Assembly (NCBI GenBank): GCA_026414765.1
Contig: JAOAIJ010000037.1
Span: 1 to 54,681 of the forward strand
Source: Clostridia bacterium
GTDB lineage: Bacteria > Bacillota > Clostridia > Acetivibrionales > DSM-27016
Length of the DNA: 54,681 nucleotides
Reading direction: 5' to 3'
The position numbers were made by a program, and so were the translations under genes. Positions 1 to 54,681 of the stretch are shown here, piece by piece (the first letter of the stretch is position 1; each line of letters opens with the position of its first letter). Below the pieces are notes generated by a model, which had not been told where the DNA came from, did not search any database, and was given only the letters and a program-made list of their open reading frames with translations.

Positions 1-1
1 C

Positions 2-1030
2 AATAAGGATGAGGCAAAAATAACCTTTGCTGATATAGAAGACAGCCTTATTCTTGTTACAAACTCTTTCTCAACCGTTACGAGCTACGAAAACCAGACT
101 AAAAAGGCCATAACCAATAAATTTATACAGGAAGCCATGACTGAATTTTTAAAGCAGCAGCTTGAAATTTATTTTATAGAAAATAAGGCCGAGAGTGATA
201 GGATAATTGAACAGATACTGGTCAATAAGAGAAGCCGTGAGACGGCTGAAAAGACCAGGATAAACATTAAAAAGAAGCTTTCGGGCACTATAGATATTTC
301 AAACAGGGTAAAAAAATTCGTCGACTGCCGTACAAAGGATTTAAGTAAAAGGGAAATCTATATAGTTGAGGGAGATTCGGCCCTTGGCGCCTGTAAGCTC
401 GGAAGGGATGCGGAATTCCAAGCTATCATGCCGGTTAGGGGTAAGATATTAAACTGCCTCAAGGCTGAGTATGACAGCATATTTAAAAACGAAATAATAG
501 TTGACCTCTTAAAAGTCCTGGGTTGTGGAGTGGAAATAAAATCAAAGCATAATAAGGATCTGCATACTTTTGATATAAACAACCTGCGCTGGAACAAGGT
601 TATTATATGTACCGATGCAGATGTAGACGGCTTCCAGATAAGGACACTGATTCTGGCTATGCTCTACAGGCTGGTGCCCACACTCATACAGACAGGTAAA
701 GTGTATATAGCAGAATCTCCGCTTTTTGAGATAAGTACTAAGGAAAAGACATACTTTGCGTATTCTGATAAGGAAAAGAACGATATTGTAGCAAAATTAA
801 AGAGCAAATATAGCATTCAGAGATCAAAGGGGCTTGGTGAAAATGAACCTGACATGATGTGGCATACAACTATGAACCCTGAAACAAGAAGGCTTATCAA
901 GGTAATGCCGGATGATATGGAAAAGACTGAAGAGTTTTTTGATTTGCTGCTGGGTGAAAACCTGCCGGGTAGAAAAAGCTATATAGAAACTAACGGGTAT
1001 AAGTACCTTGATATGATTGACGTAAGCTAA
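2..1030 (+). CDS. Type IIA topoisomerase subunit B (GyrB/ParE-like), 5'-truncated by window edge
   Basis: This is the C-terminal part of an ATP-dependent type IIA topoisomerase B subunit. The reading frame is already open at base 2, so the ATG at 137 is internal and the ATPase domain lies outside the window. The TOPRIM domain is clear: the EGDSA motif (about base 370) supplies the catalytic Glu, and DADVDG (about base 613) supplies the metal-binding Asp residues. RGKILN and the KGLGE motif near the end are also family hallmarks. It differs from ordinary GyrB in having EGDSALGACK instead of EGDSAGGSAK and DADVDGFQI instead of DADVDGSHI. The A-subunit gene follows 141 bp downstream on the same strand, so the two probably form one enzyme. 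The divergence suggests a second, paralogous topoisomerase rather than the housekeeping gyrase. That is inference, because the housekeeping genes are not in the window. Confidence 0.9.
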   Translation, partial: NKDEAKITFADIEDSLILVTNSFSTVTSYENQTKKAITNKFIQEAMTEFLKQQLEIYFIENKAESDRIIEQILVNKRSRETAEKTRINIKKKLSGTIDISNRVKKFVDCRTKDLSKREIYIVEGDSALGACKLGRDAEFQAIMPVRGKILNCLKAEYDSIFKNEIIVDLLKVLGCGVEIKSKHNKDLHTFDINNLRWNKVIICTDADVDGFQIRTLILAMLYRLVPTLIQTGKVYIAESPLFEISTKEKTYFAYSDKEKNDIVAKLKSKYSIQRSKGLGENEPDMMWHTTMNPETRRLIKVMPDDMEKTEEFFDLLLGENLPGRKSYIETNGYKYLDMIDVS

Positions 1031-1062
1031 GCAGGAGATTATGATAAGCGTTGGGTTACTGT

Positions 1063-1150
1063 GTCAGAGATCGCCTTTGCTGCAACCATTTCTGACGATT
1101 AACATGAATATTCCGGAAAATACCCCCTCCCCCAAAAAAAGAGAGGGGTA
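1063..1150. repeat. Intercistronic inverted repeats between the topoisomerase genes
   Basis: The 141-bp spacer between the two topoisomerase genes holds two hairpins. The first has arms GTCAGAGAT (1063-1071) and ATTTCTGAC (1088-1096). The second pairs TACCCC near 1121 with GGGGTA near 1145 across a C-rich/A-rich loop and is unusually GC-rich for this genome. Neither is followed by a T-run, so they look like mRNA processing or REP-like elements rather than terminators. The ribosome binding site of the next gene (GGTGGAGGG) lies just downstream. Confidence 0.5.
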
Positions 1151-1171
1151 GGGTGAGTTGGTGGAGGGAAA

Positions 1172-3361
1172 ATGTCAAAAAACAATCCTATAGAACAAAA
1201 AATTGTCGATACCCTGGAAAAAAATTATATGCCCTATGCCATGAGTGTTATAGTATCAAGGGCAATTCCTGAAATTGACGGGTTTAAGCCGTCTCACAGA
1301 AAGCTGTTGTATACGATGTACAAAATGGGACTGTTAACAGGGCAGAAAACAAAATCTGCAAATGTTGTCGGTCAGACAATGAAGCTTAATCCCCATGGAG
1401 ACATGGCAATATATGAGACTCTTGTAAGGCTGACAAGAGGAAATGGCGCTTTGCTGCATCCTTTCATAGATTCCAAGGGAAACTTCGGAAAACAGTATTC
1501 AAAAGATATGCAATTTGCTGCACCGCGTTATACAGAAGTGAAATTGGATAAAATATGCGAAGAAATATTCAGGGATCTTGATAAGAATACGGTTGATTTT
1601 GCTGACAATTATGACGGTACAATAAAAGAGCCGACATTGCTCCCTACTACGTTCCCAAGTATACTTGTGAACTCCAATCAGGGTATAGCAGTAGGAATGG
1701 CAAGCAACATATGCAGCTTCAACCTCCAGGAGGTATGTGCAGCAACCGTACAGTATATTATGGATGAGGATGCTGAGATAACCGGATATTTAAAGGCTCC
1801 AGACTTATCTTCAGGCGGTCAGCTCATATATAACCCAAAGGATATTATGGATATCTATAATACTGGCAGAGGAAGCTTCAAGGTAAGGGCAAAGTACAGA
1901 TATGACAAGGCAAACAGCTGCATTGAAATATATGAAATACCTTATACCACCACTACTGAAGCAATTATGGATGCAATAATCGGACTGGTTAAGGATGGGA
2001 AAATAAAGGATATAACAGATGTCAGGGATGAGACGGATTTAAGCGGACTTAAAATAACTATAGATATTAGAAAAAGTGCGGAACCTGATAATTTGATGAA
2101 TAAGCTGTTTAAGCTTACACCTCTTCAGGATACCTTCAGCTGTAATTTTAACATCCTTGTTAATGGGAATCCCAGGGTTATGGGGATAAAAACAATACTG
2201 GGTGAATGGCTTTCCTTCAGGATTAATTGTATTAAGAGACAGACTTTATTCGATATAGATAAGAAAACAGAGAAGCTCCATTTATTGCTTGGTTTAAGAA
2301 AGATACTTCTGGACATAGACAAGGCAATAAAAATAATTAGAGACACAGAGCAGGAAGCGGAAGTTATTCCAAACCTTATGAAAGGTTTTGACATAGACCA
2401 GGTTCAGGCGGAGTTTATCGCTGAAATCAGGCTGAGGAACCTTAATAAGGAGTATATTCTAAAAAGGGTCAGTGAAGTAGATGACTTACAGAAGGAAATA
2501 GATGAACTGAAAGATTTATATGGCAGCGACAGCAAGATAAGGAAGGTTATTATCAGACAGCTTAATGAAGTATCAAAGAAATACGGACAGCCGAGGCGTA
2601 CGGAGATTATTCAGGAAGAGCATATTGAGGAGATAACCCATGAACACTTGATCGAGGACTATAATCTGAAGCTTTTCCTTACAGAGCACAACTATCTCAA
2701 GAAAATACCGCTCGTTTCCTTAAGGGCAAATCCCGAACACAAGCTTAAGGAAGATGATTTCATCATACAGGAGGTTGATACTCATAATAAAGCGGATTTA
2801 CTATTGTTCTCAAACAAGTATACGGTATATAAGCTGAAAATATATGAGATAAGCGACTGTAAAGCCAGCAGCCTGGGAGAATACCTTTCAAATCTTCTGG
2901 GACTTGATGCTGATGAAAGGATTATTCACATTATAGCTACGGATGACTATAAAGGATATGTGCTGTTTGCTTTTGAAAATGGTAAGGCAGCAAAAATCGA
3001 TCTTGAAAGCTATGCTACAAAAACCAACAGAAAGAAGCTGGCAAATGCATACTCGGACTTGTCACCTTTGGTTAAAATGATGTACCTTAATGAAGATATA
3101 GAGCTTGTTGCTTTTAGCAGCATTGATAAGATACTTATATTTAGCACCTCAAATATCAACTCCAAATCGACAAGAGATTCACAGGGAGTACAGGTGCTGA
3201 AGTCTAAAAAAGGTAGTATAATGACGGCAGTAAAGAGGGTAGAGGAAGTAGGGTTTAAGGATCTTGACTATTACAGGACTCAGAATATTCCTGCCGTAGG
3301 ATGTTATCTGAAAGACGAAGATCAGCAGGATGAGCAACTAACGCTGCCGATAGACTTGTAA
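1172..3361 (+). CDS. Type IIA topoisomerase subunit A (GyrA/ParC-like)
   Basis: This is the 729-residue DNA breakage-reunion subunit and the partner of the upstream B subunit. The winged-helix/tower core starts with MPYAMSVIVSRAIPEIDG, and the active-site Tyr is Tyr120 in AAPRYTE. The quinolone-pocket helix reads NPHGDMAIYE (residues 73-82), so the usual Ser is Met78 and the usual Asp/Glu is Glu82. The C-terminal part (about residues 500-729) is degenerate beta-pinwheel sequence, and no GyrA box of the QRRGGKG type is visible. Wrapping-type supercoiling is therefore doubtful and a topoisomerase IV-like decatenase role is more likely (inference). The start is supported by GGTGGAGGG upstream of the ATG. 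The gene is transcribed with the B subunit. Confidence 0.93.
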   Translation: MSKNNPIEQKIVDTLEKNYMPYAMSVIVSRAIPEIDGFKPSHRKLLYTMYKMGLLTGQKTKSANVVGQTMKLNPHGDMAIYETLVRLTRGNGALLHPFIDSKGNFGKQYSKDMQFAAPRYTEVKLDKICEEIFRDLDKNTVDFADNYDGTIKEPTLLPTTFPSILVNSNQGIAVGMASNICSFNLQEVCAATVQYIMDEDAEITGYLKAPDLSSGGQLIYNPKDIMDIYNTGRGSFKVRAKYRYDKANSCIEIYEIPYTTTTEAIMDAIIGLVKDGKIKDITDVRDETDLSGLKITIDIRKSAEPDNLMNKLFKLTPLQDTFSCNFNILVNGNPRVMGIKTILGEWLSFRINCIKRQTLFDIDKKTEKLHLLLGLRKILLDIDKAIKIIRDTEQEAEVIPNLMKGFDIDQVQAEFIAEIRLRNLNKEYILKRVSEVDDLQKEIDELKDLYGSDSKIRKVIIRQLNEVSKKYGQPRRTEIIQEEHIEEITHEHLIEDYNLKLFLTEHNYLKKIPLVSLRANPEHKLKEDDFIIQEVDTHNKADLLLFSNKYTVYKLKIYEISDCKASSLGEYLSNLLGLDADERIIHIIATDDYKGYVLFAFENGKAAKIDLESYATKTNRKKLANAYSDLSPLVKMMYLNEDIELVAFSSIDKILIFSTSNINSKSTRDSQGVQVLKSKKGSIMTAVKRVEEVGFKDLDYYRTQNIPAVGCYLKDEDQQDEQLTLPIDL

Positions 3362-3369
3362 AATAGGTA

Positions 3370-3405
3370 AACAAGTCCTGTTCTTACGGGGCTTGTTATT
3401 AATTT
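3370..3405 (+). terminator. Weak hairpin after topoisomerase A gene
   Basis: Arms AACAAG-CC and GG-GCTTGTT flank a short loop and are followed by an interrupted T-rich stretch (ATTAATTTAT). It is a possible weak terminator before the helicase gene. Confidence 0.4.
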
Positions 3406-3435
3406 ATCTAGCTTTTACTGAAAATGGAGATAAAA

Positions 3436-5817
3436 ATGCACCAGGCAAGCACATATAAAATTTCTGTAAGAAATCTAATTGAATATGCTATGAAGACAGG
3501 GGATGCTTATGCAGGTTACGTAAGCAGTTTTAGAATGGTAGAAGGTATAAAGGCACATACTTTCATTAGCAAATCCAGTACAGAGGAGTATTTGCCTGAG
3601 GTTCCGGTTTCCATACTGATAGAAAGAGACAATATCCTTCTGGAGGTAAGTGGACGTGTCGACGGAATAATAAAGTCCGAAGAGGAAATTGTCATAGACG
3701 AAATAAAATCCACAACTATTGAGCTTGACGAAATAGAAGAAGATTACAATCCCATGCATTGGGCACAAGCCAAGTGTTACGCTTATATATACGGTTTTCA
3801 GAACTGCATGGAAAGTTTAAAGGTACAGATCACTTACTATAATATTGATTCCGGTTCTATAAAGTGTTTCTCAAAAATAATTGGTATCAAAGAGTTGGAA
3901 TACTTTTTCTATGAACTGGTGGATAAGTATGTTTTGTGGTTGAAAACCCTGCATGACTGGGAAGAAATAAGGAATGAATCCATCAGTAAGCTGGAATTTC
4001 CTTTTGAGACATATAGAAAAGGGCAGAGAAGTCTTTCGGCAGCTGTATATAGAGCCATAAAAGAGGAAGGAAAGCTGTTTGCTCAAGCCCCAACAGGAAT
4101 TGGTAAGACTATGGCGGCTATTTTCCCGTCATTAAAGGCTATGGGGCAAGGCTATGCATCAAAGATATTTTATCTTACAGCAAAAACTATTACCAGGTCT
4201 GTAGCGGAAGCTGCTTTTGAAAGGCTGAGAAGCAAGGGGTTGAGGCTAAAAACCGTAACTATCACTGCTAAAGAAAAAATATGCTGCAACGGGGTTTTCT
4301 CATGCAAGCCTGAGAATTGTGAATTCATAAGAGGGTATTATGACAGAGTAAATGGTGCTATACAGGACATATTTGTTTTAGATTCATTTACAAGAGATAC
4401 TTTGTCGGAGTATGCGCATAAACATAGAATCTGTCCATTCGAATTCTCGCTTGACATTTCGCTTTGGTCCGATTACATTATTTGTGATTATAACTATGCC
4501 TTCGATCCCGGTGTTTATCTGAAGCGGTATTTTATGCTTGGTACAGGAGACTATGTATTTCTTGTTGATGAAGCACATAATCTTGTGGATAGGGCAAGAG
4601 AAATGTTTTCAGCGTATATCGGCAAAAAAAAGGTTTTGGATCTGAAAAGAGAAGTAAAAGGTGTAAAAAATCTGGAGAAAAGTATTGGAGCTATAAATGA
4701 TTTTCTGATTGGAGTAAGAAAAAAGCTTGAATGTGAGGATACACGGTCAATTGTGAAAAAAGAGCCCGATAGGGATTTTTACTCGGTTCTGAAAAAGTTT
4801 ACGGTTAAAGCGGACAAGTATCTGTCCGGCAGCGAGCCTCTTCACTTCAGGGACAAGCTTTTGGAATTCTATCTTGAGGCCATGAGTTTTCTGCGTATCG
4901 CTGAATTTTTTAATGAAAGATATGTTACTTATTATGAAAGAAATACAAATGACATCATATTAAAACTCTTTTGCCTGGACCCTTCGTTTCTGTTAAACCA
5001 GGCAATGAAGAGGGCAAAAGCATCCATCCTTTTTTCTGCCACACTGTCACCAATGAAATATTTTGCAAAGATACTAGGTGGGGACGAAGAGCTTGACATT
5101 AAGGAAGAGAAGCCCGTAAGCCGTATCCGCCTGCCTTCACCTTTTCCAAGGGAGAACTTATGCATTATGATGGATCCGACTACTTCCACCCGGTATAGCA
5201 CAAGGGAATTTTCATATAATAAAATTGCTTTATCCTTATATACCTTCTCAAGTAGTAAACCGGGAAACTTTCTTGTTTATTTTCCTTCGTACAGTTATAT
5301 GAATGAAGTTTATGTTAGGTTTACAGGCATGAATACCGGAGTGGGAACTATCTGCCAGAAACCTGATATGACAGAATCAGAAAGGGAAATGTTTCTTGAA
5401 GAGTTTGCTGAATGCAGGCAAGGCAGCTTGCTGGGGTTTGCTGTAATGGGAGGAGTATTCGGTGAAGGTATCGACTTGATTGGAGAGAGGTTGTCAGGAG
5501 TTGTCGTAGTAGGTGTAGGTTTGCCCCAGATATGCCTTGAAAGAGACATAATCCGAAATTATTTTGATGAGCAGAATGGACAGGGTTTTGAATATGCATA
5601 TATATATCCGGGGATGAACAAGGTAATGCAGGCAGTCGGTAGGGTCATCAGAACTGAAGAGGATAAAGGGGCGGTTTTATTGATTGATGAACGGTTTTCC
5701 TATTCTGCCTACAGGGGATTATTTCCCACCGAATGGCATCCGGTAATTGAAGTGAAAGGTAATAAATCTTTGAAAGAAATTCTTGAGGATTTTTGGACGA
5801 ACTGTTTAAGAGATTAG
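3436..5817 (+). CDS. Rad3/DinG-family DNA helicase with N-terminal PD-(D/E)XK nuclease-like domain
   Basis: This is a superfamily 2 helicase of about 793 residues. Residues about 50-95 hold a Cas4/RecB-like nuclease signature ending in DEIKSTT, with Asp, Glu and Lys in the expected order. The helicase core has Walker A APTGIGKT (about residue 217), an iron-sulfur cluster insertion with CC, C, C and a later C (about 282-331), and a DEAH box in LVDEAHNL (about 376). The C-terminal motif VI region contains QAVGRVIR. The family unwinds DNA with 5'-3' polarity. The ATG at 3424 has no ribosome binding site, whereas GGAG at 3426-3429 sits 6 nt before the ATG at 3436, so the latter is preferred. The nuclease fusion suggests a repair role, but the substrate is unknown. 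Confidence 0.9.
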   Translation: MHQASTYKISVRNLIEYAMKTGDAYAGYVSSFRMVEGIKAHTFISKSSTEEYLPEVPVSILIERDNILLEVSGRVDGIIKSEEEIVIDEIKSTTIELDEIEEDYNPMHWAQAKCYAYIYGFQNCMESLKVQITYYNIDSGSIKCFSKIIGIKELEYFFYELVDKYVLWLKTLHDWEEIRNESISKLEFPFETYRKGQRSLSAAVYRAIKEEGKLFAQAPTGIGKTMAAIFPSLKAMGQGYASKIFYLTAKTITRSVAEAAFERLRSKGLRLKTVTITAKEKICCNGVFSCKPENCEFIRGYYDRVNGAIQDIFVLDSFTRDTLSEYAHKHRICPFEFSLDISLWSDYIICDYNYAFDPGVYLKRYFMLGTGDYVFLVDEAHNLVDRAREMFSAYIGKKKVLDLKREVKGVKNLEKSIGAINDFLIGVRKKLECEDTRSIVKKEPDRDFYSVLKKFTVKADKYLSGSEPLHFRDKLLEFYLEAMSFLRIAEFFNERYVTYYERNTNDIILKLFCLDPSFLLNQAMKRAKASILFSATLSPMKYFAKILGGDEELDIKEEKPVSRIRLPSPFPRENLCIMMDPTTSTRYSTREFSYNKIALSLYTFSSSKPGNFLVYFPSYSYMNEVYVRFTGMNTGVGTICQKPDMTESEREMFLEEFAECRQGSLLGFAVMGGVFGEGIDLIGERLSGVVVVGVGLPQICLERDIIRNYFDEQNGQGFEYAYIYPGMNKVMQAVGRVIRTEEDKGAVLLIDERFSYSAYRGLFPTEWHPVIEVKGNKSLKEILEDFWTNCLRD

Positions 5818-5924
5818 ACTGGAAAACCAAGTAGAAAAATGATATTATTTTTAGTAAATTTCACTGTAGCGGAGCATTTTTTGAAATAATTGGCCTATAA
5901 CCGGGAGAATTGGCGGGGAGATAT

Positions 5925-7088
5925 ATGAAAATACAGTATTTGCTTTACATGGTTTTATTTATAGGTATTTACGGGTTGCTGAACTACTATATCGGCCGTA
6001 GAGGCTGGCAGACTATAGGCAGCAGGTTTCCCAGAAGCTGGGCTAAGGGATATTGGATAATTTTCTGGATTGCGGCATTTTCATATGTTATAGCAATGGC
6101 AGGAGTACAATTTATACCCGGAACCGTGAGCGAGATTCTGGATATTATTGGTTCGTACTGGATGGCGGCGATTTTATACTTATTGCTGACAATAGCCGTT
6201 ATAGATATAATACGTATATTGCTGAAGCTTTTCAAAAAGTTTCCATCAAACTTTAGCAATAATCCAAATATTGCTTTCTTAACAGGTATTCTGGTCATTT
6301 TTCTGGTAGCGGGCATACTTGCATATGGTACATGGAACTCAAGGAGAACACATATCAAGCATTATGACATAGATATTGCCAAAAAGGCGGACACCTTAAA
6401 ACAACTGCATGTAGCCATGGTTTCCGATATACATCTCGGAAAGGTAGTAAATAAAAAACGTTTGGCAAAAATGGTTGAAGGCATTAACAGGCTTAACCCG
6501 GATATTATACTTATAGCCGGAGATATACTGGATAGCAGCTTAGAGCCTTTTGCAAACGAAAATATGGGAGAAGAATTCAAAAAGCTGAAATCAAAATATG
6601 GAGTATATGCTGCATTGGGTAATCACGATTATTTCAGCGGCAGTATGGAGGAAAAGGTCAGTTTGTTCAATGATGCCGGCATTAATGTTTTGAGAGACAA
6701 TGCAGTGAAGATAGGTGAGACTTTTTATTTGGCAGGGCGTGAGGACAAGTCTTCTGTAAGAAGAAAACTTGGTGGAGAAAGGAAAAGCCTTGAATCCGTT
6801 TTGGGAAATGTAGACAAATCACTACCTGTTATACTGCTGGATCATCAGCCTGTCAACCTGAGTGAGGCTGTGGGCCAGGGGGTGGATTTACAGCTGTCTG
6901 GGCATACACACCAAGGACAGCTTTTCCCGATAGATCTTATAACAAACAAAGTGTTTGAAGTAGATTACGGATATCTCCGGAAAGAAAATACCCACTTCAT
7001 TGTCACCAGTGGTTATGGTACATGGGGACCGCCTATCAGGGTCGGAATCTCTGGCGAGATTGTTGATATCACTATCAATTTTAAGTAA
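5925..7088 (+). CDS. Membrane-anchored metallophosphoesterase (YkuE-like)
   Basis: This is a calcineurin-like phosphoesterase of about 387 residues. The N-terminal third has about four hydrophobic segments (for example the stretches around residues 2-20, 42-60, 75-95 and 115-135). The catalytic domain carries the dimetal motifs SDIHLG, GDILD, GNHDY and SGHTHQGQ in the canonical order. This architecture matches the YkuE/YaeI group, which acts at the outer face of the membrane. A TTG at 5910 would lengthen the protein, but its GGGAG is only 2 nt away; the ATG at 5925 with GGGGAG 4 nt upstream is the better start. It stands alone, followed by a terminator. The natural substrate is not known from sequence. 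Confidence 0.88.
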   Translation: MKIQYLLYMVLFIGIYGLLNYYIGRRGWQTIGSRFPRSWAKGYWIIFWIAAFSYVIAMAGVQFIPGTVSEILDIIGSYWMAAILYLLLTIAVIDIIRILLKLFKKFPSNFSNNPNIAFLTGILVIFLVAGILAYGTWNSRRTHIKHYDIDIAKKADTLKQLHVAMVSDIHLGKVVNKKRLAKMVEGINRLNPDIILIAGDILDSSLEPFANENMGEEFKKLKSKYGVYAALGNHDYFSGSMEEKVSLFNDAGINVLRDNAVKIGETFYLAGREDKSSVRRKLGGERKSLESVLGNVDKSLPVILLDHQPVNLSEAVGQGVDLQLSGHTHQGQLFPIDLITNKVFEVDYGYLRKENTHFIVTSGYGTWGPPIRVGISGEIVDITINFK

Positions 7089-7089
7089 A

Positions 7090-7115
7090 AAAACAAGCAT
7101 AATGCTTGTTTTTTT
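7090..7115 (+). terminator. Intrinsic terminator after metallophosphoesterase
   Basis: The stem AAACAAGC / GCTTGTTT has a 5-nt loop and an uninterrupted T-run. It separates the phosphoesterase from the uvrB promoter. Confidence 0.85.
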
Positions 7116-7138
7116 ATATGCAGGAAGTTGAAAACAAC

Positions 7139-7177
7139 CAAACATATGTTTGAAATCGTTTTTTAATATGGTATAAT
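7139..7177 (+). promoter_or_regulatory. uvrB promoter with overlapping LexA-type (SOS) operator
   Basis: A perfect 14-bp palindrome CAAACATATGTTTG (7139-7152) resembles the Bacillus/Clostridium LexA box CGAACRNRYGTTYG, with symmetrical changes at one position per arm. It overlaps the -35 element TTGAAA (7150-7155); the -10 is TATAAT (7172-7177) with 16-bp spacing. The geometry matches the box in front of uvrA in this window, which supports it as a real operator. Binding by LexA is inferred. Confidence 0.75.
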
Positions 7178-7216
7178 TATTTTGGACACATACTTAAGTT
7201 CGATAGGAGACATACC

Positions 7217-9193
7217 ATGCTTGATTTTAAAGTTGTATCGGATTATAAGCCTTGCGGTGACCAGCCAAAGGCTATAAAAGAGCTTGCAAACGGAATAAAT
7301 ATGAGATTTAAGCACCAGACTCTGCTTGGTGTTACCGGATCTGGCAAGACTTTTACAGTGGCTAATGTAATTGAAAAGGTTCAGAAGCCTACGCTTGTGA
7401 TTGCGCATAACAAAACTCTTGCAGCCCAGCTTTACAGTGAATTCAAGGAGTTTTTTCCAAATAACGCAGTAGAGTATTTTGTAAGCTACTATGACTATTA
7501 TCAGCCTGAGGCTTATATACCCGCAACTGACACTTATATAGAAAAGGATTCATCAATAAATGATGAAATAGATGAGTTGAGGCATTCTGCAACAGCTGCG
7601 CTTTTTGAAAGAAGGGACGTAATTATAGTTGCAAGTGTATCATGTATATATGGTTTGGGTGATCCGACAGATTACACAGATCTGATGCTATCCTTAAGAC
7701 CGGGTATGCAAAAGGACAGGGATGAGGTAATCAGAAAGCTGGTTGATATTCAATATGAAAGAAATGAGATAGAATTTAAAAGAGGAAAGTTCAGGGTCCG
7801 TGGAGATGTACTGGAGATATTTCCTGCTTCTTCGTCACAAAAAGTATTCCGTGTGGAGTTTTTCGGAGATGAAATAGAAAGAATTACCGAAGTGGATTCA
7901 CTTACGGGAGAAGTTCTTGGTGTAAAGCCTCATATTGCTGTTTTCCCTGCATCGCATCATGCTACGAGCAGGGCAAAGATGGAGCGTGCCATTGTTACTA
8001 TTGAGCAGGAACTGGAGTGGAGACTTGAGGAGCTTAAAATTCAAGGCAAGCTGCTTGAGGCACAGAGATTGGAACAGAGAACGCGGTATGATCTGGAAAT
8101 GATGCAGGAAATCGGTTTCTGTCAGGGGATTGAGAATTACTCAAGGCATATCAGCGGTAGAGAGCCGGGGAGTGCACCTTTCACCCTGTTGGATTATTTC
8201 CCTGATGATTTTTTGCTGGTTATAGATGAGTCTCATGTATCGGTACCTCAGATAGGTGCGATGCACAACGGAGACCGTTCTAGGAAAGAATCACTTGTTG
8301 ATTTCGGTTTCAGACTTCCTTCAGCATTTGATAACAGACCGCTTAAATTCTCCGAGTTTGAGGAAAGAATAAATCAGGTTGTATATGTCAGTGCAACGCC
8401 CGCTCAATATGAAAGGAATCACTCGGTTCAAATAGTTGAGCAGATAATACGTCCCACCGGTCTGATTGACCCTGAGGTGATTGTAAAGCCGGTTAAGGGG
8501 CAGATTGATGATCTGATCGGTGAAATAAGTGAGCGGGTCTCAAAAAGTGAGAGAGTACTGGTTACCACACTGACAAAGAAGATGGCGGAGGATTTAACAG
8601 ACTATCTTAAAGAACTGGACTTTAAGGTTGAATACCTGCATTCAGATGTAAAAACGTTGGAAAGGGTAGAAATTATAAGAAATCTCCGGCTAGGAGTTTT
8701 TGATGTGCTTGTTGGTATAAATCTGCTGAGGGAAGGATTGGATATACCTGAAGTATCAATGGTTGCGATACTGGATGCAGACAAGGAAGGATTCCTGCGT
8801 TCGGAAACTTCCCTTATTCAGACGATAGGAAGAGCGGCAAGGAATATAGAAGGAAAGGTCATAATGTATGCAGACACTATGACTGACTCAATGAAGCGTG
8901 CGATAAGTGAAACAAACAGAAGAAGAGGGATTCAGCTTAAATACAACGAAGAACATGATATCGTGCCTAAATCCATACAGAAAGGCGTAAGGGATGTAAT
9001 TGAATCAACAAAAGTTGCTGAGGACAGTGCCAAATACTCAATGCGGTCTGATGAGGATAATATGGCTGTTGGAGAGATCGAAGAGCTGATTGAAAGATTA
9101 TCGGAAGAAATGCGGATAGCTGCTTCAGCTCTTCAATTCGAGAGAGCTGCAGAACTTAGAGATAAAATAAAACAACTAAAGGATAAGTTATAG
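7217..9193 (+). CDS. uvrB: Excinuclease ABC subunit B, UvrB
   Basis: UvrB is the 658-residue damage-verification subunit of nucleotide excision repair, with the normal family length. Walker A GVTGSGKT is at residues 38-45. The beta-hairpin that clamps DNA is the Tyr-rich [12 protein letters not shown] segment. DESH marks motif II, the helicase C-terminal domain includes QTIGRAARN, and a C-terminal UVR motif (about residues 620-655) contacts UvrC. AGGAG lies 7 nt before the ATG. The upstream LexA-type operator indicates DNA-damage induction. The GntR-type gene follows after only 10 bp and may be co-transcribed. Confidence 0.98.
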
Positions 9194-9203
9194 TAGAAAA
9201 GTT

Positions 9204-10154
9204 ATGGAAATAAATATTGATAAGAATAGCCCCATACCGGTAGGTATACAAATAAAAGAGCAACTTAAAATGCTAATAAATTCAGGGTTTTACAAACATG
9301 GAGACAAGCTTCCCTCGATAGCGTCATATGCAGCTTCCCTTGGTGTAAACAAAAATACTGTCGTTGCTGTTTTGAAGGATCTTGAAACTGAAGGCTATAT
9401 TGAATGCTTCAGAGGGAAAGGAGCATTCATTAGCCTTCAAATCCAAAATGCTCTGATCAGTGAAGAGTTTCAGCACAGAGTAGACGCTTTAATAGGTGAA
9501 GCAAACAGAAGGAAAATAACACTGAATGAACTGCTAAACCTGATAAATGTACGATTCGCTTATGTGCAGGCAAACAAGAGGGTAAAAGCTTTGTTTTTAA
9601 TGGGGGTTAACAGAGAACTTATTGAATGTAATGTAAGGAAGCTTAAAGAAAATATAAGCAGGGTTGATTTCGAAGGCTTTTATATAGGAAAGGATACTAT
9701 GCGCGAGCAAGTGGCGGAAGCTTTTGAAAGAGTTGACTTCGTAGTAGTTCCCAGTATAGTATATGAATACTTTAAGCTCTTGATACCGGAGAATAAACCA
9801 ATAATAAAAACGGGGCCTGAATTGAGCATGCTTAAGCAGCTTGAGAGAGGGACTGAAAAGAAATCGAAAACAGCAGTTATCGGGGCTAGTCGTAATGGGG
9901 CTCAGATAATGGCAGGGATGTTTATAACAGAAAGATTTTTCAGGCCAAAGATAGTACTGGCTGCCAGAGAGATTGAGAAGTACAAGAAAGACTTGAAGGA
10001 CATGGACAGTTTTGTAATATGTACCAGTGCAAAAGATGCGGTTGATAAGGTAAAATTCAGGGACAAAGCTGTGTATTTCTTTTCGGATTATGTTTGCAGA
10101 GACAGTATAAATGATATAAAAATATATCTGGAAAAAATAAATTGCACAGGTTAA
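9204..10154 (+). CDS. GntR-family transcriptional regulator
   Basis: This protein has 316 residues. The N-terminal winged helix-turn-helix (residues 1-75) is typical of GntR proteins of the YhcF/YtrA type: SPIPVGIQIKEQL, the recognition region around GVNKNTVVAVLKDLE, and the wing CFRGKGAFIS. The remaining about 240 residues form an alpha/beta effector domain that I do not recognise as UTRA, FCD or aminotransferase-like. No clear Shine-Dalgarno sequence precedes the ATG; it is 10 bp from uvrB, so translational coupling is possible. A glutamine synthetase gene follows 146 bp downstream with its own promoter, which makes that gene a plausible target (inference only). Confidence 0.85.
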   Translation: MEINIDKNSPIPVGIQIKEQLKMLINSGFYKHGDKLPSIASYAASLGVNKNTVVAVLKDLETEGYIECFRGKGAFISLQIQNALISEEFQHRVDALIGEANRRKITLNELLNLINVRFAYVQANKRVKALFLMGVNRELIECNVRKLKENISRVDFEGFYIGKDTMREQVAEAFERVDFVVVPSIVYEYFKLLIPENKPIIKTGPELSMLKQLERGTEKKSKTAVIGASRNGAQIMAGMFITERFFRPKIVLAAREIEKYKKDLKDMDSFVICTSAKDAVDKVKFRDKAVYFFSDYVCRDSINDIKIYLEKINCTG

Positions 10155-10159
10155 CTCAC

Positions 10160-10189
10160 TTGTATTTTTATTTTTAGCTGTGCTATAAT
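10160..10189 (+). promoter_or_regulatory. Promoter for glutamine synthetase gene
   Basis: A -35-like TTGTAT (10160-10165) and a perfect -10 TATAAT (10184-10189) are spaced 18 bp. About 110 nt of leader follow before the GGGGGG ribosome binding site. Confidence 0.6.
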
Positions 10190-10300
10190 TTCTGCATGTA
10201 TGTTAATAAGGCTCATAGAGGCAAACATATAAAAATAATATGATTACCAATATAACAATGGCGTTATATAGAAAAATGAAATATTTATGGGGGGTTTGAA

Positions 10301-12235
10301 ATGGATCAAACTGAAATCAGGAATCGCGAAGCAGAGTTGTTGTACGTGATACCCGTAGGAATGCATGAGAAGGATGAGATAAATTCTCTATTAAGAGATC
10401 ATCCGGAAGTAAAATTTGTTTCACTTGTAGGTATTGATTTAAGAGGAAATGATACTGATGAAAGAATTCCAATCAATAGCTTTTTGGAAGATATTGAAGA
10501 ATTTTTAAGTGGTGGTGTACAGACTGACGGCTCAAGTGTAGTTTTGCCCGGAATTGCCACCCTGAACGATGGAAAAGTTGAAATTGTGGCAGACTGCTCT
10601 GTAAATTGGTTTATTGATTATAACTTTGAACACATCGATTATGAAACTGGGCGTCCGATAGGAACTTTAAGAATACCTTCATTTCTTGTACATAATGGCA
10701 GGAAAGTTGATTCCAGATCTATATTGCAAAAATCTACAGATTACTTCAAAAAGGAAATCATTAATTTGATCAGGGAGAATCCAAAGGTAGCAGAGGAGAT
10801 AGGTGCTACTGCAGATGATATAAGTGAAGTTCGCCTTACTGCGGCAACAGAGCTTGAGTTTTGGGTGAAAACTCCCGATGATATTGCTGAGTATGAGGAG
10901 CTGTCTGTCTCACAAGTGCTTCAGGAACAGTACTGGAAAAGGACAAAAGGGATTGTCAGGACTGCTCTAGAAAAATCCCTGATGCTTCTGGAAAGATACG
11001 GTATAAAGCCTGAGATGGGACACAAGGAAGTTGGTGGTGTTAAGGCCCGTATCAGTGGAGACGGAAATTTAAGCCACATAATGGAGCAGCTGGAGATTGA
11101 CTGGAAATTCTCTCTCGCTCTGCAAGCTGCGGATAATGAATTGCTGGCGAGGATACTGATAAAGGAGACCTTTAGAAAACATGGACTCGAAGTAACGTTT
11201 ATGGCGAAGCCTATAGAAGGAGTTGCCGGAAGTGGGGAACATACCCATGTAAATGCTACAGCCAAGCTTAAAAACGGAAAAATGATCAATCTTTTTGCAG
11301 CTAAGGAAGCGAAGAAGGATTTTCTTAACCCTATCGGTTGGGGAGCTTTGATGGGGCTGTTAAAGAACTATGAGGCCGTAAATCCGTTCATTACTTCCAG
11401 CAACGATGCATTTAACCGCTTGAAACCCGGTTTTGAAGCTCCTATTTGTATAGTAGCATCAATTGGAAATAATGTTGAGGAGCCGTCCAGAAACAGAACT
11501 GTACTGGCTGGACTTATCAGGGATATGTCAAACCCCTTATCAGTCAGGTTTGAAGTAAGGTCGCCAAACCCTCATACCAATACGTATCTGGCAATAGCCG
11601 CTATTTACCAGGCTATGCTGGATGGGATAAAATACGCGGTTAAATCCGGTAAAACAGCTTCTGAGCTTGAAAAGGAGTTTTCTAAGGAAGCAGGAACGGC
11701 AAGTGAATATCTTGAAAAGGATAGGGCATATAGAAGCGAAGAAGATGTATTTGAGCATTACACGGAAGAGGAAAGAAACTCCTTTTTTGGTATACCGCCT
11801 GCAACTGTATGGGAAAATCTCAGGAGCCTGTCTGTTTACCCCGATAAAGCCTCTGTGCTGATGCAAGGAAATGTGTTTGAACAGGATATAATAAATTCAT
11901 ATATAAAAGCAACCTGCATTCAGTGGACCATGGAACTGAGTGAGCGCATAATTTTAGAAGGAGCCGACCTGGTAAGGAGCTGTATAAAGCGTCACAGAAG
12001 CGGTGAATTTACTGATTATGATGAAGAACTTTGGTCGAAAATAAATGCATTGAGGCATAATCTCATGAAGGATTCCCTAAAGACAAAATCTTTATTCAGC
12101 AGGATCAGGGAAGCGATTGATTCCAAAGATTATGATAAGGTTTCAAGCCTGCAGCTGGAGATGGCGTCTAAGGTAAGCGAGCTGAAAAAATTGTACAATG
12201 TTTATAAAAGAAATATTATAGAGAATGAATGGTAA
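10301..12235 (+). CDS. Glutamine synthetase, large clostridial-type
   Basis: The 644-residue protein is predicted to make glutamine from glutamate, ammonia and ATP. Glutamine synthetase landmarks occur in order: DGSSV (about residue 76), a metal-ligand region TELEFWV, EMGHKEVGG, the ATP/metal loop GSGEHTHVN (about 308-316), EPSRNRTVLAG (about 394, glutamate/ATP-binding Arg residues) and RFEVRSPNPHTN (about 415). It is about 200 residues longer than GlnA of type I, with the extra length largely after the catalytic core (about residues 450-644) as helical sequence. No adenylylation-type Tyr motif is evident. It could be assigned to a type III-like or divergent type I group; I cannot decide without alignment. 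A strong ribosome binding site GGGGGG precedes the ATG, and a terminator follows. Confidence 0.85.
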   Translation: MDQTEIRNREAELLYVIPVGMHEKDEINSLLRDHPEVKFVSLVGIDLRGNDTDERIPINSFLEDIEEFLSGGVQTDGSSVVLPGIATLNDGKVEIVADCSVNWFIDYNFEHIDYETGRPIGTLRIPSFLVHNGRKVDSRSILQKSTDYFKKEIINLIRENPKVAEEIGATADDISEVRLTAATELEFWVKTPDDIAEYEELSVSQVLQEQYWKRTKGIVRTALEKSLMLLERYGIKPEMGHKEVGGVKARISGDGNLSHIMEQLEIDWKFSLALQAADNELLARILIKETFRKHGLEVTFMAKPIEGVAGSGEHTHVNATAKLKNGKMINLFAAKEAKKDFLNPIGWGALMGLLKNYEAVNPFITSSNDAFNRLKPGFEAPICIVASIGNNVEEPSRNRTVLAGLIRDMSNPLSVRFEVRSPNPHTNTYLAIAAIYQAMLDGIKYAVKSGKTASELEKEFSKEAGTASEYLEKDRAYRSEEDVFEHYTEEERNSFFGIPPATVWENLRSLSVYPDKASVLMQGNVFEQDIINSYIKATCIQWTMELSERIILEGADLVRSCIKRHRSGEFTDYDEELWSKINALRHNLMKDSLKTKSLFSRIREAIDSKDYDKVSSLQLEMASKVSELKKLYNVYKRNIIENEW

Positions 12236-12261
12236 TATAGAAAAATCTGAAAATACTGATG

Positions 12262-12305
12262 AAGCTCCAAATATGTACAAATGTACAGGTTTGGAGCTTT
12301 TATTT
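12262..12305 (+). terminator. Terminator after glutamine synthetase gene
   Basis: The 10-bp arms AAGCTCCAAA / TTTGGAGCTT are perfectly complementary and followed by TTATTTG. Confidence 0.8.
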
Positions 12306-12309
12306 GTGC

Positions 12310-12338
12310 TTTACATACCATTTTTTATGATGTATAAT
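12310..12338 (+). promoter_or_regulatory. Promoter of the TPP riboswitch-thiT transcript
   Basis: TTTACA (12310-12315) and TATAAT (12333-12338) are separated by exactly 17 bp, about 40 bp before the riboswitch. Confidence 0.8.
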
Positions 12339-12375
12339 TTATTTCGTTGTTCATAAGATTAGTTAACAGAATAAA

Positions 12376-12460
12376 GTAGCTGGGGGAGCCAGGAGGCTGA
12401 GAGAGATGAAAATTTCGACCCTTTGAACCTGATGTGGTTAATACCGCCGTAGGGAAGCTG
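12376..12460 (+). promoter_or_regulatory. TPP (thiamine pyrophosphate) riboswitch
   Basis: The THI-box core is present: GGGGAGCC, the GGCTGAGAG pyrimidine-sensor segment, then CCTTTGAACCTGAT and GGTTAATACC followed by GTAGGGAA. The outer AGCT arms can form helix P1. A terminator hairpin follows at 12475, so control is most likely by premature termination when TPP binds, which lowers thiamine transporter expression. Confidence 0.95.
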
Positions 12461-12474
12461 AAATAACACTATTG

Positions 12475-12505
12475 ACGCTTATCCCAGGGTAAGTGTTTTT
12501 ATTTT
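12475..12505 (+). terminator. Riboswitch-controlled terminator before thiT
   Basis: Arms ACGCTTA-CCC and GGGTAAGTGT are followed by TTTTTATTTTG. The sequence AACACT (12465-12470) can alternatively pair with AGTGTT in the 3' arm, which gives a simple anti-terminator alternative. Confidence 0.75.
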
Positions 12506-12528
12506 GTTTAAGAATGGAGGTTGTCAAA

Positions 12529-13167
12529 ATGACACAAATTTTAGATCCGCTCAAAGAGTATCTGGCAAGACTGGTGGAGCCAAAGCCACTGATTAGTCTG
12601 GCAGCTCTTATAGCATTAATAATAGTATTAGTATTGATAAGAAGCAAAACAAGTTTAAGTGTAAAGATGCTTTCTTACGGTGCTATCGCTATTTCTGCTG
12701 CATTCATATTGTCTTACGTAAGGATATACAAAATGCCTACGGGAGGAACAGTAACACTTGCGAGTATGCTGCCCATATTCATTTTTGCTTACATAGCAGG
12801 TCCCAGGGCAGGTATATTGGCAGGAATGTGTTATGGCTTGCTACAGTTCATTCAAGATCCGTTCCTTGTACACCCTGTACAGTTTATACTGGATTATCCC
12901 CTGGCGTTTGCACTGCTGGGATTAGCCGGTCTGATAAAAGATAGATTGTTTATTGGAGCAGTTATCGGATGTGCAGGAAGATTTATTTGCCATTACCTTT
13001 CAGGAGTAGTATTTTTTGCAGAGTACGCTAATGGGCAAAATGTGTTTATATACTCTCTTGCATATAACTCTTCTTACCTGATACCTGAGCTTATTATCAT
13101 ATTGGGAATTCTTCTTGTTCCGAATATGAAGACAGCCATAAAGAGGGTGCGGGCAGCCAGTTATTGA
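12529..13167 (+). CDS. thiT: Thiamine ECF transporter S component ThiT
   Basis: This is the 212-residue integral membrane substrate-binding (S) subunit of an energy-coupling-factor transporter for thiamine. About six hydrophobic helices are visible. Family signatures are MPTGGTVTLASMLPI (about residue 73) and HPVQFILDYPLAF (about 121), which line the thiamine pocket. An in-frame GTG at 12493 lies inside the riboswitch terminator and has no ribosome binding site; the ATG at 12529 has GGAGG 8 nt upstream and was chosen. The energizing EcfA/EcfT module is not in this window and is presumably shared. The TPP riboswitch independently supports thiamine as the substrate. Confidence 0.96.
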   Translation: MTQILDPLKEYLARLVEPKPLISLAALIALIIVLVLIRSKTSLSVKMLSYGAIAISAAFILSYVRIYKMPTGGTVTLASMLPIFIFAYIAGPRAGILAGMCYGLLQFIQDPFLVHPVQFILDYPLAFALLGLAGLIKDRLFIGAVIGCAGRFICHYLSGVVFFAEYANGQNVFIYSLAYNSSYLIPELIIILGILLVPNMKTAIKRVRAASY

Positions 13168-13197
13168 AAGAAAAAAAATATGCAGATACATATGGAG

Positions 13198-13230
13198 GCA
13201 TCTCAGAAATGAATATCTGGGGTGCTTTTT
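13198..13230 (+). terminator. Terminator after thiT
   Basis: A 10-bp stem, GCATCTCAGA / TCTGGGGTGC (two G-U pairs), with a short loop is followed by TTTTT. Confidence 0.8.
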
Positions 13231-13258
13231 GTATAATATCTAAAAAAATTATTTTTTT

Positions 13259-13297
13259 CGAACAAATGTTTGCATTTTATTTACAGTTTGCTATAAT
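13259..13297 (+). promoter_or_regulatory. uvrA promoter with overlapping LexA (SOS) box
   Basis: CGAACAAATGTTTG (13259-13272) fits the Gram-positive LexA consensus CGAACRNRYGTTYG. It overlaps the -35 element TTTGCA (13269-13274), and TATAAT (13292-13297) follows at 17-bp spacing. Repressor binding would block RNA polymerase. Confidence 0.88.
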
Positions 13298-13404
13298 AGT
13301 ATATGCGTAACGATCATGATTAGGGGGCAATGGTTTGCAGGTTATTCTTACAGATGAACTGTTGACTCTGAACATATACTTTATTTAGTAAGCAGGTGTA
13401 GAAT

Positions 13405-16233
13405 ATGATAAGGGATAATATTTTTATTAAAGGAGCCAGAGAGCATAATCTTAAGAATGTCGACATCGAGATACCAAGGGACAAGCTTGTAGTAATAACA
13501 GGCTTGAGTGGCTCAGGTAAATCGTCTCTTGCTTTTGATACGATTTATGCGGAAGGGCAAAGGCGGTATGTAGAGTCTCTTTCAGCATATGCCAGACAAT
13601 TTCTCGGTCAGATGGAGAAACCGGAAGTTGACTATATAGACGGATTATCTCCGGCAATATCTATTGATCAGAAAACAACCAGCAGAAATCCGCGTTCGAC
13701 TGTTGGCACAGTGACTGAAATATATGATTACTTAAGGCTGCTATATGCGAGGATTGGAGTACCTCACTGCCACATATGCGGTAAAGAGATTTCCCAGCAG
13801 ACGGTTGATCAGATGGTAGATCATATATTGGGTCTTGAGGAAGGTACGAAAATTCAGATTCTCGCGCCTGTAGTTAGGGGAAGAAAAGGCGAGTATCACA
13901 AACTGATAGAAGATGCTAAAAAAGGTGGATTCGTAAGAATCAGGATTGACGGAGAAGTAATGGATATAAATGACGAAATACACCTGGATAAGAATAAGAA
14001 ACATACAATCGAAATAGTAGTGGACAGGCTTGTCATAAAGAAAGATATACAAAAAAGACTTGCGGATTCCATAGAGACAGTACTCCATCTTAGTAGTGGA
14101 ATAGTAGTGGTCGATGTTATAGGTAAGGAGGAGCTTCTTTTTAGCCAAAATTTTGCCTGTAGTGACTGTGGAGTGAGTATTGAGGAGCTTGCACCGAGGA
14201 TGTTCTCATTTAATAACCCGTTTGGAGCATGTCCTACATGCAGTGGATTGGGCACTCTGCTAAACATTGATCCTGACCTTGTTGTTCCGGAACGTTCCAA
14301 GTCGCTTGCAGATGGTGCTATTGCCGTGTCAGGATGGAACATTGAAAATGAAGATGCGTATTCAAGAATGTTTTTTAATGCACTGGCAAAACATTATAAA
14401 TTTAAGCTGGATACACCAATTGACAAGCTTCCGGCAGATATTGTCGATATTATACTTTATGGAACAAAAGGTGAAAAAATCAAAGTAGAGTATGAAAGAG
14501 AATATGGAAGCGGTTCATATATGGCGGCTTTTGATGGAGTTATAAATATAGCCGAGAGGCGGTATAGAGAGACTCAGTCTGATGGAATGAAACAATACTA
14601 TGAGGGCTTTATGAGCAGTAATCCTTGTCCGGATTGCAAAGGTGCAAGATTAAAGAAGGAAAGCTTGGCCGTTACCGTTGGAGGGAAAAATATACATGAT
14701 GTGGTTAGCATGCCGGTACTGGAAACAAAGAATTTCTTTAATAACCTGAATCTTAATCAAAGAGACAGTATCATAGCACACCAAATAATGAAGGAAATCA
14801 ATGCAAGAGTTGGATTCCTTGTAGATGTCGGTTTGGATTACCTGACATTGTCCCGCTCTGCCGGTACTCTTTCGGGAGGGGAAGCCCAGAGAATCAGGCT
14901 GGCAACTCAGATCGGATCAGGGCTTATGGGGGTTTTATATATACTTGATGAACCCAGTATCGGCTTGCATCAGAGAGACAATGACAGACTGTTGAAAACT
15001 CTGAAGCGTTTAAGGGATTTAGGCAATACCCTCATTGTTGTTGAGCATGATGAAGATACCATGTATGCTGCCGACTATATCATCGATATGGGACCTGGTG
15101 CCGGAATACATGGGGGACAGGTGGTCTGTAAGGGGCCTGTTGACGTAATCAAAGAATGTGATGAATCTCTTACCGGATTATACCTGAGCGGTAAAAAGAA
15201 AATCGAGATACCAAAGAAAAGAAGAAAGCCAAACGGTAAATGGTTGGAAATACTAGGAGCAAGAGAAAATAACCTGAAAAATGTCGATGCAAAGATACCC
15301 TTGGGAGTGTTTACATGCGTTACCGGAGTTTCTGGTTCAGGTAAGAGTTCTTTGATAAATGAGATATTACACAAAAAGCTGGCAGCAGAATTGAACAAAG
15401 CAAGAACCAGGGCTGGTGAACACGATGCAATCAAAGGGATAGAATATCTGGACAAAGTAATAGATATAGACCAGTCGCCTATAGGGAGGACTCCGAGATC
15501 AAATCCTGCGACATATACGGGAATGTTTGATTTGATAAGAGAGGTATTTGCAGGAACTACAGAAGCTAAAATGAAAGGCTATAAATCAGGACGTTTCAGT
15601 TTCAATGTAAAAGGTGGGCGGTGTGAGGCTTGTAATGGCGATGGAATAATTAAAATAGAAATGCACTTTTTGCCTGACGTTTATGTTCCGTGTGAAGTAT
15701 GTAAAGGGAAAAGGTATAACAGGGAAACTCTCGAGGTAAAGTATAAAGGTAAAAATATATCTGATGTTCTAAATATGACAGTAGAAGATGCATTGGAATT
15801 CTTTAAGAATATACCCAGAATACAAAAAAAGCTTCAGACATTATATGATGTAGGGCTGGGCTATATAAAAGTTGGGCAACCCTCAACAACACTGTCGGGA
15901 GGCGAAGCACAGAGGATTAAGCTTGCTACCGAACTTTCAAAAAGAAGTACCGGAAGTACTATGTATATTCTTGACGAACCTACCACAGGCTTGCATGTTG
16001 CGGATGTCCACAGACTGATAGATATATTGCACAGACTTGTTGAGGCAGGTAATTCTGTACTGGTTATTGAACACAATCTTGACGTTATTAAAACAGCTGA
16101 CTATTTGATAGATCTTGGACCTGACGGGGGAAACCGAGGTGGAACGATAGTAGCTCAGGGTACTCCCGAGCAGGTAATTAAAGTAGACCGATCCTATACG
16201 GGGCATTTTTTAAAGAAAATTCTGCAACAATAA
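13405..16233 (+). CDS. uvrA: Excinuclease ABC subunit A, UvrA
   Basis: UvrA is the 942-residue damage-recognition ATPase of nucleotide excision repair, at the usual length. It has two ABC cassettes: Walker [10 protein letters not shown] (about residue 33) and GVSGSGKSS (about 641), with signature motifs [14 protein letters not shown] in each half. Zinc-binding Cys pairs occur in the first signature insertion (CSDC ... CPTC) and in the second (CEAC ... CEVC). The start uses the ATG after AGGTG. It is monocistronic between a LexA-controlled promoter and a strong terminator, and partners with the UvrB encoded about 4 kb upstream; uvrC is absent from the window. Confidence 0.98.
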
Positions 16234-16234
16234 T

Positions 16235-16273
16235 AAAAAATCCTTGGATGTATTTACATCCAAGGATTTTTTT
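16235..16273 (+). terminator. Strong terminator after uvrA
   Basis: Arms AATCCTTGGATG / CATCCAAGGATT are perfectly paired, with A-run and T-run flanks on each side, so it could act on both strands. Confidence 0.9.
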
Positions 16274-16511
16274 ATACAGATTAGTTTACTATAAATTAAC
16301 TAGCTGTAAGGGTATATTATGTACTTGATCATATTGACACATAATTATTGCATAAGTGGGAATAATTACAAAGTGTTTAATCAATTATAATCTATTATTG
16401 AGAAATACATTATATTCATTCATATAAAACGTACATACAGTAAATTATAATAATTATTATGAATCCTTATGCTAATGGATCAATAATGTATACGATAAAC
16501 AATACTAGTGT

Positions 16512-16561
16512 GCTAGTAAACTAGCGAGAAGTTTTACTGTTTTTTATAAAAAACAGTAAAA
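16512..16561. repeat. Two palindromes upstream of the phosphate transport pair
   Basis: The roughly 530-bp gene-free stretch 16274-16799 is very AT-rich and holds no ORF. Within it are GCTAGT-AA-ACTAGC (16512-16525) and a perfect 30-bp palindrome (16532-16561) with arms TTTTACTGTTTTTTA and its complement. The palindrome could form a cruciform or hairpin, but it lacks a G-C rich stem typical of terminators. Pho-type repeats follow 60 bp downstream. Confidence 0.65.
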
Positions 16562-16619
16562 AGATAAATGGTTGTAAAGCTTGATTTATCAGGCTTTACT
16601 AAATTGTTGGCGAAACAAT

Positions 16620-16671
16620 TGTTAAATATATGTTAACTGATATTGTATTCACTTTAACACTGGTATATAAT
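16620..16671 (+). promoter_or_regulatory. Pho-type direct repeats and -10 for the DUF47-PiT operon
   Basis: Four 7-bp units lie in exact 11-bp register: TGTTAAA (16620), TGTTAAC (16631), a degenerate ATTGTAT (16642) and TTTAACA (16653). A perfect -10 TATAAT follows at 16666-16671, and there is no good -35. This is the layout of response-regulator-activated Pho promoters. The same 11-bp array occurs upstream of pstS in this window. Binding by the PhoB-type regulator encoded here is inferred. Confidence 0.75.
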
Positions 16672-16799
16672 CTTTTTTGGGTTTATTCGTTAATTAGTTG
16701 CAGAACTTACAGGCATAACATAACAAGTATGTCTGTTTAAATAAATAATTGCATTAATGTCTGGATTCAATCAATTTAAAAACGGGGGAAGATAATCAG

Positions 16800-17423
16800 A
16801 TGTTTAGAATATCACCAAAAGAAGAGAAATTTTTCGATTTGTTTGTCGAAACAGCGGAGAATGCTTGCAAATCTGCTGTTATGCTGGAAGAGTTAATGAA
16901 AAATTATATTGACATCGAAAAAAAGGTAAAAGCTATTGAAGAAACTGAACATGAGTGTGACCAGAGAGTCCACGTCATAATGGAACAGTTGAACAAATCA
17001 TTTATTACTCCTATTGATAGAGAAGATATATACTTAATAGCAAAAGAGCTTGATAATATCACTGACTCCATAGAGGCTACTGCTCATAGGTTTGTTATGC
17101 TAAACGTAAATTCTATTACTGATGAGGCAAAGAAGCTTGCAGAATTGATAGTAGCTTGTACCAAAGAATTAAAAGGTGTAATGGTAGAAGTAAAAAATAT
17201 GAAGAAGAGCAATAGTCTTCAGAAAAAAATAATAGAAGTAAACAGATTGGAAGACTATGGCGATACTATCTTTAGAAATGCGGTAACTAACCTCTTTAAA
17301 AATGAAAAAGATCCTATAGAAGTAATTAAGTGGAAGGAAATGTATGAACTGTTAGAGAGTACATTAGATGCCTGTGAAGATGTTGCAAATATCGTAGAAG
17401 GGGTTGTAATGAAACATGCTTAG
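16800..17423 (+). CDS. DUF47/PhoU-like protein associated with PiT transporter
   Basis: This is a 207-residue all-helical protein of the DUF47 (PhoU_div) family, which accompanies PiT phosphate transporters. Visible features are a helix containing ETEHECDQRVH (about residue 45), the metal-ligand-like DREDIYLIAKELDNITDSIE (about 73-92) and the second-half EVNRLEDYGDTIFRNAV, the repeated acidic pattern that binds metal clusters in PhoU proteins. GGGGGAAG precedes the ATG. The stop overlaps the start of the PiT gene by 8 bp, so translation is coupled. Its role is probably to regulate the transporter; it is distinct from the true phoU in the pst operon further on. Confidence 0.93.
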   Translation: MFRISPKEEKFFDLFVETAENACKSAVMLEELMKNYIDIEKKVKAIEETEHECDQRVHVIMEQLNKSFITPIDREDIYLIAKELDNITDSIEATAHRFVMLNVNSITDEAKKLAELIVACTKELKGVMVEVKNMKKSNSLQKKIIEVNRLEDYGDTIFRNAVTNLFKNEKDPIEVIKWKEMYELLESTLDACEDVANIVEGVVMKHA

Positions 17424-18429
17424 TGAGGTAACTTTTGTTTTAGTGCTTGTAGTTATTCTTGCACTTGCATTCGACTTTATAAACGGCTTCCATGATACTG
17501 CAAACTCTATTGCAACATCAGTATCGACAAGAGTTTTATCTCCGAAACAAGCTATTATTATGGCAGCGGGCTTAAACTTCCTAGGCGCTCTATTAAGTCA
17601 TAAGGTGGCAAAAACTATTTCGAGCGGCCTTGTAAGTATAGAGAACAATTCAGTTGGCCAATACATAGTAATCGCAACATTAATTGCAGCAATTATATGG
17701 GATTTGATTACCTGGTATTTCGGTATTCCAAGCAGTTCATCCCATGCCCTTATAGGTGGACTTTTAGGTGCTTCTATAGCTTATTTCGGGAGCTTTGATA
17801 TTGTAATATGGAAAGGTGTCTTTAAAAAAGTTGTTGTACCGCTTGTAACATCTCCAGTTATAGGTTTTGTGCTTGGATATTTTATAATGTCCATCCTATT
17901 CAGGATACTTAGACCTTTCTCACAGCGTTTTGTAAATAGATGGTTTTCTAAGCTGCAGATATTATCAGCAGCATTTATGTCTCTTGAACATGGAAGAAAT
18001 GATGCACAGAAATCGATGGGTATTATCACTCTGGCGTTGATTAGTACAAATCTGCTTCCCAAAGGTGCAGATGTACCTACTTGGGTAATGTTAGCATGTG
18101 CGGTAGCTATGGCACTGGGTACTTCGGTCGGCGGATGGAAAATAATAAAAACTATGGGTGTAAATATGATCAGACTTCAACCGATAGGCGGATTTGCAGC
18201 AGAAACCGGAGCTGCTATAGTGATAGCAACTGCTTCTACAATAGGTGCACCTGTGAGTACTACGCATGTTATTTCAACATCTATAATGGGAGTAGGAGCT
18301 TCAAAAAGACTTTCGGCTGTCAGATGGGCATTGGCAAGAAATATTGTTTGGGCCTGGGTGCTTACTATACCGATAACTGCGTTATTAGGAGCATTAATGG
18401 CTTTGATTATCAAGTTTTTTGTAGGTTGA
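17416..18429 (+). CDS. pit: PiT-family inorganic phosphate transporter
   Basis: A low-affinity phosphate transporter of 337 residues with about ten hydrophobic segments. Both inverted PiT signature repeats are visible: DFINGFHDTANSIATSVSTRVLSP near the N-terminus (residues 15-38) and the second-half GRNDAQKSMGI (about 195) with a GAPVSTTHVISTS block (about 278). These contain the conserved Asn/Asp and Thr residues that bind phosphate and the co-transported cation. The ATG overlaps the DUF47 gene by 8 bp, the usual arrangement. The Pho-type repeats upstream suggest induction under phosphate limitation, which is less common for a PiT system than for Pst. Confidence 0.95.
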   Translation: MLSEVTFVLVLVVILALAFDFINGFHDTANSIATSVSTRVLSPKQAIIMAAGLNFLGALLSHKVAKTISSGLVSIENNSVGQYIVIATLIAAIIWDLITWYFGIPSSSSHALIGGLLGASIAYFGSFDIVIWKGVFKKVVVPLVTSPVIGFVLGYFIMSILFRILRPFSQRFVNRWFSKLQILSAAFMSLEHGRNDAQKSMGIITLALISTNLLPKGADVPTWVMLACAVAMALGTSVGGWKIIKTMGVNMIRLQPIGGFAAETGAAIVIATASTIGAPVSTTHVISTSIMGVGASKRLSAVRWALARNIVWAWVLTIPITALLGALMALIIKFFVG

Positions 18430-18448
18430 TTTTACTTTACTAAAAACA

Positions 18449-18507
18449 AAATACCTGTGCTTTAGTCAAAACTGAAAGATATATTGACTATAGTACAGGT
18501 ATTTTTA
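18449..18507 (+). terminator. Terminator after pit
   Basis: A long hairpin with outer arms AATACCTGT / ACAGGTATT and inner arms TAGTCAA / TTGACTA is followed by TTTTTATTT. Confidence 0.85.
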
Positions 18508-18612
18508 TTTAATTAAAGGTAAACTCTTTTATTTATCTGGATGGAATATAAGTAAGTTTGATGCTGGTTAGACTGGGTATATATAATATGATATACTTAT
18601 TTAAACGGATTT

Positions 18613-18660
18613 TTATATGGAATATTCTATAAATAGAAAATAGGGAATATTTCCATATAA
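18613..18660. repeat. Large inverted repeat upstream of the Clp ATPase gene
   Basis: TTATATGGAATATT (18613-18626) is mirrored by AATATT-T-CCATATAA (18646-18660) with a single-base bulge and a 19-bp AT-rich centre. It lies about 150 bp before the clp start and about 26 bp after a weak promoter (TTGATG 18558, TATAAT 18582). It may be an operator or an RNA hairpin. The rest of 18508-18800 shows no gene. Confidence 0.55.
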
Positions 18661-18809
18661 TTGAAAATTTTTATAGATATAATATACTGTTTTTAGAATA
18701 CGTTAATGTTAATACTATGGGGTCAGGCTGATTTGAAAAAATGAACCCTGTAATATTTCTGGGAGCAGTTATTTAATGCTACCATGAAGTACGGAAGGAG
18801 ATGAATGGT

Positions 18810-21143
18810 ATGATGATGTGTTCGGTTTGTAAAGAAAACTTTGCAGTAGTATTTATTACAAAAATAATGGATGGAAAGCAGGTTCAGGAAGGGTTATGTC
18901 TGACTTGTGCAAAAAAACAGGGTATACAGCCGGTAAACCAACTGATTGAACAAACCGGTATGACAGATGATGATATTGAAAGTTTAAATAAACAGGTTGG
19001 AAGCTTGTTTGAAAATATTGATATGGATAGTCTGAACAATGCTAATCCAGGTGCAAATGCTCAGCCTGTAGGGGGAAACCCGTTTTTTAGTTTTATCAAC
19101 AAAGCCTTTGGAAAGAATGAAAACAATGCTGATACTGCTAGTAATGAACAGAATAGAGAAACGGCCGAAGAAAAGGACGGAAAAGGCCAGGGGAATAATA
19201 CCAGAACAAAAACTCAGGAAAAGAAAAGCCCCAAGAAAAAGAAGTACCTTGATATGTATGGCACTAATCTTACCGAACAGGCAAAGGAAGAAAAGCTTGA
19301 CCGTGTTATAGGCAGACACAGGGAAATCGACAGAGTAATCCAGATATTGAACAGGAGAACCAAAAATAATCCTGTACTGATAGGCGAACCTGGTGTGGGA
19401 AAAACTGCTATAGCAGAGGGGCTGGCGGTGCGAATTGTTAAAAAGCAGGTTCCTGCAAAGCTATTTAACGCGGAGGTTTACTTGCTGGATCTGACGGGAA
19501 TAGTGGCGGGAACTCAGTTCAGGGGACAGTTTGAAAGCCGTATGAAAGGTATAATTGATGAAGCAAAGCAGTTTGGGAATATTATACTTGTTATTGATGA
19601 ACTCCATAATATTATGGGTGCTGGTGAAGCAGAAGGAGCAATGAATGCGGCCAATATTTTAAAACCTGCATTATCCAGAGGGGAAATTCAGATAATTGGG
19701 GCAACCACACTTAATGAATACAGGAAACACATTGAAAAGGATACTGCACTGGAAAGAAGGTTTCAACCGGTGCTGGTGGATGAACCTTCCATTGAAGATT
19801 CCATCGAAATATTAAAGGGCATTAAGGATTACTACGAGAGCTACCACAGAGTCAAGATTTCAGATGAAGTAATTAAGAATGCAGTTATTCTTTCTGAAAG
19901 ATATATAACAGACAGATTTCTTCCTGACAAGGCTATAGATGTAATAGACGAAGCAGGATCAAGGGCTAATCTGAAAAATGTCGGACTTGTAGAACTTGAA
20001 GCACTTAAAGAAGAACTAAAAAAAGTACAGGAAGAAAAGGAAAGTGCCATTTCTGCCGATTCCATAGAGGATTATCAGAAGGCAGCAGACCTTAAAGTAC
20101 ATGAATGCAAGCTTATACAGAATATTAAAGACATCGAGGATAGAAATAAAGATGTGGAAATAACGATAGATGATATAGCTTACGTAATAGAAGCATGGAC
20201 TAAGATACCAGTTCAGAGAATAACCGAGGTAGAAACGGAAAAGCTTTTGAACCTTGAAGAAAGACTGCATAAAAGAGTGATTGGGCAGGATGATGCAGTA
20301 AAAAGTGTTGCAAAAGCAATAAGACGAAATCGGGCTGGGTTCAGTAAAAAGAAAAGGCCGTCATCATTTATATTTATCGGACCTACGGGTGTAGGAAAGA
20401 CGGAATTAGTCAGGGCATTGGCTTTGGAGCTCTTTGAGAGTGAGGAAGCGCTTATAAGACTTGATATGTCTGAGTATATGGAAAAACATACAGTATCAAA
20501 GCTTATAGGCTCCCCCCCGGGATATGTCGGATATGATGATGGCGGGCAGCTTACAGAGAAAATAAGGAGAAAGCCGTACTCGGTCATTCTTATGGATGAA
20601 ATGGAAAAAGCACATCCTGATGTATTTAATATGCTATTGCAAATATTGGAGGATGGCAGGCTTACTGATAGCCATGGAAGAACTGTGAATTTTGAAAATA
20701 CGGTTATCATAATGACTTCAAATGCAGGAACTACCTTGAAATCTAATGGTATCGGGTTTGCAAACGATGGCTATAGTGCACTGAAAAATAAGATTACTGA
20801 AGTGATGAAAGAAACATTCAGACCTGAATTCCTTAATAGGATTGATGAAATAATCATATTCTCAGAACTGAAAAAGGATGAGCTAAGACAGATTATTGAT
20901 CTGATGTTGAAAGAGGTTATTGATGAAGTTATTGCGAAGAATATGAAAATCAGTATATCTGAGGGTGTGAAGGAGTATATTCTGGAAAAGGGTTACGATG
21001 TAAAATATGGGGCACGTCCTTTGAGAAGAACGATACAGAGGTATATAGAGGATGAATTGACGGATTTATTCCTGAAGGGTGTATATAAGGAAGGAAGTAA
21101 TATTACTGTTGAATGTGAAAACGGAATGATAGTTTTTAGTTGA
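18810..21143 (+). CDS. ClpE/ClpC-like Hsp100 ATPase with N-terminal zinc finger
   Basis: A double-AAA+ unfoldase of about 777 residues that presumably feeds ClpP. The N-terminus has a four-Cys zinc module (C4, C7, C30, C33) as in ClpE rather than the Clp_N repeat of ClpC. A charged, low-complexity linker (about 75-145) follows. AAA1 has Walker A GEPGVGKTA (about residue 192) and AAA2 has GPTGVGKTE (about 524). The middle domain carries a UVR-like coiled segment (about 395-440). The IGF tripeptide (about 647) is the ClpP-docking loop. AAGGAG abuts the ATG at 18801, so the ATG at 18810, 9 nt downstream, is the likely start; 18813 and 18816 are also possible. No CtsR box was found upstream, nor mcsA/mcsB/ctsR genes nearby. 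Confidence 0.9.
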   Translation: MMMCSVCKENFAVVFITKIMDGKQVQEGLCLTCAKKQGIQPVNQLIEQTGMTDDDIESLNKQVGSLFENIDMDSLNNANPGANAQPVGGNPFFSFINKAFGKNENNADTASNEQNRETAEEKDGKGQGNNTRTKTQEKKSPKKKKYLDMYGTNLTEQAKEEKLDRVIGRHREIDRVIQILNRRTKNNPVLIGEPGVGKTAIAEGLAVRIVKKQVPAKLFNAEVYLLDLTGIVAGTQFRGQFESRMKGIIDEAKQFGNIILVIDELHNIMGAGEAEGAMNAANILKPALSRGEIQIIGATTLNEYRKHIEKDTALERRFQPVLVDEPSIEDSIEILKGIKDYYESYHRVKISDEVIKNAVILSERYITDRFLPDKAIDVIDEAGSRANLKNVGLVELEALKEELKKVQEEKESAISADSIEDYQKAADLKVHECKLIQNIKDIEDRNKDVEITIDDIAYVIEAWTKIPVQRITEVETEKLLNLEERLHKRVIGQDDAVKSVAKAIRRNRAGFSKKKRPSSFIFIGPTGVGKTELVRALALELFESEEALIRLDMSEYMEKHTVSKLIGSPPGYVGYDDGGQLTEKIRRKPYSVILMDEMEKAHPDVFNMLLQILEDGRLTDSHGRTVNFENTVIIMTSNAGTTLKSNGIGFANDGYSALKNKITEVMKETFRPEFLNRIDEIIIFSELKKDELRQIIDLMLKEVIDEVIAKNMKISISEGVKEYILEKGYDVKYGARPLRRTIQRYIEDELTDLFLKGVYKEGSNITVECENGMIVFS

Positions 21144-21179
21144 TTATAGTAAAACAATTATCTACATTAATAAAATGCG

Positions 21180-21215
21180 AAAAAGTGCACTAATGCTAGT
21201 ATTAGTGCACTTTTT
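21180..21215 (+). terminator. Terminator after Clp ATPase gene
   Basis: The perfect stem AAAAAGTGCACTAAT / ATTAGTGCACTTTTT has a 6-nt loop. It is likely bidirectional. Confidence 0.9.
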
Positions 21216-21309
21216 CTATTTATATGCAAATTGCAATAGACATTATCTTCTTTAAAACAATCTCAAAACGGTATAATATTACAAATTTATTATAAATTTC
21301 ATAAACGTA

Positions 21310-21338
21310 TTGACAATTATCCATGCTGTATATAAAAT
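21310..21338 (+). promoter_or_regulatory. Candidate promoter for amylase 1 long leader
   Basis: TTGACA (21310-21315) and TAAAAT (21333-21338) are spaced 17 bp. A closely similar promoter (GTATTGACT, TAAAAT, 17 bp) precedes the paralogous amylase 3 gene. If used, the untranslated leader before amylase 1 would be about 780 nt. Confidence 0.6.
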
Positions 21339-22126
21339 ATGGATAAGACAAATACTTACAAATGTGGTTCATGTTACTATTAACATTGTTTTATCAGTAA
21401 GGAGTGATGGTAATAAGAATAAATTAATTTTATTTTTATAGGTTGGATTCTTAACTTAATATAAAGATATAAAAAACAAGTATATAGTGTAGTAAAGTAG
21501 GGTTTCCAATAGTTTTACAATATGCTTGATTTATGTATATGTTAGAAATAAACCTTTTTGTAATTTTATTTTATTTTTTTAGCGTATGAATATGTAATCT
21601 TTATTATGAATTTCCATTCTATGTAAATCTTTTATTGTATTTCTGTTTCTATTTTCCATTTTATCAGATTTTTCTTTTGTTTAGCTTTTACTTATATTTT
21701 TGTTTATGTTTTTTACTTTTGCTGTAAAATCTTTTCTAAGGGTTTACGTTTTTTTTGGCTTAAAGCTGCTCTATTTCGCTATTCTTATTCCTTTATTATT
21801 TTTGTGACTCATAAAAAATAATTTCCAACTGCTCTAATCCAGTTCAACTAAATAATTAATATCATTTATCACTTTTGTAAACTAATCTGGCGTGAATGTA
21901 TTAGGTAGAATAAGCAGGCTTGTTATTGCAATTGGTGGTAAATATTGCTGTATGCCGGACCGGTATTTGTCTATTTGTGTTAATTATCGGACATGAAAAG
22001 GCAGCCAGGCAAGTGCATAACAAAAATGTAAGACAGAAAGGAGACGATACTAATGAACTATTCTTAATATGTAATAAATCTGTAAGAAAATATATGTAAT
22101 TAAAGTGAAAATTTGGAGGTATGTAT
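21339..22126 (+). other. Long AT-rich, gene-free leader of amylase 1
   Basis: No credible gene is present on either strand. The stretch 21540-21800 is strongly T-rich on the + strand. The last about 180 bp resemble the corresponding region before amylase 3: a CCGGACCGG-like block, AAAAGGCA..GGCAAGTG, GACAGAAAGGAG, the mini-ORF at 22053-22067, and the AAAGTGAA..TTGGAGGTATG ribosome binding segment. Confidence 0.55.
22037..22067 (+). other. Conserved four-codon mini-ORF (M-N-Y-S) in amylase 1 leader
   Basis: AAAGGAG (22037-22043) lies 9 nt before ATG AAC TAT TCT TAA (22053-22067), about 60 nt upstream of the amylase start. The equivalent M-D-Y-S-stop occurs before amylase 3. Translation is not proven; it may be a leader peptide or inherited duplicate sequence. 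Confidence 0.45.
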
Positions 22127-24175
22127 ATGAGAAGTAAGTTAATAAAAAGTACTTTTACGCTTTTATTGGTATTGGCATTCTGTTTCAGCCTGTTTGGGTC
22201 CACATCTTTGGTTTTTGCTGCAAATGTGAATTACACGATAACCTATACCAATACAAGTGCAACAACAGTTTACGCTCACTGGGGCATCAACGGCTTTACC
22301 GGTGTACAGGATACATTAATGACAAACAAAGGCTCGGGTAAGTTTGAAGTTACAGTCAGTGTTCCCGATGGAGCCACACTTGATTATTGTTTCCACATTA
22401 CTGCCCCAAGTGATTATTGGGACAATAATAGCAGCAATAATTGGCACGTAGTCGTTACATCACAGCCTCCTGCTGGATTAACAGTGCATTTCAAGAGACC
22501 ATCAAGCTGGGGAACAAGCATAAAAATTCACTACTGGAACATGGTGCCAAGCGGTACCCAGACTACATGGCCCGGTACGGCAATGACATCTGAAGGAAGT
22601 GACTGGTATAAATTTACTATTCCCGGTGTAACAAGTGCAAGTATGATTTTTAACGACGGTAGTGGGCATCAGACCGCTGATCTGTCCAGAAGTAATACGG
22701 AAGGCTGGTACTACACTGACAATGCATGGTATAACTCAAATCCTGAAACTACTCCTCCAAATCCTTCAGCAGACCCTGACAGCTTGAGAATCTACCAGGT
22801 TATGGTTGAGTCCTTCCAGGATGGGGATTCCACAAGGGATTACAATACAGGCTATGGACCAAGCGCTCATAAAGGAGATCTGAAAGGTATAAAGAATGCT
22901 CTTCCATATATAAAAAGCCTTGGGGTCAATGCAATATGGATGACACCTATATTTAACTCGAACGGCAGCTCTGCGCTTGATGCAACAGGTTATTTCGCAC
23001 AGAATTATTTTGAGATCGACCCCAAATTCGGAAGTCTACAGGATGCAAAAGATCTGGTAAATGCAGCTCATGGTCTTGGAATGTATGTGTTCCTTGATGG
23101 AGTATTCGGGCATCATAAAAACGTATCCATACCGCCTTCTCCAAGCGGATACTACCCTAGCGGCGGTAGTGATCCTGTCTCTTACCCCGGAAGCCTGAAC
23201 TTCTATAGGGAGGTTGCTACATGGTGGATTGACCAGCTGGAGATAGACGGATGGAGACTTGACCAGGCTTATCAGGTTCCGGTCCAATACTGGAAGGAAA
23301 TCCGCGAAGCTGTAGAAGCAAAGTGTCTTGCAAGGAAAAATGCTGGAAAACAGTGGGGAACTTTAGGATATATGGTTGGCGAAATATGGAAGGGTGAAAC
23401 AGATATTCAGAATCAAGGCTACAATAGCGATTCTGCTCCCGGTCTGCACTCCTGCTTTGACTTTCCACTGAGATATAAACTGGTATCAACCCTGGCAACC
23501 AAGGAAAGCATCAATGAATCCGGTGCAAAAGGACAGCCTGCTTCCAGCCTGAGAGACGGGTACAATACCCATAACGTATATGCTTCCCACGCTCACCCCA
23601 ACCTGATGCTTACCAATCACGACTTGGTAAGATTTGGAGACCTGATTCAGAGGGCAGGTTATGGTGGAAAGGAAAATGCCGATTACTGGAGAAGACATAA
23701 AGCTGCTTTCAGTTTTATGGCAGCTTTTACAGGGCCTATTACGATTTATTATGGTGATGAAATAGGTGATGAGGTACCGAATTTTGTATACCAGGGCGAT
23801 CTAGGCTATTATGATGACCATGTATCCAGGTCAACAGGACAGACTTCTGGTTTTAATACAAACCAGACAGATCTTAAAAACTATGTAACTTCTCTGATGA
23901 ACTTAAGGAGCCAGCATCCTGCTATGTGGGATGGTGCAAGGACAAACTTAAGGGCTGACAGTACAATTTATGTTGACTTCAAATCTGCAACAAATGACAA
24001 GGTAGTATATGTCCTGAATACAGGCTCAGCTACTTCTAGCGTATCTATCTCACAATCCCAGGTAGGAGGTACATCACTTAAAAATGCACTTACAGGTGCT
24101 GTAATTAATGCTTCCGGCGGTAGTTATACTGTTTCTGTAGAAAAGCTGAGTGGAATGTTCTTACTGGTTCAGTAG
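22127..24175 (+). CDS. Secreted GH13 amylase with two starch-binding modules (amylase 1)
   Basis: An extracellular alpha-glucan hydrolase of 682 residues. The signal peptide is residues 1 to about 31 (basic start, hydrophobic core, VFAA). Two N-terminal starch-binding-like modules follow: a CBM25/26-like module (about 34-115, with AHWGINGF and DYWDNN) and a CBM26 module (about 125-210, with IKIHYWN, TWPGTAM, MIFNDGSG). The GH13 barrel spans about 225-600, with nucleophile Asp in GWRLDQAY (about 379), acid/base Glu in VGEIWKG (about 418) and the third Asp in LTNHDLVRF (about 498). An all-beta domain C ends the protein. No dockerin or SLH repeats are present. ATG 22121 is only 1 nt from GGAGG, so ATG 22127 (7 nt spacing, matching amylase 3) is the start. 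Confidence 0.93.
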   Translation: MRSKLIKSTFTLLLVLAFCFSLFGSTSLVFAANVNYTITYTNTSATTVYAHWGINGFTGVQDTLMTNKGSGKFEVTVSVPDGATLDYCFHITAPSDYWDNNSSNNWHVVVTSQPPAGLTVHFKRPSSWGTSIKIHYWNMVPSGTQTTWPGTAMTSEGSDWYKFTIPGVTSASMIFNDGSGHQTADLSRSNTEGWYYTDNAWYNSNPETTPPNPSADPDSLRIYQVMVESFQDGDSTRDYNTGYGPSAHKGDLKGIKNALPYIKSLGVNAIWMTPIFNSNGSSALDATGYFAQNYFEIDPKFGSLQDAKDLVNAAHGLGMYVFLDGVFGHHKNVSIPPSPSGYYPSGGSDPVSYPGSLNFYREVATWWIDQLEIDGWRLDQAYQVPVQYWKEIREAVEAKCLARKNAGKQWGTLGYMVGEIWKGETDIQNQGYNSDSAPGLHSCFDFPLRYKLVSTLATKESINESGAKGQPASSLRDGYNTHNVYASHAHPNLMLTNHDLVRFGDLIQRAGYGGKENADYWRRHKAAFSFMAAFTGPITIYYGDEIGDEVPNFVYQGDLGYYDDHVSRSTGQTSGFNTNQTDLKNYVTSLMNLRSQHPAMWDGARTNLRADSTIYVDFKSATNDKVVYVLNTGSATSSVSISQSQVGGTSLKNALTGAVINASGGSYTVSVEKLSGMFLLVQ

Positions 24176-24205
24176 TACATAAGACTTGCAAAATCTTGAA
24201 AGGCG

Positions 24206-24241
24206 GATACAGGCAGCATATATTGATACGCTGCCTGTATC
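24206..24241 (+). terminator. Hairpin without T-run between amylase 1 and amylase 2
   Basis: The perfect 12-bp arms GATACAGGCAGC / GCTGCCTGTATC are followed by AAAATAAAT, not a T-run. It is more likely an mRNA-stability or partial-termination hairpin that lets some transcription reach amylase 2. Confidence 0.6.
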
Positions 24242-24298
24242 AAAATAAATATTTGATATTTATATGAAAAATACAATATTATCAGAAAGGATTAAGAT

Positions 24299-27262
24299 AT
24301 GTCTAAAAATAATTTTTCCAAAAGAGCTTTGTCTATATTAGTAGCTCTGGTATTCTGCTTCAGTCTCATCGGTTCGACATCCGTAGTTTTTGCTGCCGAT
24401 GTAAGCTATACTTTGGTATATACAAACTCAACTGCCACAACAGTATATGCCCACTGGGGCTATAACGGCTGGAACGGAGTACAGGATACACTGATGACCA
24501 ACAAAGGCGGGGGTGTGTTTGAAGCTACAGTAAGCGTGCCGGACGGAGCTACGCTTAACTATTGCTATCATGTCACAGCTCCAACAGATTATTGGGATAA
24601 TAACGGCGGCAGCAACTGGAGCCTGGTTGTTAGCAGCACAGGGCTTACAGTACATTTCAAGAAACCTTCCACATGGTCGTCACGTATAAAAATCCACTAC
24701 TGGAACCTGGTACCAACAGCTACACAGACTACCTGGCCCGGTTTGGATATGTCATCTGAAGGAAATGGCTGGTATAAATATACCATTCCAAATGCAACAA
24801 GTGCCAGTGTGATTTTTAACGACAATAATGGGAAGCAGACTGCAAACTTGTCCAGAAGCACTGCCGAGGGTTGGTATTATACCGATAATGCCTGGTATAA
24901 CTCAAATCCTGAAGCCACCATTCCGGTGATTAGTGCTACACCTGAACCAAAGGCATATGCAGCGGCTCAAACTGTCAGACTGAGCAGCTCGAACACAACT
25001 GATAAAATTTACTATACAACCGATAATACAACCCCTACGACTTCTTCTACCTTATACACAGCTCCTATTACTGTTTCCACTTCTACGGTTATTAAAGCAA
25101 TTGGCGTAAATACTTCGGGACAATCAGGAAGTGTCCATATCTTCTCATATACAATCGATCCCAATATCGATACTGAGCCGCCTGCCATAGTTTCAAGTCT
25201 GCCGGTAGGACAATCGGATACGGCAGTCAGTGTCACTTTTACAATAAGTGATAACAAGCCTGCAACAACTACGGCTTATTATACCAAAGACGGTTCAGAT
25301 CCTACAGTAGCTTCACCTGTTTATGTTTCAGGCAATGCTTCGTCCGGATTGACAGGTCCTGCAATAACTATATCACAGTCTACCACACTGAAGTTCCTGG
25401 TAATAGATGGAGCGGGTAATCAGACTCCTCAGAGTTTCTATTATAATATAGGACCTGTTACAAAAGGTGATTTTAGGGAAGATACTATATACTTTGTAAT
25501 GACCTCACGTTTTTATGACGGTGACACCAGTAACAATACACACTGCTGGGATGATACAAAAGCTGGAAACCCGGATTCTGACCCTGCCTGGAGAGGGGAC
25601 TTCAAAGGGTTGATTCAAAAGTTGGACTATATAAAAGCACTTGGATTCAGTGCAATATGGATAACCCCTATCGTTCAAAATGCTAGCGGCTATGATTACC
25701 ATGGGTATCATGCTATCAACTTCAAAAAGGTAGACCCGAGGTATGAATCGGCTGATGCAAAATACCAGGATCTGATAAATGCAGCCCATGCAAAGGGTAT
25801 GAAAGTAATTCAGGATATCGTATTAAATCATACGGGAAATTTCGGTGAGGAAAATCTTTTCCCAATGTTTAAGAAAGATCCTACCAAGCCTGATGTTTCT
25901 GCGAATATGATAAAAATAACTGATAAACTTCCTGCAAACTATGATTCTTTGACTCCCAGCCAGCAATATGATGCAAGGATAAACATAATGAAAAATCTGC
26001 CTGCAAACAACAACATATATCATACTGAAAAAAGCCTTTCATGGGAGTCATATACAGTCCAGACAGGTCAGATAGCGGGGGATTGTGTTGATTTGAATAC
26101 GGAAGAACCTAATACTATTCAGTACCTAATCGATGCCTATAACCAGTATATTGACATGGGAGTAGATTCTTTCCGTGTAGATACTTTAAAACATATTAGC
26201 CGTTATGATATGAACAGGTTTTTTGTACCGGCCTTCAAGCAAAGGGGCGGGTCAAACTTCTTTATCTTCGGGGAGGTCTGTACAAGATATAGAGATGTGT
26301 GGAACAGCGGAATTCCTGCCATCTCAGCGCCATTCTATACATGGAAGGAATCAAAAACATATCCGGGTGACAGTGTGTACAGTTACGATGCAAACAAGCT
26401 TTCGGTAGAGCAAAACTGGGCTGATAATGTATCAACTGCAGGACAACCCGAATCAAGCAATGCTTTCCTCTCAGGCAACAACTATCACACAGTTGACTAC
26501 TCCAAGTTCTCTATGGGCGTAATAGACTTTCCGATGCATTGGGCATTCAAAACCGCTCAGGAAGCCTTTAACATGAAATATGGCGATAAATATTACAACG
26601 ATGCAACCTGGAATGTCACCTATGTGGATTCGCATGACTATGCTCCTGATGGAGCTCCTGAAAACCAGAGATTTGCAGGAACACAGGATACCTGGGCTGA
26701 AAACCTGTCACTTATGTTTACATTCCGTGGGATTCCATGCATTTACTACGGATCTGAAATCGAGTTTATGAAGGGTGCGCCTATAGATGTTGGACCAAAC
26801 GCACCTTTGAGTACAACAGGAAGAGCGTATTTCGGAAGTAAAATAGAAGGAAGTGTTCAGGTACAGGATTATGGGAAATATACAAACGCTACAGGCGAAA
26901 TGGCAAATACGCTGAATCATCCTTTAGCTCAGCACATCCGCAGGTTAAACCTTATCAGGAGAAGCGTACCTGCATTGCAAAAAGGTCAATATTCAACTGA
27001 AAATATTTCAGGAAGTATGGCATTCAAGAGAAGATATACCGATACAACAAAAGGTATTGACAGCTTTGTGCTTGTTACAGTCTCAGGAGATGCAACCTTT
27101 AACAGTATTCCGAATGGTACATATAAAGATGCCATAACCGGTGACACCAAGACGGTGACCAATGGTACATTGACAGCATCTTGCTCCGGAAAAGGAAATG
27201 CCAGAGTTTATGTCCTGAACGGTACAGGAAAAATCGGTGATACAGGAACATATTTGAAGTAA
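24299..27262 (+). CDS. Secreted multidomain GH13 amylase (amylase 2)
   Basis: An extracellular amylase of 987 residues. Signal peptide: about residues 1-32 (VFAA). It has the same two starch-binding modules as amylase 1 (about 35-115 and 118-205). These are followed by two chitobiase-C-like beta modules (about 210-285, with KIYYTTDNTTPTTSST; about 290-385, with TAYYTKDGSDPTVASP) and a GH13 catalytic domain (about 390-890). Catalytic residues are Asp in FRVDTLKH (about 627), Glu in IFGEVCTR (about 658) and Asp in VDSHDY (about 779, where NHD is usual). The catalytic domain is not closely related to amylases 1 and 3, although the N-terminal modules are, so module shuffling is likely. AGAAAGGA precedes the ATG. 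It lies 123 bp after amylase 1. Confidence 0.93.
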   Translation: MSKNNFSKRALSILVALVFCFSLIGSTSVVFAADVSYTLVYTNSTATTVYAHWGYNGWNGVQDTLMTNKGGGVFEATVSVPDGATLNYCYHVTAPTDYWDNNGGSNWSLVVSSTGLTVHFKKPSTWSSRIKIHYWNLVPTATQTTWPGLDMSSEGNGWYKYTIPNATSASVIFNDNNGKQTANLSRSTAEGWYYTDNAWYNSNPEATIPVISATPEPKAYAAAQTVRLSSSNTTDKIYYTTDNTTPTTSSTLYTAPITVSTSTVIKAIGVNTSGQSGSVHIFSYTIDPNIDTEPPAIVSSLPVGQSDTAVSVTFTISDNKPATTTAYYTKDGSDPTVASPVYVSGNASSGLTGPAITISQSTTLKFLVIDGAGNQTPQSFYYNIGPVTKGDFREDTIYFVMTSRFYDGDTSNNTHCWDDTKAGNPDSDPAWRGDFKGLIQKLDYIKALGFSAIWITPIVQNASGYDYHGYHAINFKKVDPRYESADAKYQDLINAAHAKGMKVIQDIVLNHTGNFGEENLFPMFKKDPTKPDVSANMIKITDKLPANYDSLTPSQQYDARINIMKNLPANNNIYHTEKSLSWESYTVQTGQIAGDCVDLNTEEPNTIQYLIDAYNQYIDMGVDSFRVDTLKHISRYDMNRFFVPAFKQRGGSNFFIFGEVCTRYRDVWNSGIPAISAPFYTWKESKTYPGDSVYSYDANKLSVEQNWADNVSTAGQPESSNAFLSGNNYHTVDYSKFSMGVIDFPMHWAFKTAQEAFNMKYGDKYYNDATWNVTYVDSHDYAPDGAPENQRFAGTQDTWAENLSLMFTFRGIPCIYYGSEIEFMKGAPIDVGPNAPLSTTGRAYFGSKIEGSVQVQDYGKYTNATGEMANTLNHPLAQHIRRLNLIRRSVPALQKGQYSTENISGSMAFKRRYTDTTKGIDSFVLVTVSGDATFNSIPNGTYKDAITGDTKTVTNGTLTASCSGKGNARVYVLNGTGKIGDTGTYLK

Positions 27263-27306
27263 TACAAATTGTGTAAATAATTAACCATCTTATTTCCCTA
27301 GGCTAT

Positions 27307-27344
27307 AAAAGGGGTCAGTTCTTACAAAAGAACTGACCCCTTTT
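27307..27344 (+). terminator. Strong terminator after amylase 2
   Basis: Arms AAAAGGGGTCAGTTCTT / AAGAACTGACCCCTTTT pair perfectly around ACAA. It could work on both strands. The GGGGTCAG core is also seen at 18719. Confidence 0.9.
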
Positions 27345-27382
27345 AACTTATACTCTTCAGTGCATAAAATTTTTTTATTGTA

Positions 27383-27411
27383 TTGACTACGGTGTATACC
27401 ATATGTAAAAT
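27383..27411 (+). promoter_or_regulatory. Candidate promoter for amylase 3 leader
   Basis: TTGACT (27383-27388), 17 bp, TAAAAT (27406-27411). It resembles the amylase 1 promoter. Confidence 0.6.
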
Positions 27412-27525
27412 GTAATTGAGTAAAATTATGGTAAATATGTTATAAGATATAAAATATACCGTTTTTACTATATTTGTACGGAATTTGCTGAAAAAAAGCA
27501 GAAGCATATTTCAGGATCAGATCTT

Positions 27526-27571
27526 CGAAAACTTAATGCATAGTAATATTAATTTAAGTTTTCGTTTTTAT
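27526..27571 (+). terminator. Intrinsic terminator inside the amylase 3 leader
   Basis: CGAAAACTTAA (27526-27536) and TTAAGTTTTCG (27554-27564) pair perfectly and are followed by TTTTTATT. It lies between the promoter at 27383 and the amylase 3 start at 27821, so it may be an attenuator or the end of a short (about 150 nt) RNA. Confidence 0.7.
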
Positions 27572-27728
27572 TCCCTGCTATCGATTTTGTTATTCTTGTT
27601 TTGAATATCATTTGAATTGTCTTATGACAATAAATATCTTATCATCCATAAAACCCGGGACCGTTTTGGTTATTGTTAAAGACCCTATAAAAAGGCATCT
27701 TGGCAAATGTTCTAAATAAACCAAAGGC

Positions 27729-27761
27729 AGAAAGGTGGTAACGTAAATGGATTATTCTTAA
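27729..27761 (+). other. Conserved four-codon mini-ORF (M-D-Y-S) in amylase 3 leader
   Basis: AGAAAGGTGG (27729-27738) lies 8 nt before ATG GAT TAT TCT TAA (27747-27761). It is the counterpart of the M-N-Y-S mini-ORF before amylase 1. The surrounding AAAAGGCA..GGCAAATG block is shared too. Confidence 0.45.
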
Positions 27762-27820
27762 TTTGTAGAACAAGCTGTAAAAATTATTAAGTCAAAGTGA
27801 ATTATTTGGAGGTATGCCAT

Positions 27821-29875
27821 ATGAGAAATAAGTTAGTTAAAAGTACTTTTGCATTTTTGCTGATGTTGGTATTCTGCTTTAGTCTGTTTGGGTCAACATC
27901 GTTAGTATTGGCTGCTGATGTAGAATATACAATAACCTATACCAATACCAGTGCAACTACAGTTGTTGCTCACTGGGGTATAAATGGCTGGAACAGTGTA
28001 CAGGATGTTCAGATGACAAGCAAGGGCGGGGGTGAATTCGAACTAAAGGTCAGTGTGCCTAACGGTACTACTCTAAATTATTGTTTCCACATTACAGCAC
28101 CAACAGATTTCTGGGATAATAATGGAGGACGCGACTGGAGTGTACTTGTCGGAACTCCGGTTCCGGCAGGCATAACTGTACATTTTAAGAGACCATCCAC
28201 CTGGGGAACGGACATCAAAATATACTACTGGAATATGTTACCGAGCGGTGAGCAAATTGCATGGCCGGGTGAGGCAATGGAATCCGAAGGTGAGGACTGG
28301 TATAAATTTACTATTCCGGCTGTAATAAGTGCCAATATAATTTTCAATGATGGGAACGGACACCAAACTCCGGATTTATTCAGCAATACTACTGAGAGTT
28401 GGTACTATACCGATAATCTCTGGTATGATTCAAATCCTGACAATAATCTTCCACCACCTCCAAGCTTTAATGATCCGGACAATCTAATAACTTATCAGAT
28501 AATGGTTGAAGCATTCCAGGATGGGGACCATGCAAAAAATTACAATACAGGTTATGGACCAAGTGCTCACAGAGGTGACCTGAAAGGTGTAAAAAATGCC
28601 CTTCCGTATATAAAGAGCTTGGGTGTCAATGCTATATGGATGACACCGATATTTAACTCAAACGGCAACTCTGCACTTGACGCAACGGGCTATTTCACTC
28701 AGAACTACTTTGAGATTGATCCGAAATTCGGAAGCATGAGGGATGCTAAAGAGCTTGTAAGAGAAGCACACAGGCTTGGAATGTATGTTTTTCTCGACGG
28801 AGTATTCGGACATCATAAAAATGTGCCAATACCGGCTTCTCCAAGCGGGTATTACCCTACAGGAGGAAATGATCCGGTATCTTATCCCGGAAGCCTTGAC
28901 TTTTATAAGGAGGTTGCTACCTGGTGGATTGATAAGCTGGAAATAGACGGCTGGAGACTTGACCAGGCTTATCAGGTTCCTATCGAATATTGGAAGGAGA
29001 TCCGTGAAGCAGTAGAAGCCAAATGCCAGGAAAGGAAAAATGAAGGAAAGCAGTGGGGTACCTTAGGCTACATGGTAGGAGAGATTTGGAGGAGTGAAAA
29101 AGAAATTCAGAGCCAAGGCTACGGCAAGAATACTGATCCCGGTCTGCACTCCTGCTTTGACTTTCCTTTGAGGTACAGACTAGTATCGACCCTGGCCACA
29201 AAGGAAAAAGTAAATGAAGACAAAGCAAAAGGACAGCCAGCTTCATTCCTGAATGAAGGGTATAACACTCATAAGGTGTATTCTTCTCATGCACACCCTA
29301 ATCTGATGCTTACCAACCACGATTTGGTCAGGTTTGGAGATTTGATCCAGAGGGCTGGCTACGGCGGCAAGGAAAACCCCGACTACTGGAACAGGCACAA
29401 GGCTGCCTTTAGCTTTATGGCAGCTTACACAGGCCCCATTACAATCTATTACGGAGATGAAATAGGTGATGAAGTACCGAATTTTGTATTTGAGCGTGAT
29501 TCTGGCTATTACGATGATCATGCATCCAGATCGGCAGGCCAGATATCTGGATTTGACTCAAATCAGACCGATCTTAAGAACTATGTGACCTCTTTAATGA
29601 AACTGAGAAAAGAGCACCCTGCTTTATATGACGGCAAAAGGAAAAATTTAAGGGCTGACAATACAATATATGTGGATTTCAAATCAGCCGATAATGACAA
29701 GGTAGTGTATGTCTTGAACACAGGATCATCTACTTCTACTATATCTATTCCGCAAGAGCAGGTAGGAGGCACATCGCTTAAAAATGCAATTACAGGTGAT
29801 ATCATCAATGCTTCTGACGGTAATTACACTGTTTCGGTAGATAAACTGAATGGAATGTTCCTGCTGGTTCAGTAG
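27821..29875 (+). CDS. Secreted GH13 amylase with two starch-binding modules (amylase 3)
   Basis: A 684-residue close paralogue of amylase 1, with the same order: signal peptide (1 to about 31, VLAA), CBM25/26-like and CBM26 modules (about 34-210), GH13 barrel, and C-terminal beta domain. The catalytic motifs GWRLDQAY, VGEIWRS and LTNHDLVRF are all kept. Differences cluster in the linker (a proline-rich NLPPPPSFND region) and in surface positions. A GTG at 27797 is in frame but precedes the GGAGG at 27808-27812; the ATG at 27821 has 8-nt spacing and matches amylase 1. The gene ends at a terminator shared with the convergent phoR. Starch or glycogen degradation outside the cell is the likely role. 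Confidence 0.93.
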   Translation: MRNKLVKSTFAFLLMLVFCFSLFGSTSLVLAADVEYTITYTNTSATTVVAHWGINGWNSVQDVQMTSKGGGEFELKVSVPNGTTLNYCFHITAPTDFWDNNGGRDWSVLVGTPVPAGITVHFKRPSTWGTDIKIYYWNMLPSGEQIAWPGEAMESEGEDWYKFTIPAVISANIIFNDGNGHQTPDLFSNTTESWYYTDNLWYDSNPDNNLPPPPSFNDPDNLITYQIMVEAFQDGDHAKNYNTGYGPSAHRGDLKGVKNALPYIKSLGVNAIWMTPIFNSNGNSALDATGYFTQNYFEIDPKFGSMRDAKELVREAHRLGMYVFLDGVFGHHKNVPIPASPSGYYPTGGNDPVSYPGSLDFYKEVATWWIDKLEIDGWRLDQAYQVPIEYWKEIREAVEAKCQERKNEGKQWGTLGYMVGEIWRSEKEIQSQGYGKNTDPGLHSCFDFPLRYRLVSTLATKEKVNEDKAKGQPASFLNEGYNTHKVYSSHAHPNLMLTNHDLVRFGDLIQRAGYGGKENPDYWNRHKAAFSFMAAYTGPITIYYGDEIGDEVPNFVFERDSGYYDDHASRSAGQISGFDSNQTDLKNYVTSLMKLRKEHPALYDGKRKNLRADNTIYVDFKSADNDKVVYVLNTGSSTSTISIPQEQVGGTSLKNAITGDIINASDGNYTVSVDKLNGMFLLVQ

Positions 29876-29904
29876 TTTATAAGCTGTAAGAAAATTTTAT
29901 TAAG

Positions 29905-29948
29905 ATGCCGTGGGGCAGTACTTAAAATAAAGGACTGCCCCACGGCAT
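29905..29948. terminator. Bidirectional terminator between amylase 3 and phoR
   Basis: The perfect 15-bp arms ATGCCGTGGGGCAGT / ACTGCCCCACGGCAT abut the phoR stop codon. The convergent genes share this hairpin. Confidence 0.8.
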
Positions 29949-31745
29949 TTATGCAGGCAATTGAATTATAAACTCTGTTCCTTTGCCCGGATTGCTGTTA
30001 ACTCTAATATCACCGTTATAAAGATTCACAATATGCTTTACTATTGATAGGCCAAGACCTGTTCCACCCATGTTTCTGGATCTTCCCTTATCAACCCGGT
30101 AAAATCTTTCAAAAATTCTGGGTATATGCTCCTGCGCGATGCCTATACCCGTATCGCTTACTATAATTACTACTTTTCCTTCGGATCTGTAGCTTTTTAC
30201 GTTGACAGCACCGTTTTCACTATTATACTTTATTGCGTTATCGATAAGGTTTATGAGCATTTGCTTGATACGGTCCTTATTGGCAATTATTGTAATGTTG
30301 CTGTCGATTTCGTCTGTGACAGTTATGCCTTTCTTTTCTGCAACTCCCTGGAGTATTGAAAGTACTTCTTCTACAATGGATTTTAAATTGTGCTTTTCTA
30401 TGTTTGAGTCCTTTTGGCGGTTTTCTATTTCAGAAAGCTGCAAGATATCATTTATGAGCATATACAGTCTTTCAGCTTCTATATCAATAATTTCCAGGAA
30501 TTTCTCCGATACGTCAGCATTGTTTATAGCGCCGCTTCTGAGTGTCTCGACAAAACCGCGTATTGATGTCAATGGTGTCTTCAGTTCATGTGTTACATTT
30601 GAAACAAATTCAGTTCTGATCTGCTCCAGTTTTTTGATATTTGTTATGTCCTGTATGAAGATAATACCTCCTGATATTTCATGTAGTCCGGAGTATTCTG
30701 AATCCTTTGGTTTTATCGGATTTGTATATACTCTTAAGACCTTATCTTCAGGTGGTCCGATTATTACTTCATTAATAAGGGATGTATTCTGTTCTACGGC
30801 TTTTTTGACATACGCATTTATCTGATTGTTGCGCACCAGCTCCAGAATATTATGGCCTAATACTTCTGCTTCATTTTTTACATTGAACATTTCCCGGGCC
30901 ATATCATTTATGAGGATAATTCTATATTTGGTATCTACAGCTACTATCCCGTTTATCATACTATTCATTATTGAATCGAATTTTACATTTTTATCAATAA
31001 GATTATCGACGGTTTCTTCCAGTTTAGCGGCCATATCGTTAAAAGTCTTGGAAAGAAGTCCGAACTCATCTTTTGTCGCAATATTTACACGCTTTGTATA
31101 GTTTCCCTTCGATATCTCATTGGATATGGCTATCAATTCATTAATAGGCTTGATTGCAGATGATGAGAATTTTAGAGCAAGTAATGTTGTAAGCAATAAA
31201 GCTGCGAGAATACCAATAATAGTATAATACCAGATTATTTTATCTATGTTTTTCAACATCATCAGAGGTACGGACACCCTGACTATGATCTGGTATTCTT
31301 TGATAGGCATGGCTATATAAAGGTAATCAACGTCCAGCGTTTTGCTGTGACGTATATCCTTACCAGTTTTTCCCTTGACAGCTTGTTGGATTTCCAGACG
31401 GTTAAGGTGGTTTTCCATCGTATGGTAATCGTCTTCGGATTCACCTAATACATTGCCCTTGAAATCAATGAATGTAATTCTTGAATGAATTGCTTCTGAA
31501 GAATAAGCTGCATCCGGGTTGATAAGCAGACCTGCATACTTGTTTGCAATACGGTTATAGTCCAGATCATCTTTTTCCGATATATATTCCGAGACCCTGT
31601 CTTTGATCAGCGATGCGGTATCTATCAGTTTGTTTTCTACTTCCTGCTTGTAGAATTTTTGTGTCAGTTCCGAGATAAAAAAGCCTGTAACTGATATACC
31701 TATTATTATAAGAATAATATAGTACAGGAAAATCTTTCTTTTCAT
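29949..31745 (-). CDS. phoR: Phosphate-regulon sensor histidine kinase PhoR
   Basis: A membrane sensor kinase of 598 residues and the last gene of the pst-pho operon. An N-terminal membrane helix (about 5-27), an extracytoplasmic sensor domain (about 30-165), a second helix (about 170-190), HAMP (about 192-245) and a PAS domain (about 250-360) precede the HisKA domain. The phospho-accepting His is in VTHELKTPLTS (about 385). The HATPase domain has N, G1 (DTGIGI) and G2 (GGTGLGLSI) boxes. It phosphorylates the response regulator encoded 62 bp upstream. AAAGGTGG precedes the ATG. The length and sensor domain match the Gram-positive PhoR/WalK-like type. Confidence 0.93.
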   Translation of the reverse strand: MKRKIFLYYIILIIIGISVTGFFISELTQKFYKQEVENKLIDTASLIKDRVSEYISEKDDLDYNRIANKYAGLLINPDAAYSSEAIHSRITFIDFKGNVLGESEDDYHTMENHLNRLEIQQAVKGKTGKDIRHSKTLDVDYLYIAMPIKEYQIIVRVSVPLMMLKNIDKIIWYYTIIGILAALLLTTLLALKFSSSAIKPINELIAISNEISKGNYTKRVNIATKDEFGLLSKTFNDMAAKLEETVDNLIDKNVKFDSIMNSMINGIVAVDTKYRIILINDMAREMFNVKNEAEVLGHNILELVRNNQINAYVKKAVEQNTSLINEVIIGPPEDKVLRVYTNPIKPKDSEYSGLHEISGGIIFIQDITNIKKLEQIRTEFVSNVTHELKTPLTSIRGFVETLRSGAINNADVSEKFLEIIDIEAERLYMLINDILQLSEIENRQKDSNIEKHNLKSIVEEVLSILQGVAEKKGITVTDEIDSNITIIANKDRIKQMLINLIDNAIKYNSENGAVNVKSYRSEGKVVIIVSDTGIGIAQEHIPRIFERFYRVDKGRSRNMGGTGLGLSIVKHIVNLYNGDIRVNSNPGKGTEFIIQLPA

Positions 31746-31807
31746 GATTGTTTCTGACCACCTTTTGTCATAGTATGCAAGCCAACACGCCGCATCAGAT
31801 GAGTCAA

Positions 31808-32521
31808 TTACTTGTGTTTTGACCCCTTGTCATTGAATCTGTATCCTATACCCCTTACTGTTTCAATGTATACGGGATTATTGTCGTCATCCTCAATCTT
31901 TTGCCGCAAATACCTTATATGGACATCTACAGTTCTGGTTTCCCCATAGTAATCAAAACCCCAGACTTTTTCAAGAAGCAAATCCCTTGATAGAACCTTA
32001 CCTTTATTTATGACAAGCATTTTCAACAGTTCAAACTCCTTTAGAGGCAGTTCCAGAAGGTTACCTGCTTTATAGACTTCTCTCCGTACACAGTCTATGC
32101 TGATATCGCCATGCTTTATAAGCTCTGTTTCTTCAGGAGAAGGATTATTGACACGTCTGAACAGGGCCTTGACACGGGCAACAAGTTCTCTTACACTGAA
32201 CGGCTTGGTTATGTAATCATCTGCTCCGAGTTCCAATCCCAATACCTTGTCAAACTCTTCACTTTTTGCGGTTAACATTATTATAGGGATGTTTTTTGTA
32301 CGTATATTCTGTCTAAGCTGTCTACATACCTCAAGGCCGTCTATCCCGGGAAGCATGATATCCAATATGAATAAATCGGGAACGGCAGATTTACACTCAT
32401 TAAGGAGACTTTCACCGCTGTCGAATGTCAGTACCTTATACCCGTTGGTTTCAAGGTTATATTTGATTAATTGCTGTATGTGGCTTTCATCCTCAACAGC
32501 AAATATTAATTCTTTTGACAT
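31808..32521 (-). CDS. phoB: Phosphate-regulon response regulator, OmpR family
   Basis: A 237-residue receiver plus winged-helix regulator. The receiver has the acidic pair E10/D11, phospho-acceptor Asp54 in FILDIMLPG, the Thr in IMLTAKSEE and the Lys in DDYITKPFS. The C-terminal OmpR-type DNA-binding domain ends in VRGIGYRFND. It sits between phoU and phoR and is the obvious candidate to bind the 11-bp repeats upstream of pstS and of the PiT operon. GGAGG 5 nt before the ATG supports the start. The gene could equally be named phoP in Gram-positive usage. Confidence 0.94.
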   Translation of the reverse strand: MSKELIFAVEDESHIQQLIKYNLETNGYKVLTFDSGESLLNECKSAVPDLFILDIMLPGIDGLEVCRQLRQNIRTKNIPIIMLTAKSEEFDKVLGLELGADDYITKPFSVRELVARVKALFRRVNNPSPEETELIKHGDISIDCVRREVYKAGNLLELPLKEFELLKMLVINKGKVLSRDLLLEKVWGFDYYGETRTVDVHIRYLRQKIEDDDNNPVYIETVRGIGYRFNDKGSKHK

Positions 32522-32615
32522 AATGTCCTCCTTTTAGCCGGAAAGGTCAGAAGTACTGTATATTTCTCTGTATATAATCCAGTACCTTACCTTAAAATTC
32601 TGTCGAAACTTAACT

Positions 32616-33314
32616 TCATGTCAAATCTTTTTTTATATCTTTAACGGAACTGTTCTGGTGAGTCAAATGATCATGTTCTCCTGTAACGTTAAACACAACC
32701 CACTCACCGATATTTGTAGCGTGATCAGCCATTCTTTCCAGGTATTTTGCTATAAGCATGAAGTCGATTGCCTGTTCTATAGTATCAGGATCATTTTTCA
32801 TAAGATTTATCAACTCAAGTGTTATCTTGGAAAAAAGATTATCAACGTCATCATCGCTGTTGCATACTGCCTGTGCAAGTTCTATATCCTGCCTGATATA
32901 TGCATCAATTGATCTGTTGACCATTTTTTTTGCCAGTTCAGCCATTCTGGGTATATCAATAAGAGGTTTTATATATTTAACATTTGCCATTCTGATTGTA
33001 ATTTCGGCTATATCAGCAGAATGGTCTGCGATCCTTTCCATATCCGTAATTATCTTCAGAGCCGTGCTTATAGTCCTTAAATCCTTTGCAAGAGGCTGTT
33101 GTCGTGCTATAAGATTCAGGCAGATTCTTTCTATTTTTTGTTCCATATCATCTATTATATCATCATCTTCAAATATCTTTTTTGCCAGTTCTAAATCCTG
33201 CTTCTTTAATGCATGTATAGTTTTTTCTATGGATTCTTCAACAAGGCTCCCCATTTTTATAATCTGCAGATGAAGCTCTTCAAGCTCTCTATCAAAAAAG
33301 TGTCTTGTAACCAT
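32616..33314 (-). CDS. phoU: Phosphate transport regulator PhoU
   Basis: A 232-residue all-helical protein with two PhoU repeats. Each has the metal-binding E/DxxxD pattern: DMERIADHSADIAE in the first half, YLERMADHATNIGEWV in the second. It links the Pst transporter to the PhoR kinase to keep the regulon off when phosphate is plentiful. An ATG at the 33329 end has no ribosome binding site, while GGAGTGG lies 6 nt before the next in-frame ATG (33314). The latter start gives the usual MVTRHFFDREL N-terminus. It lies between pstB and phoB. Confidence 0.95.
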   Translation of the reverse strand: MVTRHFFDRELEELHLQIIKMGSLVEESIEKTIHALKKQDLELAKKIFEDDDIIDDMEQKIERICLNLIARQQPLAKDLRTISTALKIITDMERIADHSADIAEITIRMANVKYIKPLIDIPRMAELAKKMVNRSIDAYIRQDIELAQAVCNSDDDVDNLFSKITLELINLMKNDPDTIEQAIDFMLIAKYLERMADHATNIGEWVVFNVTGEHDHLTHQNSSVKDIKKDLT

Positions 33315-33401
33315 AATAATCCACTCCATTTTATATAATTTCTGTTGCCAATAGTGACTGCAATCTGTTTAAAATATTCGTTTGGAATAATTCATTACTA
33401 A

Positions 33402-34163
33402 CTATCCGAAACGACCTGTTATATAGTCTTCCGTTCGTTTATCCGCGGGTATACTGAATATTTTTTCGGTATGATCATATTCAATAATCTCTCCATGAAG
33501 GAAAAAAGCAGTTTTATCGGATATTCGCCCTGCCTGCTGCATATTATGCGTAACTATGACTATAGTATAGTTTTCCTTTAATTCATCTATTAAATCCTCA
33601 ATTTTGAGGGTAGATATCGGGTCCAGTGCAGATGTGGGTTCATCCATAAGGACTACTTCAGGCTCGACAGCTAGAACTCTGGCTATGCACAATCTCTGCT
33701 GCTGTCCTCCTGACAATCCAAGTGCGTTTTGTCTTAATCTGTCCTTGACTTCATCCCATAGTGCAGCGTTAACTAAGCTTTTCTCTACGATTTCATCAAG
33801 CTTTGCCTTGGATTTTATTCCATGTATCCTGGGTCCATATGCAACATTATCATAAACAGACATGGGGAAGGGGTTTGGCTTCTGAAAAACCATACCCACC
33901 TTTTTCCTCAGTTCAACTATATCATATTCCTGATATACATTCAAACCGTCAAAGAATACATCTCCTGTTATTTTTACGTTAGCTATCAGATCATTCATTC
34001 TGTTCAGGGTTTTTAAAAATGTAGACTTACCGCATCCTGATGGACCTATGAGCGCTGTTACCTTTTTTTCCTCAATATTGATACTTATATTCTTTAAAGC
34101 CTGGGATTCTCCATAAAAGAGGTTAAGGCCATTGGTGTATAGCTTGAATTCATTATTTTTCAC
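33402..34163 (-). CDS. pstB: Phosphate ABC transporter ATP-binding protein PstB
   Basis: The 253-residue ATPase of the high-affinity phosphate importer. It has Walker [10 protein letters not shown] (residues 40-48), a Q-loop in [10 protein letters not shown], the signature [13 protein letters not shown], Walker [13 protein letters not shown] and the H-loop His in [11 protein letters not shown]. The Phe-rich [18 protein letters not shown] segment is diagnostic of PstB. It lies 139 bp downstream of pstA; the spacer shows no gene. Confidence 0.97.
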
Positions 34164-34302
34164 AAAATCAACCCTTCTTTGTTAAGATTAGCAGGAGCTG
34201 CTACCTTATTATTATTGACAGCAGTAATCCTATTATTGCGTGGATTAAGACAAGTTTAGCAATTGTAAATTAATGCCCGGTTAAATATCTGTTAACTTTG
34301 GG

Positions 34303-35151
34303 TTAACTGCCCATTGTAGCTTTCCTTATATTATGTGCTATTCTGCCTGCCAGAAAATTAATAAATGCAACGACGACTACCAATACTGCAGCGGTTGCGA
34401 AAGCCTGCTCAAAGGATAATCCTTCCTTAGCAAGCTGGTACAGATGGACAGAAAGAGTCCTTCCTGATTTCATCAAGTTTGACGGGATATTCGGTGCATA
34501 GCCGAAAGTCAAATATACTGCAGCAGTTTCACCTACTATACGACCTATACTAAGGATGACAGCCGTCAATATTCCGGATATGGCACAGGGTAAAATAACC
34601 TTTACAATGGTAGTCAGCTTCGTTGCTCCAAGAGCAAGACTACCTTCCTTGTAAGATACCGGAACAGCTTTCAGAGCCTCCTCTGTAGTTCTTATGATAG
34701 TGGGGAGAACCATAATACTTAGAGTGAGGGCTCCTGATAAAAGTGAAAACCTGAAATGCAGTATTACTACAAAGAATATGTAACCGAAGAGTCCATAAAT
34801 GATTGATGGTATACCGGCAAGTGTTTCAGTGGCAAAACGTATGATATTCAAAACCTTACCGGGCTTTGAGTATTCAACCAGATAAATGGCTGCGCATATG
34901 CCGATAGGTGTTGAAATCACAATAGTGAGAGATACAAGGTAAAGGGTGCTGATAATCATGGGAAATACTCCATGCAAGTCTTTTCCAGGCTTGTAGACCG
35001 TGCTAATGAAATCCCAGTTTATTTGTGTTATCCCTTTTGAAATGATATAAATAAGAATCCAAGCCAGAATACCTATAGTAAAGAAAGAAAACATCCATAT
35101 AAGAACCTTTAGAGTATTATCCAGAATTTTTGTTTTTTTCATCTTATTCAC
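34303..35151 (-). CDS. pstA: Phosphate ABC transporter permease PstA
   Basis: A 282-residue inner-membrane permease with six hydrophobic helices. PstA landmarks are GIPSIIYGLFG (about 115) and the EAA loop KEGSLALGATKLTTI (about 168), which contacts PstB. Its start overlaps the pstC 3' end by 8 bp, so the pair is translationally coupled, forming the transport channel. Confidence 0.96.
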   Translation of the reverse strand: MNKMKKTKILDNTLKVLIWMFSFFTIGILAWILIYIISKGITQINWDFISTVYKPGKDLHGVFPMIISTLYLVSLTIVISTPIGICAAIYLVEYSKPGKVLNIIRFATETLAGIPSIIYGLFGYIFFVVILHFRFSLLSGALTLSIMVLPTIIRTTEEALKAVPVSYKEGSLALGATKLTTIVKVILPCAISGILTAVILSIGRIVGETAAVYLTFGYAPNIPSNLMKSGRTLSVHLYQLAKEGLSFEQAFATAAVLVVVVAFINFLAGRIAHNIRKATMGS

Positions 35152-36085
35152 CGGCCTTCTTGTAAATTATAAGATTTAGAATTATATTCAATATCATAAT
35201 AAAAACAAACAGTATAACACCTGTAGCAAAAAGTGCTTCTTGATGAAGCCCCTGTGCATAACCCATTTCAAGTGCTATATTTGACGTCAGTGTACGCACA
35301 CGGTCTGTCACGGCATGTGGAATCATGGGGGTGTTACCGGTAATAAGAATTACTGCCATGGTTTCTCCTATGGCTCTGCCGGTACCTAATACTATGGCAG
35401 TAAGGATTCCTGATTTTGCAGCAGGAAGAATGACTCTGAAGATAGTTTGTATATGGGTAGCTCCGAGAGCCAGAGAACCTTCTTTATACGAATTCGGTAC
35501 TGCACGCATGGAAGTCTCTGAAATACTGACAATCGTGGGAAGAATCATAATGGATAGTATTATGATACCTGCCAATAAGCTGTTTCCTTCTCCACCTATA
35601 TATTGTCTTATCAAAGGGACAATAACAATCAGGCCAAAAAAACCATATACTATTGAAGGGATTCCCGCAAGAAGCTCTATTGCAGGCCTGAATACTCTGA
35701 CCATCCATTTGGGGGCTATTTCTGCAAGAAAGATTGCGGTGAATAAACCGATTATTACTCCGAATATAACTGCTCCCAGGGTAGCTAAAATTGATGCTAC
35801 AATGAATGGAAATATACCATACTCACCGGCAGAAGGCATCCATGTGGTGCCTGAAATGAATTTCCATACGCCGATTTTGAAAATAGCAGGGGACCCTTTT
35901 ACAAAAATATAAATTGCTATTATTAATACTGATAGAATTGCAACACAAGCACACAATAAAAAAATATTCTCAACGATTTTTTCTAGTGTTTTTTTGAACC
36001 TTTTGTTCTTTCTACCTGTAAGTCCGGATTTTTCTTTAGCTTCAGACCTGCTGGAGAAAGAAGTGGTATTATTAAATGATGCCAT
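35144..36085 (-). CDS. pstC: Phosphate ABC transporter permease PstC
   Basis: The 313-residue partner permease. A cytoplasmic, basic N-terminal tail (residues 1-35) precedes six membrane helices. GIPSIVYGFFG (about 145) and the EAA loop KEGSLALGATHIQTI (about 200) are typical. GGAGG lies 9 nt before the ATG. It follows pstS after a 168-bp spacer that contains a strong hairpin. Confidence 0.96.
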   Translation of the reverse strand: MASFNNTTSFSSRSEAKEKSGLTGRKNKRFKKTLEKIVENIFLLCACVAILSVLIIAIYIFVKGSPAIFKIGVWKFISGTTWMPSAGEYGIFPFIVASILATLGAVIFGVIIGLFTAIFLAEIAPKWMVRVFRPAIELLAGIPSIVYGFFGLIVIVPLIRQYIGGEGNSLLAGIIILSIMILPTIVSISETSMRAVPNSYKEGSLALGATHIQTIFRVILPAAKSGILTAIVLGTGRAIGETMAVILITGNTPMIPHAVTDRVRTLTSNIALEMGYAQGLHQEALFATGVILFVFIMILNIILNLIIYKKAGE

Positions 36086-36189
36086 TCATTTGCACCTCCG
36101 AAGATTTTGTCCTGCATGGATATTTTGAGATGATCAATTGATAAATCACACATCAGATGAAAAAAACAGGTAAGGATTTTTACGCAGCA

Positions 36190-36219
36190 TTAGACTTTGC
36201 ATTATTCTGCAAAGTCTAA
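36190..36219 (-). other. Intercistronic hairpin between pstS and pstC
   Basis: TTAGACTTTGCA and TGCAAAGTCTAA form a perfect 12-bp stem. In the direction of transcription no T-run follows, so it is likely a 3' stability/processing hairpin that allows excess pstS mRNA over the downstream operon, as is common for ABC importers. Confidence 0.65.
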
Positions 36220-36253
36220 TATGTGGATTTTTTATTGCTTTTAAAAATATTCC

Positions 36254-37156
36254 TTATTTAACTTTTATATACTTGTGTTCAGCAACTACTTCCTGACCTT
36301 TTTCTCCCAGGATATAGTCGATGAATGCTTTTACTTCAGGCTTCATATCACCCTTTGTAAGCATAAGGAAAGGTCTTGATATTGCATAGGTTTTACTTTT
36401 TATGTTTTCTATGGTAGCTTCAATACCATCAATCTTGACTGTCTTTATTGTTTTATCTACTGAACCCAGAGATATATATCCTATAGCGTTATCCTTGCTT
36501 GCTATATTAGCAAGTACGGCACCTGAACCGTCAGCAATCAGGGCATCTGCTTTTACCAGGGAAATTGTCTTGTCGCCTTCTTTCTTTTCAAGTTTCAGAA
36601 TTTCTTCAAAGGCTCCTCTTGTACCAGATCCTGCTTCACGGCTTACAACAAGGATTTCCTTGTCAGCTCCGCCTACTTCCTTCCAGTTCTTAATCTCACC
36701 TTTGAATATTTTTGCAACCTGGTCTTTTGTCAGGTCTGATACTGCATTAGCAGGATTAACAGCTACAGCTATACCATCAAGTGCTATAACATGCTCTGTA
36801 AGTCCCCAACCTTTTTCTTCCTCTTTAAGGTCACGGGAAGAAGTTCCTATATCGCTTGTTCCGTCGTTTGCTGACTTAACGCCTGAAGTTGAACCGCCAC
36901 CTTGTACATCAATAGTCACACCTGACTCTATATCGCCGAAAGCGTCCGCCAGGGCTTGTGCTATGGGTTGAACCGAAGTTGAACCTACTATTGTAATGCT
37001 GCCTTCCAGTTTCTTTCCGCCGGAATCTCCTGCCGGTTTAGTTGCTGCCGGATCATTTGTGTTTTCTTTTTGGCCACATCCTGTGAAAACAAGTGAAAAT
37101 GCGAAAACCATGACTAACATTAGAGTGAGTGATTTAGTAATTGTTGACCTTCTCAT
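36254..37156 (-). CDS. pstS: Phosphate-binding lipoprotein PstS
   Basis: A 300-residue extracellular phosphate receptor. The lipoprotein signal peptide ends in LVFTGC with the lipidated Cys27, followed by a short Asn/Lys-rich tether. The mature domain starts with GSITIVGSTSVQP, in which Ser/Thr residues bind phosphate; GGGSTSGVK, TSSRDLKEEE and SREAGSGTRGAF are further ligand-loop motifs. It is the first gene of the pst-pho operon and directly follows the Pho-type repeat array. Confidence 0.96.
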   Translation of the reverse strand: MRRSTITKSLTLMLVMVFAFSLVFTGCGQKENTNDPAATKPAGDSGGKKLEGSITIVGSTSVQPIAQALADAFGDIESGVTIDVQGGGSTSGVKSANDGTSDIGTSSRDLKEEEKGWGLTEHVIALDGIAVAVNPANAVSDLTKDQVAKIFKGEIKNWKEVGGADKEILVVSREAGSGTRGAFEEILKLEKKEGDKTISLVKADALIADGSGAVLANIASKDNAIGYISLGSVDKTIKTVKIDGIEATIENIKSKTYAISRPFLMLTKGDMKPEVKAFIDYILGEKGQEVVAEHKYIKVK

Positions 37157-37303
37157 GAATTAATTCCTCCTACAAATCATTAAGTAAAGTTTTTAATAAC
37201 GTTTTGTCCTTGCAGATTTATATTAGTTTTCTCAAATTAATTAGTCATTAAGCAATTGTTAAGGGAAAGTAAATTTTAAAATCTTTCCAGTTTCAGAATC
37301 AGG

Positions 37304-37368
37304 TTAATAGGAACGTGCAGTAAATTAACCCTAACTTAATATTGTCTTAACAGTAACGTTAATATAAT
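37304..37368. promoter_or_regulatory. Pho-type repeat array between pstS and the chemoreceptor gene
   Basis: Read on the - strand, four 7-bp units follow in exact 11-bp steps: ATTAACG, TGTTAAG, TATTAAG and GGTTAAT (37324-37363). A -10-like TATTAA for pstS lies at 37304-37309, with the last unit near its -35 position. On the + strand TATAAT (37363-37368) abuts the array and could serve the divergent chemoreceptor gene. The layout matches PhoP/PhoB-activated promoters and the array at 16620. Confidence 0.75.
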
Positions 37369-37448
37369 CATAGTAGATATTATGTTGACAATACATAATA
37401 TGGAAGAATCAGACACAGCTATAACGTAAAAAAAATGGAGTGATTAGT

Positions 37449-39494
37449 ATGAAACATTTAAAAAAGAAACCTATTTTCATTTCTTCGCTAAAAACGCAGC
37501 TCGTTACAGTACTTATTATCATGTCTATAGTCCCTATGGTCTCTGCCGGTATTTTTACATACTTAAGCACAAAGGAAAATATGGGCGTGGAAAAAAGAAA
37601 TACGCTGAAAGCTTACTCAAGGGTGATCCTGGAGAGTATAGAAAGCAAAATGGAGGTTGCAGACAACTCTCTTAGGGGGATGGCCAATAATGCAGACCTT
37701 ATTTCCACACTTACAGATTTTAATTTATTTTCTAAGACTGATAACACCATAAGATACTATTCCATACAGATGGCCTTAAGCGGAGTTGTGAAAAACTCTC
37801 AGAAGCTTTATAGCACCGTATTAGTTTATGATATTAACGGTAAGGCTGTAATGTATGGCTCAAAGCAGAGTGAAAGTAAGATAGGAACTGATTTCTATTC
37901 TCCTGAGGCATTTGAATATTTAAAAAGGCATAATACTTTCTTGATAGGTAATCCGATAACTGAAGGAGAGAAGGGGAAGATTCTTATTCCCGTCTCAAGA
38001 CCCATAAGCAGTGCAAAGGGTTTTATAGGGGTAATTACTATAATGTTTGATCATAAAGAACTGACAGAAGGTTATGATAAATTCAATTTCGCTGCTACCG
38101 GAGCAGTATTGGTTATAAATAAGGATAACAGGATACTATTTCATAATGATAGTAAACTGATTAACAGTCAGAATAAATCAGTGGATCTAAAAAATATTTT
38201 AAAGGAAGAAACCGAAAGTGCATTTAGAACTTATAATTTTGCTGGTAAGGAGAATATGCTTTTTTTTCAAAAATCAGGCAGGACAGGCTGGCTGATATGT
38301 ACGCAGGTGCAAAACAGCGAATTTTATAAATCCGTAAACGATTTTAAAAGCTTTATCATTATAGTGATACTGTTGCTCATAGTTCTGGCAACAGTAATAT
38401 CACTGGTGTTTTCGAGCTATATTTCCAGACCTGTTACAAAACTGACTGCAATGATGAAAAGCATTTCGACAGGAGATTTAAGAGTGGCAGCTGATTTTAA
38501 AACTACAGTAAGAGAAATGGAAGAATTGAAGCAAGGTTTTGCAAGTATGATAGAAAACCTGAAGAGACTCATAAAAGACATTGTTGATGCTTCAGGCTAT
38601 ATAGGTGGAACCACAGCATACATGACAGCTGCGTCACAGAATTCTCTTGAGCATGCCGGGGATACACTGAATGCAGTAATAGATATCACTGGATGCATAC
38701 AGGAACAGGCGGCGGGTACTGAAGTAGCTGCAAAAAATGTGGAAGAGCTTGCAGAGAAAATTGGTATTTCCATAAGGCTGTCAAACGAAGCCGGTGAAAG
38801 CTCAAAAAGGGTTAATGATGCTGCAGAAAATGGGTTGAAGCTTGTAGACATTCTAAGGATAAAATCTGATGAAAATATCAGGAATACTCAGATGGTAGAT
38901 AATGTAATACAACTCCTAAGTGAAGAAATTACGGAGATAAACAAGATTGCAAAAACCATAACCAATATAGCAAAACAGACAAATCTCCTGGCACTCAATG
39001 CTTCGATTGAAGCTGCGAGAGCCGGTGATGCAGGAAAAGGTTTTTCAGTGGTTGCAGGAGAGATACAGTTGCTATCAGAACAAACCAAAAGCGAGGCAGG
39101 AGAAATTAACAAGCTCATATTCAGTATACAAAAGAAATCAGAAGAGCTTGTAACTACTATGAAAGATGCAAACAATGCGGCAGACAAGCAGAACGAGGCT
39201 GTCCTGGATACACAGGCTGCGTTTGGTTCAATCTACAAGTCTATCAAAGAAGTCATTGCAAAAACTGTAAAAATATCAAAGCATCTTGACGAAATGAGTA
39301 TACAGAAAACCGGCATAGTAGGACTGGTCAGAAACTTAAACGAAATTGCTGAGGAAATTGCAGCAAGCTCGGAGAGTGTACAGCAATTTACTGAAAATCA
39401 GATCAAAATAGTGAAAGATGTTCACAGTTATGCTGATAATCTGAATGAATTAGTAGACAGACTTCAAAAATCGATAAAGCATTTTAGCCTTTAA
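37449..39494 (+). CDS. Methyl-accepting chemotaxis protein
   Basis: A transmembrane chemoreceptor of 681 residues. TM1 (about 14-36) and TM2 (about 300-325) flank a large extracellular dCache-like sensor domain. A HAMP domain (about 325-380) and a long cytoplasmic coiled coil follow, with the kinase/CheW-binding hairpin tip around [18 protein letters not shown] (about 515). A GTG at 37440 is in frame, but GGAG at 37437-37440 serves the ATG at 37449. It is divergent from pstS across a shared 290-bp region with Pho-type repeats, which raises the possibility that it is phosphate-regulated or senses phosphate (inference). A cheW lies about 1.8 kb downstream. Confidence 0.93.
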
Positions 39495-39583
39495 GCTGAG
39501 TTGTATAGATAAATACAGCAAAAGGAATCACTGTATGTATGTAAATCATATTATGTAACAGAAGCTGAATTAGCGGTGATTAT

Positions 39584-40108
39584 ATGACATGGTATCACAA
39601 AGCCTCAAATATTGCCTCATATAACAGGGAAAAGGCTGTAGAATATGCTCATAAATGGGCATATACGCGTAATAGCTCATATCTGGACTTTGAAAAGCTT
39701 GGGGGTGATTGCACTAATTTCGCTTCTCAGGTTATTTTTGCCGGGAGCGGTGTAATGAACTTTACTCCCGTTCATGGGTGGTATTATATAAATTCACGGA
39801 AAAGGACGGCTTCATGGACAGGTGTAAATTTTCTCCATAATTTTCTGATTAATAACAGAGGCGCAGGACCTTTCGGTGAGGTTGTTGACGTAAAGGATGT
39901 TGAACCCGGTGATATAGCTCAATTATCTTTTAACAGTGACGGTATGTTCAACCATACGCCGATAATAGTGAAAGCCGGAACTCCCCCGGCTCTGGATAAT
40001 TTATTGATAGCAGCACACACGTATGACAGGGATAATTATGAAATAACAAACTATAATTGGGTTCATATAAGGTTTATTCATATCATAGGAGTGAGAGCTT
40101 CTGGTTGA
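39584..40108 (+). CDS. Putative amidase-domain (NlpC/P60-like fold) protein
   Basis: A 174-residue protein matching the Amidase_6 (PF12671-type) domain often seen in clostridial and bacillar proteins. The candidate catalytic Cys43 lies in GGDCTNFASQ and the His124 in FNHTPIIV; HGWYY and the DVEPGDIAQL strand are also typical. The cysteine-histidine arrangement suggests peptidoglycan-peptide or related amide hydrolysis. Unlike most relatives it has no signal peptide or wall-binding domain, so the site of action is unclear. GCGGTGA precedes the ATG. It sits between the chemoreceptor and a PAP2 phosphatase, all on the + strand. Confidence 0.8.
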   Translation: MTWYHKASNIASYNREKAVEYAHKWAYTRNSSYLDFEKLGGDCTNFASQVIFAGSGVMNFTPVHGWYYINSRKRTASWTGVNFLHNFLINNRGAGPFGEVVDVKDVEPGDIAQLSFNSDGMFNHTPIIVKAGTPPALDNLLIAAHTYDRDNYEITNYNWVHIRFIHIIGVRASG

Positions 40109-40192
40109 TAGTTTACAGTAAGATAACAATAACCTCATACTGTTTTAATAATACTTTTATAGAATCAGAGCGATACTGGTGGAGGTGATAAA

Positions 40193-40726
40193 ATGTCCTC
40201 AATAACTGCTATTATTAAGAAAAATGATGTTATTGTTTTCTTTCTGCTAAACAGGAAAATGCATTGTCGTATACTGAATGTGTTGATGAAAGCTGTCACA
40301 CAATTGGGATCTGCAGGCTTTGTTGTGAGCCTGGCAACAGTTTGTTTGCTGTATGATCTTGCATATTATTCACGTATTGGTGCACTCGTTGTACTAAACC
40401 TGATTGTCAGTCAGGTAATAATACAACTTGTTAAGCGTATAGCAAACAGGCCCAGACCATATAAAACATTTGATTGGGTAATTGCTGTCAAACCGCCGGA
40501 GTGTAAATACTCTTTCCCTTCAGGGCATACAAGTGCTGCATTTTCATTAGCTTTTGTACTTACTTATACAATTCCGGCTTTTTCGCTTATATTCATTTTT
40601 CCCGCTGTCTTAGTAGGAATCTCGCGGATATACCTTGGCTGCCATTTCCCGACAGATGTGATTATAGGATTTTTGATTTCATATATTACCTTTATATGCA
40701 TATTACAAATAATGCCTTTATCCTAA
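40193..40726 (+). CDS. PAP2-family membrane phosphatase
   Basis: A 177-residue integral membrane phosphatase. The three catalytic motifs are present: K81-x6-RP (KRIANRPRP), PSGH (109-112) and SR-x5-H-x3-D (R145, H151, D155). About five hydrophobic helices surround them. Candidate substrates are undecaprenyl pyrophosphate or phosphatidylglycerol phosphate, as for other short PAP2 proteins. GGTGGAGGTGA precedes the ATG. There is no evidence to link it to bacitracin resistance beyond family membership. Confidence 0.9.
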   Translation: MSSITAIIKKNDVIVFFLLNRKMHCRILNVLMKAVTQLGSAGFVVSLATVCLLYDLAYYSRIGALVVLNLIVSQVIIQLVKRIANRPRPYKTFDWVIAVKPPECKYSFPSGHTSAAFSLAFVLTYTIPAFSLIFIFPAVLVGISRIYLGCHFPTDVIIGFLISYITFICILQIMPLS

Positions 40727-40820
40727 AATTTACCTTAAATTTACTTTGTATTAATACCGGGTTAATCTGAATGAGAAATAATTCCATTGTTTATATCTGT
40801 AATCCCTGGAGGGAGAAACA

Positions 40821-41213
40821 TTGCGCTCTGTTTTGTTAATAAATGAAAATACGGAAAGTCTGTATCTGTTAAAGAGCTTTTTAAGAAAAGAAGGTTATAA
40901 GGTATATAGTTCACACCGGATTATGGAAGGTTTTTTCAAAGCCCAGTATAAGTTACCTGATTTAATCATGGTAAATCTGGACAATACGGACAGCAGTAAG
41001 TACAACTTTATAAGAAAAGTGAGATCGGATGTCAAACTTGCTGATACTTTTATAGTTGTGATTTCTTCAAAAAAAGATGAACTCAGTAAAGTGATAGCAT
41101 TTGAATTGGGATGTGATGATTATGTAACCGAGCCATTGTGCTATAATGAGGTTCTTGCAAGGATAAAAGCTTTATTGAGATATTCCAAAAAGGCCATATC
41201 GTTTCCATCTTAG
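40821..41213 (+). CDS. Stand-alone pseudo-receiver (response regulator lacking the phospho-acceptor Asp)
   Basis: A 130-residue single-domain protein with a clear receiver fold but degenerate active site. Asn52 replaces the phospho-acceptor Asp (PDLIMVNLD), N8/E9 replace the acidic pair, Ser82 replaces the switch Thr, and Glu104 replaces the Lys (DDYVTEPL, where DDYITKPF is usual). The C-terminal LARIKALLRY resembles the start of an OmpR-type linker, so it looks like a truncated OmpR regulator. It starts with TTG after GGAGGGAG (5-nt spacing). The coding 3' end forms part of the terminator. It probably acts by phosphorylation-independent protein contact; the partner is unknown. Confidence 0.85.
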   Translation: MRSVLLINENTESLYLLKSFLRKEGYKVYSSHRIMEGFFKAQYKLPDLIMVNLDNTDSSKYNFIRKVRSDVKLADTFIVVISSKKDELSKVIAFELGCDDYVTEPLCYNEVLARIKALLRYSKKAISFPS

Positions 41214-41234
41214 TAAGGAAATGATATGGCCTTT
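41187..41234. terminator. Bidirectional terminator between receiver and cheW
   Basis: The stem AAAAGGCCATATC-TTTCC / GGAAA-GATATGGCCTTTT includes the last codons and stop of the receiver gene. T-runs occur on both strands, so it serves both convergent genes. Confidence 0.85.
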
Positions 41235-41247
41235 TTTCTTCATTATT

Positions 41248-41697
41248 CTATGCTTTTGATGCAACACTTTCGCCGCTTAATGAAAGTACTTCTTCAAGAT
41301 TAAGCATTATGACAAGTTTGTCACCCATTTTTGCGACACCGCTGATATATTTTCTGTTCATAGCCGATATTGCCTGTGGGGTATTTTCGATGTTTTCTTC
41401 CTCTATGTGGGTAATCTCATTGACTTCATCAACAATAAAGCCTACTGTTACTGAATTGAAATTTACTATTACGATTTTTGTGTTTTCATCAAAATCTCTG
41501 TTAGGAAGCTCAAATCTCTTTCTAAGGTTAAATACCGTGTACACCTTACCACGGAGACTCATAAGTCCTTCTACATATTCAGGCGTATTAGGCACTTTTA
41601 CGATCTCCTTTGTGGGAACAATAGAATCAATATGGGTTATTTCAACACCGTAATTATCCCCGTTTAATTTGAAAATCAGTAACTGACGATTTGACAT
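41248..41697 (-). CDS. cheW: Chemotaxis coupling protein CheW
   Basis: A 149-residue CheW-type SH3-like adaptor linking chemoreceptors to the CheA kinase. The conserved sequences FKLNGDNYGVEI, VEGLMSLRGKVYTVFNLRKRF and VGFIVDEVNEI are clearly visible. No CheA or other che genes are in the window; it is an isolated copy near the chemoreceptor gene at 37449, so it may serve that receptor. Confidence 0.93.
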   Translation of the reverse strand: MSNRQLLIFKLNGDNYGVEITHIDSIVPTKEIVKVPNTPEYVEGLMSLRGKVYTVFNLRKRFELPNRDFDENTKIVIVNFNSVTVGFIVDEVNEITHIEEENIENTPQAISAMNRKYISGVAKMGDKLVIMLNLEEVLSLSGESVASKA

Positions 41698-41834
41698 AAA
41701 TAGTTACCCCCTAACTAGAGTAGTGTCATATGAAAATAAAACGATTTATACATAATTATAGCAGTTTTAAACGAAAACGGCAACCTATAGAGGTAATTTA
41801 ACATAAAATTATAATGTTATAATATTTTAACAGT

Positions 41835-42917
41835 CTACCATCCTGAAATCTCCTTAAGTCTTTCAACTATCGGGAGGTGCTGAGTACATTTGCCCTCACA
41901 TATCTTGCAATCCACACATGACTTGCTGCTGTCGGTAGTCATACTCCAATGCCATTTTATCCAGTTAAGCCCGTCCTCGACTCCTCCAAGCATTTTCTGA
42001 TTATAAGCAATCATGAATTTTGAAATCTCGATTTCCTGCGGGCAGTGTTCGCAGTATCTACATCCGGTACAAAGCTTGTCCATAGAGGCGAATAGTTTTT
42101 CCTGTATTTCCTTCAGTTTGTTTTCTGAGAATTCCAGAATTCTATTTCCTATATTTGTATTTTCAATAACTTCCTGAATAGACCCCATCCCTGCTAGTAC
42201 AGTAGTTATCTCTTTATGGGAAGCGTTAAAACGCAGGGCTGCCTCTGTTACAGTTTTATCATCCTCATCTCTTATAAAATCAAAATATTCTGACTTTTGG
42301 GGTATAAGGCCTCCACTTAAGGGATTCATGGTTGCCACACCCAAGCCGTGTTTGTAAGCGGCTTTTAAACCCTGCTGCCTGTAAGGTGAATTCAGAATGT
42401 TATATCCGAGTGTAACGCCCTCAAAAGCCCCATCTTTTACAATCTGTTCTATTTCATCTCCATTACAGTGGGTAGAAAACACTATATGCTCAATAAGACC
42501 TTCCTCTTTTGCCTTCAGTGCTGCCTCATAAGCCCCGTTTTTAGCCATCCTGCTTTTATAGTCATCCAGTGTGAGTATACACCAGATATGAAAGAAGTTG
42601 ATCCTGGAAAGTCCTAGTCTCTTGAGAGAGGTTTCAAGCTGGGCACGGAGCTTGTCTCCGTCTTTTTCACCGCTCTTGGTAGATACGTAGTACTGTCCCG
42701 GCATATTTGCGAAAGCCTGCCCGAATATAAGCTCACTATTGTCATCATTATAATATGGAGCCGTATCAAAATAGTTTATTCCAAGTTCGTTTGCTTTTCT
42801 TACTACTTCTGCACACCTGTCATAATCGTACGAATCCCCATCCTTTATAAATCTCATACCGCCAAAACCTATAGCAGAAATCTTTTTACCTGTTTTACCA
42901 TATTCCTTATATAGCAT
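41835..42917 (-). CDS. Aldo/keto reductase with C-terminal 4Fe-4S ferredoxin domain
   Basis: A 360-residue protein. The TIM-barrel (about 1-275) has the NADPH-dependent AKR signature: GFGGMRF, YFDTAPYYNDD with the catalytic Tyr, VSTKSG with the catalytic Lys, and MNPLSGGLI. The C-terminal region (about 280-360) has two Cys clusters, CTGCRYCEHC and CVDCKICEGKC, that would bind iron-sulfur centres. This fused form is common in anaerobic Firmicutes; its substrates are unknown. It is a single gene, transcribed in the same direction as argJ but separated by 147 bp. Confidence 0.93.
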   Translation of the reverse strand: MLYKEYGKTGKKISAIGFGGMRFIKDGDSYDYDRCAEVVRKANELGINYFDTAPYYNDDNSELIFGQAFANMPGQYYVSTKSGEKDGDKLRAQLETSLKRLGLSRINFFHIWCILTLDDYKSRMAKNGAYEAALKAKEEGLIEHIVFSTHCNGDEIEQIVKDGAFEGVTLGYNILNSPYRQQGLKAAYKHGLGVATMNPLSGGLIPQKSEYFDFIRDEDDKTVTEAALRFNASHKEITTVLAGMGSIQEVIENTNIGNRILEFSENKLKEIQEKLFASMDKLCTGCRYCEHCPQEIEISKFMIAYNQKMLGGVEDGLNWIKWHWSMTTDSSKSCVDCKICEGKCTQHLPIVERLKEISGW

Positions 42918-43064
42918 GACTGCACCCCCATAGCTTTGATAAATGCTGCATAGTATTAGTTATTCCAGTTTGTTAGAGTAAACTCTGAGCCAATAGCTGG
43001 ATCATATCCGGTTTACAGGCGGATTTTCTTCAATTGGGGAAATATGTAACCTGTCAATTGTTAT

Positions 43065-44267
43065 TCAGGATCTATAGCTTCCGTTTATTTTCACATAGTC
43101 ATATGAGAAATCACAGGTCCACATTCTATCCGAAAAATTACCTCTTTTCAGATTAACTGTTATTTTTATCTCATTTGCCTTTAGTATTTTTTTAGCTTTT
43201 TCTTCATCGAACTCGAGAGCTGTTCCATTTCTGCATACCATAAGGTCTGCAAGGAAAATATCTACCAAATTCGGATCAAAGTCTGCACCCGAGTATCCTA
43301 CTGCCGTAATAATCCTGCCCCAGTTTGCATCCTCTCCGAATATTGCTGTTTTTACAAGGGGAGATTTGGCTATCGCACATACTGCTTTGTAGGCGTCGGC
43401 TTCATTGCCGGCTCCGTTTATGGTGATTTCAACAAGTTTTGTAGCACCTTCGCCATCTTTGGCAATCATTCTTGCCAGTGTAGTACATACAAGATTCAGT
43501 GCCGAAAGAAATTTTTCATACTCAGCGTCTTCTTTTACAATGCCTGAGTTGTCTGCTTCCCCGTTAGCCAGCATTACAACCATATCGCAGACACTGGTAT
43601 CACCATCTACAGATACTCTGTTAAAAGTGTGCTTTACAGTTTCCTTCAGTGCTTTATCGAGCAATCCGCGGGAAATATTGATGTCGGTGGTAATTATCCC
43701 GATCATAGTTGCCATATTCGGATGAATCATACCCGAGCCCTTAGCCATACCGCCTATACGTATATTTTCGCCCTGTATCTCAAGCTCCACGGCTATTTCC
43801 TTAGGTACAATATCCGTTGTCATTATTGCCTCTTCTGCATCATGTCCGCCATCTGGACTCAATCCTGCAATGGCGCCGCGTATGCCTGAACGCACTGCGG
43901 GCATGTTTAGCGGCGAGCCTATTACGCCTGTAGAACCGACAAGGATATCATCAGGCTCACAGTTTAACAACTGTGCGGCAAGCTCTGCCATTTCCTTTGC
44001 ATCCTTATAGCCTCGTTCGCCCACACATGCATTTGCATTACCACTGTTTATAACCACTGCCTGGGCATATCCGTTTTTTATATGTTCCATTGTAACCAAT
44101 AGCGAATGCCCTTTAACCACATTTGTAGTAAAAACACCAGAAGCTGCTGCCGTACCTTCAGAGCATACAACCGCAAGATCTTTCTTACCATTCTTCTTAA
44201 GTCCGCACGCTACACCTGATGCTGTAAAACCTTTTGGAGAAGTAACTCCACCTTCTATTATCTGCAT
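43065..44267 (-). CDS. argJ: Bifunctional ornithine acetyltransferase/N-acetylglutamate synthase ArgJ
   Basis: A 400-residue arginine-biosynthesis enzyme of the expected length. It moves the acetyl group from N-acetylornithine to glutamate and can use acetyl-CoA. The precursor self-cleaves before the nucleophilic Thr: KGSGMIHPNMATMIG places it at Thr187. VINSGNANAC, GSTGVIG and the C-terminal EDANWGR are also family motifs. No other arg gene is adjacent, and I found no convincing ArgR box in the 277-bp upstream region. Confidence 0.96.
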   Translation of the reverse strand: MQIIEGGVTSPKGFTASGVACGLKKNGKKDLAVVCSEGTAAASGVFTTNVVKGHSLLVTMEHIKNGYAQAVVINSGNANACVGERGYKDAKEMAELAAQLLNCEPDDILVGSTGVIGSPLNMPAVRSGIRGAIAGLSPDGGHDAEEAIMTTDIVPKEIAVELEIQGENIRIGGMAKGSGMIHPNMATMIGIITTDINISRGLLDKALKETVKHTFNRVSVDGDTSVCDMVVMLANGEADNSGIVKEDAEYEKFLSALNLVCTTLARMIAKDGEGATKLVEITINGAGNEADAYKAVCAIAKSPLVKTAIFGEDANWGRIITAVGYSGADFDPNLVDIFLADLMVCRNGTALEFDEEKAKKILKANEIKITVNLKRGNFSDRMWTCDFSYDYVKINGSYRS

Positions 44268-44559
44268 TTATTCCACCTCAATTTTGTTATTATCTGTCAG
44301 GCTGGTACCCGACGGAAGTCATACGGTACACTCCTGAATTACTTATAGTCCGCTAAGAATACTAGAATTAATGAAAATTCTGCACATTATACTTTTCCTT
44401 CCATTAAATTATACAGAAAACATATTTAGTATTCAACAAATTATGAAGTTTTAAGGAAGAAAGCTCGGATAAATATTTGAAATTATCTAAAAATCAGTTG
44501 AAATTTATTAATATTTCTGAGAAAATTATTGATATCTTAAGTTAATGGAGGAAACCGGG

Positions 44560-44841
44560 ATGTTAGATCCAAATTTGACTGCTATAATTTGTATAAGTAT
44601 ATTAGCTTTGATTCCAATCAGCATAGTATCCGTTGTAAAATTTACGAACCTGAAGCTTAAGACAGAACAGATAAGAGCAGATGCAATGGTAAAAGCCGAG
44701 GAAATAAAAGCAAGAAATCAGTATGAAATAGAAAAGCTTGTGAGTGGAAATCGCACAAACAGCAGAATCAACCATACGCAAGGCAATATTGATGACTCCT
44801 ATGAAGACCCTTATGAAAAGAGGAAAGTCAGGGAAAGATAA
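44560..44841 (+). CDS. Small single-pass membrane protein, hypothetical
   Basis: A 93-residue protein with one N-terminal membrane helix (about 6-28) and a charged, probably coiled-coil segment (about 31-60, KLKTEQIRADAMVKAEEIKA) followed by a polar tail rich in Asn, Asp and Arg. GGAGG at 44547-44551 lies 8 nt before the ATG at 44560, so the in-frame ATG at 44545 is not the start. I do not recognise a family. It lies divergently from argJ and just before the valine T-box. Confidence 0.7.
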   Translation: MLDPNLTAIICISILALIPISIVSVVKFTNLKLKTEQIRADAMVKAEEIKARNQYEIEKLVSGNRTNSRINHTQGNIDDSYEDPYEKRKVRER

Positions 44842-44862
44842 TATCAGTATGGTATCTATACC

Positions 44863-44891
44863 TTGACATGAATACTCAATTAATATATTAT
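44863..44891 (+). promoter_or_regulatory. Promoter of the T-box-valS transcript
   Basis: TTGACA (44863-44868), exactly 17 bp, TATTAT (44886-44891). Confidence 0.85.
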
Positions 44892-44919
44892 TTTTAGTAA
44901 TTAAATTATTGAAATAAAA

Positions 44920-45256
44920 GCGATGAATAAGAGGAGTAGACAGAATTGGCCTTAAGAGAGGGATAGCCGTCGGGTGCAAGCTATTCTGGGAATCAAGCTG
45001 TTGAAGGTAGCTTATGAGCTCTATAGTTGAAGCTTTGCAGATAAATTTCTCGGAACATAAGGTATACTTATTGAGAAATTGAATCTGATTTCTGTATTTT
45101 ACAGCCTTGTTAGACTATAGCGGAAACCAACCGTTAATATGGAGCATTTAGGATATATAAGTATTTTGAATGTAATGAGAAGCCCCTAGGGGAATTTTGG
45201 TGGTACCGCGGAATTACAAGCCTTTCGTCCAATATAGAGACGAAAAGGCTTTTTTG
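44920..45256 (+). promoter_or_regulatory. T-box riboswitch, valine (specifier GUA)
   Basis: Stem I shows AGTA (44935-44938), the distal AGAGAGGG and GGGTGCAAG segments, and the GAAG-GTA specifier loop (45003-45009). The helix ACAG..TTG / CAA.CTGT frames the loop, so GTA is in the specifier position and reads valine. The T-box sequence TTTTGGTGGTACCGCGG (about 45196-45211) has TGGT to pair with the ACCA end of tRNA-Val. The terminator pairs AAGCCTTT.GTC (45219-45229) with GAC.AAA.GGCTT, followed by TTTTT. Uncharged tRNA-Val would favour read-through to valS. Confidence 0.93.
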
Positions 45257-45310
45257 TTTATCTAAGCGAAAAACAGGATTTGCTAGCATTTGCAGGGAAG
45301 GGAGAGTATT

Positions 45311-45553
45311 ATGCTGTTGTTGAAAATTTTCGGCCTGTTGTTTATTATACCAGGGTGTTTGCTGGTACTGATGGCAAGGCAGGTGGTATCCAGATTCAAT
45401 CTGGATAGGAATGCAAAAGTTGATTTTGAAAATGAGATGACCGAGAAAGAACTGGAACAATATAAGGCAAACAAAGCTGCCGTAAATATTAAGATGCTTG
45501 GAATGTTGGTTGCTTTGCCCGGTTTTATCATGATTTTGATAGCATTTAAATAA
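45311..45553 (+). CDS. Small two-helix membrane protein between T-box and valS
   Basis: An 80-residue protein with two hydrophobic helices (about 3-22 and 58-79) joined by a charged segment with [27 protein letters not shown] lies shortly before the ATG at 45311; the in-frame upstream start at 45290 has no ribosome binding site. It is the first gene downstream of the valine T-box, 17 bp before valS, so it is co-regulated with valyl-tRNA synthetase. The function is unknown. Confidence 0.75.
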
Positions 45554-45570
45554 GGAGTGGAGGAGTCAAT

Positions 45571-48222
45571 ATGGACGAACAGAGAAATATAGCAAAAACT
45601 TATGACCCTAAGCAGGTAGAAGACAGATTGTATAAGGAATGGACAGATAAGAGGTATTTTCACGCTGAAGCGGATGAAAGTAAAGAGCCTTTTACCATAG
45701 TCATACCACCGCCGAATATTACCGGGCAGCTTCATATGGGTCATGCCTTGGACAACACGCTGCAGGATATACTGATAAGATGGAAGAGGATGCAGGGGTA
45801 TGCTACTCTGTGGCTTCCGGGAACAGACCATGCCAGTATCGCAACTGAGGCTAAAATAGTAGATGCAATGGCAAAAGAAGGTCTTACCAAGGAAATGATA
45901 GGCAGAGAGAAGTATCTGGAAAGGGCATGGGAATGGAAAAAGCACTATGGAGGCAGGATAGTGGAGCAGCTTAAGAAGCTGGGAAGCTCATGCGACTGGG
46001 AACGTGAGAGATTCACAATGGATGAAGGCTTGTCCAAAGCCGTTATTGAAGTATTTATCAAGCTGTACAACGACGGCCTTATTTATAAGGGAGAAAGAAT
46101 CACCAACTGGTGCCCGAACTGCAATACTTCGATTTCTGATATAGAAGTTGAGTATGAAGAAAAGGAAGGCAGCTTCTGGCATATCAGATACCCGGTAAAA
46201 GGCAGCGCAGAGTACCTTGTGGTAGCTACTACAAGACCAGAGACGATGCTCGGGGATACTGCCCTGGCAGTGCATCCTGAAGATGAAAGGTATAAACACC
46301 TGGTAGGGAAAACAGTCATTCTTCCGCTGATGAACAGGGAGATACCTATAATTGCAGATGAATATGTCGAAAAGGAATTCGGAACGGGAGTTGTAAAAAT
46401 CACCCCTGCCCATGACCCGAATGACTTCGAAGTCGGATTGAGACACAACCTGCCCCAGGTAAGGGTAATGGATGATAAGGGAAAAATGAATGAAAATTCC
46501 AGGCAGTATCAGGGTATGGACAGATACGAAGCAAGGAAGCAGATTATAAACGACCTGAAAAACCTTGACCTCCTGGTAAAGATTGAACCTCACAAGCACA
46601 ATGTAGGTACATGCCAGAGGTGTAAGACGGTTGTCGAGCCGCTTATTTCAAAGCAGTGGTACGTAAAGATGAAGCCTCTTGCCGAACCTGCAATAGAAGT
46701 AGTTAAAAACGGAACTATAAAATTTGTACCAGAAAGATTTTCAAAAATATATTTCAACTGGATGGAGAATATCCAGGATTGGTGCATATCAAGGCAATTG
46801 TGGTGGGGACACAGGATTCCTGCGTATTACTGCCAGGACTGCGGATACATGGAAGTTGGGCATGATATGCCGGATAAGTGCTCAAAGTGCGGGAGTACAA
46901 AATTTGAACAAGACCCCGATACACTGGATACATGGTTCAGTTCTGCTCTCTGGCCCTTTTCAACCCTCGGATGGCCTGATATGACTGAAGATCTGAAGTA
47001 CTTCTATCCGACAAATGTGCTTGTTACAGGCTATGACATTATCTTCTTCTGGGTGGCAAGAATGATATTTTCCGGAATGGAGCATATGGGTAAAGAGCCG
47101 TTTAAATACGTATTCATACACGGACTTGTAAGAGATGCCCAGGGCAGAAAGATGAGCAAGTCACTCGGAAACGGTATAGATCCACTTGAGATAATAGACC
47201 AGTATGGTACCGATGCACTAAGGTTTGCACTCAGTGCGGGCAATTCACCGGGAAATGACATAAGGTTCTCTACTGAGAAGATAGAGTCCAGCAGAAACTT
47301 TGCAAACAAGATATGGAATGCTTCCAGATTTGTATTGATGAATTTTGATGAGAATCTTGATTTTACAAAAGTTGATGCCGGTAAGTTTACCGTTGCGGAC
47401 AAATGGATACTGAGCAGGATAAACACCCTGGCTAAGGAAGTAACCGAGAATATGGAAAAATTTGAGCTCGGTATAGCGCTTCAGAAGATATATGAGTTCA
47501 TCTGGGAAGAGTTCTGCGACTGGTATATAGAACTGGTAAAACCAAGGCTGTATGACAGGGAAAGCGACAGCAGGCTTGAAGCCCAGTATGTCCTGAATTA
47601 TGTACTCGGCAATGCTATGAAGCTTTTGCACCCTTATATGCCGTTCATCACTGAGGAGATATACACCCACCTTATTAATGATGATGCCAGCATAATGATA
47701 TCAAGATGGCCGGAATACAGAGCTGATTATGATTATCCTGAAGCGGAAAAGAAGATGACGCTTATAATGCAGGCAATACGAAATATAAGAAATATAAGGG
47801 CTGAAATGAATGTTCCGCCTTCAAGGCGTGCTAAGGTGATATTTGTAACAGCGGGAAAAGAGGAAGAACAGACATTCACTGAAGGAAAGAGCTTCTTTGA
47901 AAGACTATCCAGTGCTTCGGAAATTGCCGTTCAATCCTCTAAGGAGGGTATTCCGCAGGATGCGGTGGCATCGGTTATTGCAGGCGCAGAAATATTCATA
48001 CCTCTTGAGGATCTTATAGATGTAGAAAAGGAAATAGACAGACTCGAGAAGGAAAAGACGAATCTGGGAAAAGAGCTTGAAAGAGTTAATAACAAGCTGA
48101 ATAATGAAGGATTTGTAGCAAAAGCTCCTGCAAAGGTTATCGAAGAAGAGAAGGAAAAGAAAATCAGGTATCAGGAGATGTATGATAAAGTCTCAGAGAG
48201 ATTGAACGGATTAAAGAAGTAA
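45571..48222 (+). CDS. valS: Valyl-tRNA synthetase
   Basis: An 883-residue class I aminoacyl-tRNA synthetase. It has the HIGH motif as HMGH in [17 protein letters not shown] (about 45-60), KMSKS in [11 protein letters not shown] (about 527), the CP1 editing domain with [12 protein letters not shown], and the tRNA-Val-specific C-terminal coiled coil (about 810-880). It charges tRNA-Val and edits Thr-tRNA-Val. Expression is governed by the upstream valine T-box. GGAGTGGAGG precedes the ATG. Confidence 0.98.
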
Positions 48223-48231
48223 AGTATATAA

Positions 48232-48268
48232 AATAACAGTTGTTTAAAATACAGCTGTTATTTTTTTT
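48232..48268 (+). terminator. Terminator after valS
   Basis: The AATAACAG / CTGTTATT stem is followed by eight T residues. Confidence 0.85.
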
Positions 48269-48329
48269 GACTTTATTTATGGAATAAAATACAATAATTT
48301 GTAAAATAATCTCGAGGTGATTGCTTGAT

Positions 48330-49415
48330 ATGGAATATAAAGAAGAATTAAGGAACATAACAGGGATTTTACTTGAAGAAGAGGACCATTACGGGAAAAT
48401 GAAAAAGGCTGTAGATGATTTGTACAGGTTATTCCAGACTGTATCGGGTCTTGAGGAGAACAATGAAAAAATCAGGGAGGATATATTCCTGCCAAGCGGT
48501 AAGGCAATAGGGTCTTTTTGGGCAGCCGCATGCATAAAGGAACTGGTAAGGACAAAGAGGTATTTAAGAGGTGTATATAAAGGTATAAAGCAGGCGCAGA
48601 CACAATTTCCCGGAAGGCAGATACATATCCTGTATGCCGGAACAGGCCCTTTTGCTGCATTGGCTGTACCGTTGACGACCGTATTTGCTAGCTCTGAAAT
48701 AAAATTCACTCTTCTGGAGATAAATACTGAAAGCATAAGATGCTTGAAGAGAGTTATAAAGTCCCTTCAACTGGAGGACTACATTTATGAAATAGTTCAG
48801 TGCGATGCCGCGGAATACAGGGTAAACAGAGACAGACCGGTTCATATGATAATAACGGAAACCATGCAGAATGCGTTGAAAAAAGAGCCCCAGGTAGCCA
48901 TAACCATGAATCTGGCTCCCCAGATGGAAGAGGGTGGGATTCTGGTACCTGAATGTGTATTTGTGAGTGCTGCACTGCTTGACCTCAAGATGGACATGGA
49001 TAGGATAGTAGGAATGACGGGAGATGAAGAGCAATATTTCCACTCTCTCGGAGAAATTTTCCAGTTGGATAAAGACATTGCGACACGGTGTACGGATGAA
49101 GATATGCAAACCGATGGAAACCGGTCTTTTCCCTGGGTTGAGGTTGACATTCCGGAGGGTGTGGAAAGCAGATTTAGTCAATTGTGCCTGTTTACAGCTA
49201 TAAGGGTTTTCGGTGGAGAAGAGTTGAAATACAGGGAGTGTTCGCTGACTATGCCTCTAAAGCTGTTTGACAGGGACCGGGCTGCAGATAAGGTGGCCTT
49301 CAGGTATGTCTTGGGCGATAATCCAGGGTTTGAGTACAGGGTTTGTCCGCTGCCGTGGAAATGTACTCATCAGGACAAAGTGAACTTTATTTCAGCAACA
49401 AACACGGGGACATGA
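48330..49415 (+). CDS. Class I SAM-dependent methyltransferase-like protein
   Basis: A protein of about 361 residues. A helical N-terminal region (1-95) precedes a Rossmann-type SAM fold: motif I ILYAGTGPFAALA (about 100), the acidic LLEINTES (about 130) and VQCDAAEY (about 157). The ITETMQNALKKEP segment (about 176) resembles the double-E loop region of protein arginine methyltransferase-like enzymes, and the C-terminal half is beta-rich. I cannot name the substrate. AGGTGA ends at 48320; an upstream in-frame TTG at 48321 has no spacing, so the ATG at 48330 (9 nt) is chosen. It is monocistronic after the valS terminator. Confidence 0.7.
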   Translation: MEYKEELRNITGILLEEEDHYGKMKKAVDDLYRLFQTVSGLEENNEKIREDIFLPSGKAIGSFWAAACIKELVRTKRYLRGVYKGIKQAQTQFPGRQIHILYAGTGPFAALAVPLTTVFASSEIKFTLLEINTESIRCLKRVIKSLQLEDYIYEIVQCDAAEYRVNRDRPVHMIITETMQNALKKEPQVAITMNLAPQMEEGGILVPECVFVSAALLDLKMDMDRIVGMTGDEEQYFHSLGEIFQLDKDIATRCTDEDMQTDGNRSFPWVEVDIPEGVESRFSQLCLFTAIRVFGGEELKYRECSLTMPLKLFDRDRAADKVAFRYVLGDNPGFEYRVCPLPWKCTHQDKVNFISATNTGT

Positions 49416-49485
49416 TAACTTGCAAAGAGGGAGTCGGAGGAGTCCATACTACTGAAGATATTTGTACTTATGGATGGTGGAAAAA

Positions 49486-50033
49486 ATGAAATTTAAAAGC
49501 ATGATAATATTAGGAATATTATCAGTAATTGTTTTGAGTGGAACAATTATATTTGTGAAATCATTGACTCGTTTTGAAAAATTAGATCAGCAGAATTATA
49601 ATTTTGAAGAAAGAGCAAAATTGGCAGGAATAGATAAAGTTGAAAAAAGAAGTTAACAAAGCCTGCTAATAAAGATAATAAGGATACGCTAAAAAATATA
49701 GAACAGGTAAAAGGTTTTATTAAAGACGAAGAACTTAAAGACAGAGCCAAATATGAAAAGAGAGAATTACTTACTTACCAAGATTTTTTAGAAAAGCATA
49801 CTCAATTCGACCTTGATTTATCTATCGACAAAGATAGAATGATTTGGGTTACAGTTTGCCATTACCCAAATGGATTTATGCACAAAACGGGTTTTGTAAA
49901 AAATGCAATTTTAACTAAATTCTATGATGCGGAAACTGGCGAAGCGCTAGGGTATTCAATAAGTTCTTTGGATAAAGATGGAAATGGAATTAAACGACCA
50001 CAACATGGACAACCAAAACATGACACTAATTGA
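49486..50033 (+). pseudogene. Frameshifted small membrane-anchored protein gene
   Basis: Two open segments belong to one gene. The first (49486-49656) encodes a membrane helix (about residues 6-24) and a polar stretch, then stops at TAA (49654). The second frame, reading from the A6 run at 49643-49648 through 50033, encodes about 130 more residues, including DLDLSIDKDRMIWVTVCHY and a lysine-rich C-terminus. One extra A in the run would fuse them into a single ORF of about 183 residues. GGTGG lies 5 nt before the ATG at 49486. This is either a recent loss-of-function mutation or an assembly error in a homopolymer. The family is not recognised. Confidence 0.7.
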
Positions 50034-50058
50034 TTTGAATATTTCAAACAGAACTTGA

Positions 50059-50113
50059 ACACTACTAAACTAAAACCTAAAGCTTTAGATTTTTGTTTAG
50101 TAGTGTATTTTTT
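50059..50113 (+). terminator. Terminator after frameshifted gene
   Basis: ACACTACTAAAC and GTTTAGTAGTGT pair around an inner CTAAAGCTTTAG palindrome, followed by ATTTTTTA. Confidence 0.8.
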
Positions 50114-50243
50114 ACCGCTTTATCATCTTGAGTATAAAATGCATCAGGGTTTTTTCATAACTTCCAGCCCACCTCTAAAAAGTCATACTAATAGCTACCC
50201 AAACAAAATTTTATTTTCCTACACAAAAAATGTAAACAAAGGA

Positions 50244-50272
50244 TTGATTTAGCCATGAAACACATATATAAT
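50244..50272 (+). promoter_or_regulatory. Promoter for the collar-protein locus
   Basis: TTGATT (50244-50249), exactly 17 bp, TATAAT (50267-50272). It lies about 80 nt before the first collar gene, and nothing else was found between the terminator and that gene. Confidence 0.7.
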
Positions 50273-50353
50273 TCTATTATGTAGAATAATATCTAGTTTT
50301 GTTTATTTTTACAATCTGAGGTAAAAATTTGTTGATTTTAGGAGGGGGATGTT

Positions 50354-50611
50354 ATGGAACCTATTTTAGGACAGGTTCAATTGTTTGCTTTTGGTTTTGA
50401 ACCGATGGGGTGGATATTATGTGACGGAAGAACGCTGAATATCCAACAGAACTCAGCACTATATTCGCTACTAGGAACTACTTACGGGGGAAATGGTTCT
50501 ACTACCTTTGGAATACCTAATCTTATGAATGCAAATCCTGTTCCGGCTGCTGGCAGCTATTACAACTGCTATTACATCGCAGTGGAGGGTATATACCCCT
50601 CAAGGTATTGA
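50354..50611 (+). CDS. Compact phage tail-collar domain protein (MdpB-like), copy 1
   Basis: An 85-residue protein. The first about 55 residues match the phage tail-collar domain of microcystin-dependent (MdpB) proteins: GQVQLFAFGFEPMGWILCDGR and YGGNGSTTFGIPNL. The last about 20 residues (YYIAVEGIYPSRY) match the C-terminal end of full-length members, which are about 170-180 residues. The middle, receptor-binding part is missing. GGAGGGGG precedes the ATG. A paralogue lies 48 bp downstream. No signal peptide is present. The family is found in phage tail fibres and in bacterial loci of uncertain function. Confidence 0.88.
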   Translation: MEPILGQVQLFAFGFEPMGWILCDGRTLNIQQNSALYSLLGTTYGGNGSTTFGIPNLMNANPVPAAGSYYNCYYIAVEGIYPSRY

Positions 50612-50659
50612 TGACACTCCGCTATAATTCTTTATACTAAAAATCAGGAGGAAAATATT

Positions 50660-50902
50660 ATGGATCCTTTTTTAGGTCAGATTCAGCTTTTTGCTTTTAA
50701 TTTCGAACCGATAGGCTGGGTGCAGTGCAAGGGGCAGATACTGAACATAGCTCAGAATCAGGCGTTGTTTGCACTTATCGGCAACATATATGGTGGCAAC
50801 GGTACTACTACCTTTGCGCTGCCAAACCTTCAGGGAGCTGAGCCTAATCCGAATACCAAGTACTATATAGCAGTACAGGGAATATTCCCGCCAAGAAATT
50901 AG
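50660..50902 (+). CDS. Compact phage tail-collar domain protein (MdpB-like), copy 2
   Basis: An 80-residue tandem paralogue of the preceding gene, with the same layout: a collar domain (FLGQIQLFAFNFEPIGWVQC, YGGNGTTTFALPNL) and the C-terminal YYIAVQGIFPPRN end. It lacks the five-residue insertion near the end of copy 1. AGGAGG precedes the ATG. Both copies are hydrophobic, tightly packed small domains that may oligomerise. No phage structural, lysis or packaging gene is nearby, so it is not part of a visible prophage. Confidence 0.88.
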   Translation: MDPFLGQIQLFAFNFEPIGWVQCKGQILNIAQNQALFALIGNIYGGNGTTTFALPNLQGAEPNPNTKYYIAVQGIFPPRN

Positions 50903-50955
50903 GAAGTATTTAGTCTATTGGTTTAAATAAAACCGCAGGAAAGGATTGAAATATA

Positions 50956-52296
50956 ATGGGGAATATAAACATAGCCTTAAATAAGCCTGCCAGCTCCAGC
51001 AGCTATTTATACCCGTATGCACCGCAAAGAGCTGTTGACGGCTCACTGGCTACAGCAAACAGGTGGCTCAGTGTGACACTGCCGGCATGGATGTCTGTAA
51101 ACTTACAGGGAGTATACTGGATAGATAAGTGGACCGTAGCAAACCTGGGAGCGGCAAACTGGCCTCAAAACTACAATATGAACGGCTACAAGCTTCAATC
51201 CAGCATGGATAACATCAACTGGGTTGACAGGGATACTGTAACAGGAAATGCATCAAATTCTACAACACGCACAGTAGCACCATTCAAGGCATCATATGTA
51301 CGCCTTTATGTTCCTGGGGGGCAGGGTATAGCTGCAAATACTAATTTTGCATCAATAGCAGAGTTTCAGGTATTTCAGGCAGACCCGACCAGCAGCTACC
51401 TTTCGGGACTTACAATAAGTGCGGGAACTCTCACCCCGGGGTTTGTGAAAACTACAACTGCGTATACTGCAAGTGTAGGATTTGAAACTTCAAGTATAAC
51501 CGTGACTCCGACTGCTGAAGACAGCAGAGCGACTATTAAAGTGAACGGAGCGGTCGTAACCAGCGGCCAGCCGTCACAAGCAGTAAACCTGAACGTAGGA
51601 CAGAATACAATTACGGTGCAGGTGACACCATACATAGGTGATCCACTTAACTATACAATCACTGTGACAAGGCAGGATAGTGTAAACCTTACAAATATGG
51701 TACTAAAAGATACAGCTAATAATACGATTGGGATAAGTCCTGCATTTACGGCAGGGACAACATCATATACGGCAAATGTCGAATTTGGTGTAGCAAGTGC
51801 TACCGTCACTCCTACAGCGGAAAGCAGTAATGCAGTAATAACGATAAACGGGGCTGTGGTGCAGAGCGGACAGGCATCGGGAGTGATAAGTTTGAATGCA
51901 GGAGCTACAACAGCTATACCTGTTCTAGTTACGGGCTATGGAGGCGCTTCAAAAACTTACACAATACAAGTTACCAGAGCAATACCGGACTTATATCTGT
52001 CCAGAGTCGATCTGGCTTTTAGCGGAAGTAGGTATTCGGGCAGTAGTAGTGTTACTATGAATCACACTGATTTGAATTATACAGCAAATACTTCTACAAA
52101 AGCATCCAGTGTAACCGTTACTCCATATGCAGAAATGAATGGGGTGAAGATAAACGTTAACGGTCAGGAACTGAACAGCGAACAGGCATCTACTCCTATA
52201 GCGTTAACCGGAGCAAGCACTGTGCTTAATTTAGTAGTAACCTATCCGAACTACACAGGCAGCAGAAATTACACAATTACAGTAACCAGGACATAA
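50956..52296 (+). CDS. Discoidin (F5/8C) plus cadherin-like beta-sandwich protein, no signal peptide
   Basis: A 446-residue protein. Residues 1-140 form a discoidin/F5-8 type C carbohydrate-binding-like domain: NIALNKPASSSSY, the AVDGS start and IAEFQVFQ end are typical. Three Cadherin-like beta-sandwich (PF12733-type) repeats follow (about 145-240, 243-335, 338-446), each with VTPTAE or VTPYAE, an INGAVV-like turn and a YTITVTR end. Such domains are normally secreted, yet the N-terminus MGNINIALNK has no signal sequence. AAAGGA lies before the ATG. It follows the two collar genes with 53-bp spacing, suggesting one transcript. Cell-surface or sugar binding is likely; how it is exported is unclear. 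Confidence 0.85.
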   Translation: MGNINIALNKPASSSSYLYPYAPQRAVDGSLATANRWLSVTLPAWMSVNLQGVYWIDKWTVANLGAANWPQNYNMNGYKLQSSMDNINWVDRDTVTGNASNSTTRTVAPFKASYVRLYVPGGQGIAANTNFASIAEFQVFQADPTSSYLSGLTISAGTLTPGFVKTTTAYTASVGFETSSITVTPTAEDSRATIKVNGAVVTSGQPSQAVNLNVGQNTITVQVTPYIGDPLNYTITVTRQDSVNLTNMVLKDTANNTIGISPAFTAGTTSYTANVEFGVASATVTPTAESSNAVITINGAVVQSGQASGVISLNAGATTAIPVLVTGYGGASKTYTIQVTRAIPDLYLSRVDLAFSGSRYSGSSSVTMNHTDLNYTANTSTKASSVTVTPYAEMNGVKINVNGQELNSEQASTPIALTGASTVLNLVVTYPNYTGSRNYTITVTRT

Positions 52297-52324
52297 AGGT
52301 TGAATAGTTAGCTTGCTTTATTAT

Positions 52325-52380
52325 GACAAGTGTTTGAGAGTCTATATTTATTTCTTATAGCTCTTAAACACTTGTTTCAT
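52325..52380 (+). terminator. Terminator after discoidin/cadherin-like gene
   Basis: ACAAGTGTTT-AGAG and CTCT-AAACACTTGT form a long stem followed by TTCAT. It separates the collar locus from the next gene. Confidence 0.7.
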
Positions 52381-52524
52381 AAATGTAAAAATTCAAGGCT
52401 GTGTTCATACAGGTGTAGAATCTATGCATGTTTATCCTAATATAATTTTAGATTAATAAGTGGCTCTTAAGACAGCAAATAACTTATTTATATAGATATT
52501 GTGAATAGAAAGAGGTAATATGAA

Positions 52525-54681
52525 ATGAGGTATATACCGAAAGTGGCTCTAACTGTTTTTCTTGCGATAACGGTAGTTGTTAGTATTTTTAGCTTTTCAT
52601 ATGCAGGAGATGTAACTGAAGATTTCGAGACTTGGGGTTTTTCAAATGGAACAAGTGCTTCACCAGAATACGTGCATAACGGATGGAAGTTTCAATCTTT
52701 TTATTTAGGTGCATCAGCTACACCTTCAGCAATAAAGCTAGTTACTAGCCCTGCTGCTTTATCATTAAGTGATGGTGCTCCGGTAGATGAATTAAGGATT
52801 ATAAAGATAAATGAGTTAGGCAATAATGTGCGTTTTATTTTTAAAGGCTTTTACTTCACCCGCACCACTCTAGCTCCGAGAAAGCTCAAGGTAACAGGTT
52901 GGAGGAATGGGGCACAGGTTACTGGAGAAATCTATTATGATTATGATGATTCAACACCTGATAATACATATTGTAATGTAATCAGTGATACTGGATTTCA
53001 GAATGTTGATGAAGTGAGGATTGCTGCTGATGAGGATGTAACAGAGTATAATAACAATAATGTAATAGATACTGTAAGAAAGCTTGATTTGTACTTTGAA
53101 GATTTTGTATATGATGCAACCCCTGTATCAAGTACAGCACCCATTCTTGGCAATATTTCCGGGGACAGTGCCAGTTATATTGAAGATTCCCCTCATGCCC
53201 TGCTTGATGCTGGGACGCCGGCTGCATTAACTGATGCAGATTCAACTAATATGAATGGAGGCAAGGTGACTGTTGAGATAAGCAGCAACCGTGTACCTGG
53301 CGAGGATGTGCTGTGCATTCAGAATCAGGGTGCAGGCAGTGGACAGATTGGAGTAAGCGGCAGTAATGTTACTTATGAAGGTACTACTATCGGTACATAT
53401 TCAGGTGGTACAGGTGTAAACAATCTGGTAGTATCTCTTAATACCAGTTCTAGTCCTGCAGCAATTCAGAGTCTGATACGTGCTCTCACCTACTCAAATA
53501 GCAATAATGCAAATCCGGATACTTCACAAAGGACAATTTCCGTAACGGTTGATGATGGTGGAGGCGGTATTTCTGGTACAGCGAATGTAACAGTTGATGT
53601 AACAAGAGCGAATGATGCACCGGCAGATATCGGCCTGTCAAACAGCAGTGTACCGGAAAGCGCCATATCTGGAAGTACAGTTGGAATATTGAGCAGCACT
53701 GATGTTGATATAGGAGATACAACCTTTACATATGCGTTGGTAAGTGGAGCAGGGGATACAGATAATGCAAGTTTCGCAATAGATGGCACTGCTTTAGAGA
53801 CAGCGGCAGGCTTTAACTATGAAGCAAAGAACAGCTACAGCATAAGGGTAAGGGCGACGGATGCCGGAGGGTTATGGTATGAGAAGCAGTTGACCATTGC
53901 AATAACCAATGTTAATGAAAATCCTACCGGGATAACACTTACAAACAGCACAATAGCTGAAAATAGTGCAACAGGAAGTGCAATAGGTACGTTTAGCAGC
54001 ACAGATACTGACGTGATAGACACATTTACATATGCGTTGGTAAGCGGAGCAGGTGATGCAGATAATGCGAGCTTTACAATAGATGGCAATATACTTAAAA
54101 CAAATACTACATTCAGTTATGCTGCAAAAAACAGTTACAGCATAAGGGTAAGGACAACGGATGCGGGAGGTCTGACATACGAAAGACAGTTCACAATAAG
54201 TATATCTGAAGTCAATGCAGCACCGTCAGATATTGCTATATCATCCAGCAGCATAGCAGAAAATAGTCCTTCAGAAAGTGCTGTAGGTAGTCTTAGTACT
54301 ACAGACTCAAATTCAGGAGATGTACTTTTTACATATGCATTGGTAAGCGGAGCAGGGGACACAGATAATGCAAGCTTCGCAATAGATGGCACTGCTTTAG
54401 AGACAGCGGCAGGCTTTAACTATGAAGCAAAGAACAGCTACAGCATAAGGGTAAGAGCGACGGATGCCGGAGGGTTATGGTATGAGAAGCAGTTTACCAT
54501 TACAATAACCAATGTAAATGAAACGCCTACAGACATTACTCTTTCAAATAACAGCATAGCAGAAAATACAGCATCAGGAAGCAGTGTAGGGACATTAGCC
54601 GGAATTGACCCTGATGCAGGAAGTAGCTTTACATATGCGTTGGTAAGCGGAGCAGGGGATACAGATAATGCAAGCTTCGCA
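52525..54681 (+). CDS. Large secreted cadherin-repeat surface protein, 3'-truncated by window edge
   Basis: Open from the ATG at 52525 to the last base (719 codons visible). Signal peptide about residues 1-29 (hydrophobic core ending FSYAGD). An N-terminal lectin-like beta region (about 35-205, starting EDFETWGF) is followed by a segment (about 210-370) with ASYIEDSP, TDADS, GQIGVSGSNVTYEG and a DGGGG turn, known from large secreted adhesins. Cadherin-type repeats of about 100 residues come next, each with TYALVSGAGD, SFAIDG and YSIRVRATDAGG motifs. The DNA of the repeats is highly similar. AGAGGT lies about 10 nt before the ATG; an earlier ATG at 52520 stops after two codons. Anchor domains would be beyond the window. 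Likely role: adhesion or polysaccharide binding. Confidence 0.85.
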   Translation, partial: MRYIPKVALTVFLAITVVVSIFSFSYAGDVTEDFETWGFSNGTSASPEYVHNGWKFQSFYLGASATPSAIKLVTSPAALSLSDGAPVDELRIIKINELGNNVRFIFKGFYFTRTTLAPRKLKVTGWRNGAQVTGEIYYDYDDSTPDNTYCNVISDTGFQNVDEVRIAADEDVTEYNNNNVIDTVRKLDLYFEDFVYDATPVSSTAPILGNISGDSASYIEDSPHALLDAGTPAALTDADSTNMNGGKVTVEISSNRVPGEDVLCIQNQGAGSGQIGVSGSNVTYEGTTIGTYSGGTGVNNLVVSLNTSSSPAAIQSLIRALTYSNSNNANPDTSQRTISVTVDDGGGGISGTANVTVDVTRANDAPADIGLSNSSVPESAISGSTVGILSSTDVDIGDTTFTYALVSGAGDTDNASFAIDGTALETAAGFNYEAKNSYSIRVRATDAGGLWYEKQLTIAITNVNENPTGITLTNSTIAENSATGSAIGTFSSTDTDVIDTFTYALVSGAGDADNASFTIDGNILKTNTTFSYAAKNSYSIRVRTTDAGGLTYERQFTISISEVNAAPSDIAISSSSIAENSPSESAVGSLSTTDSNSGDVLFTYALVSGAGDTDNASFAIDGTALETAAGFNYEAKNSYSIRVRATDAGGLWYEKQFTITITNVNETPTDITLSNNSIAENTASGSSVGTLAGIDPDAGSSFTYALVSGAGDTDNASFA
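53725..54681 (+). repeat. Tandem ~300-bp repeats within the cadherin-repeat gene
   Basis: Four units begin at 53725, 54025, 54328 and 54628 (periods 300, 303 and 300 bp), each starting TTTACATATGC. In the first about 165 bp, units 1 and 3 differ at only five positions, all synonymous third-codon changes. Unit 2 is more diverged. The array continues past the window. Confidence 0.9.

Follow-up and report, generated by a model that had tools for sequence, protein, structure and literature searches.

A pst-linked dCache chemoreceptor gene with a predicted Pho-type promoter suggests a tie between phosphate starvation and chemotaxis in clostridia

Bacteria are known to make chemoreceptors for phosphate when phosphate is scarce. 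Pseudomonas aeruginosa is reported to raise its production of CtpH and CtpL when phosphate is low, and CtpL is stimulated by Pi-loaded PstS (PMC4926252, PMC9864684). In Campylobacter jejuni, tlp2 is reported to be co-transcribed with phoX, and a tlp2 mutant to show weaker Pi taxis (PMC6250842). Among the literature matches listed, phosphate receptors with a worked-out mechanism are Gram-negative, namely those of P. aeruginosa, with C. jejuni added by its mutant. The open-licence titles and abstract openings among these matches, a set that leaves subscription papers mostly outside, contain no phosphate taxis and no pst-linked or Pho-controlled receptor in clostridia. The expected control element is described from elsewhere: Bacillus PhoP boxes are given as TT(T/A/C)ACA (PMC6327384) and the PHO box as an 11-nt direct repeat (PMC4415409).

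We analyzed a clostridial locus in which pstS and a chemoreceptor gene diverge. The window, by which we mean the whole stretch of 54,681 nucleotides, carries the following features between and at these two genes.

36254 to 37156, minus strand: pstS, phosphate-binding protein (TIGR02136 above cut-off), signal peptide with a lipobox-like FTGC by eye
37235 to 37273, minus strand: pstS array TTTACT/TTAACA/TTAATG/TTAATT, four units in 11-bp steps, then N9 and TAATAT (37225-37220); pattern and composite scan
37325 to 37352, plus strand: Pho-type array of the chemoreceptor, TTAACC-N5-TTAATA-N5-TTAACA; motif and held-out composite score
37359 to 37364, plus strand: TTAATA, counted as a fourth unit in the preliminary description, at a 12-bp step and overlapping the TATAAT; without a counterpart in the relative G001
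37363 to 37368, plus strand: TATAAT, the probable -10 of the chemoreceptor, which follows the 37347 unit at a distance of 10 bp; hexamer and spacing as in G001 (L038)
37449 to 39494, plus strand: methyl-accepting chemoreceptor with dCache_1, HAMP and MCPsignal (Pfam, dCache fold in the model); ATG at 37449, GGAGTG at 37437

The preliminary description had placed an array with a TATAAT at its end between pstS and the chemoreceptor, and such an array is present at 37304-37368. The plus strand reads TTAATA at 37304, TTAACC at 37325, TTAATA at 37336, TTAACA at 37347 and TTAATA at 37359, and from 37325 on, neighbouring units are 11, 11 and 12 bp apart. Three good head-to-tail units of the TT(A/T/C)A(C/T)A kind stand in 11-bp steps. 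The count of four claimed earlier is reached only through the 12-bp step to 37359 or through a degenerate unit one step upstream (CGTGCA at 37314). When steps of 10-12 bp were allowed, the four-unit reading that includes 37359 scored highest in the window, reaching 29.8 with GATATT as the -10, and in G001 the same flexible-step model gave three clear units, N10 and TATAAT with a score of 26.6. The TTAATA at 37359 may be a fourth unit, as the flexible-spacing model prefers, or part of the -10 region.

The array exceeds what chance produces. After training on just the two arrays of pstS and pstB in the window, a unit model scored the three receptor units at 20.2, above all 40 Markov copies of the 54.7-kb window (largest 17.9); read as four strict 11-bp units the array reached only 17.8, and one of the 40 null copies reached 21.8. 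A composite model of four units, a spacer of N9-11 and a -10 was trained on the transporter arrays of the window and of G001, G040 and G046 with the receptor promoters held out. It gave the receptor promoter of the window 26.1 and that of G001 26.8, while the maxima of 40 random strands were at most 21.6, and it is the stretch 37325-37352 that scores, with a -10 in the direction of the receptor. The last unit stands at N10 from the -10 before the receptor versus N9 before pstS, pstB and a receiver gene described below.

Matches across the genome (4,558,385 bases, 96.9% complete) are concentrated at the same locus. The strict three-unit TTAAY pattern has six matches (reversed control, three), five of which fall within 3.1 kb at the pst-receptor locus, at three sites: on the receptor side, on the minus strand before pstS and on the minus strand at the pstA-pstB gap. 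The sixth, C6:63354, was set aside; its steps measure 12 bp, and it sits on the opposite strand in the 123 bp that separate two minus-strand genes. A looser TTWAY pattern with up to one mismatch showed no excess over its control in the whole genome (279 versus 273). Because this total equals the control, only the location and quality of the looser matches carry weight, and only the 19 zero-mismatch matches were used. Seven of these are in the window and occupy four sites, of which 40729 is the fourth, and two of the 12 outside it were inspected. C25:21384 (L090 1985-2011, in genome G000) is a three-unit array before a gene for a Zn-dependent phospholipase C, a plausible Pho target; C9:156044 precedes a gene that by eye resembles an AMP-binding enzyme.

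One bidirectional array could in principle serve both genes, as the preliminary description had proposed, since only 292 bp separate the ATG of pstS from that of the receptor and both arrays lie inside. The claim of a common array does not hold up against the layout. The pstS gene has its own array on the minus strand (37273-37235), each gene has an array with a -10-like hexamer at N9 or N10 in its own direction, and G001 likewise has two separate arrays, one on the pstS side and one on the receptor side. We consider sharing most improbable and read the receptor array as the receptor's own, and either array may also influence the opposite gene.

The genes on both sides add to the picture of a Pho-controlled region.

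34303 to 35151, minus strand: pstA (TIGR00974 above cut-off)
35144 to 36085, minus strand: pstC (TIGR02138 above cut-off)
34268 to 34306, minus strand: four-unit array running from the pstA stop codon into the pstA-pstB gap, N9, TAAACT; pattern and composite scan
33402 to 34163, minus strand: pstB (TIGR00972 above cut-off)
32616 to 33329, minus strand: phoU (TIGR02135 above cut-off)
31808 to 32521, minus strand: phoP-type response regulator with REC and Trans_reg_C (Pfam; PhoB and YycF models both below cut-off), the presumed binder of the arrays
29949 to 31745, minus strand: phoR/PnpS-type histidine kinase (PnpS above cut-off)
39584 to 40108, plus strand: Amidase_6 protein, first gene past the receptor (Pfam)
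40193 to 40726, plus strand: PAP2 phosphatase (Pfam)
40729 to 40767, plus strand: array TTTACC/TTTACT/TTAATA/TTAATC before the receiver gene, four units, N9, AATAAT; composite score 25.1
40821 to 41213, plus strand: lone PhoB/PhoP-type receiver domain, Asn for the phosphoacceptor Asp in the PhoP alignment (Pfam, alignment)
41187 to 41236, plus strand: terminator-like hairpin with a T run that closes the receptor-side genes, where the receiver and CheW genes converge; -29.1 kcal/mol, z -8.9

The YycF and PhoB scores of the PhoP candidate are nearly equal. On the receptor side, a terminator scan with a loop limit of 8 scored no terminator from the receptor to the receiver gene, and it also missed the strong hairpin at 41187-41236; a single weak candidate falls within the receptor gene, at 38091. 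Since none was scored between the genes, the receptor-side genes may form a single transcription unit with an internal Pho promoter. A weak array-like stretch before the PAP2 gene (40112-40150, with TAGAAT at 40160) scored 16.6, within the null range, and we claim no array there. The lone receiver, which lacks the phosphoacceptor Asp, might tune PhoP. Its two best matches outside its own genome (in G011 and G001) are full-length regulators with, by eye, Glu at the phosphoacceptor place. On the pst side, arrays precede pstB also in G001, G033, G040, G051, G046 and G027. The array at the pstA-pstB gap is probably an older pstB promoter, a reading we adopt because the pstB of relatives points away from pstC with arrays in front; it probably persists as a relic or as a second promoter for pstB-phoU-phoP-phoR.

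We then asked how far the receptor and its linkage extend through the order, using 58 genomes (that of the window included) and an ortholog threshold of E<=1e-75. Twelve genomes hold a receptor ortholog and 46 do not; a pstB match is present in 27 of the latter. In a midpoint-rooted tree, which omits one of 30 loci (L029) for want of a 350-aa ORF, the 12 orthologs fall on one side of a 100/100 branch versus 21 other receptors of the order. The ortholog adjoins pst in 11 of the 12 genomes. In the twelfth, G053, the contig begins 49 bp before the receptor gene, and another contig of that genome ends in pstS-pstA-pstC. A phospholipase C gene directly follows the receptor in G024 and G033, and in G013 one lies beside Amidase_6.

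Two arrangements occur among the linked genomes. The family of the window has pstSCA of another type, placed before pstB, and a divergent receptor with its own promoter. The remaining nine of the 11 carry pstC, pstA, a binding-protein gene and the receptor on one strand, with the receptor directly downstream of the binding-protein gene. Identity of pstA to that of the window is 77% in G001 and 35-40% in the nine. Four of the nine have a small extra ORF before the binding protein, and the gap before the receptor, by first start codon, ranges from 3 to 215 bp. Pfam confirms the binding protein in four (L039, L040, L041, L044), namely all three tested relatives of other kinds and one of the Ruminiclostridium type; the other five were placed by ORF position.

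The promoter element is conserved in both arrangements. In G001 it stands before the receptor: CTTAATATTGTCTTAACA is identical in the window and G001, which belong to two genera, spacer included, at 54% identity of the receptor proteins. In all nine co-directional relatives a four-unit Pho-like array stands before the binding-protein gene, scoring 22.6-30.7, where 300 null sequences, each of 250 nt, reached at most 13.7. Steps there are mostly 10-11-10, and in several cases even the best -10 hexamer is a poor one (TGGACT, TATTCT). Scans of three of the intervals that separate the binding-protein gene from the receptor revealed no array, from which it follows that the receptor there would depend on the upstream promoter.

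The receptor might also lie beside pst through inherited gene order only, with an array that serves pst alone or is a relic. Genes other than the receptor do keep such company. The order has pstB matches at 42 places in 39 of the 58 genomes, and among the 32 pst regions without a receptor ortholog that were examined beyond 10 others, several of them ending at contig ends, nine have CheW and ArgJ beside pst, seven of these also Amidase_6. Because CheW, ArgJ and Amidase_6 stay beside pst without the ortholog, part of the receptor-pst linkage may be plain conserved gene order. As a full account we hold this to be very unlikely, since the receptor-facing array and its TATAAT are kept in G001 despite the divergence of the proteins and the receptor stays linked even though pstSCA type and direction differ between the family of the window and the other nine relatives. 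Receptors of other branches are found at pst as well, among the same 32 regions: between pstA and pstB in G011 (L059 1063-2820, 179-bp gap) and G021 (L061 7626-9359, 12-bp gap), and before pstS in G034. At E 0.001 the sensor region of the G011 and G021 receptors gave no match in Pfam. Another such receptor, five genes from pst in G013, is left out of this count.

The array itself, its retention in a second genus and the position of the orthologs beside pst all speak for the connection between phosphate starvation and the chemoreceptor that had been suggested at the outset, and on this sequence evidence PhoP very probably controls the receptor gene. The promoter anatomy fits activation by PhoP. 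We give a probability of about 0.72 to the reading that the array is a PhoP-binding promoter element of the chemoreceptor that ties phosphate starvation to chemotaxis.

What the receptor senses is a separate matter. The protein is a methyl-accepting chemotaxis protein of the dCache class, with MCPsignal, HAMP and dCache all above the Pfam cut-off, and the genome has two Flagellin_N matches and three H-kinase_dim (CheA-type) matches. A structure model of residues 1-341 (mean pLDDT 80.2) matches, among the best 50 fold matches, dCache domains of amino-acid, uric-acid, uracil and other receptors; none of the 50 is titled as phosphate-binding, and matches of a modelled fold do not name the ligand. 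A profile search of solved structures returned two weak matches, one chemoreceptor and one Cache protein. The receptor could therefore be under Pho control and yet sense something other than phosphate, such as breakdown products of cell wall or phospholipids, which would widen foraging in starvation. That dCache domains bind many ligands, as the amino-acid, uric acid and uracil binders among the fold matches illustrate, agrees with this, as do the Amidase_6 and PAP2 neighbours and the phospholipase C genes of G024 and G033. Linkage to a gene for a phosphate-binding protein fits phosphate better, and Mlp24, an amino-acid receptor, has a PYVD stretch, taken to contact the ligand, that is not retained here. 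We judge a non-phosphate ligand rather unlikely and somewhat favor a stimulus that is either phosphate itself or an organic phosphate.

How the parts would work together, from PhoP binding and induction to ligand and behavior, we infer as follows. When phosphate runs out, PhoR would phosphorylate PhoP, which would bind the head-to-tail units in tandem and bring RNA polymerase to the TATAAT that lies some 10 bp further downstream. The receptor, and probably also the Amidase_6 and PAP2 genes behind it, would then be produced along with the Pst importer, and the dCache receptor would join the chemotaxis array and steer starved cells to a source of phosphorus, the stimulus being most simply phosphate, sensed directly or through Pi-loaded PstS. 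Starved cells may thus make a sensor in order to swim towards phosphate. PstS as the go-between is a tentative idea that we think has less than an even chance. More speculative still, and on balance unlikely, is the view that Pst importer, Pho regulon and dCache receptor are inherited as a single module for phosphate foraging, with Pi-loaded PstS signalling to importer and receptor alike, and that in the genome of the window this module also has a Pho-controlled receiver without phosphoacceptor that may tune PhoP. If true, the module would be a PstS-to-dCache route in Gram-positives.

Compared with described systems, the predicted boxes resemble those of Bacillus in being direct repeats of a TTAACA-like unit, spaced 11 bp apart and close to a -10-like hexamer (PMC6327384, PMC4415409), and differ in that the units run TTAAY or TTTAC instead of TT(T/A/C)ACA (PMC6327384). 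Tlp2 of C. jejuni is similar in that a chemoreceptor gene is joined to a phosphate-related gene, there in one transcript; its promoter is reported to be induced by Pi and iron, and the abstract mentions neither a Pho-type array nor linkage to pst (PMC6250842). CtpH of P. aeruginosa is likewise a phosphate receptor raised in low phosphate, with a four-helix-bundle domain that is reported to bind Pi directly (PMC4926252). CtpL, stimulated by Pi-loaded PstS, is also a receptor raised in low phosphate, as is predicted here (PMC4926252). CtpL has a ligand-binding domain of 286 residues with nine predicted helices, whereas that of our receptor is dCache by Pfam and by fold, with no helical domain of the CtpL type, which sets it outside the CtpL family. 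Unlike CtpL as described in that report, it also adjoins pst and belongs to clostridia (PMC4926252). Starvation-induced phosphate receptors are already known, and the pst-linked dCache receptor would be a variant of them. Through Ruminiclostridium and its relatives, such a receptor would widen the range of phosphate taxis to anaerobes that degrade cellulose, and it would allow a direct test of PstS driving a dCache receptor.
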